Virus record (IMG/VR): IMGVR_UViG_3300020171_000050
Span: 1 to 46,442 of that record
Strand: one strand, 5' to 3'
Origin: a virus
Length of the DNA: 46,442 bases
Positions 1 through 46,442 of the stretch are shown piece after piece. Position numbers and translations under genes: made by a program. A model generated the notes under the pieces. It searched no databases. It saw nothing but the letters and a program-made list of their open reading frames with translations, and was not told where the DNA came from. Each line of letters starts with the position of its first letter. The first letter of the stretch is position 1.

Positions 1-102
1 TGTGAAAAAATCATTAAAGACGAAATGCGTGAAAAGAATATCAAATTCATTTCTGTTGATAATGTCTCAGTAACGGAAGTCGTATTTACCACTTTTCGCT
101 AA
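1..102 (+). CDS. 3' end of the antisense accessory gene, variant copy
   Basis: This open frame has no start in the window and encodes 33 residues ending at TAA. It matches the last 33 codons of the complete gene at 46181-46366. Three residues differ (Val for Met, Val for Ile, Phe for Ser), and one silent change is also present. In the closed genome this is the same locus seen twice, in two variants, rather than a second gene. Function unknown. Confidence 0.7.
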   Translation, partial: CEKIIKDEMREKNIKFISVDNVSVTEVVFTTFR

Positions 103-178
103 CCTGGTATCCTCATCGTGTTATCTCATATTCCCTGGGTTTGTTTAAGCCTGATTGGTAAACACCTATCGCCTTTCC
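1..178. repeat. Left copy of imperfect terminal repeat (contig closure)
   Basis: Bases 1-178 match 46265-46442 at 171 of 178 positions. All seven differences (at 70, 72, 79, 84, 95, 103 and 111) lie within 42 bases, and six are transitions. The flanks 1-69 and 112-178 are identical. The repeat cuts through two genes, so it is not placed like a packaged T7-type terminal repeat. The simplest reading is assembly overlap of a circular or circularly permuted genome with two sequence variants at this spot. Confidence 0.85.
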
Positions 179-598
179 TGCTCCGGTAAGGAGCGTTGCA
201 CCTGCCGAAATAGTGCCCGCTTTCTTTGCTTGTGTCCCCGTAAACCTCTGGCCTACCGCCTCCGATCTATACATGGAAGATCCGATATCCCCCCCGTACC
301 GGATAGCCAGGGCGTCAAGTTCCGTGTCCAGGGCAGTCTGGGCGAATATATCAGAAAAGCTCTCCATTGTGACGCCTGTGGCCCCTGCCGCCGCCCGTTG
401 ACTTGCAGACAGTTTCCGGCCCTTCTCCCGCCTCATTTCTTCCTCATAGGCCGCTTTTTGTGTGGCAACCGTGGCCTGTCTTTCAGCAACCTGGGCATTA
501 TATTCAGCGGCTTTCTCTTGGGCCTGTCCGGACCGAATCATGCCAACCGCTGATAAGGCTGTACCTAAACCAAGTAAGATTAAAATTGCTGTTAACAT
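113..598 (-). CDS. Internal virion (ejection) protein, T7 gp14-like
   Basis: 161 residues. Residues 1-20 form a hydrophobic segment. A charged, Gln/Ala/Glu-rich helical stretch follows (about 25-70), then a Gly/Ala-rich C-terminal half. The ATG lies one base after the stop of the nozzle gene, so it is translationally coupled. In T7-like podoviruses this slot, directly after the nozzle gene and before two large internal proteins, holds gp14, which helps form the ejection channel in the host envelope. The role is inferred from order and composition; I see no diagnostic motif. Its last codons are repeated at 46377-46442 through the contig overlap. Confidence 0.6.
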   Translation of the reverse strand: MLTAILILLGLGTALSAVGMIRSGQAQEKAAEYNAQVAERQATVATQKAAYEEEMRREKGRKLSASQRAAAGATGVTMESFSDIFAQTALDTELDALAIRYGGDIGSSMYRSEAVGQRFTGTQAKKAGTISAGATLLTGAGKAIGVYQSGLNKPREYEITR

Positions 599-599
599 C

Positions 600-3038
600 T
601 TACTGATACCTCACTAATATCCCGCTAATGGAAAACGGCAAAGGTTCATCACTCCGAAATAGAATTGTCTGGTCCTTTTTCCAACCCCCAGGGAACGGTA
701 AATCAATGCTTCCCGTGTATGGCGTTGCGCCTGACGCTGCAAAATCAATGGTGTCAAGATCTGCGCTTGTGGATCCCCATTCCCCCTGACAAGCCCTGTA
801 AAACCTCGGGGTGACTTCTATGATGCGCCTGTCCATCCCTGTGCCCGGAGGGAGGTCTATTGTCTCAAGGGTCGCTGTGTAGGGCAATCCTGCATGGATT
901 TTGGATGATAATGCCGTAACAGTAATGGTGCCTCCACTGGTTACGGTTTGTTTGCCTTCATAATATCCATCGGCTAATACGGCTACCGATACTCCGGCCA
1001 AATGGTCAAGGCCCGATACCGTGGTTGTGCCCGATCCTTCATAGGAGAGCCCTGCATCAACGTAAAAGGAATCCGCTGCGTCAGAATCGTGAACATCTTC
1101 GAAATATTCAATGAATCTGTAGTCGGTCCCGTCCACGGTTCGTTTAACGACAACCCACACCTGGTCCTTATTGTTGGGGCCGGGAATAACGGCCACATTC
1201 TCAAAATTGCCTTCTGTCGTAACCTTGCTCCAGGCTATCACGTTTTGATCGCGCAGGTACGTCAAGGCGAGCAAATCGCCGTCATTCAACACACACCACA
1301 GGGTATTGTTCGGCGTCTTCTGGAAGGCTATTTCTTTAATGGTGGTATTTTCGGTAAGATGCTCGGCGAGCAAAAGCAAGTCAGCCGACTGGTAGCTATC
1401 AGCCTCCCACGAGTAGGCGTATTCCCTTAGTTTTTTGCCCCCGTACTGAACATGGAGAATCTGTTTTCCTGCCGATATAGCCTGTATGTTGGCTGATCCG
1501 AAGTTGGTTTGACGTTTGGCCTGGATATTGCTTGGAGTAAGCGGAGTTGTCGAATCAAGCGGACCTACGTTCCACTCTCCTGCTGTGGTCCCAAGAGCAA
1601 GCACCTTGCCGCTTAACATCCACCTGATGGCGTTTACTTCGGAGGCGGCAATAGTTATGGTTATGGCAGCATCATCGGTGGCGCCGCTTGTGTAATCGTC
1701 ATAATCCCCGGATTTGCTCATCCATATCCGTTGAGGGTATGGCGTACTTCCCGACCAGCACAGGCGTTCCTCGTGAAACTCTACTGCGCTTGGATAGCCT
1801 GTAGCCCCGCTACCCCATGGAGTCGTGCCGGAACATATAAACTGTGCCGCTGTCCAGGAAGTATGAGCTGTCCTCGTGAGCGTGTACGGAGATTGATAGG
1901 GATTCGCGAGGTAAAGATAATCGGCGGACTGCGTGTATTTGATGAAAGGTAACTCACTTTCAGAATAAGGGGGGGTTGTTATTTCGTATGTTGTCCCGCC
2001 TCCTCCTGTTTCATTTGAAGGATAAGCTACGGTAGGAGGCGTAAAGTCGGCCGTCCAGCGGTTTATGCCTTTTGAGACTCGGAATTCGTCGATCCAACCG
2101 TTAAGGTAGGTGTAAGTGGGACCAATGGCTACATTCCTCCCGACTTCAAAGGCAGCGGCAAGATCAGGCCAAGCATCAGCATCGGTTACTGTCGCACCTA
2201 TTTGCGCTCCGTCCACTGTCATGGCCCAAGCATTTGCAACGGATCCCCATCCACGAATTAGCGCAAAATGATACCATATATTAACTGACGGGCTCCATCC
2301 ACACTCCATAGCAACAACATTAGTTCCCCCTGTGCGAATTTCAAATCTTACATTGCCAACCGTACTGTTATAACGTAGGCTTACCCAATTATTGTCATCA
2401 ACGTATTGGTTAAAAAATCCATAGCCTGCCGACGCAACCGTATTAAACCGTACCCAAAAATCAATAGTAACTTTGCCGGTGCTCATAAACCAGTTACTAT
2501 GATCTGGGATTGACAAATAATCTCCGGTTCCATCAAACAAACCTGAAGCGGACCCGAACTTCTTTTGGGCCGTGTCAATCTGAGCATTGCCCTGGGCTGT
2601 CGGCGTGTGGCCGATCGTATCCGTGAAAGTTGTAGCGGCATCGTTACCGTCGGCATGAAGCAAAAGCTTAGTGTAAATGTCTGTTGTCTGAATCTGCCCC
2701 CCATCCTTGTAGAACCGGGCATACCCGGCCCCCATTTCGATGATGTAGGCTTGTTCGGTAGAGAACACAAACGGGATAAGTCTTACGGTCTCGGCACTAT
2801 TGCTGACCCCTGAAACATATTTGAGCCCTGGCCGCTTATACGCCCCTCCCTGTGGGTAAACGAGCATATTTTCAAGCTGCCGTGTGCCATTGAAGAACTT
2901 CTCGAAGTCAACCCTGGCGTCAAGTTTCCTGCTGAACACGCCACTGGTAAAGTTGGTGAAATAATAGTTCTCACCATAGACCCATCCACCGATGCACAAA
3001 ACGAAAATCAGGGATGTTATGAAAAGCCACTTTTTCAT
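600..3038 (-). CDS. Tail nozzle protein (T7 gp12-like) with inserted LamG-type domain and signal peptide
   Basis: 812 residues from the ATG at 3038, which shares one base with the upstream stop (TAATG). Residues 25-115 show the nozzle signature of short-tailed phages: an R-D-x-x-K-F-F-N-G segment, PQGG then RPG, a LIPFVFS segment and RFYKDG. The family core resumes near residue 350 (TTPPYSE and the QSADYLYL segment). Residues about 122-340 between these points look like a LamG/concanavalin-type lectin domain (LFDGTGDYLSIPD near 168-179, FWVRF, GWIDEFRVSKG near 314-324). Residues 1-22 form a typical Sec signal peptide, which is odd for a protein assembled on virions in the cytoplasm. A start 7 codons upstream is possible but lacks the coupling overlap. 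Confidence 0.78.
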   Translation of the reverse strand: MKKWLFITSLIFVLCIGGWVYGENYYFTNFTSGVFSRKLDARVDFEKFFNGTRQLENMLVYPQGGAYKRPGLKYVSGVSNSAETVRLIPFVFSTEQAYIIEMGAGYARFYKDGGQIQTTDIYTKLLLHADGNDAATTFTDTIGHTPTAQGNAQIDTAQKKFGSASGLFDGTGDYLSIPDHSNWFMSTGKVTIDFWVRFNTVASAGYGFFNQYVDDNNWVSLRYNSTVGNVRFEIRTGGTNVVAMECGWSPSVNIWYHFALIRGWGSVANAWAMTVDGAQIGATVTDADAWPDLAAAFEVGRNVAIGPTYTYLNGWIDEFRVSKGINRWTADFTPPTVAYPSNETGGGGTTYEITTPPYSESELPFIKYTQSADYLYLANPYQSPYTLTRTAHTSWTAAQFICSGTTPWGSGATGYPSAVEFHEERLCWSGSTPYPQRIWMSKSGDYDDYTSGATDDAAITITIAASEVNAIRWMLSGKVLALGTTAGEWNVGPLDSTTPLTPSNIQAKRQTNFGSANIQAISAGKQILHVQYGGKKLREYAYSWEADSYQSADLLLLAEHLTENTTIKEIAFQKTPNNTLWCVLNDGDLLALTYLRDQNVIAWSKVTTEGNFENVAVIPGPNNKDQVWVVVKRTVDGTDYRFIEYFEDVHDSDAADSFYVDAGLSYEGSGTTTVSGLDHLAGVSVAVLADGYYEGKQTVTSGGTITVTALSSKIHAGLPYTATLETIDLPPGTGMDRRIIEVTPRFYRACQGEWGSTSADLDTIDFAASGATPYTGSIDLPFPGGWKKDQTILFRSDEPLPFSISGILVRYQ

Positions 3039-3877
3039 TATCTTCCCGCCTGCTGCCAAGACGTTAAAGACGTTGACACTTCCCCTTTGTCTTTCGGCCT
3101 TCCCTCGATGGCCCCCATTCGGTAGGCATGGGGCATGGCAATTTTGTGGAACTCATCTAAGAACATAGCCTTCATCTTATCTTTCCCGGCCAGAGAGCCT
3201 GCCAGTTCTGCCGCCAGTTTGACGGCCAAGGCGTTCACAAACGAGGGATCGTAAACACTTACGTCCGTAATACTGGCAATGTACTCGATGGACACCACAT
3301 CATCGTCCGTCAGGATATAAGTTCCTTCCCGCTTATAGTCCGAGGTTGCGCTGATGAGTCTTTGGATTCTGAGAATGTCTGAGGGAAGGGAAAAGAGGTA
3401 GGTGTACTCATCCAATGGAGCCATTCTCCAATACCCGGTTGCTATGGCCCCGACACTCGTTCCGTCTATTGCCGTGGTCTTGTCCTGCTTGCGAAGCTGA
3501 AAACTGTTGGCGTCCACATAGACAATGGAGAATATCTCGTTGTCGTAATCTTCTTCGCCCGTCTCCCAAAGATAGACGCCTTGCTCATAGCCGTCAGCCA
3601 AACCGTGAGCAGTGGAGGTCAACACCGCAGGATCAGCGGCCGTGATGCTCGTTATTGTGGCATTGTCATAGTCGGCAATGTCATAGATTACCCGTCTCAT
3701 GGCAAACTTCCACGGGAAGCCCTCAAGCAGCAAATCCCTTTCGGGCGTGTAGAACGCCACACAATACCGCGCCGCCTCGTTCGTGCCGGGCGTAGTAAAC
3801 TGAGCCGATGTAATAGCCTTCTGCCCTATCTTGGCAAGTGCAAGGTTGCAAATCTCGTAAGCGGATGAGTACGCCAT
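3038..3877 (-). CDS. Head-to-tail adaptor, T7 gp11-like, with FCCH-like insert
   Basis: 279 residues. The N-terminus (NLALAKIGQKAI, then ERDLLLEGFPWKFAM) and a later LPSDILRI segment are typical of podovirus tail tubular protein A, which forms the ring between portal and nozzle. Residues about 74-130 carry an inserted beta module with the pattern TSTAHGLADG...FSIVYVDANSFQL. This resembles the FCCH-type domain found in several phage tail proteins. The ATG has only a weak ribosome site, and the gene lies 5 bp after its upstream neighbour. Position directly before the nozzle gene supports the call. Confidence 0.78.
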   Translation of the reverse strand: MAYSSAYEICNLALAKIGQKAITSAQFTTPGTNEAARYCVAFYTPERDLLLEGFPWKFAMRRVIYDIADYDNATITSITAADPAVLTSTAHGLADGYEQGVYLWETGEEDYDNEIFSIVYVDANSFQLRKQDKTTAIDGTSVGAIATGYWRMAPLDEYTYLFSLPSDILRIQRLISATSDYKREGTYILTDDDVVSIEYIASITDVSVYDPSFVNALAVKLAAELAGSLAGKDKMKAMFLDEFHKIAMPHAYRMGAIEGRPKDKGEVSTSLTSWQQAGR

Positions 3878-3881
3878 TTAA

Positions 3882-4301
3882 TTATACCTCTTTGACCATA
3901 GCTTTCTTCAGGTCTTCCTCAAGACTATTGGAATGGATCAAGGCCAAAAGTTTGTTTATCCCCGTTTTGTGGTGGTACTTGATCCCGTGCTTGTCCAGAA
4001 GACCTTGGATGATAGGAATTTCACCTTCGTCTCTTTTCTCCGCCCTCTTCTCGGCCAGAAGTTTCTGAAGGTGGGGAACCGTCATTTCATCATCGACATA
4101 AACCCCGGTCGCTTCCAGTTTCTCCTTCAGGATGTCGTAAACGTCCTTCCCCTGGTTCTCGGGCTCCATCGAGACAAAATGATGATTAGGTATTGTTTTG
4201 CCGGTGAAAACCTGCCCCGCCTTCCATCTTTGGGGGTAGGGTTTTCCGTCCGATGTTTTATTGCTTATAACGCAATCTACGATACACATGAATCTAGGCA
4301 T
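3882..4301 (-). CDS. Connector-region protein with HeH/LEM-like C-terminal helices
   Basis: 139 residues. The N-terminal half contains a beta-rich segment with a WKAGQVFTG motif. Residues about 96-122 (IIQGLLDKHGIKYHHKTGIN, then KLLALIH) match the helix-extension-helix pattern of HeH/LEM domains found in small phage head-region proteins. A second, weaker copy may lie at residues 73-92. The gene is 3 bp from its upstream neighbour and directly before the adaptor, so a head-completion or accessory structural role is possible. I do not recognise a precise family. Confidence 0.5.
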   Translation of the reverse strand: MPRFMCIVDCVISNKTSDGKPYPQRWKAGQVFTGKTIPNHHFVSMEPENQGKDVYDILKEKLEATGVYVDDEMTVPHLQKLLAEKRAEKRDEGEIPIIQGLLDKHGIKYHHKTGINKLLALIHSNSLEEDLKKAMVKEV

Positions 4302-4304
4302 GAC

Positions 4305-5093
4305 TTAAACCTCCGCTTCTTTGTGATAGGATCTCACTTGTCTAAAAAGGTGTTCGCCGTTGTTGAACATGAGAACCGTGTCGTCCCCGTTTATTTCAGC
4401 GTGCCGTATCCACCTCTCCATCACATCGGCAACCGTGATTTGAGGTTGCTGGGTGGATTTTGGCCCGGAAACGAAATATTTGTCCATCAACTCTTCCCAT
4501 GTTTTTGCCGCCTTTGGTTGCTTGTAACCCTTGCTATCCCCGTACTTCAGTTCAAATTCCGTGCAGTACCGTTTCAGAATGATGGGGACGTGCTTTCCTA
4601 TTTGCTCATCTACAAGTTTTCGTACCTGACAGTATCTCTCAAGCCCGCTTTCCTTTTCGTGGCAATAGAAATACCCGCCATACAAAGCATGAACATACGG
4701 CCTGTCAATCTCGATGCCACACTTACAGGCAACATCCTCTTTCTCGTTCACACCCACTTGCAGATTATAGAGTTTGAACAACTCCAAAAGGGTTTTTGGC
4801 CGGACCACAACCTTCCAGCAGGCAAGACACGGGGTAGGGATAAACCCGAATACCTTTTCTATTATTTCATATCTATCACAAGCTCTTTCCGGGTCTTGTT
4901 TCACATGAACCCACGGGGTAGACGTGTCATGTCCTGCGTTAAGAATCGGCATAATCTTTCCGGTGGCACTATCGACTTTATGCGTTTTTCCGACGATGCC
5001 ATGCTGCCGTAGTTTGCCGACAAGATTAATCTGGAAAATGTCAGAGAACATATTGGCATTCGCCAATTCCAATTTCTTTAAATGCGTAGCCAT
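4305..5093 (-). CDS. Conserved-looking structural-operon protein, cysteine-rich
   Basis: 262 residues with a good ribosome site (GAAAGGGG) before the ATG. It has paired cysteines (CLACW and ACKCG) that could bind a metal, plus a mixed alpha/beta composition with no membrane segment. It is the first gene after the terminator that follows the capsid and cement genes, and it precedes the HeH-like protein and adaptor. No function is recognisable from sequence. A virion or assembly role is inferred from position only. Confidence 0.45.
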   Translation of the reverse strand: MATHLKKLELANANMFSDIFQINLVGKLRQHGIVGKTHKVDSATGKIMPILNAGHDTSTPWVHVKQDPERACDRYEIIEKVFGFIPTPCLACWKVVVRPKTLLELFKLYNLQVGVNEKEDVACKCGIEIDRPYVHALYGGYFYCHEKESGLERYCQVRKLVDEQIGKHVPIILKRYCTEFELKYGDSKGYKQPKAAKTWEELMDKYFVSGPKSTQQPQITVADVMERWIRHAEINGDDTVLMFNNGEHLFRQVRSYHKEAEV

Positions 5094-5110
5094 AAAACCC
5101 CTTTCTTTGA

Positions 5111-5136
5111 TAAAGCGGGGGCCGGGTAGCCCCCGC
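5111..5136 (-). terminator. Terminator after capsid/cement genes
   Basis: On the minus strand, GCGGGGGC pairs perfectly with GCCCCCGC around a 6-base loop, followed by TTTAT. It lies directly downstream of the major capsid and cement genes. The position recalls the terminator after T7 gene 10, which favours capsid mRNA over downstream messages. The T tract is short, so partial read-through is likely. Confidence 0.75.
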
Positions 5137-5163
5137 CAGCCAACGGATGGCTTCGGTTAAGGT

Positions 5164-5643
5164 TTAGGTCAATGAAGATCCAGCAAGCTGGGTTTCTCCG
5201 GGAGAGTTGGACAGCCAGGAATCAACAAAACCTGTAACTATCTTGGTCCCGCCGCTCACGTAGTACACAACACCCAGATACAGTTCGGTGCTTGCGAACT
5301 CGATGTTCGGAACCGAAACCGTTCTTTTCGTTCCAGCCGCCGCATCTACCGGGAAAGCCACTTCAATGAGTTTGTTCCCGCTCTTGATAGACGTTGCCGC
5401 CGAATGAACGTACAGCCTCGGCTCAAGAACCGAAGATCCCGTGCAGTCCAGAATAACATTGATCTGGGTATGCCAATACACGGTCCCGCCCCTGAATAGA
5501 TCCGCAAGGGCTGTGCCCCAGCCGTCTTTCCCGGCGTTCCCACCGGTCAAATAGCATACGTTGGTACTTTGGGTCTCGGAACTTGCCGATTTACTGGCAA
5601 GGGTCTGAGCATCACTGAATTCAAATTCTGCATCAAGTATCAT
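5164..5643 (-). CDS. Capsid cement protein, Bbp16-like
   Basis: 159 residues beginning MILDAEFEFSDAQ, the start typical of Bbp16-family cement proteins of BPP-1-like podoviruses. These bind the outside of the capsid and stabilise it. The rest is beta-rich, as expected for a jelly-roll decoration protein, and includes a hydrophobic YLGVVYYVSGG strand. The gene lies directly downstream of the major capsid gene, as in BPP-1. A TACCTCC complement upstream of the ATG (GGAGG on the coding strand) gives a strong ribosome site. Confidence 0.75.
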   Translation of the reverse strand: MILDAEFEFSDAQTLASKSASSETQSTNVCYLTGGNAGKDGWGTALADLFRGGTVYWHTQINVILDCTGSSVLEPRLYVHSAATSIKSGNKLIEVAFPVDAAAGTKRTVSVPNIEFASTELYLGVVYYVSGGTKIVTGFVDSWLSNSPGETQLAGSSLT

Positions 5644-5662
5644 GGTTTCTTACCTCCTTTCG

Positions 5663-6658
5663 TTAGGTTAGTGCGCTCTCGGTAATCACGATCTGATCGC
5701 ACTTTTTGACCGGGTTTCCCCTGAAGAACAGGACGGGCTCGCCGGCCAATCCCTCGCCTCTTGCCGGGGTGTAATTGACATTGTTCTTATCCTTCAGTGC
5801 GATTTCCATCTGGGTAAGAACCGTGTCGTTGACGTAAAGGGATGCCCCGCGTCCAGCTTGAGGCATTCTGTTCAGGAGAGTAATCAGATCGTCTTCGTCA
5901 AACAGGTTGGTTGTGCCCGTGGACTCAATGTTCGCCAACCGAGCAATGCACCTGTCGTCCCTGACCACCAAGCCGCACTTCACCTGGAAATGGTCCCGAT
6001 AGGCCTGATACTGGGCCGCGCTCGCAATGGCCGTGGTGGATGTTGAAACCGTCACTTCGCCAAGATCCGAGTGCTTGATGCCCAAAAACGGACTGCCCTT
6101 GGGATAAACCATGAACACCCTTGCAAGACCCCACTGGACGATAAAGATACTCGTCAGATCCGAACCAGAACCGCCAGCGTTCCTCACGTTCGTTGTGGTA
6201 GCCAGGGAAGCCATCCGCGCCGCAAAGCCGTTGAACTCTTCAGGCGTGGTGACTGTAGCCCCATAGAAAGCGGTCTGAGCAAGTTCCTGGCTCATACCCT
6301 CGATAAAACCTCTCGCCTCGTCCATTCTTGCCTGGACAGGACTAGGAAAGGAGTCAATAAGATCCTTGTCGGCCTCGGAATATGCCTCAAGCATCCCGAT
6401 ACCATCAATCACTTCAATGGTCCGGGTAGCCGTAATCCCAACACCGGCGTTGAGTTTGCGCCACGTCCCGCCAGGCACATACAGCCGCCTGGTGGACTTG
6501 TGCGTGAACGTATCGTTCGCCTCCATCCACGGCGCATCCTGAAGGATGGGGTTGTCTTCGTTGAGAACTTCGGCAATCGCCATAAGGTTCCCGCTAGGGT
6601 CCTTACGTCTTGCCAGTTCCACAACGTTCAGTTTGTTATAAGGGGTTAGAGTTGCCAT
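5663..6658 (-). CDS. Major capsid protein, Bbp17/epsilon15 gp7-like
   Basis: 331 residues, close to the 327-335 residues of the BPP-1 and epsilon15 capsid proteins. The N-terminus (LNVVELARRKDPSG, then EVLNEDNPILQDAPWMEAND) and the later RRLYVPGGTWRKLN segment are typical of this HK97-fold group. It self-assembles into the head shell around the scaffold. Gene order scaffold, capsid, cement supports the call. The ATG follows a GGAGG-type ribosome site. Confidence 0.85.
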   Translation of the reverse strand: MATLTPYNKLNVVELARRKDPSGNLMAIAEVLNEDNPILQDAPWMEANDTFTHKSTRRLYVPGGTWRKLNAGVGITATRTIEVIDGIGMLEAYSEADKDLIDSFPSPVQARMDEARGFIEGMSQELAQTAFYGATVTTPEEFNGFAARMASLATTTNVRNAGGSGSDLTSIFIVQWGLARVFMVYPKGSPFLGIKHSDLGEVTVSTSTTAIASAAQYQAYRDHFQVKCGLVVRDDRCIARLANIESTGTTNLFDEDDLITLLNRMPQAGRGASLYVNDTVLTQMEIALKDKNNVNYTPARGEGLAGEPVLFFRGNPVKKCDQIVITESALT

Positions 6659-6688
6659 TTATATAAGCCTCCGTAGGAAAAATCAGTG

Positions 6689-7462
6689 TCACTTTTTTTC
6701 CATAGAGGGAAATCGGAGTAGTGGTCTGCCGTCCGGTCCTCTAGGAACGTCTGTTGCCGGACCCGCACCGCCGCCAGTGCCCAATGCTGTGTCTTCCGAA
6801 ATAGCCTTGCCGATCGCATGAAACACTTTCAGGAACAAAGGGTGATCTCCAAGCCGTGAATCGTTCATAAACTTGGTCAAATCCTCTGACACTCCCGCAA
6901 GCTCGCCAGCCTTCTTAATTCCTCTGGTCGCTAGTTCCACGTTGGAACTGTAGTCGTCCTTCCATTCGCCCTTGAGCGTCTGAATGGTCTTCTCCTGATA
7001 CTGCTTGGAGAGGTCCCCCAGCTTCTTGTGTTCACTGACAAGCATACCCATGTACGACTTATGGATATTTGCCGCCTGTTCATTGCTCAAGCCGTGGTCG
7101 TGAAATACCTTGCGAAATTCCTTTTCTATGTCCTTGCTGTACTCAAGACCTTCCGGCAGCTTCACTTCTTCAAACTGGTAGCCGTCGGGTTTGTCGGGCC
7201 TTCCCAACCTTTGATAGAAGGTTGCCCGATCCTCATCAGTGGCGTCTTTCCCTGGTAGTTGGACAGCGTTTGCAGACTTCCCATGAAGATCTAAGTACGC
7301 CTTCCCGAGTTCTCCGATAGTCTTGTGCCCGGTTAGCGTCTCGTTCTTTTTCAGGTCATCCGGCAGTTGAGCTGTCCATGCTGGTGTAACACCGCCTTGA
7401 TTGTCTAAATGTTGATCGCCTACATCTCCCGTCCCATCGCTGTTCAGGTTGCCTTCAGTCAT
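6689..7462 (-). CDS. Capsid scaffolding protein
   Basis: 257 residues, mainly charged helix, with a low-complexity N-terminus and a Gly/Pro-rich linker before the C-terminal LLRFPSMEKK. A WTAQLPDDLKKNETL segment and a LGRPDKPDGYQFE segment match the scaffold proteins that precede the capsid gene in many podoviruses and siphoviruses. It should act as an internal assembly core removed from the mature head. A strong ribosome site (GGAGGA) precedes the ATG. Confidence 0.72.
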   Translation of the reverse strand: MTEGNLNSDGTGDVGDQHLDNQGGVTPAWTAQLPDDLKKNETLTGHKTIGELGKAYLDLHGKSANAVQLPGKDATDEDRATFYQRLGRPDKPDGYQFEEVKLPEGLEYSKDIEKEFRKVFHDHGLSNEQAANIHKSYMGMLVSEHKKLGDLSKQYQEKTIQTLKGEWKDDYSSNVELATRGIKKAGELAGVSEDLTKFMNDSRLGDHPLFLKVFHAIGKAISEDTALGTGGGAGPATDVPRGPDGRPLLRFPSMEKK

Positions 7463-7483
7463 AAAATCCTCCTAAATTGTGGA

Positions 7484-7521
7484 ATAAAAAACCCCGCCAG
7501 GATTGACCTGGAAGGGTTTGG
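7484..7521 (-). terminator. Intra-operon terminator upstream of scaffold gene
   Basis: On the minus strand an AAACCC..CCAGG stem pairs with CCTGG..GGGTTT around a 5-base loop, followed by six T and ATTCC. It lies between the small Bbp19-like gene and the scaffold gene. The tail shares a 17-base sequence with the terminator at 12855-12892. Confidence 0.75.
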
Positions 7522-7543
7522 TGAAACCTTATTTTATGTTACG

Positions 7544-7762
7544 TTAGTCTTTCTGCTTCGCTAACTCACACGACCACCCACCGCAAAGGTGAAGCAATCT
7601 CTTGGCATAATTTGATAAAAACTTATCTTCCTCTGTTTTTATTTCCTGAAAGAATCGCAGTTCCAAAAGTATATCTCCAAGCACCGTCTTACCTTGTGCT
7701 GTGGAAAATAAGTTTCTATAGCGGTTCCTACGGTCTAGTTCTTCCTTGGAAATTTCCGTCAT
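7544..7762 (-). CDS. Small Bbp19-like phage protein
   Basis: 72 residues from the ATG at 7762. The segment RNRYRNLFSTAQGKTVLGD (residues about 9-27) matches the short conserved domain of Bbp19-like proteins from podovirus head operons, and the gene lies one gene upstream of the scaffold as expected. A longer frame opens upstream to 7900, but its first 46 codons overlap the methyltransferase end and look non-coding. Function unknown; a head-assembly role is possible. Confidence 0.6.
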   Translation of the reverse strand: MTEISKEELDRRNRYRNLFSTAQGKTVLGDILLELRFFQEIKTEEDKFLSNYAKRLLHLCGGWSCELAKQKD

Positions 7763-7785
7763 TTGTTCAATTCCGCCATAAGTCT

Positions 7786-8466
7786 TTACGGTTTGATTCC
7801 TACAAAAACAATGATTTCGTTGTTCCCATGAACGCCCAGCCCAAACAGGAGTTTTTTGACAAAGCCCAGAATTTTCCCTTTCCAGTTCAATAGGGACCAA
7901 GTTAAGAAGAGATGTGTGGATATTTCTTCCACCTTAAAATACCCCCCAAGAAGTGCCGCAATCCGAAGGGGATTAAAGCCCTGAACATGCCCCCACCGAT
8001 GAAACCCGTCCCCGCAGTGGGGACAAATAACGAATTGGTCGCTAAGACGTTCGTTCGCCGGGACAGTCCCAATGATCCGACCCCCAGGGATCAAGACCCT
8101 CTGGACCTCTTCTAACGTCTTCTGGAGGTCGCGGTCAGGTAGGTGCTCGATGACCTCCGAAATAACGACATCCTGGAAGAACTCGTTCTTGAACGGTATG
8201 TTTTGGGAATGCCCGACCTTGGCTTTACCCTTCATACCTAGCCTGTCCGCGAGAACAGAAATCGCTTTTTCACTTGGGTCCAAAGAATAGACATCCGCCC
8301 CTTGTTTGCTGGCAACTTCCTCAAATGTTCCACCACCGACACCGATGTTCAACACCCTTCCCCCGGTCAACTTGTTTACGAGATACCTCATTCTGGCTAG
8401 ACTCCCCCGAAAGGACTCTGGAGCATTGCACTGGTAATAATCCCAAATGACATCCTGGTTCATCAT
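7786..8466 (-). CDS. Class I SAM-dependent methyltransferase with zinc-knuckle
   Basis: 226 residues. Motif I (LNIGVGGGTF, residues 39-48) and the acidic residue of motif II (YSLDPSE, 60-66) show a Rossmann SAM-binding fold of the UbiE/Methyltransf_11 kind. PGGRIIGTVP (128-136) is the later beta-strand motif. Cys148, Cys151, His156 and His160 could form a small metal site. This type often methylates sugars or small molecules rather than DNA. It sits between the portal and the scaffold, where no such enzyme is needed for assembly, so it looks like accessory cargo that may modify the host surface or the virion. Confidence 0.72.
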   Translation of the reverse strand: MMNQDVIWDYYQCNAPESFRGSLARMRYLVNKLTGGRVLNIGVGGGTFEEVASKQGADVYSLDPSEKAISVLADRLGMKGKAKVGHSQNIPFKNEFFQDVVISEVIEHLPDRDLQKTLEEVQRVLIPGGRIIGTVPANERLSDQFVICPHCGDGFHRWGHVQGFNPLRIAALLGGYFKVEEISTHLFLTWSLLNWKGKILGFVKKLLFGLGVHGNNEIIVFVGIKP

Positions 8467-8547
8467 TCCGGCACATTAAACCTTGACTCTATCTCTGGCT
8501 CAAGCGGCAAAGTCCCGACCAAGATACAAAGAACTATAAATTTCAAT

Positions 8548-10203
8548 TTATGCTTGACCGCCAGCGGGCATCATTCCCTCAAGCCCCTGCATAGCCTGAC
8601 CCGCTTCCCCTATGCCCTTCGCCAACCCAACGCCCTGCTCAAGTTCCTGCATGGCTGATTCCTGCTGCATGGCCTGAAGTCTCGCTTGCCTGATTTTCTC
8701 GACAAGGGCTTTATCAATAATGGCTTTCTGTGGAAACCCGTGTACCTGCAAGATACCCCTAGCCGTTTCGTCCCAATCAATAATATCTGCTACTTCGGGC
8801 CTGATTTGAAGCACCGGGCCTATCTGGTCAAGACCGTGTAAATATCCCTGCATCTGGAAGAGCTTCTTTTGTGCCTGGGCAAGAGGGCCCATGTAATCAA
8901 CTTCGATGTTGTGTCCCGCAAATCTCTCACGCAAAACATCCGGCATGGGCGGCAGACGCCCTGCATTCAACTCAATCTGGAACACACGGTCTATGATGGG
9001 ATTCAGGCATTCGGTATTAAGCCTCCCGATGGGTCTTCCAAGGACCGCCGCCTTCTCTCCCTGGAGTTCGATTACTTCCGTGGCCGTCTTCGCCCTGTTC
9101 TCTTGCTGACTCAGGAGGGTAAAAAATTCCACCTTGAAATGCCTCTCGATGGCCTTCTGCATCCTCTCTTCCCGATCCACACCCACGGGGAAGGTAATGC
9201 CCGTAAGGGTAGGCTTAATAATGTTTGCCGGGTCGTCAAAGTAATTGAACCCATGTGGCGTAATATCGACTTTCCCGTAAAGATTGCTGGGCACATTATA
9301 GGGAGGATCAACGGACAGTTCCGCCGCCTTCAATAGGCTTTTGGAAATCTGGCTAGCCCCCATGATTTCGATAAGGGCGTCCTCGGCAGGACCTATGCCG
9401 TAAGGGGTCGTGCCCTTCTTGAATCTCCAGACGTGGTAAGGGTTCCAATCATATCCCTTTTCCCTAACTATTTTGCTTTTTGGTTCGGCCCCTACCTGTA
9501 TCCAGATAGACTCGAACGGTTTGTTCCCGGAGTCGATCTTGCTGTCATCCCGGTTTTTGCGAGGGTACACGGCATGGATGAAGTCGTGCAGTTTGAACTT
9601 ATCGGTCTTCAGAGATGCTTTCAGGTTAGGAGACAAGTTTTCCCCGAACATCTCGTATGCCTTATACGCCTCGATTTTGCACTTACGGTAAATCTGATCC
9701 ACAAAGCCGTACTTGTTTTCGGCAATGTAGCATTCACCGGGATGGTACACATGAAAGACAATCTTGTTCCTCGACACATCCTCTTCGGAATACAGCACCC
9801 CGAAACCGAACGCGGGAGTATATTCAAAATAGGTGGACATGGACTCGTAGAAGTTCGTGCCGGAAAAGACGGAATAGAAGTGTTCCTCGATGTCCTGAAG
9901 CCACACCCTCACTTCGGGGATCTCCATCACGGGTGTTCCCATTTTCAGCCGAAGCCAGGGGATGGATGGAGATACAAGGTAGCCATAAAGCCCATCAGCA
10001 AAAAGTTGCAGGGCCGATACCCCGCTTCCGTCATACCGCTTGGTTCCTATACGCTTTCCCCGATCCGCAACATCCTGAATCAAGATTGTCTCAAGCCCGG
10101 GGAGCACATAATCGATGATGTCTTGCCAGACCGCCTCCCTCTGAGTGCGGACTTCCTCTAGAATCTTCAGGGTTTTCTTGATGTCGTCAACTTTGTCTGT
10201 CAT
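8548..10203 (-). CDS. Portal protein, podovirus head-tail connector family
   Basis: 551 residues. The region about residues 20-140 (W-x-x-I-x-x-Y-x-x-P, then YDGSGVSALQLFADGLYG, then FYESMSTYFEYTPAFG) and residues about 270-420 (GPAEDAL, LSVDPPY, RAKTATEV) match the T7-like head-to-tail connecting protein family. It forms the dodecameric portal at the unique capsid vertex, through which DNA is packaged and ejected. The C-terminus is Gln/Ala/Gly-rich. The gene follows its small upstream neighbour by one base. Confidence 0.85.
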   Translation of the reverse strand: MTDKVDDIKKTLKILEEVRTQREAVWQDIIDYVLPGLETILIQDVADRGKRIGTKRYDGSGVSALQLFADGLYGYLVSPSIPWLRLKMGTPVMEIPEVRVWLQDIEEHFYSVFSGTNFYESMSTYFEYTPAFGFGVLYSEEDVSRNKIVFHVYHPGECYIAENKYGFVDQIYRKCKIEAYKAYEMFGENLSPNLKASLKTDKFKLHDFIHAVYPRKNRDDSKIDSGNKPFESIWIQVGAEPKSKIVREKGYDWNPYHVWRFKKGTTPYGIGPAEDALIEIMGASQISKSLLKAAELSVDPPYNVPSNLYGKVDITPHGFNYFDDPANIIKPTLTGITFPVGVDREERMQKAIERHFKVEFFTLLSQQENRAKTATEVIELQGEKAAVLGRPIGRLNTECLNPIIDRVFQIELNAGRLPPMPDVLRERFAGHNIEVDYMGPLAQAQKKLFQMQGYLHGLDQIGPVLQIRPEVADIIDWDETARGILQVHGFPQKAIIDKALVEKIRQARLQAMQQESAMQELEQGVGLAKGIGEAGQAMQGLEGMMPAGGQA

Positions 10204-10204
10204 T

Positions 10205-10420
10205 TTAAGTCCCGCCTAGCAAAGTTTTACGCATAAGCATCGGGTCGTCAATAACGCCCTGCCCGCCCGTGAGAATCGTGGAACTACGCCCGCGCATCAG
10301 CCTGATCCTCTGCCTCTCATCCTCCGCCGCCTTCTTTACCGCCGCATCATCTTTGGTCGGAGGTGGAGCCGGTTCAGGTGGAAGTTGGGGTACTTTGGGG
10401 CTGCCAAATAAAAAGCTCAT
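10205..10420 (-). CDS. Small proline-rich protein upstream of portal
   Basis: 71 residues with a Pro-rich N-terminus (VPQLPPEPAPPPTKDD), a charged helix and a C-terminal RGRSSTILTGGQG segment ending KTLLGG. Short proteins with this layout regularly precede the portal gene in podoviruses. Their function is not established. It overlaps the stop of the acetyltransferase gene by 4 bases (ATGA type). Confidence 0.65.
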   Translation of the reverse strand: MSFLFGSPKVPQLPPEPAPPPTKDDAAVKKAAEDERQRIRLMRGRSSTILTGGQGVIDDPMLMRKTLLGGT

Positions 10421-10881
10421 TTTAGGGCCTCTCTCAGATAAGAAAAAAGGTGGTAATCATGCCATACACCATTGATTTTAGCGTGTTTTTTCAAAATACC
10501 ATCCAGGGTGAATCCCACGTTATTCAGGAACCGAACGCTCGCCCTATGGCCGACCGGCGTGGTAGCTGTGAGTTTCACAATGTCGAGCGCAAAATAATAT
10601 GGGAGCCCGGCTTCCCGGATAGCGTTCAATAATTGAACGTAGTCAATGCCCTTCCGCTTGGCAAACACCACATTCGCATAGTGGCCGGGGCTCACATAGT
10701 CGAGGTAGACAAAGGCGAGAATTTGCCCATGTTCGACGCCAACGAGGGGGGATTTAGCGTTCTCATTGAACCACTGGACAAACCCCGCCTCGCCTATCTC
10801 GTCCCGAAAGGAGGAAGGGTATTGCGAAAGAATACCGTACAGCTCGGGTATTTCGTGCTGTTCGGGTTCACGGATAATCAT
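10417..10881 (-). CDS. GNAT-family N-acetyltransferase-like protein
   Basis: 154 residues with the overall beta-alpha pattern of GNAT enzymes. The C-terminal part carries a GHRASVRFLNNVGFTLDGILKK-type region (residues about 112-133), the signature strand-helix-strand of acetyltransferases. The acetyl-CoA loop is degenerate. Acetyltransferase-like genes are common next to podovirus portal genes, but the substrate is unknown. Its ATG overlaps the stop of the preceding gene by one base. Confidence 0.6.
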   Translation of the reverse strand: MIIREPEQHEIPELYGILSQYPSSFRDEIGEAGFVQWFNENAKSPLVGVEHGQILAFVYLDYVSPGHYANVVFAKRKGIDYVQLLNAIREAGLPYYFALDIVKLTATTPVGHRASVRFLNNVGFTLDGILKKHAKINGVWHDYHLFSYLREALK

Positions 10882-11486
10882 TACTGAATCTTATCGGATA
10901 CGATCATCCATACCGAAGATACTCCGGAAAGATGGCTGGTATGTACAGCCATCCAAACTGCAACATCCCCGGCTGCGTCCATACTTGCATCAGACGTTCC
11001 CGTCATGGTGCCCTGTGTCGCCTCTATACAATCCGTAAGCCCTGTCGCCGCAGGTGTTAATGTCCGTGTGGTTGCGCCCGATTCGTTCTTTACGGTTAGA
11101 GTATATCCGGACATAGCTGCGGTGATAGCCGGCAACGCAATCGCAGTCGCCGTACTTCCGCTTAATATCAGCACATTACCTTTAGCCGTAGTCCAGGTTA
11201 AGGCTCCGGAAGTAGACGGATGCTTATAGACCTCCGGCCTTATATACCCGCCATCTACCACAATATTTCCCGTGACCGCCTGACTCCCGGTTTGGGTAAT
11301 ATCCCCCGTGAGCGTCAAATTGCCCGTCTGGGTGGTATTGCCTGTCTGAGTAATCGCCGTCTTGATGGTAAGCGGTCCTTCGAATGTCATGGGGTCCTTG
11401 ACAACCGTGGCCCACGCCAGAGGAATAGCCACAATCAGAACGGCTATCCCAAGATATCCCAACGCCTGCAATAATTTCTTCTTCAT
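10881..11486 (-). CDS. Signal-peptide protein with QTG repeats, putative virion decoration or fibre protein
   Basis: 201 residues. Residues 1-26 form a clear Sec signal peptide (MKKKLLQ, hydrophobic core, AWA). Residues about 44-72 contain short repeats of QTGN/TLTGD type that probably form beta turns or a thin beta helix. The remainder is Ser/Thr/Ala/Gly-rich, as in phage fibre or capsid-surface proteins. The ribosome site GGAGACAAGGGAG precedes the ATG. Function unknown; the signal peptide would be unusual if the protein is packed into virions. Confidence 0.5.
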   Translation of the reverse strand: MKKKLLQALGYLGIAVLIVAIPLAWATVVKDPMTFEGPLTIKTAITQTGNTTQTGNLTLTGDITQTGSQAVTGNIVVDGGYIRPEVYKHPSTSGALTWTTAKGNVLILSGSTATAIALPAITAAMSGYTLTVKNESGATTRTLTPAATGLTDCIEATQGTMTGTSDASMDAAGDVAVWMAVHTSHLSGVSSVWMIVSDKIQ

Positions 11487-11519
11487 CTCCCTTGTCTCCT
11501 TTTAGTGGTTTGTTTGTAA

Positions 11520-11975
11520 TTATTCTTCAAATCCTTTTTCAGCCCATTTACACCATTTCTTGATTACCGATTTTACCGAATCAAGATCTGCATCTTTATA
11601 TTCATGCCATTTCCCTTTAAAGCAAATTCTGTATTTTCGGCATTCCATTGTTTCCGGATTCCCTATTACAACTACAGTAGTTAGGATTCCTGTAGTCGAT
11701 AATTTTTCATAAGCTATTTTTTGTCCCGTTGGGATGATACCGCCATTGTCTTTCCATTCAAGTAGAAGTCCTCTTCCATTTAATTCTACAAGGCCGTCAA
11801 CATCTCCAAAATTTATTTTTCTCGGAAAACAACCACAGAATACCTCTATTTTTGGGCGTTTCTTTTTATTAAAACATCCCTGTTTTTCACAATCCCATTT
11901 TAAAGGGTTATATCCTTTATCGGATGAAACCAAATTGTTTGAATACCTCTTTAAATCCTTTATGATTGTTTCCAT
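11520..11975 (-). CDS. Putative PD-(D/E)XK-type nuclease
   Basis: 151 residues. The segment FGDVDGLVELNGRGLLLEWK (about 56-75), followed by Gln84 in TGQKIAYEKL, fits the D...E-x-K...Q pattern of restriction-like nucleases. Several cysteines near residues 29-49 could bind a metal. Its first codons overlap the end of the DNA methylase gene by 59 bases, so the true start may be a TTG near 11933. A methylase-nuclease pair here could protect phage DNA or cut competitor DNA, but this is inference. Confidence 0.5.
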   Translation of the reverse strand: METIIKDLKRYSNNLVSSDKGYNPLKWDCEKQGCFNKKKRPKIEVFCGCFPRKINFGDVDGLVELNGRGLLLEWKDNGGIIPTGQKIAYEKLSTTGILTTVVVIGNPETMECRKYRICFKGKWHEYKDADLDSVKSVIKKWCKWAEKGFEE

Positions 11976-12822
11976 AATAAAAGAAACATTGTCCCTGAGT
12001 GGGAGAAGCTAACGTTCCGTCTGATTTTTCAAATCGGATACGTCCCTTTGTGAAACATAATAATTTAGCTTGGAATTCTGCTTCATGAAACCATTCGGTA
12101 TCCGTATAATTATGTGTCAAAATAATCATTTGACTTATATGATTTTGATACCATTCGAACATCGCTTTATGGATAAATTGAGCGATAAATGGCTGAGCAT
12201 ATGGGGGATTAAGCCAGACATTTCCTTTCCATTCCTGTTTCAACCCGTCATTCTCTTTGGTGTAGAATGTTTTCGCCTTTACTTTTTTCTGGCCGAATTC
12301 TGTACTTGCCGGATCAAGATCTATCGTTCCCATTACTTCCCGTGCCGCCTCGATATAATCTGTCGGCGTGTACCACTCGTTGTCGCCGGTAAATTGCGTC
12401 CTATGAGCAGGTTCTTCCACTCGGAACTTAGGGGGACGGCCCGCACCAGGTAATCGCTCTCTCGGTTTCCCATCGGCAGTGTATCCCTTCCAGCAATAAG
12501 GACATTGACCTGAAATCTTTGTGTCCCACTTGGACGCATCATATAGTTGGTTGCAGACTTCACATTTGATGATGCTTATTTCCTTATTTTCCCCATTTAC
12601 CGTGTTATTTTCGGGAGTTGATATAGTATCCACATTTGTGGATAACTTCTGTCTTCGGGCTCTTTCCATAATCGTTTTCGGTTTCACCTTCGCCTCAAAT
12701 AGACGCTCTACCCATTTGGCCACTTCTTTGCCTATCTGATACGGTGTCCAGCCTTTTGTAAGTCCTTCATCAATCTGTTGTTCAATATACAACTGACAAG
12801 CCTCTTGTTTTTCCAATCCCAT
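11917..12822 (-). CDS. DNA N6-adenine methyltransferase, phage Dam family
   Basis: 301 residues. Residues 148-153 (NEWYTP), 168-173 (DLDPAS) and 205-208 (NPPY) are the recognised motifs of the phage-type adenine methylase family. NPPY is the catalytic motif IV. Residues 87-110 hold a four-cysteine zinc ribbon (C87, C90, C107, C110), and the N-terminus is a small helical domain. The enzyme likely methylates adenine in phage DNA, giving protection from host restriction. It lies after the terminase terminator and overlaps the nuclease-like gene. Confidence 0.8.
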   Translation of the reverse strand: MGLEKQEACQLYIEQQIDEGLTKGWTPYQIGKEVAKWVERLFEAKVKPKTIMERARRQKLSTNVDTISTPENNTVNGENKEISIIKCEVCNQLYDASKWDTKISGQCPYCWKGYTADGKPRERLPGAGRPPKFRVEEPAHRTQFTGDNEWYTPTDYIEAAREVMGTIDLDPASTEFGQKKVKAKTFYTKENDGLKQEWKGNVWLNPPYAQPFIAQFIHKAMFEWYQNHISQMIILTHNYTDTEWFHEAEFQAKLLCFTKGRIRFEKSDGTLASPTQGQCFFYYGNNHKGFKEVFKQFGFIR

Positions 12823-12854
12823 TTTTCTAACTTCCCTAGCGGTTAAATTAGTGG

Positions 12855-12892
12855 AATAAAAAACCCCCGAATCCCGAAGGACACAGGGGTTT
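12855..12892 (-). terminator. Terminator after terminase large subunit
   Basis: On the minus strand AAACCCC pairs with GGGGTTT, with an inner TCC/GGA stem capped by TTCG, followed by a run of T. It separates the terminase genes from the DNA methylase. The outer tail GTGGAATAAAAAACCCC (plus-strand reading) is shared with the terminator at 7484-7521. Confidence 0.78.
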
Positions 12893-12915
12893 AGCCAAAT
12901 TAGTTTTTAGCTTAT

Positions 12916-14682
12916 CTAATTACGATGCAATGGATCCCAATCATTTCTTTCTCGATCAGACTTCCCCATCCCCATGGACTCCAGCTCGAACACATTCGGC
13001 AGCGGATATTTCACTGCCGGGTCTTCACAGGCCAGCAGGAAATAGTTGGTGGCGTGATAAAAGTGATCTTCACCCAGCTTCCGATACCTGTAAATCTTGG
13101 AGCCCGTTTTCTGGTCCTCCTCCAGTTGCTTGGCCGTGTTGCTCATCTCCAGGGCGTACTGTTCGATCTCTGAACACCTACGGGGAATCTCGATGGCCCC
13201 CGCCCTGACGAAAATCTCATGTGTTTTGTCACAGATCTCAGTCCGGTTGACCGTCACCATCCCCCGCCTCTGGTCTTCCCTGACCGCAACCCTCAGTTTG
13301 TCCAGGTAGGTACACAGGAAAACCTTGCAATCTTCAGCCGCCTGGAACTCCCGGACCTTTCGGGTCTCAGGCCCCTGGTCTATCACCGCCATCCTGACAT
13401 CGTACCTGTCAATAAGGTCGTGCAGGTCGTTGAAGTTCTCCACCCGCCCCACATAGTCAATCCGGTACGCCTTCTCCTGCTTCAACGGTCTCCCGATAAC
13501 TACATGGAGGTCCTTGCCGACATCCACCCCCATCGCCGTGACCGTCCGGGGCGCCTTTCCGTTCGGCTCCCTTCCGCAGCACTGGAATATATCGTTCTGG
13601 GTCAGCCGGTTCTCGGCCTCGATGTAGGCCATCCCCAGCTTGGAGTTGTAAACCTCGGCCAGGTTGCCGTTAGGGGGGTCATTGAACAAATCCAGGATCA
13701 CCCCCGGCTCAACGTACGTACTGTTAAGCTGCCCAATCCACCACCCCACCAAGTCCTTCCGGTCAGGGTACAAGGCCGTCCACCGGCCATGCCTCGGGTA
13801 AATCTCCTTCCCGCACTTGATACACGCCCTTATTACCCGCCCGTCCTTCGTCTCCCTCAGGCAATTAGGGAACTCCAGTTCCAGGCAGGTCTCACCCCCG
13901 CACGCCCCGCATTTAATCATCCACACCCGTTGATCCGACTTCTGGTATTCTTTATCAATCCCGTAATCGGGTATGCTGGGCGTACTTAACTGAAAAATCT
14001 CCTTCACCTTGCTGTGGCTCACCCGCTCAAGAGCCAAATCAACCATGTCGTCAGACATCTCATCCCGCTCGTCAAACACCAACCGATCAACCGGAACCGA
14101 CTTCAAAGCAGAGCTGGTAGCCTTGCTCCCCTGAATCTTCCCCGTCTCCCTCGCACTCCTGAGATACAGCATCGCCCCCCCAATCCTCTTGATCGTCGCA
14201 GCCTCAGTCGCCTTCGCTATCGTGTCCCCCTTCACATGCCTCGCAATCTCAGGATTATCATAAATAAGAGGGTTGAACCGCCCCTTCGAAAAGTCCGTAA
14301 CATCGTTCCACGTAGGAAATAAATAAAGCGTCCCCTGCGTATACCTACCGTAAATATGCCCGTGCAACGTCTTCAAAACCCCTATTTCCGTCCAGCCTAG
14401 CTGAGCCCCCTTCTTCGCACACTGATTAGGATGGTCACACTGCAATGGCCCAATCTCATACTCGTGCCCATCAGTCGTAAACGTCCCGCTCCCCAACTTG
14501 ATCTGACTGAAATTCGCCCAGTACCACGCATCCACCATCCGCATCTTCCGGGGATCCAACACTATCTCAGGGGGCTTGTCTGATTTTTCCGGTTTCATTT
14601 TCACAAACTGGTTGTCCGCATCTGGCGTTAAATCTTTCCTGGTATTTGTCCCGATAATAGCTAAGTTCTCGAATACAGACAT
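12916..14682 (-). CDS. Terminase large subunit, GpA-like
   Basis: 588 residues. The ATPase part has a Walker-A-like segment (KKGAQLGWTE, near 90-99) and a Walker B (VDRLVFDERDE, near 205-215). A four-cysteine zinc element follows (CGAC and CIKCGKEIYP), which is typical of the lambda GpA family. The nuclease half contains GVDVGKD and AVIDQGPE acidic motifs for metal binding. It is the motor and cutter for DNA packaging. The start is uncertain: the ATG at 14682 overlaps the preceding gene by 116 bases, and Met29 (14598) is an alternative. Neither has a clear ribosome site, suggesting translational coupling. Confidence 0.85.
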   Translation of the reverse strand: MSVFENLAIIGTNTRKDLTPDADNQFVKMKPEKSDKPPEIVLDPRKMRMVDAWYWANFSQIKLGSGTFTTDGHEYEIGPLQCDHPNQCAKKGAQLGWTEIGVLKTLHGHIYGRYTQGTLYLFPTWNDVTDFSKGRFNPLIYDNPEIARHVKGDTIAKATEAATIKRIGGAMLYLRSARETGKIQGSKATSSALKSVPVDRLVFDERDEMSDDMVDLALERVSHSKVKEIFQLSTPSIPDYGIDKEYQKSDQRVWMIKCGACGGETCLELEFPNCLRETKDGRVIRACIKCGKEIYPRHGRWTALYPDRKDLVGWWIGQLNSTYVEPGVILDLFNDPPNGNLAEVYNSKLGMAYIEAENRLTQNDIFQCCGREPNGKAPRTVTAMGVDVGKDLHVVIGRPLKQEKAYRIDYVGRVENFNDLHDLIDRYDVRMAVIDQGPETRKVREFQAAEDCKVFLCTYLDKLRVAVREDQRRGMVTVNRTEICDKTHEIFVRAGAIEIPRRCSEIEQYALEMSNTAKQLEEDQKTGSKIYRYRKLGEDHFYHATNYFLLACEDPAVKYPLPNVFELESMGMGKSDRERNDWDPLHRN

Positions 14683-14833
14683 TTAATTCATTGGAGGCTC
14701 GTTCAAAAGCCTTTTGCTTAACAAGAATTCTGTCGATTTGAATCTCTAATTCGACAATTTTCTGCCGCAATTCCTCAGTAGATTTTTTTGCTCCTTTTTT
14801 ACCGGATCCCCACTGGCTGAGCTTCAATTCCAT
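14567..14833 (-). CDS. Small coiled-coil protein before terminase large subunit
   Basis: 88 residues with a very strong ribosome site (GGGGAGGT). A basic N-terminus (SGKKGAKKS) is followed by a long predicted helix with heptad-like hydrophobics (residues about 18-70). It overlaps the start of the terminase gene in another frame. Proteins of this size and shape between the terminase subunits could be a packaging accessory factor, but no family is recognised. Confidence 0.55.
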   Translation of the reverse strand: MELKLSQWGSGKKGAKKSTEELRQKIVELEIQIDRILVKQKAFERASNELNVCIRELSYYRDKYQERFNARCGQPVCENETGKIRQAP

Positions 14834-14921
14834 ATCAATACCTCCCCGTAAGGCCCCCGATAGATATAAAGGGCAGGGCGGTCGGGTACCGCCTCTTCGG
14901 TCGCGAACCTAGCCCCGTGTC

Positions 14922-15050
14922 TTATTTGCCACGCTTCTTCGCCATAATAGCCCTATGCGCCGCCTTAGCCTTGGCCACAGAACCATACGTCCTCAACTTC
15001 TTGCCCTTTCTGGCCCCGTGACAGTGATAAATCGTCTTACCCTTCCGCAC
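14922..15050 (-). CDS. Short basic protein between terminase subunits
   Basis: 42 residues from a GTG preceded by GGGGTG at a suitable distance. The sequence begins with a KGKTIYHCHGARKGKK-type segment and ends with AKAAHRAIMAKKRGK. Very small basic proteins with YHCHG and AHRAIM motifs are found near terminase genes in podoviruses. Its strong positive charge suggests nucleic acid binding. The 197 bases between it and the terminase small subunit hold nothing I can support. Confidence 0.55.
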   Translation of the reverse strand: MRKGKTIYHCHGARKGKKLRTYGSVAKAKAAHRAIMAKKRGK

Positions 15051-15247
15051 TCAATTCACCCCAAATTTCAAAAAATCAGCCCCCACCAGGGGTACCAGTA
15101 CAGCACGCACCAGAGAGAGGGAAGGGAACACATATATCGGGCCGCCTTCCTGCTGGGGGTGCCCCCCCCTGCCGGCGGGGTCTGTCAGGATAAGGATTGT
15201 TATTGTCCCCACTTTGACGTAGAGCCGATATGGGATGGACGTAACCC

Positions 15248-15742
15248 CTAATCTTCCTCATTTAAGGGCAGCGGCAGTGACTTGCGATCCTCGCCCGCTA
15301 TCTCACATAGGCGCTTCAACGTCACCCGCTCGCTCTCTGACATCCTATCGTCAACAACCTGAAATTCATGGATATTCTTCTCAATTAGGTCATGGCATGC
15401 AGCGAGATACCTCGCTGAAATATGCGGATCAAGATGCCCTAACGCGGCTCCAATGATCCACCACTGACGTATTCTGGTTTTCGCGCGTGTGATACTGTCG
15501 GCAGCCCAGTCTTTGTCACCATTCCGACGTTTATTTTCATAGTCCCATAGGCTTTTGTAGCTTTTGAATCCTAGGGCTAAGGCAAGTCCATCGACTGTTG
15601 GGGGTGTTTGCTCTTTTACTTCCATCCATCTATTTTTAACTATTTTGGTACCGGGTTTTAATTTAGAGCATTCCTGGAAATAGCTATCGATGGCTGCTTG
15701 TAATGATTCCGGATCCTTGTAGAATGCCTGTTCTGCTCCCAT
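15248..15742 (-). CDS. Terminase small subunit, gp3-like
   Basis: 164 residues. The segment SYFQECSK...TPPTVDGLALALGFKSYKSLWDYE (residues about 19-69) matches the helix-turn-helix recognition domain of gp3/P22-type small terminases. This is followed by a helical oligomerisation region with an H-x-x-ARYLA segment. It recognises the packaging site and loads DNA to the large subunit. It lies three bases from the small membrane-peptide gene upstream. Confidence 0.72.
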   Translation of the reverse strand: MGAEQAFYKDPESLQAAIDSYFQECSKLKPGTKIVKNRWMEVKEQTPPTVDGLALALGFKSYKSLWDYENKRRNGDKDWAADSITRAKTRIRQWWIIGAALGHLDPHISARYLAACHDLIEKNIHEFQVVDDRMSESERVTLKRLCEIAGEDRKSLPLPLNEED

Positions 15743-15745
15743 TTA

Positions 15746-15844
15746 TTACCATTGCCCCCAGGATAGGATTGAGCCGACTGTGACTGAGAATGCCCATAGA
15801 GCGAGTGCGTAGAGATAGGCTATTATGATTTTATCTGTTGGCAT
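15746..15844 (-). CDS. 32-residue single-span membrane peptide
   Basis: The peptide begins MPTDKIIIAYLYALALWAF and contains one hydrophobic span (residues 6-26). A GGAG ribosome site lies 8 bases before the ATG, and the ATG overlaps the upstream stop (TAATG), so it is co-translated with the cysteine-rich protein. Function unknown; small membrane peptides can affect the host envelope. The tight coupling on both sides supports a real gene. Confidence 0.5.
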   Translation of the reverse strand: MPTDKIIIAYLYALALWAFSVTVGSILSWGQW

Positions 15845-15990
15845 TAGTGGTACTCCAAAACGTCTTGAGAGACGGGGATGCCTTCTTGGGTTTGATAAAT
15901 CTCACAAAACATTGAGCACGGCACATAAGCGCCGAAGTATTTGATGAAGGCCTTGTTTTGGCAATTTTCACATGGGATCTGGTTTTTCAC
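15844..15990 (-). CDS. 48-residue cysteine-rich protein
   Basis: It starts at GTG after AAGGA. Four cysteines (CENC near 7-10, then PCSMFC near 24-29) could bind zinc. The stop overlaps the start of the membrane peptide. No family is recognised. Possibly a small regulator at the head of the late operon. Confidence 0.5.
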   Translation of the reverse strand: MKNQIPCENCQNKAFIKYFGAYVPCSMFCEIYQTQEGIPVSQDVLEYH

Positions 15991-16035
15991 TTATTACTTT
16001 CCTTATTAATAGTACGTGGCCTTTCTCGCGGGCCA

Positions 16036-16431
16036 CTACTGGCTTAAACTACGGGCCAGTTTATCGAACTCCATAATGAGATATTTGGTTCGTCCGCCTG
16101 GTTTGGATTTACAAACTATGAACTTATAGGCCTGTAATTCTTGTTTGGCTTTACCGATGGCGGACCGGCTTAACCCGCTATCCTTTACCAACTGTCTATC
16201 TGACCGGGTGAAATAGGCATGTTGCCGTTGGAACCGGTTCCGGGCTTTACACAAATAGAGATAAAGGGTCTTTGCCGGGGGTGACAATTTAATGAAATGA
16301 GGATCTTCAAGAGTGAGATGGCTTGTCCTGAAAAAGTTTGATGTTGGTTCACCCAACTCTTTAACAAGGGTTTTCCGATGAACCTCTTTAACGAGGGCTT
16401 GCCTTGATTTAATGTCTAGGACTATACCCAT
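16036..16431 (-). CDS. Winged-helix DNA-binding protein
   Basis: 131 residues. Residues 45-120 (LSPPAKTLYLYLCKARN, then RSDRQLVKDSGLSRSAIGKA, then GGRTKYLIM) form a helix-turn-helix with a following wing, as in phage replication or activator proteins. It sits near the start of the late block, between small proteins and the terminase, so it may control late transcription or start replication. Start and stop abut the neighbour upstream (16432). Confidence 0.6.
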   Translation of the reverse strand: MGIVLDIKSRQALVKEVHRKTLVKELGEPTSNFFRTSHLTLEDPHFIKLSPPAKTLYLYLCKARNRFQRQHAYFTRSDRQLVKDSGLSRSAIGKAKQELQAYKFIVCKSKPGGRTKYLIMEFDKLARSLSQ

Positions 16432-16641
16432 TTAGACCTCATATCCTGCCATTACGGCGAGGGCTCCTAATCGGGATCTAGTTGCGTCGTTGTCCATATA
16501 CTTGACTGTCAGGACCTCCCAGATATCCGGGGGCCATTTGATAGCGATAGGATCCTCGGTTGGCCGGCCTTGATCCTCTGATAGCTGGTATTGCTCGGCC
16601 TGGATCTGGTCCGCCTGTATCTGCCGGTCGTTGCCCTTCAT
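16432..16641 (-). CDS. Small Gln/Asp-rich protein
   Basis: 69 residues: a polar, Gln-rich N-terminus (RQIQADQIQAEQYQ), then a more ordered C-terminal half with WPPDIWEVLTVKYMD. It overlaps the preceding gene by four bases (ATGA), so it is co-translated. No recognised function. Confidence 0.45.
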   Translation of the reverse strand: MKGNDRQIQADQIQAEQYQLSEDQGRPTEDPIAIKWPPDIWEVLTVKYMDNDATRSRLGALAVMAGYEV

Positions 16642-16949
16642 CTCTCATCTAAACCACACTCGTAATTGCTCCGGTAAAACTCTGTATCTTCGTATATGGT
16701 TGACGCATCAAAATTCAGCGGGGTGATTGTTTGATGCTGGCGTTGCCTCGCATATTTTCTGACGACGTTTTGTGGGCGTCGATATAGCCGGCGCTTGACC
16801 TCCCGGATTAACCGATCGAACCGTTTTTGAGCAAAAAAAAGCCGCATTTCCTCTTTGTCCAGGATAGCAGCGTATATCCAGGTATGGTGACGACGTAGTG
16901 CTATACGTCGCCTTTTATGAGCTTGTCGGTCTGCTCTACGATTTGCCAC
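16638..16949 (-). CDS. Basic protein at the head of the late block
   Basis: 103 residues starting at GTG with a GGGAG ribosome site. Residues 1-75 are strongly basic (RRADRQAHKRRRIALRRHH and EVKRRLYRRP), and the C-terminal 30 residues are acidic. It is the first gene after the minus-strand promoter at 17000-17028. Nucleic acid binding is likely from charge, perhaps as a regulator or antiterminator, but this is inference. Confidence 0.45.
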   Translation of the reverse strand: MANRRADRQAHKRRRIALRRHHTWIYAAILDKEEMRLFFAQKRFDRLIREVKRRLYRRPQNVVRKYARQRQHQTITPLNFDASTIYEDTEFYRSNYECGLDER

Positions 16950-16999
16950 GTACTCTCCCTGGGATCCAAGTTTTCGATGGCTTGTATCAATTTTGGCCT

Positions 17000-17028
17000 A
17001 TCTTTGCACAAGATATGGTGTCTGTCAA
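17000..17028 (-). promoter_or_regulatory. Promoter for the late minus-strand block
   Basis: On the minus strand a perfect TTGACA is followed after 17 bases by AAAGAT, with an extended TGC just before the -10. It lies about 50 bases upstream of the first late gene (GTG at 16949). No T7-like or sigma-54 site was needed to explain it, so host sigma-70 polymerase probably transcribes this block. Confidence 0.65.
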
Positions 17029-17099
17029 GGGAATAATCACAAGGCACGAATATTGCTCTATATCCTGATAGCTATAAACCATTAATCAGGAGGATTGGC

Positions 17100-17450
17100 A
17101 TGAAAATAGAATCGTCTGAAGTTTGGCAGGATATACCAGGATATCCAATGTGTAAAGTTTCCAGCTTTGGTAATGTGAAAATAGAGAAACGAATTATTCA
17201 ATTTCAGGACAAGGGGCCAAGCTATAAATATGCGATTATTCAAGGAAAAAACTTTCCTGTCCATGGCCTAATTCTCTTATCATTTGTCGGCCCTCGCCCC
17301 GCTGGTTGCGTCATTAATCATCTTGATAGAAACCCATCCAACAACAGGCTCGATAATCTGGAATATATTTCCCATAAAGGCAATACGGCACACTGGTATA
17401 ATCATTTAGAAACCTACAAAGAAGAACAAAAGAAAGTGAGGCAATCATGA
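17100..17450 (+). CDS. HNH homing endonuclease with NUMOD4 domain
   Basis: 116 residues. Residues 6-30 (EVWQDIPGYP...VSSFGNVK) are a NUMOD4 DNA-binding motif, and residues 53-92 (VHGLILLSFVG, INHLDRNPSNNRLDNLEYI) are an HNH nuclease core with His74 and Asn81/82. It probably cuts intron-less or rival alleles to spread itself. AGGAGG precedes the ATG. The stop overlaps the next ATG (ATGA). Free-standing HNH genes at operon boundaries are common mobile passengers of phages. Confidence 0.82.
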   Translation: MKIESSEVWQDIPGYPMCKVSSFGNVKIEKRIIQFQDKGPSYKYAIIQGKNFPVHGLILLSFVGPRPAGCVINHLDRNPSNNRLDNLEYISHKGNTAHWYNHLETYKEEQKKVRQS

Positions 17451-17596
17451 AAGAGAATTATGTTATTAGGAATATCCCGGACAATATACGCAATAAAATC
17501 GAAGAGTTAAAGAAGGTAAAAAAAATAAGCATCCGAGTTATTATTTTAGAAGCGTTAGACAGGTATATTTCCAGCTTAGATATAAAACGGAACTGA
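17447..17596 (+). CDS. Ribbon-helix-helix (Arc/CopG-like) regulator
   Basis: 49 residues. An N-terminal beta strand (NYVIRNIPD, residues 4-12) is followed by two helices (IRNKIEELKKVKK and SIRVIILEALDRYIS), the layout of Arc/CopG repressors. It overlaps the HNH stop by four bases. Immediately downstream lie five GATATC palindromes around a promoter, which are its most likely operators. Confidence 0.65.
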   Translation: MKENYVIRNIPDNIRNKIEELKKVKKISIRVIILEALDRYISSLDIKRN

Positions 17597-17640
17597 TAGT
17601 TCTTTTATATCTATTTGATAGGAACTTAGAGTTCTTATTT

Positions 17641-17791
17641 GATATCACGATAAGTATTTGATATCTTTCCTTTATCAAGCCAGTGATTAAAACTGATAGA
17701 ATTATAAGAACCCTTGATTCCTCTTTGATATCTTTATCCTATAAAGAGACCATGAAGACTACCTATTTTAAAGGGATATCTAAACGATATC
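17641..17791. promoter_or_regulatory. Cluster of five GATATC palindromes, putative operators
   Basis: GATATC occurs at 17641, 17660, 17727, 17775 and 17786, mostly inside TTTGATATCTTT-like context, and a sixth lies at 17929 in the leader. The 17775/17786 pair overlaps the -35 region of the promoter at 17788-17816. The gene just upstream encodes a ribbon-helix-helix protein, a class that binds short palindromes cooperatively. Binding is inferred. Confidence 0.5.
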
Positions 17792-17816
17792 TTTGGCATA
17801 CGAATTGCTATATACT
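17788..17816 (+). promoter_or_regulatory. Promoter for small-gene array
   Basis: TATACT (17811-17816) is a five-of-six -10 match within a TGCTATATACT stretch that gives an extended -10. The -35 is poor (TATCTT) and overlaps a GATATC site, as expected for an operator-controlled promoter. It lies about 200 bases upstream of the first gene of the array. Confidence 0.45.
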
Positions 17817-17829
17817 AAAGTGACTTTGA

Positions 17830-18000
17830 CGCTCTTTGAAAACTCGAACCTGACCAACCTCACACGGTGATGGGTGAGAGTCAGGGAGGCGCACGACGAG
17901 ACAGGCAGACGGTTGGGCAAGGTGATCCATGATATCCCTGAGACAAACTGCCAAGGGGAGAGGGGCGCAAGTCTGAGATTATCCTCAGATTAAAGGCGAG
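17830..18000 (+). promoter_or_regulatory. Structured leader RNA with boxA-like element
   Basis: CGCTCTTTGAAAA at 17830-17842 closely resembles boxA elements of rRNA and lambdoid nut sites. It is followed at 17850-17884 by a hairpin (CTGAC/GTCAG enclosing CTCAC/GTGAG) in the position of a boxB. Further helices are GGCAG/CTGCC and an 8-bp hairpin at 17970-17991. No gene fits in 17597-18019. The layout suggests antitermination or another cis-acting leader for the array downstream. Confidence 0.5.
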
Positions 18001-18244
18001 CAAAGAAAGGAATAAAGCCATGATGAGAGCTATCACATATCAAGAGATCAAAAAAGAAATTAGGACGGCCACCAGGGTCATTAAACAAGCCAACAAGGGG
18101 CTGCCATGGGATGTCAAGATCAATAAGGATTTCGGTATTTTCCCAAGCGAAAACGGGTTGACTTTGCAGATCCATTATTTCGATGGGGATCTAAACGGCC
18201 AGGTTTATAACGTCGCCATCTAACCATCTTACCGACTCGCCTTT
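17992..18244. repeat. Inverted repeat flanking a small gene
   Basis: AAAGGCGAG (17992-18000) and CTCGCCTTT (18236-18244) are perfect 9-base complements lying just outside the gene at 18020-18223. In the mRNA they could close a stem around the whole reading frame. The next gene has a similar but longer flanking pair. Confidence 0.5.
18020..18223 (+). CDS. Small early protein, first of the array
   Basis: 67 residues (MMRAITYQEIKKEIRTATRV, then a beta-rich half with YFDGDLNGQVYNVAI). The ribosome site AAAGGA lies before two consecutive ATG codons. It is the first gene after the boxA leader. No family recognised. The arrangement with flanking complementary arms is shared with the next gene. Confidence 0.5.
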   Translation: MMRAITYQEIKKEIRTATRVIKQANKGLPWDVKINKDFGIFPSENGLTLQIHYFDGDLNGQVYNVAI

Positions 18245-18258
18245 CACCTGGGGATAAT

Positions 18259-18491
18259 ACGCAGACATGAGAGACCGGAAAGAGAAGGGATATTATGGTA
18301 GAAAACGTGCATATCAGAGATATCAATGGGAAATTGCTCTTCAATCATCTGTTAGATGATGAAACAAATTGCTTGGTATTCGACTCTCCAAGCGGATGTA
18401 TTGATAGACACGATGTTAAAAGATATCATTGGCAAATTTGCGAGGGATGGCCGGAAAATTAACCATTTTACGCGGTCTCTCATACCTGCGT
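18259..18491. repeat. 19-bp imperfect inverted repeat flanking a small gene
   Basis: The arm at 18259-18277 (ACGCAGACATGAGAGACCG) pairs with 18473-18491 at 17 of 19 positions, the two mismatches forming one internal loop. The arms bracket the gene at 18295-18462. A sequence like TAACCAT-TTAC begins the right flank here and after the previous gene, suggesting related modules. Confidence 0.6.
18295..18462 (+). CDS. Small early protein between inverted repeat arms
   Basis: 55 residues with AAGGGA before the ATG. The sequence is mixed alpha/beta with two cysteines (TNCLVF and SGCID) and a Trp-rich C-terminus. No family recognised. It is bracketed by the 19-bp complementary arms described separately, so its message may be a long stem with the frame in the loop. 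Confidence 0.45.
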   Translation: MVENVHIRDINGKLLFNHLLDDETNCLVFDSPSGCIDRHDVKRYHWQICEGWPEN

Positions 18492-18519
18492 ACTAAACCA
18501 TAAACCAAGGAGGGATAAA

Positions 18520-18669
18520 ATGAGAACCGACAGCCAAGAATTTAAAAATTTGATGGAAAAATGGAGCCGTGACGCGTGGGCAGAGGAAACCGGAAACGCC
18601 TATGATGACTACCTCGCAAACGAAGATATGCATGGCAGATTAATGTCTGAGACGACCAAAGCAGCTTGA
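18520..18669 (+). CDS. Small acidic early protein
   Basis: 49 residues, starting MRTDSQEFKNLMEKW and rich in Asp/Glu, with a strong AGGAGG ribosome site. Probably helical. It is followed by a 9-bp hairpin at 18679-18702 before the next gene. No function recognised. Confidence 0.45.
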   Translation: MRTDSQEFKNLMEKWSRDAWAEETGNAYDDYLANEDMHGRLMSETTKAA

Positions 18670-18678
18670 TCCATTGAT

Positions 18679-18702
18679 CCGGTGCGCTTGCGAGTGCATC
18701 GG
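18679..18702 (+). other. Intergenic hairpin
   Basis: CCGGTGCGC pairs with GTGCATCGG (9 bp, two G-U) around TTGCGA. It has no T tract, so it is not a typical terminator. It may be an RNA-processing or stability element, like the other hairpins of this array. Confidence 0.5.
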
Positions 18703-18738
18703 CTGAACGGACTAAACGCTAAAATGGAGGAAAAAGTC

Positions 18739-18900
18739 ATGGAATACGAAATCGATAGCACAATAATCAAAACTGACACCATGGGGAGATTGACCTACCT
18801 GGGCAACCTGGACCATTTGCAGGAATGGGTGGATAGAGGATTGGTGATAGTGCGCGTATCTGCCTATGATCCCACGGCGCGGTCGCTGTGGTTGGTGTAG
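18739..18900 (+). CDS. Small early protein
   Basis: 53 residues, beta-rich at the start (YEIDSTIIKTDTMGRLTYLG) then amphipathic. GGAGG precedes the ATG. It is an unrecognised member of the small-gene array. The spacer after it (18901-19029) contains a GCGGG/CCCGC hairpin at 18985-19004. Confidence 0.45.
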   Translation: MEYEIDSTIIKTDTMGRLTYLGNLDHLQEWVDRGLVIVRVSAYDPTARSLWLV

Positions 18901-18984
18901 ACAGACGAATTAAACCAAAGGGATCACCGGGGATGCCCACGAACAATCAGCCGGGGTTGGCTACTCACCTACAGTGGCGGTCTG

Positions 18985-19004
18985 GCGGGCGACCTCATAC
19001 CCGC
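18985..19004 (+). other. Intergenic hairpin
   Basis: GCGGG and CCCGC (5 bp) flank a 10-base loop about 25 bases before the next start codon. No T tract follows. It is part of the recurring hairpin-before-gene pattern of this operon. Confidence 0.4.
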
Positions 19005-19029
19005 AAAAACCTAAAAAGAGGATTGAAAA

Positions 19030-19224
19030 ATGATAAGACAAGACGCGGACAAAGTGAGACAAGAGGTTAACCTCGGAAATATCAAAATCGAGGGCATTGT
19101 CAACCAGGATGGCACTCAATATTACATCCTTACGGATAAGATTAATCAATCAACAGATCACCTGGCAGTCGGACTTGATGACCTTTTTGATGAATATGTC
19201 AATTTTTTCAGCCTGGTGGACTAA
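19030..19224 (+). CDS. Small early protein
   Basis: 64 residues, acidic, with alternating beta strands (EVNLGNIKIEGIVNQDG, then TQYYILTDKI) and a helical C-terminus. An AGAGGATTG ribosome site precedes the ATG. No family recognised. A long hairpin follows the stop codon. Confidence 0.45.
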   Translation: MIRQDADKVRQEVNLGNIKIEGIVNQDGTQYYILTDKINQSTDHLAVGLDDLFDEYVNFFSLVD

Positions 19225-19234
19225 CCCTCTGACC

Positions 19235-19304
19235 CTGCCCTTGTATTATTCCCAGCGGCCTCAATCGGGAGCGACACGGGAGGTAAACAGGCGAACAAGG
19301 GCAG
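19235..19304 (+). other. Long-range intergenic hairpin
   Basis: CTGCCCTTGT (19235-19244) and ACAAGGGCAG (19295-19304) are perfect 10-base complements with a 50-base loop that can form a smaller CCC/GGG stem. No T tract. It lies wholly between two genes. Confidence 0.55.
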
Positions 19305-19345
19305 ACGTGAGCGGGTTATTAACCACTAAACAGGGAGGGAAGACA

Positions 19346-19663
19346 ATGGAAAACGAGAAATTATGGATAGCATCAAATATCCTAGAGCAACTTGGAGGAC
19401 GGAAATTCATGATCATGACCGGGGCCAAAAACATGATGGCCCTGGATAATGGATTGAGTTTTAGCCTACCAGGTGGCGGTGGATTTACTAAGCATGGGAT
19501 CAATCGTGTAAGGGTTTTTCTTACTTGGGATGATCTTTACACGGTTATGTATGAAACAATCAGAGGGAAAAAACGCACAATAATATCTCATCACGAAGGG
19601 CTTTATGCCGATCAACTGCAAGCCGATTTCACACGCGAAACCGGCCTTTACACGCATCTCTAA
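19346..19663 (+). CDS. Conserved phage/plasmid protein of unknown function
   Basis: 105 residues from an ATG with GGGAGG upstream. The pattern NILEQLGGRKFMIMTGAKNM, then GINRVRVFLTWDDLYTV and a C-terminal YADQLQADFTRETGLYTHL recalls a small protein family spread among phages and plasmids with no known function. A longer frame opens upstream at 19097, but that part overlaps the previous gene and the intergenic hairpin. Confidence 0.6.
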   Translation: MENEKLWIASNILEQLGGRKFMIMTGAKNMMALDNGLSFSLPGGGGFTKHGINRVRVFLTWDDLYTVMYETIRGKKRTIISHHEGLYADQLQADFTRETGLYTHL

Positions 19664-19677
19664 ACCTCATTCACCCA

Positions 19678-19694
19678 GCGCCGGCGGACGGCGC
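19678..19694 (+). other. Intergenic hairpin
   Basis: GCGCCG and CGGCGC pair over 6 bp around GCGGA, ending directly before the AAGGAGGG ribosome site of the next gene. It may tune access of ribosomes. Confidence 0.5.
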
Positions 19695-19706
19695 AAGGAG
19701 GGAATC

Positions 19707-20006
19707 ATGGAAATTCAGGAGTTTAGAGCATTAGTTGAGAAGCAACAAATGGAAAGCCTGTTAAAGAGACACCCGGATTATCCGCTTGATATGGCAAACC
19801 ATTCTTGTCACGTCACGGTTACACCTGGGAAGAAATACATCAAAATTGACGTTGGGACAAGCGGAAAGTTCATGCTCGACGCAGAGGGCAACATTTTTGG
19901 AATCAAGGGCTATGGAGTCATTCACCGGGGCCACAGATACGGAACCCTTGACACGGTAAACGACTGGTTCTGGGGTGAATATCACCCGGTCAAAATTAAA
20001 GCCTAA
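19707..20006 (+). CDS. Small early protein
   Basis: 99 residues. An N-terminal helix (IQEFRALVEKQQMESLLKRH) is followed by a beta-rich part with a KYIKIDVGTSGKFMLD segment and a final WFWGEYHPVKIKA. The ribosome site AAGGAGGG is strong. No family recognised. Proteins with such a GxSGKFML-type strand are seen beside the previous family in mobile elements, which suggests a shared module. Confidence 0.5.
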   Translation: MEIQEFRALVEKQQMESLLKRHPDYPLDMANHSCHVTVTPGKKYIKIDVGTSGKFMLDAEGNIFGIKGYGVIHRGHRYGTLDTVNDWFWGEYHPVKIKA

Positions 20007-20017
20007 CCCACCAAACC

Positions 20018-20035
20018 GGGGGCTTCACGGCCCCC
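20018..20035 (+). other. Intergenic hairpin
   Basis: GGGGGC and GCCCCC pair over 6 bp around TTCACG, immediately before the GGAGG ribosome site of the next gene. The GGGGCTTCACGGC core recurs in the tRNA-like element at 27957-27969. Confidence 0.5.
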
Positions 20036-20047
20036 ATGGAGGACATT

Positions 20048-20221
20048 ATGACTAAGCGAGAATTTGAGAATACCCTGAATGATATGGGATGCCCAGAACA
20101 TGACCATCCTGAAAACGGTGGCCGTGTCTCCTGGAAATCAGTAAACAGCTACGGAACCTGGTTAAGACGAAATGACCCGATTGCTTTTGAGGTCGCTTAT
20201 CAGGAAGAAGGGAGGGAATAG
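20048..20221 (+). CDS. Small early protein
   Basis: 57 residues from the ATG at 20048, five bases after GGAGG. An upstream in-frame ATG (20036) lies inside the ribosome site and is less likely. The sequence TKREFENTLNDMGCP...WLRRNDPIAFEVAYQE appears helical and may bind DNA or protein. No family recognised. Confidence 0.45.
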   Translation: MTKREFENTLNDMGCPEHDHPENGGRVSWKSVNSYGTWLRRNDPIAFEVAYQEEGRE

Positions 20222-20222
20222 C

Positions 20223-20423
20223 ATGTCACGCATATTCCGAGTTGAGGGGGGTGAACCATACGCCCCCAAGTACCCACGGAAGACGAAGCGCAAAAACCTG
20301 AGCATCCCCCTGGCCTTATCCGACAGGCTAGAGGCCCACATGAAGGCCGAGCGCCGGCAAACATTAACCGATTTGGTCATAGCCATTCTCACTGAGTGGC
20401 TGGAAGGGAGGGAAGGGAGATGA
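20223..20423 (+). CDS. Ribbon-helix-helix (CopG-like) DNA-binding protein
   Basis: 66 residues from the ATG at 20223 (GGGAGGG upstream). After a basic tail (YPRKTKRK), residues 25-66 (NLSIPLALSDRLEAHMKAE, TLTDLVIAILTEWLE) show the strand-helix-helix pattern of CopG-type regulators. A second RHH protein in the same operon may control the same or another promoter. It overlaps the next gene by four bases. Confidence 0.6.
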   Translation: MSRIFRVEGGEPYAPKYPRKTKRKNLSIPLALSDRLEAHMKAERRQTLTDLVIAILTEWLEGREGR

Positions 20424-20560
20424 AAAAGGCGATAGAGGTTATCAGGACTCAGTGTGACCAATGCGGTTTGGTCGGTGACAGAAAGGTTTATGTTGACGGA
20501 ACAACTCAAAAAACCTGCCCTCATTGTGGCAGGCAAACGGCATCAACCAAAATCAGATAA
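20420..20560 (+). CDS. 46-residue zinc-ribbon protein
   Basis: CDQCG (12-16) and CPHCG (33-37) form a classic four-cysteine zinc ribbon with basic ends. The start overlaps the preceding stop (ATGA). It is the last gene before the plus-strand terminator. It likely binds nucleic acid or protein; no specific role known. Confidence 0.6.
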   Translation: MKKAIEVIRTQCDQCGLVGDRKVYVDGTTQKTCPHCGRQTASTKIR

Positions 20561-20596
20561 CCCCGCCTAACCTCCCGCCCCTTATCCTACCCCACA

Positions 20597-20624
20597 GCCC
20601 CTTCCATCTGGAGGGGGCTTTTCT
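20597..20624 (+). terminator. Terminator of the small-gene operon
   Basis: GCCCCTTCC pairs with GGAGGGGGC over 9 bp (one G-U) around a 4-base loop, followed by TTTTCT. It lies 36 bases after the last gene. Confidence 0.85.
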
Positions 20625-20639
20625 ATCTCCCCCCTTAAC

Positions 20640-20940
20640 TTCCCCTCTTCCATTCAATCCCCGGTGGTGAGTTGTTTGAGCTGAAGGTGAAAAAGCTCTA
20701 GCATCCCCCGGCTATTCGCCAAGGTTCAGCTATTTTCACCCTGCTAAGCATCCCCGTATGGAGCCGCTGCCGTCGCCGTTCGGTGGCTGAATACCACGGG
20801 TTGATTCAGCTTAGTCCTAGACTATCAAGGGTATCGTCCTCTTTATTCCTGTTCAGGATGCTACGCTAAGGACTCCCGCCCCCACCTGGCCCGCTCTAGA
20901 CCTTGCCCACGGTGTCTCTACGCCAGACCCCCCTGTAAAG
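20640..20940. other. Gene-free, dyad-rich region between convergent terminators
   Basis: No reading frame is supported here. GCTGAA (20680) and GGTGAAAA (20686) lie side by side, as do their complements TTCAGC (20725) and TTTTCACC (20733) in the same order, which is a pseudoknot arrangement. AGCATCCCC occurs at 20700 and 20747, with GGATGCT at 20856. CTAAGC (20744) pairs with GCTTAG (20809), and TAGTC-CTA-GACTA lies at 20812-20824. It could be a stable RNA, an origin or a packaging site. Confidence 0.5.
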
Positions 20941-20942
20941 AC

Positions 20943-20989
20943 AAAAAAAGCCCGATGCGCAGGTGGTTATCCCGTACACGCATCGGGCT
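20943..20989 (-). terminator. Terminator of the minus-strand replication operon
   Basis: On the minus strand AGCCCGATGCG and its perfect complement (11 bp) enclose a 19-base loop and are followed by seven T. It faces the plus-strand terminator at 20597. Confidence 0.82.
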
Positions 20990-20996
20990 GAAAAAT

Positions 20997-21140
20997 CTTG
21001 GATTTGTGGAGACAGGAAGGTCCCCGCGCCTCACGGCTAACGGAATCCAAGAAATAGCTAATTTTAAAGTTCCCATATCCACAAGGCAAAGATAACTCTA
21101 AGCCTTGTGCCTGTCAAGCAAATAATCAATATGTTGTGGA
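20997..21140. other. Non-coding stretch with dyads and DnaA-box-like sites
   Basis: CTTGGATT (20997-21004) pairs with AATCCAAG (21045-21052). CACAAGGC and GCCTTGTG form an 8-bp hairpin in 21079-21110. ATATCCACAA (about 21076) and TTGTGGATT (about 21133) resemble DnaA boxes. It lies upstream of the operon terminator on the minus strand, so it is the 3' untranslated region of the nuclease gene and could also hold origin elements. Confidence 0.35.
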
Positions 21141-21151
21141 TTTCAAAACGC

Positions 21152-21622
21152 CTACCACACCAACCCACCCTTCACCCAACTACCTTTTTCTGCTTTTGAC
21201 GCGCCCAGCGCTTGATTTGAGGCCTCCACGAGCGAAATGAAGGCGCAGTACGATCTAATTTCATGGATTTCATGCCCGAGCGCCATAAACATGAGTCGCA
21301 TTTGTTTTTGCTCCTCACTCAGTCGGCCCTTACCGGCTTTCAGTTCGATGAATAAGACGCGGCCCCTAGGTAGGATCAAAACGATGTCGGGCCAACCAGG
21401 GGTGAGCAGGGTCCGGGCCCCCTTGGTCTGCCGATTGCTCTGGATCGGGCGGCCCCACTCCTTGGCCCATTTGACGATCTTACCTTGCAGCTTGGACTCC
21501 GGCCCTTCGTCCGGCTCCTCGGCCCCGGCCAGGTCGTGATAAGCCATATCCCGAGGCAGTGGCGCAAGCTGCTCTTGCCTCGCTTTAAACTTCTGGTATT
21601 CTTCCTCACTCCACCGGGTCAT
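21152..21622 (-). CDS. VRR-NUC domain nuclease
   Basis: 156 residues. ESKLQGKIVKWAKE (42-55), PGWPDIVL (75-82, Asp79) and FIELKAGKGRLSEEQ (91-105, Glu93, Lys95, Gln105) are the motifs of the VRR-NUC branch of PD-(D/E)XK nucleases. Phage members are thought to process branched or damaged DNA, possibly Holliday junctions. It is the last gene of the operon and overlaps the HNH gene by four bases. Confidence 0.82.
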   Translation of the reverse strand: MTRWSEEEYQKFKARQEQLAPLPRDMAYHDLAGAEEPDEGPESKLQGKIVKWAKEWGRPIQSNRQTKGARTLLTPGWPDIVLILPRGRVLFIELKAGKGRLSEEQKQMRLMFMALGHEIHEIRSYCAFISLVEASNQALGASKAEKGSWVKGGLVW

Positions 21623-22509
21623 TTTTCCCCCTCCCTGATCCTCAAAAGCAAACTAGGTTGAAACGGTATAGAAATATTAGCACCTTTTCTATGATTATCT
21701 TCAGCCCATAATGGCCTTAAGTTCTTCAAATCCCAATATTTATTAAAGTCAATATCTTCAGGAATTTTAAAATTAAATGCATATTTGGGTATAATATGGT
21801 CAATATGCCACCCACTAATACCATAATTATCCCATGTCATTCCTTCGGTGAATTGTTTCTCAAGGTGTATCTTTAACTGAGACCATGTATATCCGACTAA
21901 ACTTTCCCATGATCTTCGATTTTTTGCCCCGTTAAGTGATGCCCAAATTCCACATGCCATAGCGTTGTTAAGTCTTCCTTTTAGAGTTTTACGAGCTTTT
22001 TCTTTAGCACGCCTTAAGGTGATTTTTCTTCTTTCTCTATTATTGGTATCCCATTTTTTCCTAGCTTTATGAACTTTATCTGGATTGGCATTATGCCAGT
22101 TTCTGGCAGATTGTAGCGCTCTTTCCTTATTTTCCTCATACCACCTTTTTGATTTTGCCTTAATTTCTTCAGAATGTAGAATATAATATTCACGACTCGC
22201 TTCCCTTGCTTTTTCAACGTGCCTTAGCCTTGATCTTTTATTCTTTTCATTGAATTTTTCAGGATTCTTTCTATATCTCTCTCTGTCCCTTATCCTTAGC
22301 CTATCTCTGTTATTTTCGGCCCACACTCTAGAATTTTCACAATGACAGAGCTTGCAGGTCCCATCTAGGCCGTCTTTTCTTATTTTATTCTTTGGAAATT
22401 CTATAAGTATTTTAATCTTTTGACATTTTACGCATTTTTTCTCTGTCCCAATAAGCGGATTTGCATTTAGGACAGATTCTGACTTCGGGGATTCTTGGAT
22501 ACCATCCAT
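21619..22509 (-). CDS. HNH endonuclease with zinc finger and long basic repeat region
   Basis: 296 residues. Residues about 26-58 hold a CVKC...CKLCHC zinc finger. Residues 60-185 are a highly basic, helical region with repeated R/K-x-x-x-NPEK-like units. Residues about 230-280 are the HNH core (WHIDHIIPKYAF, then LKNLRPLWAEDNHRKG). The coding sequence is richer in A+T than its neighbours, a sign of recent transfer. The start (GAGGTG site before the ATG at 22509) lies inside the zinc-ribbon gene in a different frame, suggesting insertion of a mobile endonuclease. Confidence 0.75.
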   Translation of the reverse strand: MDGIQESPKSESVLNANPLIGTEKKCVKCQKIKILIEFPKNKIRKDGLDGTCKLCHCENSRVWAENNRDRLRIRDRERYRKNPEKFNEKNKRSRLRHVEKAREASREYYILHSEEIKAKSKRWYEENKERALQSARNWHNANPDKVHKARKKWDTNNRERRKITLRRAKEKARKTLKGRLNNAMACGIWASLNGAKNRRSWESLVGYTWSQLKIHLEKQFTEGMTWDNYGISGWHIDHIIPKYAFNFKIPEDIDFNKYWDLKNLRPLWAEDNHRKGANISIPFQPSLLLRIREGEK

Positions 22510-22558
22510 GGCAACACCTCAGACACTTTAATTTTCGAACTCCTGTTTGCATTGTCAT
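22412..22558 (-). CDS. 48-residue zinc-ribbon protein overlapped by the HNH gene
   Basis: The frame encodes KCLRCCHGWYPRIPEVRICP with CPKCK following, a well-known phage zinc-ribbon layout (pairs near 12-15 and 29-32). A GGTGG site precedes the ATG at 22558. Its last 98 bases overlap the HNH gene in another frame, so one of the two may be altered by the other. Such ribbons probably bind nucleic acids. Confidence 0.6.
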   Translation of the reverse strand: MTMQTGVRKLKCLRCCHGWYPRIPEVRICPKCKSAYWDREKMRKMSKD

Positions 22559-22583
22559 ACGGTACCACCTATGAGTAAATAAG

Positions 22584-22847
22584 TCAAGGCTCTTTTATCC
22601 ATCTTTCCAACAACCGCGCCACTTCCCGAAACGCCTCTTCCCGGCTGAACCCCAGCCTATTATGGCAATCCCGACAAGTCGGAAGGGTAAACAAATCGCT
22701 CGGTTTCGTACCCTGCCCCGTTCCATCCACGGCTACATGGTGCGGCTCGCTCGGACCTAGCCGGCCACAATCCCAACAGGGCATCTTTCGTATCCAATCG
22801 AGGTATTTCTCGTTTCTATACCGGGTCATTTTGGGAAACTGAACCAT
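22584..22847 (-). CDS. HNH-like nuclease, Ref/DUF968 type
   Basis: 87 residues from the ATG at 22847, which has GGAGGTGGAG upstream. The segment CWDCGRLGPSEPHHVA, then GTKPSDLFTLPTCRDCHNRL (residues about 24-65) shows paired cysteines plus histidines of the small HNH-like proteins of the RecA-dependent nuclease (Ref)/DUF968 kind. It may act in phage recombination. A longer frame to 22886 lacks a ribosome site. It overlaps the upstream gene by 32 bases. Confidence 0.68.
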   Translation of the reverse strand: MVQFPKMTRYRNEKYLDWIRKMPCWDCGRLGPSEPHHVAVDGTGQGTKPSDLFTLPTCRDCHNRLGFSREEAFREVARLLERWIKEP

Positions 22848-23007
22848 TCTCCACCTCCCGCCGGCCCTCATATGCTTCCAGTCCATGTAGCTCGGCCCAA
22901 AGTTTGTCCATCACCTCCAGGTGCTTGTCCTGCGCTTCCTTCAGCCTCAAAACGTAGGCTTGGCGCTGTAGGTCCATTAGTCGGTGTAGCTCTTCTTTGC
23001 GTGTCAT
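22816..23007 (-). CDS. Small coiled-coil protein
   Basis: 63 residues, nearly all predicted helix with heptad-like leucines (ELHRLMDLQRQAYVLRLKEA). It overlaps its upstream neighbour by four bases (ATGA) and carries the ribosome site of its downstream neighbour. Function unknown. Confidence 0.5.
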   Translation of the reverse strand: MTRKEELHRLMDLQRQAYVLRLKEAQDKHLEVMDKLWAELHGLEAYEGRREVENGSVSQNDPV

Positions 23008-23252
23008 GGTCTTCCCCCTTTGAATTGGCTATATCGGTCTTGTTGTCTGCTGAGCCATCCATTGATAAATCTCTTCCAATTCTTGTATTTACAAGCCTTA
23101 GCAGGATTGGCATCCAACCAGGCTGGCATCCTCTTTGTAAGGGTGTCGATAACGTCCACTTCGGGATATGAGTTTTCAAGAAATTTAACGTATTTGACTG
23201 TAATCCCAATCCATTTCATGTTTTGGAAGTCAAATTGGATTTTGTCTGCCAT
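23004..23252 (-). CDS. Replication-operon protein of unknown function
   Basis: 82 residues. The C-terminal part (MPAWLDANPAKACKYKNWKRFINGWLSRQQDR, a short helix-turn-helix-like region) resembles the tail domain seen at the end of phage replication or helicase-loader proteins (the NP-x-K...WKRFINGWL pattern). A role in loading or DNA binding is possible. It is coupled to the downstream gene by an ATGA overlap. Confidence 0.55.
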   Translation of the reverse strand: MADKIQFDFQNMKWIGITVKYVKFLENSYPEVDVIDTLTKRMPAWLDANPAKACKYKNWKRFINGWLSRQQDRYSQFKGGRP

Positions 23253-23742
23253 GATACCACCTCAAAATATGGATTCCTTCACGAATCATCATCCTGAAAG
23301 CCCTTTCGTCAGGATGAAACCACTCTCCCATCATCTTGTTTCCCATATTGCCACAAAACCACGATAAGGCATGAGATTCATGTCTATTCGGAGTTCTATT
23401 TGATTCAAAAGGTTCCATATCTAAATCTCGCTCAATGGGGTCATAGTAATAGAGAAAGTGTAGCTTTCTTGGGTTTCCGGTTTGCAAGGCGGTTAGTCGG
23501 TCTTTAGGCGTTTTCGTGAGTCCAACCTTGATTGCCTCGTAATCGTCCTGGGCGATAAGATAGAGATGATCTTTCTCGAATCTATCTGGAATTAAGCTAA
23601 TCCGTGCAAATGCACTTGAAATAGCATCTAAATATCTTATATGCCCTTCCTTGGTGAGAAAATTCGTAATATCTACCGTGTCAGTATCCAAATTATTACG
23701 GTCAACCAAGTTTATAATATACTCTGGGGTCCAGTTTTCCAT
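23230..23742 (-). CDS. GIY-YIG-like (T5orf172) protein
   Basis: 170 residues from the ATG at 23742 with GGAGGAAG upstream. Residues about 58-98 (HLYLIAQDDYEAIKVGLTKT, then DRLTALQTGNPRKL) match the T5orf172/GIY-YIG-like domain of phages, a nuclease-related fold. The C-terminal His-rich part (NRHESHALSWFCGN...GEWF) fits the rest of the catalytic region. An upstream in-frame start at 23802 would run through the TGACTTC repeats and is less likely. Confidence 0.65.
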   Translation of the reverse strand: MENWTPEYIINLVDRNNLDTDTVDITNFLTKEGHIRYLDAISSAFARISLIPDRFEKDHLYLIAQDDYEAIKVGLTKTPKDRLTALQTGNPRKLHFLYYYDPIERDLDMEPFESNRTPNRHESHALSWFCGNMGNKMMGEWFHPDERAFRMMIREGIHILRWYHGRQNPI

Positions 23743-23800
23743 GACTTCCTCCGTGACTTCACATTGACTTCTTCTGACTTCATTGACTTCTTCTGACTTC
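23742..23800. repeat. Six phased TGACTTC repeats, including a 19-bp tandem duplication
   Basis: TGACTTC occurs at 23742, 23754, 23765, 23775, 23784 and 23794, spacing 12, 11, 10, 9 and 10 bases, close to one helical turn. ATTGACTTCTTCTGACTTC is exactly duplicated in tandem (23763-23800). It lies at the end of the primase gene and before the next gene. It may be an iteron array of a replication origin or a regulator site. Confidence 0.55.
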
Positions 23801-25463
23801 AAGAGAAGTTTTTATATTTCTCTTCCGAGACTTCAAACCATTCGGAATCTTCTACAAATTGACAATAATTCACATGCTTATACTTGATTCCCAGCCCGGT
23901 TGGATTCCCCCACTCAGTACGATAAAAGCTCTTTACATCCTCAAGTTTTAGTTGATGTTTAATCAGGCTTATTACACAACGAGGGAAATCCCGCACAGCT
24001 CTACCGCCAGTAGGATATGGCTTGTATGGATCTCTTTGGACTAAGACTAAGGCGATCCCTTCCCCTAATTTTCCATGAATCTTTTTTATATAATCTGCCA
24101 ACATCCATGGTTTTTCATATTCAACAAGATAATCCACTACATTCAAGGCATTAGGTTGGATTTTATCCCAAGAGCCACCGCTTCTTCCATCAATAAACTG
24201 GATAGCTGAACGAGCCTCTTCTATTGGGAATAAAGAACCATAGCAATCAAACCGTTCCTTTATCTCGTCTCTGGACATTTCCACGTTCTGGTAAACAATA
24301 GGCTCACGGAAAAGGCGATGGTTTAGTCTGCAAAATTCAATGGCAAAGGCACTTTTGCCTTGGGACTTCTGGCCTTCAATCAGGATGATATTTTGAGGAA
24401 AAATTTTAACAAATTTCTCAAGCTTTAACGGCCAATGAAGATCCAGGGGTGTAGCCTCTTCCTTCCACCATTCTTGAATAATAACTTCTGACTCAATTTT
24501 ACGATATTGTCCACGTTTACCACCATATTTCTCTATTAAGCCTTCTTTTTCCAACCTTAACAAAGCTAAGGTGCCTGCCTTCTTGAAGTCACGTGAAGTC
24601 AAATCCAATTCTTTGAAGCATTCTGAAGTCAGGAAGAAGCCACTTGAAGTCAAAATCCAGTCCCGAACGTCTTGGGCAATGGACCGATCACGGGTATTTT
24701 TCCGCTTCAAAGCACTTTCAACTTTGGTATCAATCCATTTCTGATCCGGAGATTCACCCCAAGAAATGATAAGACTTTCAAGAACTTGTCTTATCTCTAT
24801 GTCTGGCATACCTCCCTTAACAAGGCAATTTGAAACATGGAAAAGGCTCTCATCTCTCTTGCCTTCCTCAAAACTAATTCCTGAATTTGATGGTTTTGAA
24901 GCACCTGCACGGGGGATTAAGAAAGAAAGAATATAAGAAATAAGAGAAGAGTTAATTGCAGGAACTTCAATATCTGAGATCTTGCAACCCTGTAACCAAG
25001 AATACCTTTTGCCATTTAATCCAGACGATGGAGGGGCGATGATATACCCACCCTCTGACCTGGTATCAATGCCTGCTGCAACTCCTGCCTTGTTTGGAAT
25101 TTGGGCTTCGTGCTGAAAATAGTAATGCCTTCCACCTCTAGGAGATATTGCGATAGGGACCCTGAAATTGTCCGGAAGCATGCTCTCGATCTGTTCAACG
25201 GCTTCCGGAGTATCGCAATCCACAACTGTTAGATTCGAGATCTTGCCTGTTACGATCCCCAATCTCATATCAGGTTTATCGCTGAACCATTGCTCGATTT
25301 CGTGTTCTGTGGCTTTTTGTGTCTGGTAGGGCAGCCATGCGATAGGGGGCTTTTTTGATTCGTCCTTCCCCTTAGAGTCGGCTTTGGGCGATAGGATCGG
25401 GATTACTGAAAATCCTTGCTTTGCATACCAGAGCGCCGACCGTAGGATATTGTTTTCAGTCAT
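23799..25463 (-). CDS. Primase-polymerase (PrimPol) fused to RecA-like ATPase
   Basis: 554 residues from the ATG at 25463. Residues 6-150 form a bifunctional primase/polymerase domain: VVDCD with catalytic Asp82 and Asp84, RGGRHYYF with His113, and GIDTRSEGGYIIAPPS with Asp133. The middle is helical. Residues 358-372 (NIILIEGQKSQGKSA) are a P-loop of a RecA-like helicase/ATPase, with LADY and LVLVQRD strands later. It should make primers and perhaps unwind DNA at the origin. It is the only recognised replication enzyme here. The ribosome site is weak (GGGA); a frame upstream to 25613 crosses the terminator hairpin and is unlikely to be translated. Confidence 0.82.
   Translation of the reverse strand: MTENNILRSALWYAKQGFSVIPILSPKADSKGKDESKKPPIAWLPYQTQKATEHEIEQWFSDKPDMRLGIVTGKISNLTVVDCDTPEAVEQIESMLPDNFRVPIAISPRGGRHYYFQHEAQIPNKAGVAAGIDTRSEGGYIIAPPSSGLNGKRYSWLQGCKISDIEVPAINSSLISYILSFLIPRAGASKPSNSGISFEEGKRDESLFHVSNCLVKGGMPDIEIRQVLESLIISWGESPDQKWIDTKVESALKRKNTRDRSIAQDVRDWILTSSGFFLTSECFKELDLTSRDFKKAGTLALLRLEKEGLIEKYGGKRGQYRKIESEVIIQEWWKEEATPLDLHWPLKLEKFVKIFPQNIILIEGQKSQGKSAFAIEFCRLNHRLFREPIVYQNVEMSRDEIKERFDCYGSLFPIEEARSAIQFIDGRSGGSWDKIQPNALNVVDYLVEYEKPWMLADYIKKIHGKLGEGIALVLVQRDPYKPYPTGGRAVRDFPRCVISLIKHQLKLEDVKSFYRTEWGNPTGLGIKYKHVNYCQFVEDSEWFEVSEEKYKNFS
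24585..24652. repeat. Second phased array of the same heptamer, inverted
   Basis: GAAGTCA, the complement of TGACTTC, occurs at 24585, 24595, 24625 and 24646, with spacings of 10, 30 and 21, all near multiples of ten. It lies inside the primase gene, about 0.8 kb from the first array and in the opposite orientation. Confidence 0.45.
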
Positions 25464-25578
25464 AATGGTCCCAACCTTAGAATGGTGAAGAGGAAATCTA
25501 CCAATCTTTTCGGGAGGAATCCATGGCAATATCCAGCGACTAGGAATCGTTTGATGCGTTTTTTCATAGCAGGCCCAT

Positions 25579-25659
25579 AAAAAAAACCCTTGGAGTATCA
25601 TGAAGGCATCCAAACGGCACCTTCCCGGCCCTTACGGGTGACGGACTCCAAGGGGTTTT
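25579..25659. terminator. Bidirectional terminator-like hairpin upstream of primase gene
   Basis: CCCTTGGAGT (25587-25596) pairs perfectly with ACTCCAAGGG (25645-25654). Eight A precede it and GTTTTG follows, so each strand has a T tract. The 48-base loop contains a CCC-GTAA-GGG mini-hairpin. It should isolate the primase gene from the regulator-YopX unit. Confidence 0.6.
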
Positions 25660-25733
25660 GTTATAGGTTATTATGATTTCAGGTTTGGATTTAATCATGA
25701 TTCCATACTCTTAACACATTCTCCGTCCCCATG

Positions 25734-25880
25734 TCAAGCCTCATCTGCCATCTCGGCTATCCCCCGCGCCATCACCCGGTCGATCCACCAGGTCCAGTCG
25801 AACCCCAGGGCATCAAGCGCCGCCTCCTGCTGGGCCTGCCAGTAATCCCAGTCGTGCCGGGTCTCGTACATATCGGTCAT
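25734..25880 (-). CDS. Small acidic, tryptophan-rich protein
   Basis: 48 residues from the ATG at 25880, overlapping the upstream stop (ATGA). The sequence TDMYETRHDWDYWQAQQEAA, then FDWTWWIDRVM is a helical, Trp-rich protein. A longer frame to 25976 lies inside the upstream gene and is unlikely. Unknown function; small size and acidity would fit an inhibitor of a host protein, but there is no direct evidence. Confidence 0.5.
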   Translation of the reverse strand: MTDMYETRHDWDYWQAQQEAALDALGFDWTWWIDRVMARGIAEMADEA

Positions 25881-26341
25881 GACGGAAACCCCGCTTGCTC
25901 GTCCAAGTGCCAGTAGATTGACGCTTGCTTTTCCTGGCACAGCGGGCAGCGGTCGTGAAACGTGCCCCGCTTCCACTTATGACACCTCCGGCAATACCGC
26001 TTACCCATTTTTCGCTTATTGTCCTTCCGCGCACCCTTGTGGCCCGCCCATTCGTTGCGGTTGGCGATGGCCCGGTGGTTGATATACTTTTTCCGTACCT
26101 CTTGGCATTCTTCCTTGTCGGGGCAGTATGAGGGGTTGGGGCCTTGGTGGGTGTTTTCTCGGACGGCGTTGCAATTTGGGTTTTGACAGGTGTAGGTACG
26201 CTTCGCCTTCGATACCGCCTTTTTCTTCTCTTGGCGGTCCTTCTGGCAGGCTATTCGGGTGCAGAACTTCTGGTTCCAGTGGTCTTTCTTGAACGGTAGT
26301 AAACAGGCTTTACAATTACCGTCAGGTGTGCGTACAGTCAC
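25877..26341 (-). CDS. Multi-zinc-finger protein
   Basis: 154 residues with at least three cysteine clusters: CKAC...C...C (residues about 10-32), CQNPNC...CPDKEEC (about 52-79) and CRRCHKW...CPLC (about 117-136), separated by basic stretches (KKAVSKAKR, KGARKDNKRKMGK). It probably binds nucleic acid. The first cluster resembles the FCS-type finger often found in phage HNH/recombination proteins, but no nuclease core is visible. Confidence 0.6.
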   Translation of the reverse strand: MTVRTPDGNCKACLLPFKKDHWNQKFCTRIACQKDRQEKKKAVSKAKRTYTCQNPNCNAVRENTHQGPNPSYCPDKEECQEVRKKYINHRAIANRNEWAGHKGARKDNKRKMGKRYCRRCHKWKRGTFHDRCPLCQEKQASIYWHLDEQAGFPS

Positions 26342-26401
26342 TTGTCACGCTCCTTTATGTGGCCCCTCCCCTGTCTGCTTGGCGGCGGCGGGGAGGGTTA
26401 T

Positions 26402-26875
26402 TTAGTCATCGGCCCGGCATCCTGGTCTATGCGCTCCGGTCAGTAGGTAAAACCCATCACATCCACAGGTTAAGGGTTCATCCTCCTCGGGTCTGTCGGC
26501 TTCGTGGATGTGGCCGATGACTTCACCAGTGCTGTGTATTGGTCCCAAAGCGTATTCTTCTCCATCTTCCTCAAAAACAAATGCCCCCCTATTAAACCTA
26601 ACAACACAGGGACCAAATCCCTTGATATGAGGATCAAATATATCTCCCTCGAATATTTCCTTGCCCGTCCGGTCGTGCAGGTTGGTAAACTGCATGAGGT
26701 CATAAGACGTGCCCAAGTTAAAAGCGGAGTCTTTTTCTTCGTTTGATTCATCTAATTCAAAAATTCCGTTACCATTTCTCGCAATAGGGTTGGGCAATAT
26801 GCACCATTCCAACTCGGATGAGGTACACCATCTTTCATCGTATTTATTCCACGCCCTGAACTTAATTGGCCTCAT
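26402..26875 (-). CDS. YopX family protein
   Basis: 157 residues from the ATG at 26875 (AAGGAGGGGAGC upstream). MRPIKFRAWNKYDERW at the start, FTNLHDRTGKEIFEGDIF in the middle and GEVIGHIHE near the end are hallmarks of the YopX family, small beta-rich phage proteins of unknown function. A Cys-containing extension (CGCDGFYLLTGAHRPGC) follows. It is the second gene of the regulator operon. Confidence 0.8.
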   Translation of the reverse strand: MRPIKFRAWNKYDERWCTSSELEWCILPNPIARNGNGIFELDESNEEKDSAFNLGTSYDLMQFTNLHDRTGKEIFEGDIFDPHIKGFGPCVVRFNRGAFVFEEDGEEYALGPIHSTGEVIGHIHEADRPEEDEPLTCGCDGFYLLTGAHRPGCRADD

Positions 26876-26968
26876 GCTCCCCTCCTTATTTTCCAAAGTT
26901 TTCCATCCGTTAATCATCCGTTTTTACGGTTTTCTTCCTGAACCTTGACGGTCGGGCATGGGGCTCCT

Positions 26969-27172
26969 TTAGGATAGAAGGTAGTCGAGGGATGCGCCTG
27001 TCTTTTCCTTAAGCTTATTAGCCATTTGGCGCGATAAAGGAAGGGGCTTACCCTTCCGTTTTGAGCCATACCAGAGCTGTTTTGCTAGGCTTTCAGAGCA
27101 TCCGGCTACAGCCTGAAGATTCTGGTAAGAGATTATTCCAAGGCCTCTGAATTTTTCCTGTAATGTTTTCAT
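26969..27172 (-). CDS. Cro/CI-like helix-turn-helix regulator, leaderless
   Basis: 67 residues. Residues 14-60 (ISYQNLQAVAGCSESLAKQLWYG, LSRQMANKLKEKTGASLDYLLS) form a compact lambda-repressor-type five-helix domain with no C-terminal cleavage domain, so a Cro-like or minimal repressor is likely. The -10 box ends seven bases before the ATG, so the message should start at the ATG itself, like lambda cI from PRM. It is transcribed away from the plus-strand operon at 27351, and its operators should lie between 27173 and 27350. Confidence 0.7.
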   Translation of the reverse strand: MKTLQEKFRGLGIISYQNLQAVAGCSESLAKQLWYGSKRKGKPLPLSRQMANKLKEKTGASLDYLLS

Positions 27173-27178
27173 GAATAT

Positions 27179-27208
27179 ATCTTAAAGCCTACAACGCCTG
27201 TTTGTCAA
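27179..27208 (-). promoter_or_regulatory. Promoter of the regulator gene
   Basis: On the minus strand TTGACA (27208-27203), an 18-base spacer and TAAGAT (27184-27179) precede the ATG at 27172. Expected transcription start falls on the ATG, giving a leaderless message. Confidence 0.6.
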
Positions 27209-27255
27209 GGAAATTGTATTCCCTTACTTCATTCAAAAAAAGATGAAAATAATGC

Positions 27256-27284
27256 TTGACAAGAAAATTGAACTATGGTTTACT
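27256..27284 (+). promoter_or_regulatory. Promoter of the right early operon
   Basis: A perfect TTGACA (27256-27261), 17-base spacer and TTTACT (27279-27284) face away from the regulator gene and lie about 65 bases before the first gene. The two divergent promoters share the sequence CTTGACAA at both -35 regions. Confidence 0.7.
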
Positions 27285-27350
27285 ATCACCCAGCTGCAAC
27301 ATTAACCTTTATCCCGCCGCCCCCGGTCTGAATAGGGGCAGGAGGAAAGC

Positions 27351-27530
27351 ATGAAAAACTGGACACTGACGCTGGCAAGCGTGCTCATCTTCCTGCTCTT
27401 TGTTTGGTTGATGCCCCGCGAAGAGACTACGGCGACATGGGTTATTGCGGGCCTGGTCCTGCTTATCGGCGGGGTGATCTGCGTAGTTCTAATGATTCGT
27501 AAAATATGGAGGGGATCAATCCGTGATTGA
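27351..27530 (+). CDS. Small two-span membrane protein
   Basis: 59 residues with AGGAGG before the ATG. Two hydrophobic spans are visible: residues 6-20 (TLASVLIFLLFVWLM) and 29-48 (VIAGLVLLIGGVICVVLMI), with a basic C-terminus (RKIWRGSIRD). First gene after the early promoter. Such small membrane proteins often mediate superinfection exclusion or inhibit host functions, but there is no family match. Confidence 0.6.
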   Translation: MKNWTLTLASVLIFLLFVWLMPREETTATWVIAGLVLLIGGVICVVLMIRKIWRGSIRD

Positions 27531-27774
27531 AGAATATCCCTGGATTTTAGACTACGGCATTTCGCCCGACACTCGACTCCCGGTGATCCCTGGGGACACG
27601 TCAGATTGGGTCGAGGGCGCCTTAATACCGTCCACACCCGTCCCTAACCAGGATGAGGTCCATGGGCAGACAACAGGCCGGCCAGGGGTTTCGGGCCACC
27701 GGAAGGTGAAGGCCGACAAATTCAGGAAAGGAGGTAATTTTGGATCAGGAAATAATGATTATAACGTTGTCTGA
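27523..27774 (+). CDS. Early protein of unknown function
   Basis: 83 residues from a GTG that overlaps the end of the membrane-protein gene, with GGAGGGG upstream. The sequence is Pro/Gly-rich and apparently little structured, ending in a polar tail. The end of the frame contains the ribosome site and start of the next gene in another frame. Unknown function. Confidence 0.4.
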   Translation: MIEEYPWILDYGISPDTRLPVIPGDTSDWVEGALIPSTPVPNQDEVHGQTTGRPGVSGHRKVKADKFRKGGNFGSGNNDYNVV

Positions 27775-27916
27775 TGCATTACGTGACATTGTGGCCACCG
27801 CATCCTCTGTACGCATTAACGGACTGGAAGATGGCGAAACTATCGAGGCCGTATTAACCGAAATAGAGCAAACCAGCGCCAGGGCATTAACACATTGTGG
27901 TATTGAGGTAATCTGA
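27740..27916 (+). CDS. 58-residue early protein, TTG start
   Basis: A GAGGT site lies five bases before the TTG. The protein (TLSDALRDIVATASSVRING, then ETIEAVLTEIEQTSARALTH) is mostly helical and acidic. An internal ATG (codon 6) is a possible alternative start. It ends 10 bases before the structured RNA block. No family recognised. Confidence 0.5.
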   Translation: MDQEIMIITLSDALRDIVATASSVRINGLEDGETIEAVLTEIEQTSARALTHCGIEVI

Positions 27917-27925
27917 ATGAAATCG

Positions 27926-27998
27926 TGCTGGCAGTAGCTCAGTATCGGTAGAGCCCGGGGCTTCACGGCGACGTGGGTTCGATGCCCACCTGTCAGCA
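27926..27998 (+). ncRNA. tRNA-like structure with a reduced anticodon arm
   Basis: CTGGCAG (27928-27934) pairs with CTGTCAG (27990-27996, one G-U) as a 7-bp acceptor stem, extendable to 9 bp. TA, a GCTC/GAGC D-stem with an AG...GGTA loop (27937-27954), and a GTGGG/CCCAC T-stem with TTCGATG loop (27973-27989) are canonical. Only 18 bases lie between D and T arms, against about 22-23 in a tRNA, and at most a 3-bp CCG/CGG anticodon stem forms. No CCA is encoded. It looks like a tRNA elbow without a decoding arm, so probably not a working tRNA. Confidence 0.6.
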
Positions 27999-28007
27999 AC
28001 CCGAATC

Positions 28008-28091
28008 GTGCTGGTGGCCCGAAAGGGTGGGCATGGGGTGTCGGGACGTAAGATCGAGGACCTGCGGAGGTAGGGGCCGACCCACCAGCAC
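28008..28091 (+). ncRNA. Structured RNA domain A downstream of tRNA-like element
   Basis: GTGCTGGTGG (28008-28017) pairs perfectly with CCACCAGCAC (28082-28091). Inside are CCC-GAAA-GGG (28018-28027), a GTCGG/CCGAC helix (28040-28044 with 28077-28081) stacked directly on the outer stem, and within it ACCT-GCGG-AGGT (28060-28071). No coding frame is supported here. The multi-branched fold and GNRA loop suggest a functional RNA; no known class recognised. Confidence 0.55.
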
Positions 28092-28093
28092 AC

Positions 28094-28172
28094 GCGGGGA
28101 GTGGTGTTAGAGAGACCGGCATAAGGGGACAGTAAATCCCCCGCCTGTGAAAGTCGGTTCACCACTTCCCGC
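28094..28172 (+). ncRNA. Structured RNA domain B with possible pseudoknot
   Basis: A 13-bp stem (28094-28106 with 28160-28172, one G-U) encloses a 7-bp helix (GACCGGC 28114-28120 with GTCGGTT 28153-28159). Inside, GGGGA/TCCCC (28125-28129 with 28137-28141) closes a 7-base loop whose ACAG side can pair with CTGT at 28145-28148, an H-type pseudoknot. It begins two bases after domain A and ends about 95 bases before the next gene. No T tract, so not a terminator. Confidence 0.55.
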
Positions 28173-28266
28173 ACCCTTAACCCTGGCAACCTTGAAACCA
28201 TCAACCCAATTTTAACCGCGTGGCAGGGTCTCCAGGGGTGGTCTCCCTGCCGCGCCGAGGGGAGAC

Positions 28267-28602
28267 ATGAGGCGTGAATACTTTGTAATATCCGAGGTCG
28301 TACCCGTTGACCCTACGAACCTATCAGACGGGTTCAAATTTCCCTCTGATGACAACTGGGTTGACTCCACCTATGTGATTGACGGGGATCGGCTGAGGTA
28401 TGGAATACCGCGAGGCGACAGGTTTTTCAATGGGGGTTGGTGGAATGGTAGTCAAACGTACTATGCAAATAGCTCTGTCCGCCTCATCCTAGACCCACCG
28501 AAGCTCGAGGGGGACGAGTGGCAAAAGGATCTTAAAGAGGTAGTCCACATGATTACAGATGTGCTGCATAGCCTACTCCAAAGGATGCCGAGGAAGCCAT
28601 GA
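28267..28602 (+). CDS. Early protein of unknown function
   Basis: 111 residues with GGGGAG upstream of the ATG. The first half is beta-rich with many aromatic residues (DRLRYGIPRGDRFFNGGWWN), and the C-terminal 35 residues are helical (KDLKEVVHMITDVLHSLLQRM). It is the first gene after the structured RNA block and overlaps the next gene by four bases. No family recognised. Confidence 0.5.
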   Translation: MRREYFVISEVVPVDPTNLSDGFKFPSDDNWVDSTYVIDGDRLRYGIPRGDRFFNGGWWNGSQTYYANSSVRLILDPPKLEGDEWQKDLKEVVHMITDVLHSLLQRMPRKP

Positions 28603-28805
28603 AGCACAAATCACACACGGTAGCGACGGCCCACTGTCCGGAATGCGACTACGAAGGCCCATTGGATTACGAGAGCCACAAGCGCGAGGATGGCTTTATC
28701 AATCCTGGCGGGTGTTGGGTATGCCCTGAGTGTGAAACCCAAATTGCCGAAGAACTGATAGCGTTCGACGAAATCGAACCTGATTATCATATGAGGGGGG
28801 AATGA
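28599..28805 (+). CDS. Zinc-ribbon protein
   Basis: 68 residues. CPECDYEG (13-20) and CWVCPEC (about 39-45) provide a zinc ribbon; the C-terminus is strongly acidic (EELIAFDEIEPD). The ATG overlaps the previous stop. Likely a small nucleic-acid or protein binding module of the early operon. Confidence 0.6.
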   Translation: MKHKSHTVATAHCPECDYEGPLDYESHKREDGFINPGGCWVCPECETQIAEELIAFDEIEPDYHMRGE

Positions 28806-28821
28806 TGAAAGGAGATAAAAC

Positions 28822-29286
28822 ATGAAAAAAATCATAGCCTTACTCACAATTCTCTGTTTTGTCCTAACAATTAGCGGATGTGCCTCTTCACCAGAAAATG
28901 TCAATACATCCTACGTCTCGGCCTTTCAGTATGACTCCTATTCCTGTTCTCAGTTAGGTCAAGAATATGCGAGAATTGGGGCGAAGGTCTCCGATTTGAC
29001 TAATAAGCAGCGTAAGGATTCGACTAAAGATGCTGTGGCTATGGGAGTTGGGTTGGTTTTATTTTGGCCAGCCTTATTCTTCCTGATTGGGGCTAAAGGA
29101 AATCCGGAAGAACTGGGTCGACTAAAAGGCGAATGTGAAGCGATTGAACGAGCCTCTATTGAAAAGAACTGCGTCACACTGGCTACCAAAATCGCTCAGG
29201 ATCGAGAAACAGCCAAAAAAGAAATGGATGCAAATGATGAACTTATTAAACAACGAGAAAAAGAAAAGGCTCTGACTGGAGGATGA
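28822..29286 (+). CDS. Early lipoprotein, possible superinfection-exclusion factor
   Basis: 154 residues. Residues 1-20 are a lipoprotein signal (MKKIIALLTILCFVLTISGC) with Cys20 as the lipid-modified residue. Residues 73-92 (AVAMGVGLVLFWPALFFLIG) form a membrane-inserting segment, and the remainder is helical. The pattern YVSAFQYDSYSCSQLGQEYARI followed by VAMGVGLVLFWPALFF resembles a family of small proteobacterial lipoproteins. Placed in the early operon rather than the lysis cassette, it may change the host envelope, for example to exclude other phages. AAAGGAG precedes the ATG. Confidence 0.7.
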   Translation: MKKIIALLTILCFVLTISGCASSPENVNTSYVSAFQYDSYSCSQLGQEYARIGAKVSDLTNKQRKDSTKDAVAMGVGLVLFWPALFFLIGAKGNPEELGRLKGECEAIERASIEKNCVTLATKIAQDRETAKKEMDANDELIKQREKEKALTGG

Positions 29287-29287
29287 A

Positions 29288-29464
29288 ATGACTGAACTTG
29301 CACCCATAAACGTCTGTCATAACCAGCGGAATGAACCCCGTATCTATATGGAATGCTGCAAGGTCGGGGTGTCTATTCGTAACAAGATGTGCTTGAAGAA
29401 AGTCGGCAAGATAGTCCGGTGCGGAATTGCCAGGGAGTTGCTTCAAACATTGAAGGAGGGGTGA
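29288..29464 (+). CDS. 58-residue cysteine-containing protein
   Basis: The frame has a GGAGG site before the ATG. INVCHNQRNEPRIYMECCKV, then IRNKMCLKKVGKIVRCGIAR forms a compact basic protein with five cysteines. Similar small proteins occur beside recombination genes in other phages, as far as I can judge. Unknown function. Confidence 0.5.
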   Translation: MTELAPINVCHNQRNEPRIYMECCKVGVSIRNKMCLKKVGKIVRCGIARELLQTLKEG

Positions 29465-29526
29465 GATGAAAGAAAAAACATTTATAGTCTGAAATGTAAT
29501 ATTTATAACGAAAAAAGGAGGGCACA

Positions 29527-30630
29527 ATGCCAACAGAAATAATGTCAGGAATTGAAAATGCAATAATTAGCTACGGATTAGCTGATGCGGCCATTGCCAA
29601 AATGGAAACGGATTACATGGTCCTGACCGTCCAGGGCCTCGACGATGATGCGGGGTTCCAGATAGTCCACGAGGCGCGAATGGTGGTCAAAAATCACCGG
29701 GTGGCAGTGGAGAAGAAACGCAAGGATCTCAAGGCTGGCGCCCTGGAGTTTGGCCGCAAGGTGGACTCTGAGGCGAAGCGGATTACCTGCCTCCTGGAGC
29801 CAATCGAAACGCACCTGGGGAGGGAAGAAGCCAAAGTAACGGACGAGAAAGAACGGATCAGAACCCAAAAAATCCTTGACGAGCAGGAGCGGGTTGCGGG
29901 GATTCGGGCGAAGATTCAAGCTATCCGGGAGAGGGGTGAACCGCATTTCCTTTTCGGGAAAACATCCTCTCAGATCAGGGACATTGTTTGCGTGATGATG
30001 GACACCGAAATTGAACCAGAGAACTACACGGGATTCGAGGGAGAAGCCAGGAAAACCCTTACCGAAACCATGACCGCCCTGGAAGACACTTATGAGGCCC
30101 GTGTCAAGTTCGAGAAAGAGGAAGCCGACCGCAAGGCCGAATCCGAACGGCTTGAGAAGGTCCGCAAGGAGCAGGAGGCAGAGGCAGAACGCCTTGAGGG
30201 TATCCGCCTGGAAGCTGAGGAGGATGCCCGGAGATCAAGAGAATTCCTGGAAGCCGAGCGGCGCAAAATCGAAGCCGACAAAGCGGCCCTAGAAGCGGAG
30301 AAAGCCGCTGAAGCGCAGAGAAAACGGCAAGCGGAGTTTGAGAAACAGGCCCTCGAAACCGCCCGGGTCACGGCTGAGAGAGATGCGATCGAGAAGGTTG
30401 CCCGCGAGGCCAGGGAAGCCAAAGAGCGGGCTGAGGCTGAGGCATTGGCAAAGGTGAGAGCTGAGGCTTTGAGACCGCTCCGTGACAAGTTACTTTCTTT
30501 CGCGGATGCCATTGCCACTCTGCCCCTGCCCGACGTTACCGACCCGGTAGCTGGCGCAATACTGGAAGATGCGATTAAGACCCTAACGGCGCTGGCCCGC
30601 AAAATCAGAAAATCAGCAAAGGAGCTGTGA
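29527..30630 (+). CDS. Long coiled-coil protein of the recombination cluster
   Basis: 367 residues with AAGGAGGG upstream. An N-terminal globular part (residues 1-110) is followed by a long, highly charged coiled coil (about 185-320, rich in EAERLE, AEAE and EKVAREA). A short C-terminal domain ends in basic residues. DUF1351-like proteins of this shape usually sit directly before phage exonuclease and annealing genes. Function unknown; a DNA-bridging or assembly role in recombination is plausible. It overlaps the next frame slightly. Confidence 0.6.
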   Translation: MPTEIMSGIENAIISYGLADAAIAKMETDYMVLTVQGLDDDAGFQIVHEARMVVKNHRVAVEKKRKDLKAGALEFGRKVDSEAKRITCLLEPIETHLGREEAKVTDEKERIRTQKILDEQERVAGIRAKIQAIRERGEPHFLFGKTSSQIRDIVCVMMDTEIEPENYTGFEGEARKTLTETMTALEDTYEARVKFEKEEADRKAESERLEKVRKEQEAEAERLEGIRLEAEEDARRSREFLEAERRKIEADKAALEAEKAAEAQRKRQAEFEKQALETARVTAERDAIEKVAREAREAKERAEAEALAKVRAEALRPLRDKLLSFADAIATLPLPDVTDPVAGAILEDAIKTLTALARKIRKSAKEL

Positions 30631-30659
30631 TATGCTGCATCCTAATTCAGAAGAAGGGG

Positions 30660-31331
30660 GTGATTAAAATTCCTCATCCCAAAAAAGGCTATCATCTGAA
30701 AAACGGAACGCGAGTACCGGGAACAACCACAATCATAGGAAGGTTTAAAGACGCATCAGGGCTTTTATATTGGGCCTGTGAGCAGGGTAAGGCCATAGAA
30801 CGTGGCGAAATATCATCCCTGTACGACAAAAGAGACGCCGCTGCCGACGCCGGTACACTGGCCCATTCCCTAGTTGAGGCCCACATAAACAAAGAACCTC
30901 TGCCAATTATCCCTGATACCGACATTGGTAAACAGGCTCAACAAGGCTATGAGAACTACCTGAGATGGGCAGAGGACAACCGGATTAAGGTTATCTCTCA
31001 GGAAATGGAGATGGTTAGTGAGGAATACCTGTTCGGAGGATGCCCTGACGCAATGGGGATTGACAGTCGAGAGATGCTTTGTATCCTGGATTGGAAAACC
31101 TCAAATGGTGTGTACCCCGATTATCTTATTCAGATTGCTGCCTACCGTCAACTATGGGAAGAAAACCACCCTGACCAACCTGTCACCGGAGGCTTCCATC
31201 TTCTCCGTTTCTCCAAGGAACACGCTGATTTCGCCCACCATTATTGGGCTGAACTGGATACCGCTTGGGAGCAGTTTAAGCTGTTCAGGGCGGCGTATGA
31301 CAACGATAAACTTCTTAAAAAAAGGATATAG
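30660..31331 (+). CDS. RecB-like exonuclease, PD-(D/E)XK family
   Basis: 223 residues from the GTG at 30660. KGYHLKNGTRVPGTTTII (9-26), AGTLAHSLVEAHI (64-76), FGGCPDAMG (125-133, Asp130), CILDWKTSNG (141-150, Asp144, Lys146) and LIQIAAYR (156-163, Gln158) are the ordered motifs of phage RecB/AddB-type nucleases. It should resect DNA ends for recombination or recycle DNA. A GTG at 30627 that overlaps the previous stop (GTGA) is an alternative start giving 11 more residues. Confidence 0.78.
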   Translation: MIKIPHPKKGYHLKNGTRVPGTTTIIGRFKDASGLLYWACEQGKAIERGEISSLYDKRDAAADAGTLAHSLVEAHINKEPLPIIPDTDIGKQAQQGYENYLRWAEDNRIKVISQEMEMVSEEYLFGGCPDAMGIDSREMLCILDWKTSNGVYPDYLIQIAAYRQLWEENHPDQPVTGGFHLLRFSKEHADFAHHYWAELDTAWEQFKLFRAAYDNDKLLKKRI

Positions 31332-31341
31332 GAGGATTACT

Positions 31342-31968
31342 ATGGGACTGACAGCGAAAGACAAGGGCGGTGAGGGGTTTGCGCCTATAGAAGAAGGTAT
31401 GCACCATGCAATATGTTACGGGGTTTACGACCTTGGGACCCACTATGACGAGAAATTCAGTAAGAGTGTCCATAAGGTTCTGATTCAATGGGAACTCCCG
31501 GAGGAGCGCATCGACATTGAAAAAGACGGGGTTATGAAAAACCTACCACGGGCCATCAGCAACAAATATACGCTGTCTCTCCACAAGAAGGCCATCCTAC
31601 GGAGGGACCTGGAAGCATGGCGGGGGAAAACCTTTTCAGACACGGAATTAGAAGGTTTCGATATCACTAAACTTCTGGGGGTGAATTGTCTTCTACAGGT
31701 GCTCCATACCAAAAAGGACGACAAGGTTTACGCCAATATTAAATCCATTGTACCCCTTATGAAAGGAACGGAGAAAAAGGCCCCTGAGAACCCTCTGAAG
31801 TATTTCTCTTTTGAAGAACAAGAAAGCCACATTCCAGACGGTACTCCCGACTGGATCATTGACATTATCAAGGTGTCAAACGAATGGGATGAGGGAATCA
31901 ATGAGCAGCATGACGTTTCTTATGACGACCCGCCCCCCCCTGGGGATAGCGATCAGATTCCTTTTTAA
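31342..31968 (+). CDS. Single-stranded DNA-binding-like protein
   Basis: 208 residues from the ATG at 31342 with GGAGG upstream. A beta-rich core (HAICYGVYDLG, HKVLIQWELP, PRAISNKYTLSLHKKAILRRD, NCLLQVLH, YANIKSIVPL) fits an OB-like fold. The acidic C-terminus ends DPPPPGDSDQIPF, which mimics the IPF tip of bacterial SSB that recruits repair proteins. It lies after the exonuclease, where phages keep annealing or SSB proteins. The pairing suggests a recombination/replication role; the exact family is uncertain. Confidence 0.68.
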   Translation: MGLTAKDKGGEGFAPIEEGMHHAICYGVYDLGTHYDEKFSKSVHKVLIQWELPEERIDIEKDGVMKNLPRAISNKYTLSLHKKAILRRDLEAWRGKTFSDTELEGFDITKLLGVNCLLQVLHTKKDDKVYANIKSIVPLMKGTEKKAPENPLKYFSFEEQESHIPDGTPDWIIDIIKVSNEWDEGINEQHDVSYDDPPPPGDSDQIPF

Positions 31969-31977
31969 GAAGGCACT

Positions 31978-32394
31978 ATGACCGACATATACCTGCAAAA
32001 GAGTTGGGGAACCCTGGTTCCGGCCAACGAGGACGCGGAGGAGATAATCAAGGGGATGAAGCAGGGGCAACCTATCCGGCTTCAGTATTCTTTTCCTCGG
32101 AATTACGAAAACCATAAACGCTTTTTCGCTTTTGTTCAGATCACCTTCGATATGCAGGACCATTTCGACAACCCAAAGCATTACCGTAAATGGCTAATAA
32201 TGAAAAGCGGAAATTACACAATTATCACAGCTCCAAACGGCTACCAAATCTTCGATGCCGATAGCTTGCGCTTTGATAAAATGGAAGAAATAACCTTTCG
32301 CCAGGTCTTCTCTGATTGCATAGACGTTTTTCTAGGTGTGTGGGGGGACCGGATCAGTCGAGAGGAACTTGAAAGGGTGGTAAGTTTTTCATGA
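31978..32394 (+). CDS. DUF1367 family protein
   Basis: 138 residues. The pattern LQKSWGTLVPANEDAEEIIKG, then NHKRFFAFVQITFDMQ, then FDADSLRFDKMEEITFRQVF matches the DUF1367 proteins that accompany lambdoid-like recombination or ninR genes. Their biochemical role is not known to me. It follows the SSB-like gene by nine bases and is followed by tightly packed small genes. Confidence 0.75.
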   Translation: MTDIYLQKSWGTLVPANEDAEEIIKGMKQGQPIRLQYSFPRNYENHKRFFAFVQITFDMQDHFDNPKHYRKWLIMKSGNYTIITAPNGYQIFDADSLRFDKMEEITFRQVFSDCIDVFLGVWGDRISREELERVVSFS

Positions 32395-32434
32395 ATTACA
32401 TCCCCCCGCCCGAGAAGGCTGAAAAGGAGGACGC

Positions 32435-32593
32435 ATGAAAACCTGCACCTGGACGTATGACGACCTCTATGATTTTTGGGAGACCTCCTGTGGGGAAAGT
32501 TTTATTATCACCGAAGGCGATCCGACGGAAAACAAGATGTTGTTTTGCCCCTTCTGCGGGCGCTCGATAAAGGAGAAAAAATGTGCGACCTAG
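32435..32593 (+). CDS. 52-residue zinc-ribbon protein
   Basis: MKTCTWTYDDLYDFWETSCG and FCPFCGRSIKEKK give paired cysteines of a zinc ribbon (Cys4, Cys19, then the CPFC pair). GGAGG lies before the ATG. Its last codons overlap the next gene. This type (WETSCG...CPFCG) is common among phage and host small zinc proteins. Confidence 0.65.
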   Translation: MKTCTWTYDDLYDFWETSCGESFIITEGDPTENKMLFCPFCGRSIKEKKCAT

Positions 32594-32799
32594 ACGGAGC
32601 AAAGACAAGCCTTGAAGCCCTGCTCGATGAAGTCAGGGATCTGAAGGCCGAACGGGATAGGCTGAGGATTAGACTTAAAGCAATTTACGGTATTGGGCAT
32701 AATAATGATTGTTTGCTTTGTGGTTTCAAGGACAAATTTGCCCTGCAAGCCCTGGCCGGAAAGGAGAATGATAATGGAAAATACGTGGCCGACAGGTAA
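32581..32799 (+). CDS. Coiled-coil protein with cysteine pair
   Basis: 72 residues from the ATG at 32581 (AAAGGAG upstream, inside the previous gene). A leucine-zipper-like helix (SLEALLDEVRDLKAERDRLR) is followed by CLLCGFKDK. Probably oligomeric and possibly zinc-binding. Unknown function. Confidence 0.5.
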   Translation: MCDLDGAKTSLEALLDEVRDLKAERDRLRIRLKAIYGIGHNNDCLLCGFKDKFALQALAGKENDNGKYVADR

Positions 32800-32977
32800 A
32801 AGACACGCAATGCACCAGCATGAGCATGAGAGTTGGAATGCCAAAAATTATCCTGGGACTCGTCAGCTATGCAGCCGTTGTGAAGCACCTACGGGTAGGT
32901 GCGCAGAGGATACCCTGCGGAGTTACGATAACGAACCTCTCTGCAAAGAATGTTGGGACAATGAACAGGAGGACTGA
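32774..32977 (+). CDS. Zinc-binding small protein
   Basis: 67 residues from the ATG at 32774 with AAGGAG upstream. A His-rich N-terminus (HAMHQHEHESWNAK) is followed by CSRCEAPTGRC and CKECW, giving a zinc-binding arrangement. It overlaps the previous gene by 26 bases and abuts the next. Role unknown. Confidence 0.55.
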   Translation: MENTWPTGKRHAMHQHEHESWNAKNYPGTRQLCSRCEAPTGRCAEDTLRSYDNEPLCKECWDNEQED

Positions 32978-33202
32978 ATGAAACTCCTAGCCGTCGCCCT
33001 GCTGATCCTCGCGCACCTGGCTGGCCCCGGCCTGGCAGATGCCCCGGGCATCCCCTGGACCAGGTATCAGTGCGGAATTGCACCGGATAAGATAAAGGTG
33101 GCTATGCGGAAGATGGGGCCACAATATGATTATAGACTAGAGGGGCCAGTACTGAGAGTAAGCACGGATGGCGGCAAACCCTGGAAAAGGTTAAAATATT
33201 GA
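32978..33202 (+). CDS. Small secreted protein
   Basis: 74 residues with an N-terminal Sec signal (MKLLAVALLILAHLAGPGLADA, cleavage likely after residue 20-22). The mature 52-residue protein has one cysteine and a basic C-terminus. AGGAGG lies before the ATG, which directly follows the previous stop. A periplasmic role during infection is likely, target unknown. Confidence 0.6.
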   Translation: MKLLAVALLILAHLAGPGLADAPGIPWTRYQCGIAPDKIKVAMRKMGPQYDYRLEGPVLRVSTDGGKPWKRLKY

Positions 33203-33217
33203 AGGAAGGATTTGACG

Positions 33218-33622
33218 ATGAAAAAGGTTAGTTGTCCAGTTTGTAAAAACAAATGGGATGAAGACTACAAACTCGGTTTTACGGTAGGAAGTCCGCTAGA
33301 CAATTTTAGGACCATAATCTGCCACATGAAACTGAAGGATTTTGTATTTTGTCCAGTATGTTTTTTTTCCACAAAGGAAGATGATAGTGATCCATATGGA
33401 GCAAGGCTAGATAGGGTGGTCTTAGAGTCTAGCGGGGTGAAAATAGAGGCAGTCGTTGTTAGGGATGAACTTGGGCGTTACCTTGAAGTGCCCATAGACA
33501 AATTCAAAGAGATCCAACTATCAGGATTCCAACCGTATGCTGATTTTGATGACGATGGGAGCACAATGGCGACTGATAGCTGGGGCGGCGCTGGCCCAGA
33601 TTGTAATACCAAGCCGGAGTGA
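33218..33622 (+). CDS. Protein with N-terminal zinc ribbon
   Basis: 134 residues from the ATG at 33218 (GGAAGGA upstream). CPVCKNKW (residues 6-13) and FCPVCFF (about 44-50) form a wide zinc ribbon, followed by a beta-rich domain and an acidic, Gly-rich tail. No family recognised. A short GCCGGA/TCCGGC hairpin follows the stop. Confidence 0.5.
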   Translation: MKKVSCPVCKNKWDEDYKLGFTVGSPLDNFRTIICHMKLKDFVFCPVCFFSTKEDDSDPYGARLDRVVLESSGVKIEAVVVRDELGRYLEVPIDKFKEIQLSGFQPYADFDDDGSTMATDSWGGAGPDCNTKPE

Positions 33623-33708
33623 GTCCGGCTGTCTGACATGGGGGTGAAGATAACGATTAACGGAAGGGTTTAGGATTAAACCTTCAGACTTTTGAAAGGG
33701 GAAAGGAT

Positions 33709-33876
33709 ATGTTTTTCAAAAAGGAATGTGAAGACACAGCAAGGCTTTGCGAAGTCAAAATCCATGACACACTTGATGCTGGAGACAAGTTGAGCGACTT
33801 GGAATATATCCAGACTCTTATAACTTTGGTCTCCATAAAGAACGCGGCTGAAGAAAAGGTGAAAAATGCCTTTTGA
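33709..33876 (+). CDS. 55-residue helical protein
   Basis: It has GAAAGG before the ATG. The sequence FFKKECEDTARLCEV, then LEYIQTLITLVSIKNAAEEK is acidic at the start and mostly helical. No family recognised. It belongs to the packed small-gene row. Confidence 0.45.
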   Translation: MFFKKECEDTARLCEVKIHDTLDAGDKLSDLEYIQTLITLVSIKNAAEEKVKNAF

Positions 33877-33891
33877 CGGGAGGGTTTGGAG

Positions 33892-34056
33892 ATGAAGATT
33901 AAGAAGGCATCATATAAAAAGCTTTACCAGAAATTCTCCCAGTTAGAACATGACAAGAAAAAAGATCACAGAATCCCTGTTTTGGTCGGTAGAATCCGAA
34001 TGATAATTGCAGGCAAAATCCAGGAGGGCAGGAAAGATGAACCAGATACCGAGTGA
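33892..34056 (+). CDS. 54-residue basic protein
   Basis: Strongly basic N-terminus (KIKKASYKKLYQKFSQLEHDKKK), then a hydrophobic strand (IPVLVGRIRMIIAGKIQ) and an acidic end. GGGTTTGGAG precedes the ATG. It overlaps the next gene by 20 bases. Unknown function. Confidence 0.45.
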   Translation: MKIKKASYKKLYQKFSQLEHDKKKDHRIPVLVGRIRMIIAGKIQEGRKDEPDTE

Positions 34057-34231
34057 AGGGGAGTATTGTGGGGAGTGTCCGGTTATTGGTATAATAGTTG
34101 AAAGCCTGTGGCCTAGGTGTCAATACTATTCCGAACCTTTAGCTTATAATAAGTCTCGGAGTTTCGGGGGCGTTTCTCTGCGTCTTCCCGTTTGCCTCAA
34201 GGAGAGGCCGCAAATCGTGAAGGGAGAATAG
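34037..34231 (+). CDS. 64-residue cysteine-containing protein
   Basis: From the ATG at 34037, with a GGAGGGCAGG site. Cysteines in YCGECPV, PRCQYYSE and LPVCLKE could bind a metal or iron-sulphur cluster. This short C-x-x-C...C...C pattern recurs in early phage genes. Role unknown. Confidence 0.45.
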   Translation: MNQIPSEGEYCGECPVIGIIVESLWPRCQYYSEPLAYNKSRSFGGVSLRLPVCLKERPQIVKGE

Positions 34232-34233
34232 TT

Positions 34234-34434
34234 ATGGAAGGAGACAAATACTACCACGGTGATAGAGACAGCGATTCTGACCGCTGGACACGTAAAGAAC
34301 GGCCTTGTGATCCCGGAAGTTGTAAGGCTTGTCTTTATTGTCAGACTATCAATAATGATAGGGACTTTTGGTGTCACGAAAAAGGCCATACGGTCAATGG
34401 AGATCCGTGTTCCGATTATAAGGGCGATGAGTGA
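34234..34434 (+). CDS. 66-residue cysteine-rich protein
   Basis: From the ATG at 34234 (AAGGGAG upstream). CDPGSCKACLYCQ (25-37) with CHEKGH and DPCSDY gives six cysteines, suggesting a metal-binding fold similar to the preceding and later cysteine-rich genes. Function unknown. Confidence 0.5.
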   Translation: MEGDKYYHGDRDSDSDRWTRKERPCDPGSCKACLYCQTINNDRDFWCHEKGHTVNGDPCSDYKGDE

Positions 34435-34484
34435 TCTGGCTAAATAATCATGAGACCTGTGAGAGGGATAAAACGGAGGCGATG

Positions 34485-34910
34485 ATGAAAAGGCCGACAA
34501 GTAACGACTTCGTGCTCCTGTTCCGCACTTATTGGGATTCGTATGATGCAGCTATCCAAAGCTACTGCCAGGATCTCGAAGACCAGTTCAAGGCGGAGCG
34601 GGAGTCGGTGGACGAACTCTCCCTGCATTGCCAGGATCTTGAACTTCGGCTCAAGCGGGCGGAGGATGGTATCAGAAATATCAAAGTGTTTGCAGAAGAG
34701 AGAGAGGAAATCAGTGTTTATATAGCTAATATTGCATGGGCCTGCGATGAAATCCTCAAGGACCTCGGAAAGGAGGACAGGATGACAAATAGCATTGACC
34801 CAGTGGTTAGAGGTCTTAGACATGCTGAAGAGATTATTGCCAAAGGGCCTAATGGCCCTGCCTGGCCTGATATCAGTTCGCACCAAATTAAAGCAAAGGT
34901 CAAGCCATGA
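34485..34910 (+). CDS. Helical protein of the early operon
   Basis: 141 residues from the ATG at 34485, five bases after GGAGG. Residues 15-80 form a long charged helix (DLEDQFKAERESVDELSLHCQ), then a shorter helical C-terminal half. It probably oligomerises. No family recognised. Its stop overlaps the next start (ATGA). Confidence 0.45.
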   Translation: MKRPTSNDFVLLFRTYWDSYDAAIQSYCQDLEDQFKAERESVDELSLHCQDLELRLKRAEDGIRNIKVFAEEREEISVYIANIAWACDEILKDLGKEDRMTNSIDPVVRGLRHAEEIIAKGPNGPAWPDISSHQIKAKVKP

Positions 34911-35155
34911 GCTTAACCCAACAACGAGCCGACGTGAAGCGCCTCCGGGAGTGCCAGTTGAGCATAAGTCTTGAGGGGGTTGCGGATAGGTATCATAAAC
35001 TGATTCTGGCATTTGAAGAGCGTCAAACCCAGCTTCCAGTGTCGATCAGTAAGCGAACTCAGGCCGTCCTCAGGGACGCCACGGGGGAGGGTGGCATGGG
35101 CCTGTACCGATGCAATAAACCTGAACATAGGTATCGGCCTAATAAGGGGGAGTGA
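34907..35155 (+). CDS. Small basic protein
   Basis: 82 residues. A helical N-terminus (QQRADVKRLRECQLSISLEG) and a basic Gly-rich tail (YRCNKPEHRYRPNKGE). Coupled to the upstream gene by ATGA. Function unknown. Confidence 0.45.
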   Translation: MSLTQQRADVKRLRECQLSISLEGVADRYHKLILAFEERQTQLPVSISKRTQAVLRDATGEGGMGLYRCNKPEHRYRPNKGE

Positions 35156-35168
35156 AAGGAGAGAGATT

Positions 35169-35471
35169 ATGGATAAAAAATGTTATGATTGTAAGTTTCG
35201 TGGCTTAATTCCAGGCGATGCTCATTCATGTTGTAAGCATCCAGATTTAGAGGAGGCAACAAAAGATCCGTTGGTGGGGTTAATGGCAATGTTCGCAAGC
35301 GTAGGACGGGTTTCTCCACAGATTAATATCCAAGCGATTTCCGATAAATTCAAGATTACAGCTAACTACCACGGTATTAAACAGGGCTGGTTTAACTGGC
35401 CTTGGAATTTCGACCCTGTATGGCTAGAAAACTGCAATGCCTTTGAAGCCAAAACCGCACCTGAGCCGTGA
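35169..35471 (+). CDS. Conserved small protein with metal-binding N-terminus
   Basis: 100 residues from the ATG at 35169 (AAAGGAGAG upstream). CYDCKFRGLIPGDAHSCCKHP (residues 5-25, written with three cysteine positions and a histidine) is a compact metal site recurring in small phage proteins. The C-terminal part is rich in aromatic residues (GWFNWPWNFDPVWLENC). It is the last gene of the right early operon. No clear terminator was found after it. Confidence 0.55.
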   Translation: MDKKCYDCKFRGLIPGDAHSCCKHPDLEEATKDPLVGLMAMFASVGRVSPQINIQAISDKFKITANYHGIKQGWFNWPWNFDPVWLENCNAFEAKTAPEP

Positions 35472-35545
35472 GCCCTTTCAAGCTTAGCCCGTGGTGCGGT
35501 CGCCCCCGATACCCCATCTTCTGTGTGGTTGAGAGGTCCGGGAAG

Positions 35546-35692
35546 TCATGTTAGCCTAATTTGCCCCCTGATACGCCTAATCACCCCCTGGACGACCTGT
35601 AAGCGCCTGCGCCTGTCCTTGCTGTCGGGTGTGCCCAGGATCTTGGTTCGGGCCTCTACGGCCTCTCGCTCCTGCTGTTTGAGTTGGTTCAA
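35546..35692 (-). CDS. Possible 48-residue basic protein, TTG start
   Basis: An open frame from TTG with GGGAAG six bases upstream. It encodes NQLKQQEREAVEARTKILG then DRRRRLQVVQGVIRRIRGQI, a basic helical peptide. It lies directly after the spanin genes. Codon structure is plausible, but there is no homology or coupling support. The 254-base gap between 35471 and 35727 otherwise holds nothing I recognise. Confidence 0.3.
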   Translation of the reverse strand: MNQLKQQEREAVEARTKILGTPDSKDRRRRLQVVQGVIRRIRGQIRLT

Positions 35693-35726
35693 CGTGGACT
35701 TCCCATGATGCTACCTACCCTCCTTA

Positions 35727-35987
35727 TCATTCCTTGCAGGTCCCTAGCTGGATGCACAAAACACGTAAACGGTTTAACCAAGATTTGACATCGGCATCCT
35801 TTTCCGAGAGGTCGTCCAAAGTCTTCACCACATGCTCGTTTGGAAGCGGAAACGGGGGATAAACCCTAACGCGGGCGCATCCCCCCCAAGGGCCTAGAAA
35901 TGTCAGGCTGAGCAGCAACACCAGCATTGCGGGCCATGTCTTCCGCCCTCCCCTCTGCGTCCTTCTTTCTCTGCCTTGTCTCGCCAT
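35727..35987 (-). CDS. Outer-membrane spanin lipoprotein (Rz1-like)
   Basis: 86 residues from the ATG at 35987 with GGGGAGG upstream. A basic start and hydrophobic stretch (MLVLLLSLTFLGPWGGC, residues 21-37) form a lipoprotein signal, with Cys37 for lipid attachment. The mature part has a short Pro-rich segment (YPPFPLP) and a helical C-terminus with two cysteines. It overlaps the preceding i-spanin-like gene in another frame over 122 bases, the classical Rz/Rz1 layout. It should help fuse inner and outer membranes at the last step of lysis. Confidence 0.72.
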   Translation of the reverse strand: MARQGRERRTQRGGRKTWPAMLVLLLSLTFLGPWGGCARVRVYPPFPLPNEHVVKTLDDLSEKDADVKSWLNRLRVLCIQLGTCKE

Positions 35988-36060
35988 ACTTAACGCCTCC
36001 CCACAAAGCCCCGGCAATGGCTACCAGAACGACAATGACTCCCCCGGCTGCTGTCCACAT
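35866..36060 (-). CDS. Inner-membrane spanin (Rz-like), short
   Basis: 64 residues: one N-terminal membrane span (residues 5-24, AGGVIVVLVAIAGALWGGVK) followed by a short charged periplasmic tail (TRQRKKDAEGRAEDMARN). It starts at a TGATG overlap with the upstream gene and overlaps the lipoprotein gene in another frame. It is short for an i-spanin; a holin-like role is an alternative, but the overlap supports the spanin reading. Confidence 0.62.
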   Translation of the reverse strand: MWTAAGGVIVVLVAIAGALWGGVKYGETRQRKKDAEGRAEDMARNAGVAAQPDISRPLGGMRPR

Positions 36061-36272
36061 CAGTCGGCGTCCGGAATATCAAAGGTACGCCGTACCAACT
36101 CGCACAGGGGCAGGATGAGCCTGTCATCAATGGTGGAAGCAGATCCCAGCACGTGATCTTCGATGAAGTCCAACAGGAAGTCGGCGAACCTTTTCAGGAT
36201 CTCCTCGGCCTTTTCACTAGAAAGGGTCCTTAGAAAAATCTCTACCAATGCTGTCAAAATCTGTGCTTTCAT
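36060..36272 (-). CDS. Lysis-cassette protein of unknown function
   Basis: 70 residues, helical, with a conserved-looking end (DDRLILPLCELVRRTFDIPD). An amphipathic helix FADFLLDFIEDHVLG lies in the middle but is too acidic for a transmembrane span. Similar proteins appear between endolysin and spanin genes of other podoviruses. Unknown function. It overlaps the i-spanin start. Confidence 0.5.
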   Translation of the reverse strand: MKAQILTALVEIFLRTLSSEKAEEILKRFADFLLDFIEDHVLGSASTIDDRLILPLCELVRRTFDIPDAD

Positions 36273-36346
36273 GACTTATCCTCCTTGAAAAATTGAACTG
36301 ACTACAAAGCCCCATGCCAGTAGCCAGAGCCATAGGGTTAAGGGTT

Positions 36347-37207
36347 TCACTTCTTTGCCTTCTTCTTTTCCTCGATCTCTTTCTTTCGGATTTCCAGACA
36401 CCCCATTTCTGTTTTTGTGGAATCAAAAAGGAAATCATAATGCTCTTTTTCCAACCAATCATAAATACGGTCGATTGGGATGAACAGGCCCATGTGACTA
36501 ATGGGGGTCGCCCATCCCACAACCGGCACCAAGGACGGTATGCCTATCAACTGGCCTGGTGCGTCAAGAAACATGGCCCCGCCTGAATTCCCATAAATGA
36601 TCTGCGAAGAACTCATGTGGTAGGGGAGGCTATTAATTTGGAAGTTCTTGCGGGTGATAATTCCGGTCGTTGGCAGAGGGGGGAAGCCAAGACTACATCC
36701 CACAGCAACCGTTTCGTCCATGACGTGCAGGTCATTCTCTTTCTTCCTTGGGTACAGGGCTGCGATATAATCGGCCTTTTTCTCAGAACTGAGTTTTACG
36801 AGGGCCATATCTTCATCTTTGTTGTAGGCCATGATTTCAGCCTCAACCTTGAGGGTGCCGACCGGGACGGACAAATTTTTATACTGAAAAATCTCGACAT
36901 AAATAATCCCGCGTTTCTCTTTTTTTACATCCTCCCCTAGAACGGAGTCCCATTCCTCGGAAATAGTAATCGCACCATCAACCACATGCTGATTTGTCAG
37001 GACATAGGTAGAGTAGGTTTCTTTACCGCTATCGTAGCCATTGAGTTTGGAATAGATGATCGTTCCTGAGCCAGCAGTGTTCCCCGTGGTGATTCTTACG
37101 ACCGGGTAAATCATGGCGGTATGGGCCTTTTCTCCGGACATAAAGGCATAGGTAGTGGATCCCATCAGAAACAGGGCGATTGCGATTAAAACGATAAGTC
37201 TTTTCAT
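36347..37207 (-). CDS. Secreted trypsin-like serine protease
   Basis: 286 residues. Residues 1-21 are a Sec signal peptide. The catalytic triad is visible in order: His74 (LTNQHVVDG), Asp133 (DEDMALVKL) and Ser208 (YGNSGGAMF), with the HtrA/trypsin-like fold. The C-terminal 30 residues are highly basic and helical (KKEIEEKKKAKK). It should act in the periplasm or outside the cell. Located between the endolysin and spanin genes, it could weaken envelope proteins during lysis, or cut host proteins earlier. GAAGGAAGG precedes the ATG. Confidence 0.78.
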   Translation of the reverse strand: MKRLIVLIAIALFLMGSTTYAFMSGEKAHTAMIYPVVRITTGNTAGSGTIIYSKLNGYDSGKETYSTYVLTNQHVVDGAITISEEWDSVLGEDVKKEKRGIIYVEIFQYKNLSVPVGTLKVEAEIMAYNKDEDMALVKLSSEKKADYIAALYPRKKENDLHVMDETVAVGCSLGFPPLPTTGIITRKNFQINSLPYHMSSSQIIYGNSGGAMFLDAPGQLIGIPSLVPVVGWATPISHMGLFIPIDRIYDWLEKEHYDFLFDSTKTEMGCLEIRKKEIEEKKKAKK

Positions 37208-37254
37208 TTCCTTCCTTCTTTTGTTTTATTTACTCGTTCAAACTCGATTGCCAT

Positions 37255-37398
37255 TCATGTTCCATCACCTTCTCGAATATCCTTTCCAGTAATCATGTAC
37301 GTCACAAAAGAATAAATGCCTGCGATCACAAAGGGTAATGTGATAATTATCCCAATGAAATTGATCACAAGGGCTATTTTGATACATAACATTATCAT
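37255..37398 (-). CDS. 47-residue membrane protein, holin candidate
   Basis: From the ATG at 37398, with GTGGGG upstream (37392 is an alternative in-frame start). One or two hydrophobic spans cover residues 4-38 (IKIALVINFIGIIITLPFVI and AGIYSFVTYMI), with a charged C-terminus (KDIREGDGT). Position between the endolysin and protease genes makes a holin or pinholin role plausible. Confidence 0.55.
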   Translation of the reverse strand: MIMLCIKIALVINFIGIIITLPFVIAGIYSFVTYMITGKDIREGDGT

Positions 37399-37432
37399 TT
37401 ATTCCCCACTCGTCCTTCGAAAAACCTGCCAT

Positions 37433-37876
37433 TTACTTCAAAAAATAGACATACCGGCCATCCGGCATCCTACGCCACCACTGACAGACTTCAATGGCCC
37501 TGCGGTCAACGTGGAACCCGATGGGCACGAGTAGCCCTTTGTTATGCCAGTCACCATAAATGCCAATTCCTGAGAAGCCCGCTGAGGCCACATAGAAAAA
37601 CTGCTTCCGTGGTGGTTCATCGGTACCAAATACGAAATCGACGGCGCAGGCCCCCATATCGACACGGTGGTAAGATCTATCAGCATGGCCGTGGCTCCCG
37701 TCCACGTCAACACAGCCCCCTGTTTCCCACATGGTATCTATGGGCCAGCCTGTCCGTTCCCGGAGGCCGTCGAGCATGAGCAGAATCACACCGTCAATGA
37801 GTTCTCCTGAGCCAGAATGCAAGGGATCATCAAACTCTTTAGGTTCAAAATGACGAACTTGATGCCAGTGTATCAT
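37433..37876 (-). CDS. Endolysin, peptidase M15 family
   Basis: 147 residues. [19 protein letters not shown] at the start, [18 protein letters not shown] (residues about 53-70), then [17 protein letters not shown] and [17 protein letters not shown] follow the M15A-type zinc peptidase pattern used by many phages to cut peptidoglycan cross-links. Metal ligands are the His/Asp of SYHR and AVDF plus the late His of FHVD. It needs a holin or similar for release. It lies just downstream of the XhlA-like gene. Confidence 0.8.
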
Positions 37877-37882
37877 TTCCTA

Positions 37883-38068
37883 TCACCCCCGAAGGAGCAA
37901 AAAGATTACCCCGATAAGATTCATGCTAAGGGCCACGAATATGGCTATGATTGTTTTTTGCATGTTATCCCACTTTTCCCATAATTTTTTGATATCGTTT
38001 TTCATGTTTTCGATGTCAGATTTAAGGCCGGAGTGTGCTTTGCATACGGTATTTTGGATTTCATTCAT
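37883..38068 (-). CDS. XhlA-like holin accessory protein
   Basis: 61 residues. An N-terminal coiled helix (SGLKSDIENMKNDIKKLWEK) and a C-terminal membrane span (TIIAIFVALSMNLIGVIFLLL) ending RG reproduce the layout of haemolysin XhlA-type proteins, which work with holins. It lies six bases before the endolysin gene. Confidence 0.68.
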   Translation of the reverse strand: MNEIQNTVCKAHSGLKSDIENMKNDIKKLWEKWDNMQKTIIAIFVALSMNLIGVIFLLLRG

Positions 38069-38132
38069 CAGCTTTGTCTGCTCCTATTTTAGCCACTGTG
38101 CCGTTTTCAGGTTTCATGCTAGGTGTTTCCTG

Positions 38133-38333
38133 TCATTCTTTGGGTTCCACGAGTTCCACTTCAAGGGCCGCTTTGATCTCTTCTTCTGCTGAGGCAAGGC
38201 ATGAGATCTTGATATAAAGCACGCAATCCCCGCCATAAACAGGGTCGTTTATTCTCCTGTAGTCCACGGACCCGCCCGCCAGGTTTATCAGTTTGATTTC
38301 AACCTGTATGCCATTGCTTAATTTAATAATCAT
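38133..38333 (-). CDS. Small protein after the fibre gene
   Basis: 66 residues with strand-like stretches (IIKLSNGIQVEIKLINLAGG, YGGDCVLYIKISCL) and an acidic helix. It follows the fibre gene by 12 bases and has a GGAGG-type site. It might be a fibre chaperone, but no family is recognised. The 64 bases after it hold only a possible 18-codon frame that I do not call. Confidence 0.45.
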   Translation of the reverse strand: MIIKLSNGIQVEIKLINLAGGSVDYRRINDPVYGGDCVLYIKISCLASAEEEIKAALEVELVEPKE

Positions 38334-38345
38334 TTGATCTACCTC

Positions 38346-40127
38346 CTATTGTAGAATTACGCCTTTTACGGTTGTTCTGATAGACCCTGTAAACGCTGCA
38401 TCAGGAGCTATCGTCATCTTGTAATTCGTCCCATCCGGCGTAGGATTCACGACCGTAAATTTGGTTATCCCTGAAGCAAGACCGGTGGTTATAGCCACCC
38501 ACCTATCCGTATCGGACCCGTCTCCATAGATCACGTCTTCAATGGTGGTTCCTGATATTACCCCCCACATTTCAGTGATATAGGGTGTTACGCCTGTTGC
38601 GGGCGACCCAGTAAGGATAGCCTGGTTGATTCCCCCCACATATTGCGTTTCGGTGGTGCCGCTCCAGGTATTGGCCCAATTTATCTCAAAGTCTCGCTTT
38701 GGCCTAATAAGGCTTGACCCTGTGGCTGGCTGTATGGCATGAAGTTTGTTGGTAGAGGAGTCAAGCCATTGCCCCGGCGCTGGTTGGATGCCTTCGGGTT
38801 GGAGGTTCAGGGTTGCGCCTGTTCTAATGATTGTAAAATTGTCGAAGTCTCCACTTGAGTTAGTTTGGTTGGCTATAACGCATATCCCATCTGTTGTTCC
38901 CGCAGTAAAATAAAAAGTCGTTCGTCCGTTTGCTGTAACTGTTCCGTATAGCGTAGTGGTAGCTTGATTATAAACTCCCCATGTGCCAACTAAATTAGCT
39001 ACATCCATTGAAATTCGATAAGTATATCCAGCTGTCAGCGTTGTGAAGCCTGTTGTTAACTGACAGTATTGGCCTCCCGCTGTTGCGGTAAGGGAAAGAT
39101 CGCCGGCTGAATCAAACGAATTTATATTTGTGTTTGTCCAATTGTTTGCACCAGAGAAATCTCTATCAACCTGATTGGTTATGTATTCTGCCGTCTGACT
39201 CCCCCACTTATCCGCAAAGTCCACCCCGTTCTTGTAGAAAGCTAAATGCTCTGCCGCTGTTCTTGCTCGGTTGTAAGGAATAGAATAATAAACTCTTCCG
39301 GCAGACCGGACCGCTGAGGTTCCCATGGTGTAAAGAGATACTGCGTTTGTAGTGGTGACACCTGCTTCAGCGGCACTCGTAACATCAGTTCCTAATTGTG
39401 GCCCATTAACAAAAAACTGAACGGTATCTAGTGCGGCGGCCCTCGTTACTGAAAACCCTATATCAACGGCATACCCATCGGTCACTCCAACCGATGCGAG
39501 GGTGGCCGTAGAGTCAAGAGCCGTATCATTAAGAGTCAATCGCAAATAGCCCGTTGTTACACCAGAAAGAATCCATCCATTTGTTGCATCACTCTTTTGG
39601 GCAAGAATGACATTAGCGGCAGGGGTATAATCCGGGAGGAGTACACCAATGTTATAACCAAAATTGCCCGCATCGTTATCGAGGTTGGCATTATCAGCAA
39701 CCTGAATCCCGTTACTCCCGCTTGCCGCTGCGGTCATGTTGATGCCCTGGGCCATTCCCCTGGGATTCACTAAGGAATTAAGTCCAGCGTTGGCGTAGGT
39801 CGCAGGATCACCGTAAGATAGATTCCCGCTGGCATCGGATACAAGAATCAGGCCATTGGTCGCACCCGTGGTAGCTTTCACCGTCGTGAAAGCCCCCGCT
39901 GCCGGAGTCGTTGCCCCAACAGTTGTGCCGTCAATCGTGCCACCGTTGATATCAACTGTGGTAAACGTCTGCGAAGACACCCACGTATGGGCCGTGTTCA
40001 GGATCGTGGTGGTGAGCCGGAAAGCACGTTCTATCCATATCCTGTTTTCGGCCCCCACACTGCCAAATCCGAAAAAACTGCCAATCAGAAGGGCTACAAG
40101 CCCCCAAATAATAAGTCGTTTTTTCAT
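38346..40127 (-). CDS. Tail fibre/receptor-binding protein with signal peptide and carbohydrate-binding-like domains
   Basis: 593 residues from the ATG at 40127 with AAGGAGG upstream. Residues 1-26 look like a Sec signal peptide. INGGTIDGTTVGATTPAAGA (about 58-77) is a repeat motif common in phage fibres. Residues about 125-310 resemble a lectin-like beta sandwich, and about 330-440 (DFSGANNWTN, GGQYCQLTTGFTTLTAGYTY, FDNFTIIRTG) resemble a carbohydrate-binding module. The C-terminal 120 residues are beta-rich. It lies after the internal virion genes, where T7 keeps gene 17. It probably binds surface sugars. Confidence 0.62.
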   Translation of the reverse strand: MKKRLIIWGLVALLIGSFFGFGSVGAENRIWIERAFRLTTTILNTAHTWVSSQTFTTVDINGGTIDGTTVGATTPAAGAFTTVKATTGATNGLILVSDASGNLSYGDPATYANAGLNSLVNPRGMAQGINMTAAASGSNGIQVADNANLDNDAGNFGYNIGVLLPDYTPAANVILAQKSDATNGWILSGVTTGYLRLTLNDTALDSTATLASVGVTDGYAVDIGFSVTRAAALDTVQFFVNGPQLGTDVTSAAEAGVTTTNAVSLYTMGTSAVRSAGRVYYSIPYNRARTAAEHLAFYKNGVDFADKWGSQTAEYITNQVDRDFSGANNWTNTNINSFDSAGDLSLTATAGGQYCQLTTGFTTLTAGYTYRISMDVANLVGTWGVYNQATTTLYGTVTANGRTTFYFTAGTTDGICVIANQTNSSGDFDNFTIIRTGATLNLQPEGIQPAPGQWLDSSTNKLHAIQPATGSSLIRPKRDFEINWANTWSGTTETQYVGGINQAILTGSPATGVTPYITEMWGVISGTTIEDVIYGDGSDTDRWVAITTGLASGITKFTVVNPTPDGTNYKMTIAPDAAFTGSIRTTVKGVILQ

Positions 40128-40139
40128 CACATTTCCTCC

Positions 40140-40496
40140 TTAGTCGCTAGGGCCGTAATAAATGACGTAAATTGTCACCCCACTCCCGCCGGACGACATG
40201 ATGGCCCCGAAGTTGGATAACTGATAGGGGCTATCCAAAAAGAGATAGTCGCCGGAATATAGAAGCGCTCCGTTGGTAGTCTCGGGATCTGTGGTATGCC
40301 CCTTCCATCGAACAGGATCACCCTGGACGGTAATCAAGGCACTAACCGCACCACTGGTAGGCGTAAGGGTATAGACCGTTGTACCCGACATCACAATGTC
40401 TTCATCCCCCAGCACCCTCGGCTTGTTGTCGGCTTGAGCCACAGACGACAGGCACAAAAAAAGGACCGCAAGGCCCATGACAAATATCCTTTTCAT
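40140..40496 (-). CDS. Signal-peptide protein upstream of the fibre gene
   Basis: 118 residues from the ATG at 40496 with AAGGAGGAA upstream. MKRIFVMGLAVLFLCLSSVAQA is a clear Sec signal with an AxA cleavage site. The mature part is a small beta-rich protein (VYTLTPTSGAVSALITVQGD, ending TIYVIYYGPSD). It may be a surface or virion decoration protein paired with the fibre. No family recognised. Confidence 0.5.
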   Translation of the reverse strand: MKRIFVMGLAVLFLCLSSVAQADNKPRVLGDEDIVMSGTTVYTLTPTSGAVSALITVQGDPVRWKGHTTDPETTNGALLYSGDYLFLDSPYQLSNFGAIMSSGGSGVTIYVIYYGPSD

Positions 40497-40512
40497 TTTT
40501 ATTTCCTCCTTG

Positions 40513-43500
40513 TTATTGTTTTCCATATATTAATTTGCTCATATCTTGGCCGGTCTGTAATTCTTCAAAAAACAATTGTGCTTTTATAAGCGTTCTTAGA
40601 TCCTCATTGTCCAAAGAATCCCTTAACTCTCTTTTTTCTTGTTGAGTTAATCCTGCTAATGGAGCCATATTATCTATGGATGTTTTGATACCTTTCAGAT
40701 CCCCGCCTAACTCGAAGTATTTTGCTATCGCATTCATGGCTGCATTATCGTCTTTATATCGCAATGCAAGTTTAGCGTCGTATAAAGCATTTCCTCTGGG
40801 GGTGAGCCAAAAACCTTCAGAACCCTTCCCTTTGGTTTCAAGAAATTTCCTTTTCAGCACCATAAAATCGTTATATGCAATTTGTATCGGGTCATACTTG
40901 TAGATAAAAAGCCCCTCCAGTGATTCCAGATATCCCTTTGATGGTTTTTGTGTCAGAGCGATATATTCATTTTCAAGTCCAACACTTCTCATAACATGGA
41001 GGGATCTGTCCCTTACGGTACGCAAATTGAAAACATCAGGGAATATAGCCCGTCTTGACAAAAGTTCCGCACCAAGTTTCACGAAAGGTTCACCGCCTTG
41101 AACGATAATATTGACTGGGGCTTTTGCCATATCAATAGCAATTTCCTTCAGCGTCATCTTACCCTTCATTAACGCATCAACGTATTGTGGGGCCACACCC
41201 AAACCAAACCAATCTAGTACATCTCCCAATGCTCCCACTCTTGTAAATGCTAGAATCTCTCCGTCTTCATTTCGCCCAAGAACGATATGGGGCCTGTTTT
41301 TCACTTCTGGGGGAAGCATATCTTCTTCCTCTTTGAATTTCGCATTGTTCCAAACTTGCAATGCTGACCAGAAGGCCGTTGCTTTTAACATAAATTTACC
41401 GATGCGAACGGCTATAAAGGGAGTCTTGGCAAGCGTGCCGACAGCTTTTCTTCCGATGAGTTCACATACTTGGTCTGACTCCGCCGCATTTCTGGAGATT
41501 CTGATGTATCGTCTAAAGTTTGCCTCCTTCCATGACCAGAACGGAAATAGATGTTCCCTGATATTTTGACCCATTATTCCAACACGGTCGTATGCACCTA
41601 ACAGGTCGTTTGACATCATGTAAGCTCTATCCTTGATATCATTTAATCCCTTAACTTCTTCAGGAATAGACGCTGCAAAGTCTTTTGGCATTCTCTCAGG
41701 CGATTCCGTCATTTCTTTTAGGAATCTCCTGTAAGCCGCAAAACGCAAGATAGATTCTCTGAAATCCGTTGAGAGTCTCGCAGTTTTCCAATAGGTCTGC
41801 CATACTTTTAAGGGAATTTTTGTTAGTCCTGTTTTCTGTTCCTGGAGGTGCATGAACATCCCGAATTTATTAAGCTCTCCCATCTCGTGAGCCTGAAGAT
41901 TTGATTGCATACCTCCGCGTTCAAACCAGTCTCTCAGTTCTCCTTGCATGGTCTTTCCTTGAGCATAGACTCCCCATAGTTCTTTAACAGCATTGGGCAT
42001 TTCCATGAACACAGATGGCCGACCAGCAAAAGCCCCATCAGCGTCCCCTGTGAGGTTTCTCAAATTATATTTGAAATACCGCCTCGGGGATATAAGTTGC
42101 CAGATTTTCCAGCTTTTAATTATCTTTGCGTGAGCCGTTGAAATCAGATTGTCAGCCTTTTCGGTAGTAAGGTTATTAAGTGTGTCAATTATTTCATTCT
42201 TTAGGACATATTCTTTGCGTTTTCCTCCAACAGCGAGAACTTTACCAATCTGATCCTTAGTAAGCCCTATTTCTTCCAATGCTCCCGATTGTAACATTTC
42301 GGCAAGTTTAGCCGGAATGGAATCAGCAAGGTAAAATACACTCCCTTGCCTGGGTTGCCATGTGTCATAACCATCCGGGATAGCATCTCGCCAGTTTTCT
42401 AAGTTTTCCGCTTTCGCCTGTTTTCTTACCACATCGGCAATATTATAGTTCCTATTAATAGCATCTATGGTTTTGGCAACTTGGAGATCATAAAGCATTT
42501 GTGCCATTACTTCATGTTCTGCTTGGATGTAATCAGTGTTGATATCTAATTCGCTTCCCTTGCGTTTTTTTAGAAATCCTCTATCTGCTGGTGTTTTCAG
42601 TTTCCTTCCGGTTCCAGTAATGTTCTTGAGTTCCATATAGTCAAGAACTTGATGCCTAAAGTAATCTTTCCGACTAAGTTTTTCAGATACGTCAAATCCT
42701 ATAGCCTTCATGGATTTTGTATAATCATTCTTTAAGGCAGTCCATACAGTACTCCGTCTTTCAAGAGCATCCTTAACAGATGGCGATTGATTCACCGCCT
42801 TATCAAGCGAGGCTTTTTCCGCCTTCAGGGTATTTTTATCAAATCCAAACGGAAGCGGTTTACCTTCCTTGGCCACCTGCGCAAGATCATCCAACAACAC
42901 CTTGCGCCAGAATAAATTATAATCAGGTTTGTCTAAATGAAGAGTTATTCCTTGTATGGTCGTTAGGGTATCATGGCCCGTTACGCCTTTTTGTTTGGCA
43001 AGTTTCCTGAGATCGAATTGCAACTGAGCAAATTCCGAAGTTTTGGGTAGCAATTCAAACTCTCTTGTCATTTGATGGCTGAGGGAAACAAATTTATCTT
43101 TTATGGTCTGCCAGAACGAATCAGACTTTATGCCTTTAGCCGCTTGGATTCTCGCCTCTATATCGGGATTGCTGAACGTAAACATTGGCCCAGCCTCCCC
43201 CCCTATGCCGACAGAACCCCGTTGCGCCATCTCTTTTGCAACTGTATCTATTTCCTTGCTGAATTCAGAGTCTATATCCTGTATCGTCTTAGGGGCCACG
43301 GCTTTCTCGGCGGGCGCAGGCTCGACTTTCTCGGCGGGGGTTGGCTCACGCAACACCTTGATGTCACTGATACGCTGGTCGCCTAAGTAAAAGGTAGCGG
43401 CCTTCATCTCAGGAGTAAGAGAGGGATGGGCCTCCCCGAGTGTCCAAGAAGCATGTGAACCCTGGATTGATCCGTCCTTAAATCCATAGAGAATCAAGGG

Positions 43501-44646
43501 CTTTATCTCGTTCAAATCCGTTATACCCATTTCCTTCATGACATCAGAAATAGGCACATGGGGCATACCCTTTAGGCGCTCCCTTACGGTGTCGTAGGCT
43601 TGCTTCAGGGTGGGCTTCTCGGCCTTTGAGACTTCTTTTGCTTTCTGATAGACTTCTGGAATGGTTTCTTTGTCTTGAAGCAACTCTTTTCTAATAAAGG
43701 GATCTTCAGAAATGTCCATCATAATGTTATTCGGAGTTTTACCGGTATCGGCATAAATGGTTCTAAGTTTTCTGGCCACACTCGTTGACATTTTCATACC
43801 ACCGATTAAAATAGCGGCATCTATAAAGTCTTTTGGTTCTGGTATCTGTCCCTCAAGTGCGCTCCCAACAGTAACCATGGCTGCTATTTCTGCTGGAAAC
43901 CCACCGACTGCACCAGCCGCACCAGTAGCTACACCAGTAGCAAAACCTTTTAGGGTTTCATCCGCTGCACCTATAGTTCGCCTCCAAAACTCGCCAAATG
44001 AATCAATCTCACCTTTCTCGTATTTATCCATGAGAACTTTTCTAATTCCCGAAGGAAGGGCAAAGGCTCCACCTAATGCCGTTAATGGGGCTGCTGGGCC
44101 ACCTCCAGCACTTCCGATAATGGCACCTGGCACCATAAATGGAAGATCCCCGGCTAGTTGCGCTCCTTGTGCTAATATTCTTTGCGTTGCGGGCAGTTCT
44201 TTTAATTGCTCCGGTGACAGTTTATCCGGCTTTTTCCCCCTATAAAGGAGACCAGATACAGAACTTTGAAACCCTGATTCTATGGCCTGTCCGGTTGTTG
44301 GTTCAAAATAAGATGGCGGTTTACCTGTTTCTCTGGCTTTCTGCATGGAGATTGCAGCTTGGGCTTTGCGGGCTTCCCAGCTAGGTTCAAATGTTTCAAA
44401 AAACTTATCCCATAAGGATGCAGGTTTTCCTTGGCTTATAGATGGGCTAGGCATTGCTGTGAATTCGTCATTGGCAAGTTTGTCAACTGCCGTCTTTATA
44501 TCTGTATTGTCCACATATTTTGTAGCGACCGCCCCTTTAGCCTTTGCAAATACGTCACTCATGTCAGCATCGGTAGGGGGTTTATCTCCATACCATGCAA
44601 ATGTAACGGTTTTTCCTGTTTCCGTGTCCTGTACCGTGTAGTCCAT
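40513..44646 (-). CDS. Giant internal virion (ejection) protein, gp16-like position
   Basis: 1,377 residues. The N-terminus (VQDTETGKTVTFAWYGDKPP) and residues about 145-285 include Gly/Ala-rich hydrophobic segments (GAIIGSAGGGPAAPLTALGG, GVATGAAGAVGG) that could insert into membranes. The rest is largely helical with polyvalent-protein-like features. In T7-like phages the last and largest internal protein is ejected into the cell with the DNA and spans the envelope. I see no lysozyme or transglycosylase catalytic motif. The stop of the preceding gene and its ATG lie one base apart. Confidence 0.62.
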   Translation of the reverse strand: MDYTVQDTETGKTVTFAWYGDKPPTDADMSDVFAKAKGAVATKYVDNTDIKTAVDKLANDEFTAMPSPSISQGKPASLWDKFFETFEPSWEARKAQAAISMQKARETGKPPSYFEPTTGQAIESGFQSSVSGLLYRGKKPDKLSPEQLKELPATQRILAQGAQLAGDLPFMVPGAIIGSAGGGPAAPLTALGGAFALPSGIRKVLMDKYEKGEIDSFGEFWRRTIGAADETLKGFATGVATGAAGAVGGFPAEIAAMVTVGSALEGQIPEPKDFIDAAILIGGMKMSTSVARKLRTIYADTGKTPNNIMMDISEDPFIRKELLQDKETIPEVYQKAKEVSKAEKPTLKQAYDTVRERLKGMPHVPISDVMKEMGITDLNEIKPLILYGFKDGSIQGSHASWTLGEAHPSLTPEMKAATFYLGDQRISDIKVLREPTPAEKVEPAPAEKAVAPKTIQDIDSEFSKEIDTVAKEMAQRGSVGIGGEAGPMFTFSNPDIEARIQAAKGIKSDSFWQTIKDKFVSLSHQMTREFELLPKTSEFAQLQFDLRKLAKQKGVTGHDTLTTIQGITLHLDKPDYNLFWRKVLLDDLAQVAKEGKPLPFGFDKNTLKAEKASLDKAVNQSPSVKDALERRSTVWTALKNDYTKSMKAIGFDVSEKLSRKDYFRHQVLDYMELKNITGTGRKLKTPADRGFLKKRKGSELDINTDYIQAEHEVMAQMLYDLQVAKTIDAINRNYNIADVVRKQAKAENLENWRDAIPDGYDTWQPRQGSVFYLADSIPAKLAEMLQSGALEEIGLTKDQIGKVLAVGGKRKEYVLKNEIIDTLNNLTTEKADNLISTAHAKIIKSWKIWQLISPRRYFKYNLRNLTGDADGAFAGRPSVFMEMPNAVKELWGVYAQGKTMQGELRDWFERGGMQSNLQAHEMGELNKFGMFMHLQEQKTGLTKIPLKVWQTYWKTARLSTDFRESILRFAAYRRFLKEMTESPERMPKDFAASIPEEVKGLNDIKDRAYMMSNDLLGAYDRVGIMGQNIREHLFPFWSWKEANFRRYIRISRNAAESDQVCELIGRKAVGTLAKTPFIAVRIGKFMLKATAFWSALQVWNNAKFKEEEDMLPPEVKNRPHIVLGRNEDGEILAFTRVGALGDVLDWFGLGVAPQYVDALMKGKMTLKEIAIDMAKAPVNIIVQGGEPFVKLGAELLSRRAIFPDVFNLRTVRDRSLHVMRSVGLENEYIALTQKPSKGYLESLEGLFIYKYDPIQIAYNDFMVLKRKFLETKGKGSEGFWLTPRGNALYDAKLALRYKDDNAAMNAIAKYFELGGDLKGIKTSIDNMAPLAGLTQQEKRELRDSLDNEDLRTLIKAQLFFEELQTGQDMSKLIYGKQ

Positions 44647-46119
44647 CTACTCCACCTTTAGGATTTTAAACCGTTCTTTCTTCTTGGGTTGTTCAGTAGG
44701 TCTCGATTGGGTTATGACATCTGTCTTTCCCCGTAGAAAATCGAGGATTTGTTCCCTTCCCATCTGGCTTCTATCCGCAACATATTTTGCGGCGATTGAG
44801 TCAACCACATAATTTCTGTTCTGTGGATTGAGCATATCAAGTCTTTTTAAAGGATCTTCCTCTTTATCAAGGGCAAACTTCAATTCCGTCCAGGCTTGGT
44901 AAGATCGCTTTGCCGAATCCTCAGTCAATGTCACGCCAAAAAAATCCTGAGTTTCGTTAATTCGCTTCTCTAGATTAGCAAGAGCCTTCCTTTCCAATTC
45001 AAGAGCGAAATCTTCACCTGGTTTAAGGGCTCTTTCAGCAACCGCCCTGATGTAATTTGCTGTTTCCCTATCCATTTTGTTGGGAATAGCTATAATGGTA
45101 TTGGGATCTTTGATTTCACCGCTTTGAGCTTTCTTGGTCAGATCATTGATATACTCATAATCTAGGTTATTGTAAGGGTTTATGCCCTCTTTCATGGCCG
45201 TATTAACAGCGGTTCTCAGTTGGTGCATTTTGGTCGCATTAACACTCGAATGGTCTATAATATCAAGGGCATTGGCATAATCTTTCTTGTCAATAGAAGA
45301 ATATACATTGTCACTTAATGTCCTTTCAGCATCTAAGTTAGCCCTGTTTATCGTTTCACGCTGTTGGGTTTCCAGGGCCGTCCTTCTGGTCTTAAATTTA
45401 TCTTTGTATTCCAGGTAAAGGTCTTTACCTATTTGATCCCTTATCGAATCCACATACTCTTCTGAAATGCCCAATGCCACTAGATTATCTTTCTTTAGAA
45501 GCACATCAAGCTGGGCAACCCTGGCAGTCTTGTAAAACTTGTCCTTCTCAAGCACCCCTTCCGGTCCAGGTGTGGTAGCGTCTATGACTGCATTTGCTTT
45601 TTGCAGTTCAATATCAAACGATAGGGGATTATCGCTGATTGTCGTCATACTGTCATTCAAGTAAGCATCTCTGCTGTCTTTGATGTAGACTTGCCTTTGT
45701 ATTGCCTGATAGTTTGAAACAGAATCCAGGTAAGTATCCCTTGTTGAATGGGCTAGTGCCTCGAATCTTGCCTTTGCCCCCTCAGAAAGCGTGCTAGAAA
45801 TGTCGGTTGCAGTTTTCTCAAAATCCTGCTGATATAGAGGATAAATACCACGAGCGTCCTGGCCATGTAGTTTCACCATTTCAGCTTTTTTGGTCCTGGT
45901 ATAATCCTTAAGTTTCCCCTGTGCATTGATAGCATCAAGGTAGTCCATTTTTTCCTGCATCTTCTGTTGGCGCTTTAGCAGGACTTCCCCAAGGCCGGAA
46001 ACAGCTTCCCCTATGCCGGCCAATGCCTGATACGGCGCAGCGGCAGCCGCAGGACTAATGGGGGCTACGTTTGCCCCACCCGGTATCGTTTCGGTTCTTT
46101 GAGAGCCTGGAATCCTCAT
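44647..46119 (-). CDS. Internal virion (ejection) protein, gp15-like position
   Basis: 490 residues, almost entirely helical and charged after an Ala/Pro-rich N-terminus (GGANVAPISPAAAAAPYQAL). It lacks membrane segments. Its place between the gp14-like and the giant protein, and its composition, match T7 gp15-like tube proteins of the ejection apparatus. The upstream 60 bases carry the divergent promoter of the antisense gene, so this gene may be separated from the gp14-like gene by an inserted cassette. Confidence 0.6.
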   Translation of the reverse strand: MRIPGSQRTETIPGGANVAPISPAAAAAPYQALAGIGEAVSGLGEVLLKRQQKMQEKMDYLDAINAQGKLKDYTRTKKAEMVKLHGQDARGIYPLYQQDFEKTATDISSTLSEGAKARFEALAHSTRDTYLDSVSNYQAIQRQVYIKDSRDAYLNDSMTTISDNPLSFDIELQKANAVIDATTPGPEGVLEKDKFYKTARVAQLDVLLKKDNLVALGISEEYVDSIRDQIGKDLYLEYKDKFKTRRTALETQQRETINRANLDAERTLSDNVYSSIDKKDYANALDIIDHSSVNATKMHQLRTAVNTAMKEGINPYNNLDYEYINDLTKKAQSGEIKDPNTIIAIPNKMDRETANYIRAVAERALKPGEDFALELERKALANLEKRINETQDFFGVTLTEDSAKRSYQAWTELKFALDKEEDPLKRLDMLNPQNRNYVVDSIAAKYVADRSQMGREQILDFLRGKTDVITQSRPTEQPKKKERFKILKVE

Positions 46120-46145
46120 TTGATATTCCTTTTAATCGTTTTTGC

Positions 46146-46174
46146 TTGTAAACCCTGATTGTTTGTGTTAAACT
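46146..46174 (+). promoter_or_regulatory. Promoter of the antisense accessory gene
   Basis: TTGTAA (46146-46151), a 17-base spacer and TAAACT (46169-46174) lie directly before the ATG at 46181. The expected start point coincides with the ATG, so the transcript would be leaderless. No ribosome site is present, which supports this reading. Confidence 0.55.
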
Positions 46175-46180
46175 TAAAAT

Positions 46181-46366
46181 ATGTTTTCCGTTGATGATTT
46201 TAAACTCACTTTCTCAGATCCTAAATTGGTCGAAGAACCAGGTGCCCTCGAATGGTTGGAAACCTGTGAAAAAATCATTAAAGACGAAATGCGTGAAAAG
46301 AATATCAAATTCATTTCTGTTGATAATGTCTCAATGACGGAAATCGTGTTTACCACTTCTCGCTAA
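46181..46366 (+). CDS. Antisense accessory (moron-like) gene, small acidic protein
   Basis: 61 residues, acidic (about 13 Asp/Glu against 6 Lys/Arg). It has a helical middle (ALEWLETCEKIIKDEMREKN) and a C-terminal beta hairpin-like part (IKFISVDNVSMTEIVFTTS). It is the only plus-strand gene inside the late structural block, has its own promoter and lies exactly between two virion genes, the hallmarks of a moron. Small acidic phage proteins of this kind include anti-defence factors, but there is no direct evidence here. Its 3' end exists in a second variant at 1-102. Confidence 0.62.
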   Translation: MFSVDDFKLTFSDPKLVEEPGALEWLETCEKIIKDEMREKNIKFISVDNVSMTEIVFTTSR

Positions 46367-46442
46367 ACTGGTATTCTCATCGTGTTATCTCATATTCCCT
46401 GGGTTTGTTTAAGCCTGATTGGTAAACACCTATCGCCTTTCC
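46265..46442. repeat. Right copy of imperfect terminal repeat
   Basis: It matches bases 1-178 with seven clustered mismatches (see the left copy). It contains the last 102 bases of the antisense gene and the last 66 bases of the gp14-like gene. Confidence 0.85.
46377..46442 (-). CDS. 3' end of the gp14-like internal virion gene (overlap copy)
   Basis: The minus-strand frame encodes GKAIGVYQSGLNKPREYEIT and a final Arg before the stop, identical to the C-terminus of the gene at 113-598. It is truncated by the contig end and is not a separate gene. Confidence 0.8.
   Translation of the reverse strand, partial: GKAIGVYQSGLNKPREYEITR

What the first reader, a model, noticed from the sequence alone, without database searches (positions are those of the whole stretch)
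28008..28172. Two adjacent multi-helix RNA domains, one with a pseudoknot, downstream of the tRNA-like element
Perfect 10-bp and near-perfect 13-bp outer stems lie two bases apart, each enclosing further helices. About 250 bases of non-coding DNA in a packed early operon are devoted to three consecutive folds. Large phage RNAs such as GOLLD and ROOL also associate with tRNA-like parts, but I do not recognise this one as a known class.
Basis: seen in the sequence. Interest (0 to 1): 0.8.

Follow-up and report, generated by a model that had tools for sequence, protein, structure and literature searches.

The report
tRNA-linked folded RNA modules in phage
A virus of bacteria carries, between two early genes, a defective tRNA copy followed by two folded RNA pieces unlike any catalogued RNA; in a sister virus one piece keeps its closing stem while its inside has been completely replaced, a swap also seen in a widespread, uncatalogued phage RNA found on the way.

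Summary
The stems exist as described: a perfect 10-bp stem (28008-28017/28082-28091) and a 13-bp stem (28094-28106/28160-28172, one G-U), two bases apart. Two such adjacent domains appeared in 0 of 3000 shuffles of this gap. Domain 2 is convincing as RNA (z -4.9). Domain 1 is marginal (z -1.9), and its proposed inner helices and the pseudoknot are not supported. Rfam 15 has no match apart from the tRNA-like element, which has lost a normal anticodon arm. Homologues are almost absent. The closest sibling phage lacks the tRNA-like element and domain 1. It keeps the 13-nt 5' arm of domain 2 letter for letter and re-closes a stem around an interior with no similarity (z 0.4), beside a leader about 85-93% identical. 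The same 'stem kept, inside replaced' pattern occurs in related phages (L012-L014, next to another degenerate tRNA) and in a widespread phage RNA absent from Rfam (228 INPHARED records, 730 of 5426 E. coli genomes), whose kissing-hairpin scaffold covaries strongly (11 pairs changed on both sides, 0/500 shuffles). I read D1/D2 as cotranscribed RNA modules with exchangeable interiors, punctuated by a tRNA-like element. Function is inferred; D1/D2 show no covariation.

The parts
27921..27931 (+). AATCGTGCTGG, 11-nt direct repeat (copy 1) at the 5' edge of the tRNA-like element
   Evidence: an 11-mer repeat occurs in 61/3000 shuffles of the gap
27927..27998 (+). tRNA-like element: good acceptor, D and T arms, anticodon arm shortened (18 nt between D and T arms instead of about 22-23), no encoded CCA
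   Evidence: ARAGORN 'tRNA-Pro(cgg)'; Rfam tRNA 33.2 bits; motif scan
28004..28014 (+). AATCGTGCTGG, direct repeat (copy 2) at the 5' edge of D1
28008..28091 (+). Domain 1 (D1): perfect 10-bp closing stem around about 64 nt with several possible helices
   Evidence: (z -1.9); no Rfam match; weak partial match in L009 15878-15975
28094..28172 (+). Domain 2 (D2): 13-bp closing stem around 53 nt
   Evidence: (z -4.9); 5' arm conserved 13/13 and 3' arm 10/13 in G017, interior replaced
28184..28266 (+). Conserved leader of the 28267 ORF: 11-bp hairpin GCGTGGCAGGG/CCCTGCCGCGC then GAGGGGAGAC-ATG; TCTCC segments could pair with the GGGGAGA ribosome-binding site
   Evidence: 93% identical to G017 over 85 nt while the upstream RNA is not; leader alignment z 17.9; fold
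27740..27916 (+). Upstream small ORF (58 aa, no family hit)
28267..28602 (+). Downstream ORF (111 aa, no family hit)
   Evidence: no relative found in a viral-contig scan

Best explanation
The 350-nt gap encodes an array of RNA modules on the + strand, read through as part of the early operon: a degenerate tRNA, D1 and D2. Shown: D2 is a stem-closed RNA domain whose 5' closing arm is kept exactly in a sibling phage while its interior has been replaced wholesale; the tRNA-like element and D1 are absent there, so they come and go separately from D2. Inferred: the tRNA-like element keeps the parts that RNase P and the tRNA 3' nucleases recognise but has lost its decoding arm, so it serves as a processing mark that frees D1-D2 from the mRNA. 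The rigid closing stem then stabilises and presents a variable interior, which is the working part and changes quickly because its partner (a host RNA-binding or RNA-cleaving factor, or a target RNA) changes.
For: Two adjacent stem-closed domains in 0/3000 shuffles; D2 z -4.9. The G-U pair of the closing stem favours + strand RNA. Sibling G017 has the D2 5' arm 13/13, the 3' arm 10/13 and an added inner extension of the stem, with its own fold z -4.1, interior alignment z 0.4 and leader z 17.9. Related phages L012/L013/L014: near-identical flanks, closing stem kept, interior replaced (L012/L013 interior z 0.0), and a degenerate tRNA present in L012 and absent in L013/L014. The kissing-hairpin RNA next to that tRNA shows strong covariation, unrelated inserts inside near-identical scaffolds, and tRNA genes in 6 of 15 sampled loci. 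No intrinsic terminator in the region.
Against: No compensatory change in D1 or D2 themselves; only one homologue of D2, none convincing for D1. D1 folds barely better than shuffles. L013 shows the RNA modules persist without a tRNA-like element, so tRNA punctuation is not required there. No transcript data. A kept stem with a free interior would also fit a stem-only function such as mRNA protection.
Confidence: 0.38

Rival explanations
1. Cis-acting mRNA element: the closing stems act as intercistronic barriers or processing sites (exonuclease stop, RNase III site) that set stability of the flanking cistrons; the interior is free to vary because only the stem matters.
For: Modules lie between genes in the direction of transcription and end close to ribosome-binding sites; stem kept while interior varies.
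Against: Interiors are 30-160 nt and change by replacement between near-identical flanks, whereas a bare stem would tolerate deletion; the related kissing RNA keeps an exact loop-loop core that a barrier would not need.
Confidence: 0.27
2. Cis-acting antitermination or anti-pausing RNA like HK022 put: two structured RNAs in the early transcript bind RNA polymerase and let it read on.
For: put is also two adjacent stem-loops in about 70 nt of an early phage transcript, putR about 270 nt from its start (PMC9378689); here two domains lie 2 nt apart early in the operon.
Against: putL and putR share sequence similarity; D1 and D2 share none evident with each other, and the D2 interior is wholly different in the sibling. 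No intrinsic terminator was found near the block. In the wider set, modules lie before holin genes and inside tRNA clusters too.
Confidence: 0.12
3. Remnant of a decaying phage tRNA cluster: the tRNA-like element and D1 are broken tRNA genes, D2 is a chance or relic hairpin, and nothing here is functional.
For: Degenerate tRNA with lost anticodon arm; an 11-nt repeat shared by the starts of the tRNA-like element and D1; D1 weakly folded.
Against: D2 is far above chance and its arm is kept 13/13 in a sibling where the rest of the block differs; similar arrays recur in related phages.
Confidence: 0.15
4. DNA-level element: closing stems work as cruciform or recombination sites that exchange interiors, with no RNA role.
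For: Interiors are swapped between kept arms; tRNA-like elements flanked by short direct repeats.
Against: G-U pairs on one strand only, strand-asymmetric folding (L013 z -4.0 on + against -1.1 on -), consistent orientation with genes, and covariation of the related family.
Confidence: 0.08

Closest known systems
GOLLD and ROOL RNAs
   Same: Structured phage/prophage RNAs of unknown function, often near tRNA islands; GOLLD has a conserved 3' part, a less conserved 5' part, and sometimes tRNAs inside (PMC12286853)
   Different: Far longer (GOLLD often over 800 nt); no Rfam match here even at E<=10
HK022 put RNAs
   Same: Two adjacent RNA stem-loops in an early phage transcript (PMC9378689)
   Different: put is about 70 nt in total and similar between copies; D1+D2 are 165 nt, each a closed domain, with an interior that is not conserved
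T4 stable RNAs C and D (species 1 and 2), from own knowledge
   Same: Stable non-tRNA RNAs encoded within a phage tRNA cluster and cotranscribed with tRNAs
   Different: Not compared by sequence here; no paper in the library was found
Proteo-phage-1 (RF03044) and int-alpA (RF02996)
   Same: Small phage intergenic RNAs of similar size; Proteo-phage-1 lies in tandem with the kissing RNA in Pseudomonas phage PS-1
   Different: D1 and D2 do not match either model
Kissing-hairpin phage RNA found here (not in Rfam 15)
   Same: Long variable closing stem, swapped interior, tRNA neighbours, intercistronic position; occupies the slot after the degenerate tRNA in related phage L012
   Different: Near-invariant GCGC-AGGCTGAT-GCGC and CCGG-AGATCAGCA-CCGG hairpins are absent from the window

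Membership tests
GOLLD / ROOL | Match to the family covariance model | tested here: not met
   cmscan of 27700-28400 at E<=10 lists no GOLLD or ROOL
GOLLD / ROOL | Encoded in phage near tRNA genes | tested here: met
   virus record, tRNA-like element 10 nt upstream
tRNA | Acceptor, D and T arms | tested here: met
   Rfam tRNA 33.2 bits, gathering 29
tRNA | 5-bp anticodon stem with 7-nt loop | tested here: not met
   18 nt between D and T arms; that part of the model is left unaligned; L012's tRNA likewise gets no amino acid from ARAGORN
HK022 put | Two adjacent stem-loops in an early transcript | tested here: inconclusive
   Two adjacent domains present; no + strand promoter matched the strict scan
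HK022 put | Sequence similarity between put elements | tested here: inconclusive
   D2 interior not conserved in the sibling; put sequences were not aligned directly
HK022 put | Binds RNA polymerase and suppresses termination | not testable with these tools
   needs transcription assays
Kissing-hairpin phage RNA (this work) | GCGC-loop-GCGC and CCGG-loop-CCGG hairpins with complementary loops | tested here: not met
   pattern scans of the window find no such pair
Any Rfam 15 family | Match of D1 or D2 | tested here: not met
   the best is a 15-nt match of a TCV hairpin far below its gathering score
   one D2 homologue without compensatory changes, no convincing D1 homologue

The most novel reading that the evidence does not exclude
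Many tailed phages carry a kind of RNA in which a closing stem or stem-plus-kissing-hairpin scaffold is kept and the enclosed payload is exchanged like a cassette, often beside tRNA or tRNA-like genes. D2 of this window and the kissing-hairpin RNA would be two separate scaffolds of this kind, their payloads diversified against host RNA biology or defence.
Probability: 0.3. Interest if true: 0.85.

Novelty: new variant of a known kind. Interest (0 to 1): 0.6.

Why it matters
If right, phage genomes hold a class of small RNA that homology tools miss because only the scaffold is kept while the working interior is swapped between near-identical phages. The kissing-hairpin RNA found on the way makes this testable at once in laboratory lambdoid phages, since it is strongly supported by covariation, matches 228 phage records and 730 complete E. 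coli genomes, and carries no RNA annotation where checked.

Tried and rejected
Blastn of the block against phages and plasmids, also at E<=10: nothing real. Exact patterns from D2 loops (0 hits) and from a D1 loop (7 chance hits with unrelated flanks). Closest exonuclease relatives (L002-L008): RNA absent. Single-sequence covariance models of D1 and D2 over 543 kb of relatives: only the window itself, plus a weak L009 hit for D1 (E 0.2) whose 3' arm seems to lie at the end of a CDS on the other strand, so not accepted. D2 as a member of the kissing family: rejected, motifs absent. Ribozyme and tmRNA readings: considered by eye, no Rfam support. Host identification: nearest named phages by terminase or exonuclease are under 30% identical, so the host stays unknown. 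The last viral scan with the conserved leader found only G017. Literature: no paper in the library on the kissing motif (the single hit is an unrelated paper).

Full report
Setting. The window is a virus record of 46,442 bases with terminase, head-tail adaptor, endolysin, Prim-Pol primase, exonuclease and NinB genes. The finding lies in a 350-nt gap (27917-28266) between a 58-aa and a 111-aa ORF on the + strand, about 2.4 kb before the exonuclease gene.

Observation. Both closing stems are present at the stated coordinates. D2 folds much better than shuffles (z -4.9, 0/200), D1 hardly (z -1.9, 10/200). In context the D2 stem forms with p about 0.99 and the D1 stem about 0.6; the inner helices named for D1 are not favoured and the D2 inner helix has p about 0.5. 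Shuffling the gap gives two adjacent stem-closed domains in 0/3000 cases. D2 is the only intergenic stem-closed element of the window that passed score >=11 and z < -3. The pseudoknot is a 3-4 bp possibility without evidence.

The tRNA-like element. ARAGORN and Rfam recognise it, but the stretch between D and T arms is 18 nt and carries no normal anticodon arm. Its start and the start of D1 share AATCGTGCTGG. The 3' side of its T arm is also complementary to a D1 segment (27982-27990 with 28026-28034), an alternative pairing that appears in the centroid of the whole block.

Homologues. Blast, patterns and single-sequence covariance models found almost nothing. The exception is G017 (IMGVR_UViG_3300033064_002906), a sibling with over 5 kb at 91% identity in the late region. 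At the same place it has another small CDS, no tRNA-like element, no D1, then the D2 5' arm GCGGGGAGTGGTG letter for letter, a different interior, and a closing 3' arm (GTGGTGAGCA/TGCTCACCAC plus GCGG/CCGC), followed by the conserved leader of the next gene. The interiors show no similarity (z 0.4) whereas the leader does (z 17.9); the G017 module itself folds at z -4.1. This is conservation of pairing with replacement of content, not covariation: no compensatory change was seen in D2.

Same pattern in relatives. Three phages related through the exonuclease (L012, L013, L014) carry, directly after that gene, a row of RNA modules. A 79-91 nt stem-closed module keeps its closing stem but has unrelated interiors in L012 and L013 (z 0.0), and in L014 its slot holds a different 88-nt module with a 16-bp stem (fold z -4.7). 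A degenerate tRNA is present in L012 and cleanly absent from L013 and L014.

A widespread scaffold found on the way. The module after that tRNA led to an uncatalogued RNA: closing stem, hairpin GCGC-AGGCTGAT-GCGC, insert of 31-162 nt, hairpin CCGG-AGATCAGCA-CCGG, with the two loops complementary (GCTGAT/ATCAGC). On 16 sequences 96% of pair cells hold, 11 pairs change on both sides, 0/500 shuffles reach any measure, and sliding the register destroys it. Most of that signal is in the closing stem (7 of 8 pairs); in the loop-loop helix two pairs change on both sides, in one lineage. Inserts inside near-identical scaffolds are unrelated in most comparisons. Blast finds matches in 228 INPHARED records at E<=5 (the weakest rows, for example in Gordonia, may be chance) and in 730 of 5426 complete E. 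coli genomes. It is not in Rfam 15 at E<=1, and has tRNA genes close by in 6 of 15 sampled loci, among them Pseudomonas phage D3. The window itself has no copy, so D1/D2 are not members; the pattern is shared, not the sequence.

Interpretation. Shown: D2 is an RNA-type domain with a kept closing stem and an exchanged interior; the tRNA-like element and D1 are missing from the sibling; comparable arrays exist in related phages. Inferred: cotranscription, cutting at the tRNA-like element, accumulation as small RNAs, and a fast-evolving interior that does the work. The main rival is a cis-acting mRNA barrier in which only the stem matters; a put-like antiterminator is less likely because nothing inside is conserved.

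Verdict. D2 real, D1 plausible, pseudoknot unproven, function unknown by experiment. New variant of a known kind (tRNA-associated structured phage RNA). The most interesting extension, scaffolds with swapped payloads as a general phage RNA type, I put at 0.3.

Noticed in passing
L012:11046-11170, L035:580-712, L036 (- strand), L039-L042, L061-L071: Widespread phage RNA absent from Rfam 15: covarying closing stem, two kissing hairpins (GCGC-AGGCTGAT-GCGC / CCGG-AGATCAGCA-CCGG), and an insert of 31-162 nt that is exchanged between phages with near-identical flanks; matches in 228 INPHARED records and 730 of 5426 complete E. coli genomes.
   Followed up: yes
window 14854-14919 (-): int-alpA RNA (RF02996) above gathering score.
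   Followed up: no
window 28184-28266: Leader with an 11-bp hairpin before the 28267 ORF, 93% conserved in a sibling although everything upstream differs; its TCTCC segments could pair with the ribosome-binding site, suggesting translational control.
   Followed up: partly
window 27982-27990 and 28026-28034: 9-nt perfect complementarity between the 3' side of the tRNA-like T arm and D1; pairing would exclude the T arm (possible switch, or chance).
   Followed up: no
L012:10961-11044 against L013 and L014: Degenerate tRNA present in one phage and cleanly absent from two siblings, bounded by TTTA in the filled site, as if inserted or deleted as a unit.
   Followed up: partly
L017:8997-9070 (-): tRNA-Arg(TCT)-like gene that seems to lie inside an open reading frame of a putative phage protein, read through without a stop.
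   Followed up: no
L008:334-477 (-): tRNA-Leu-like ends (GCGAGAG...CTCTCGC) with a long insertion that contains a second T-arm-like hairpin.
   Followed up: no
L042:567-646 and 801-905: Proteo-phage-1 RNA (RF03044) and the kissing RNA in tandem between two early genes of Pseudomonas phage PS-1.
   Followed up: no
L009:15877-15897 (and L010:13705-13725): 21-nt exact match to the D1 5' arm and first hairpin (window 28007-28027) in a region between genes on the other strand; whether it is homology stays open.
   Followed up: partly
L023:12796-12904: Strong strand-asymmetric stem-closed element (z -4.6) about 2 kb after the exonuclease gene, ending in a T-run.
   Followed up: no
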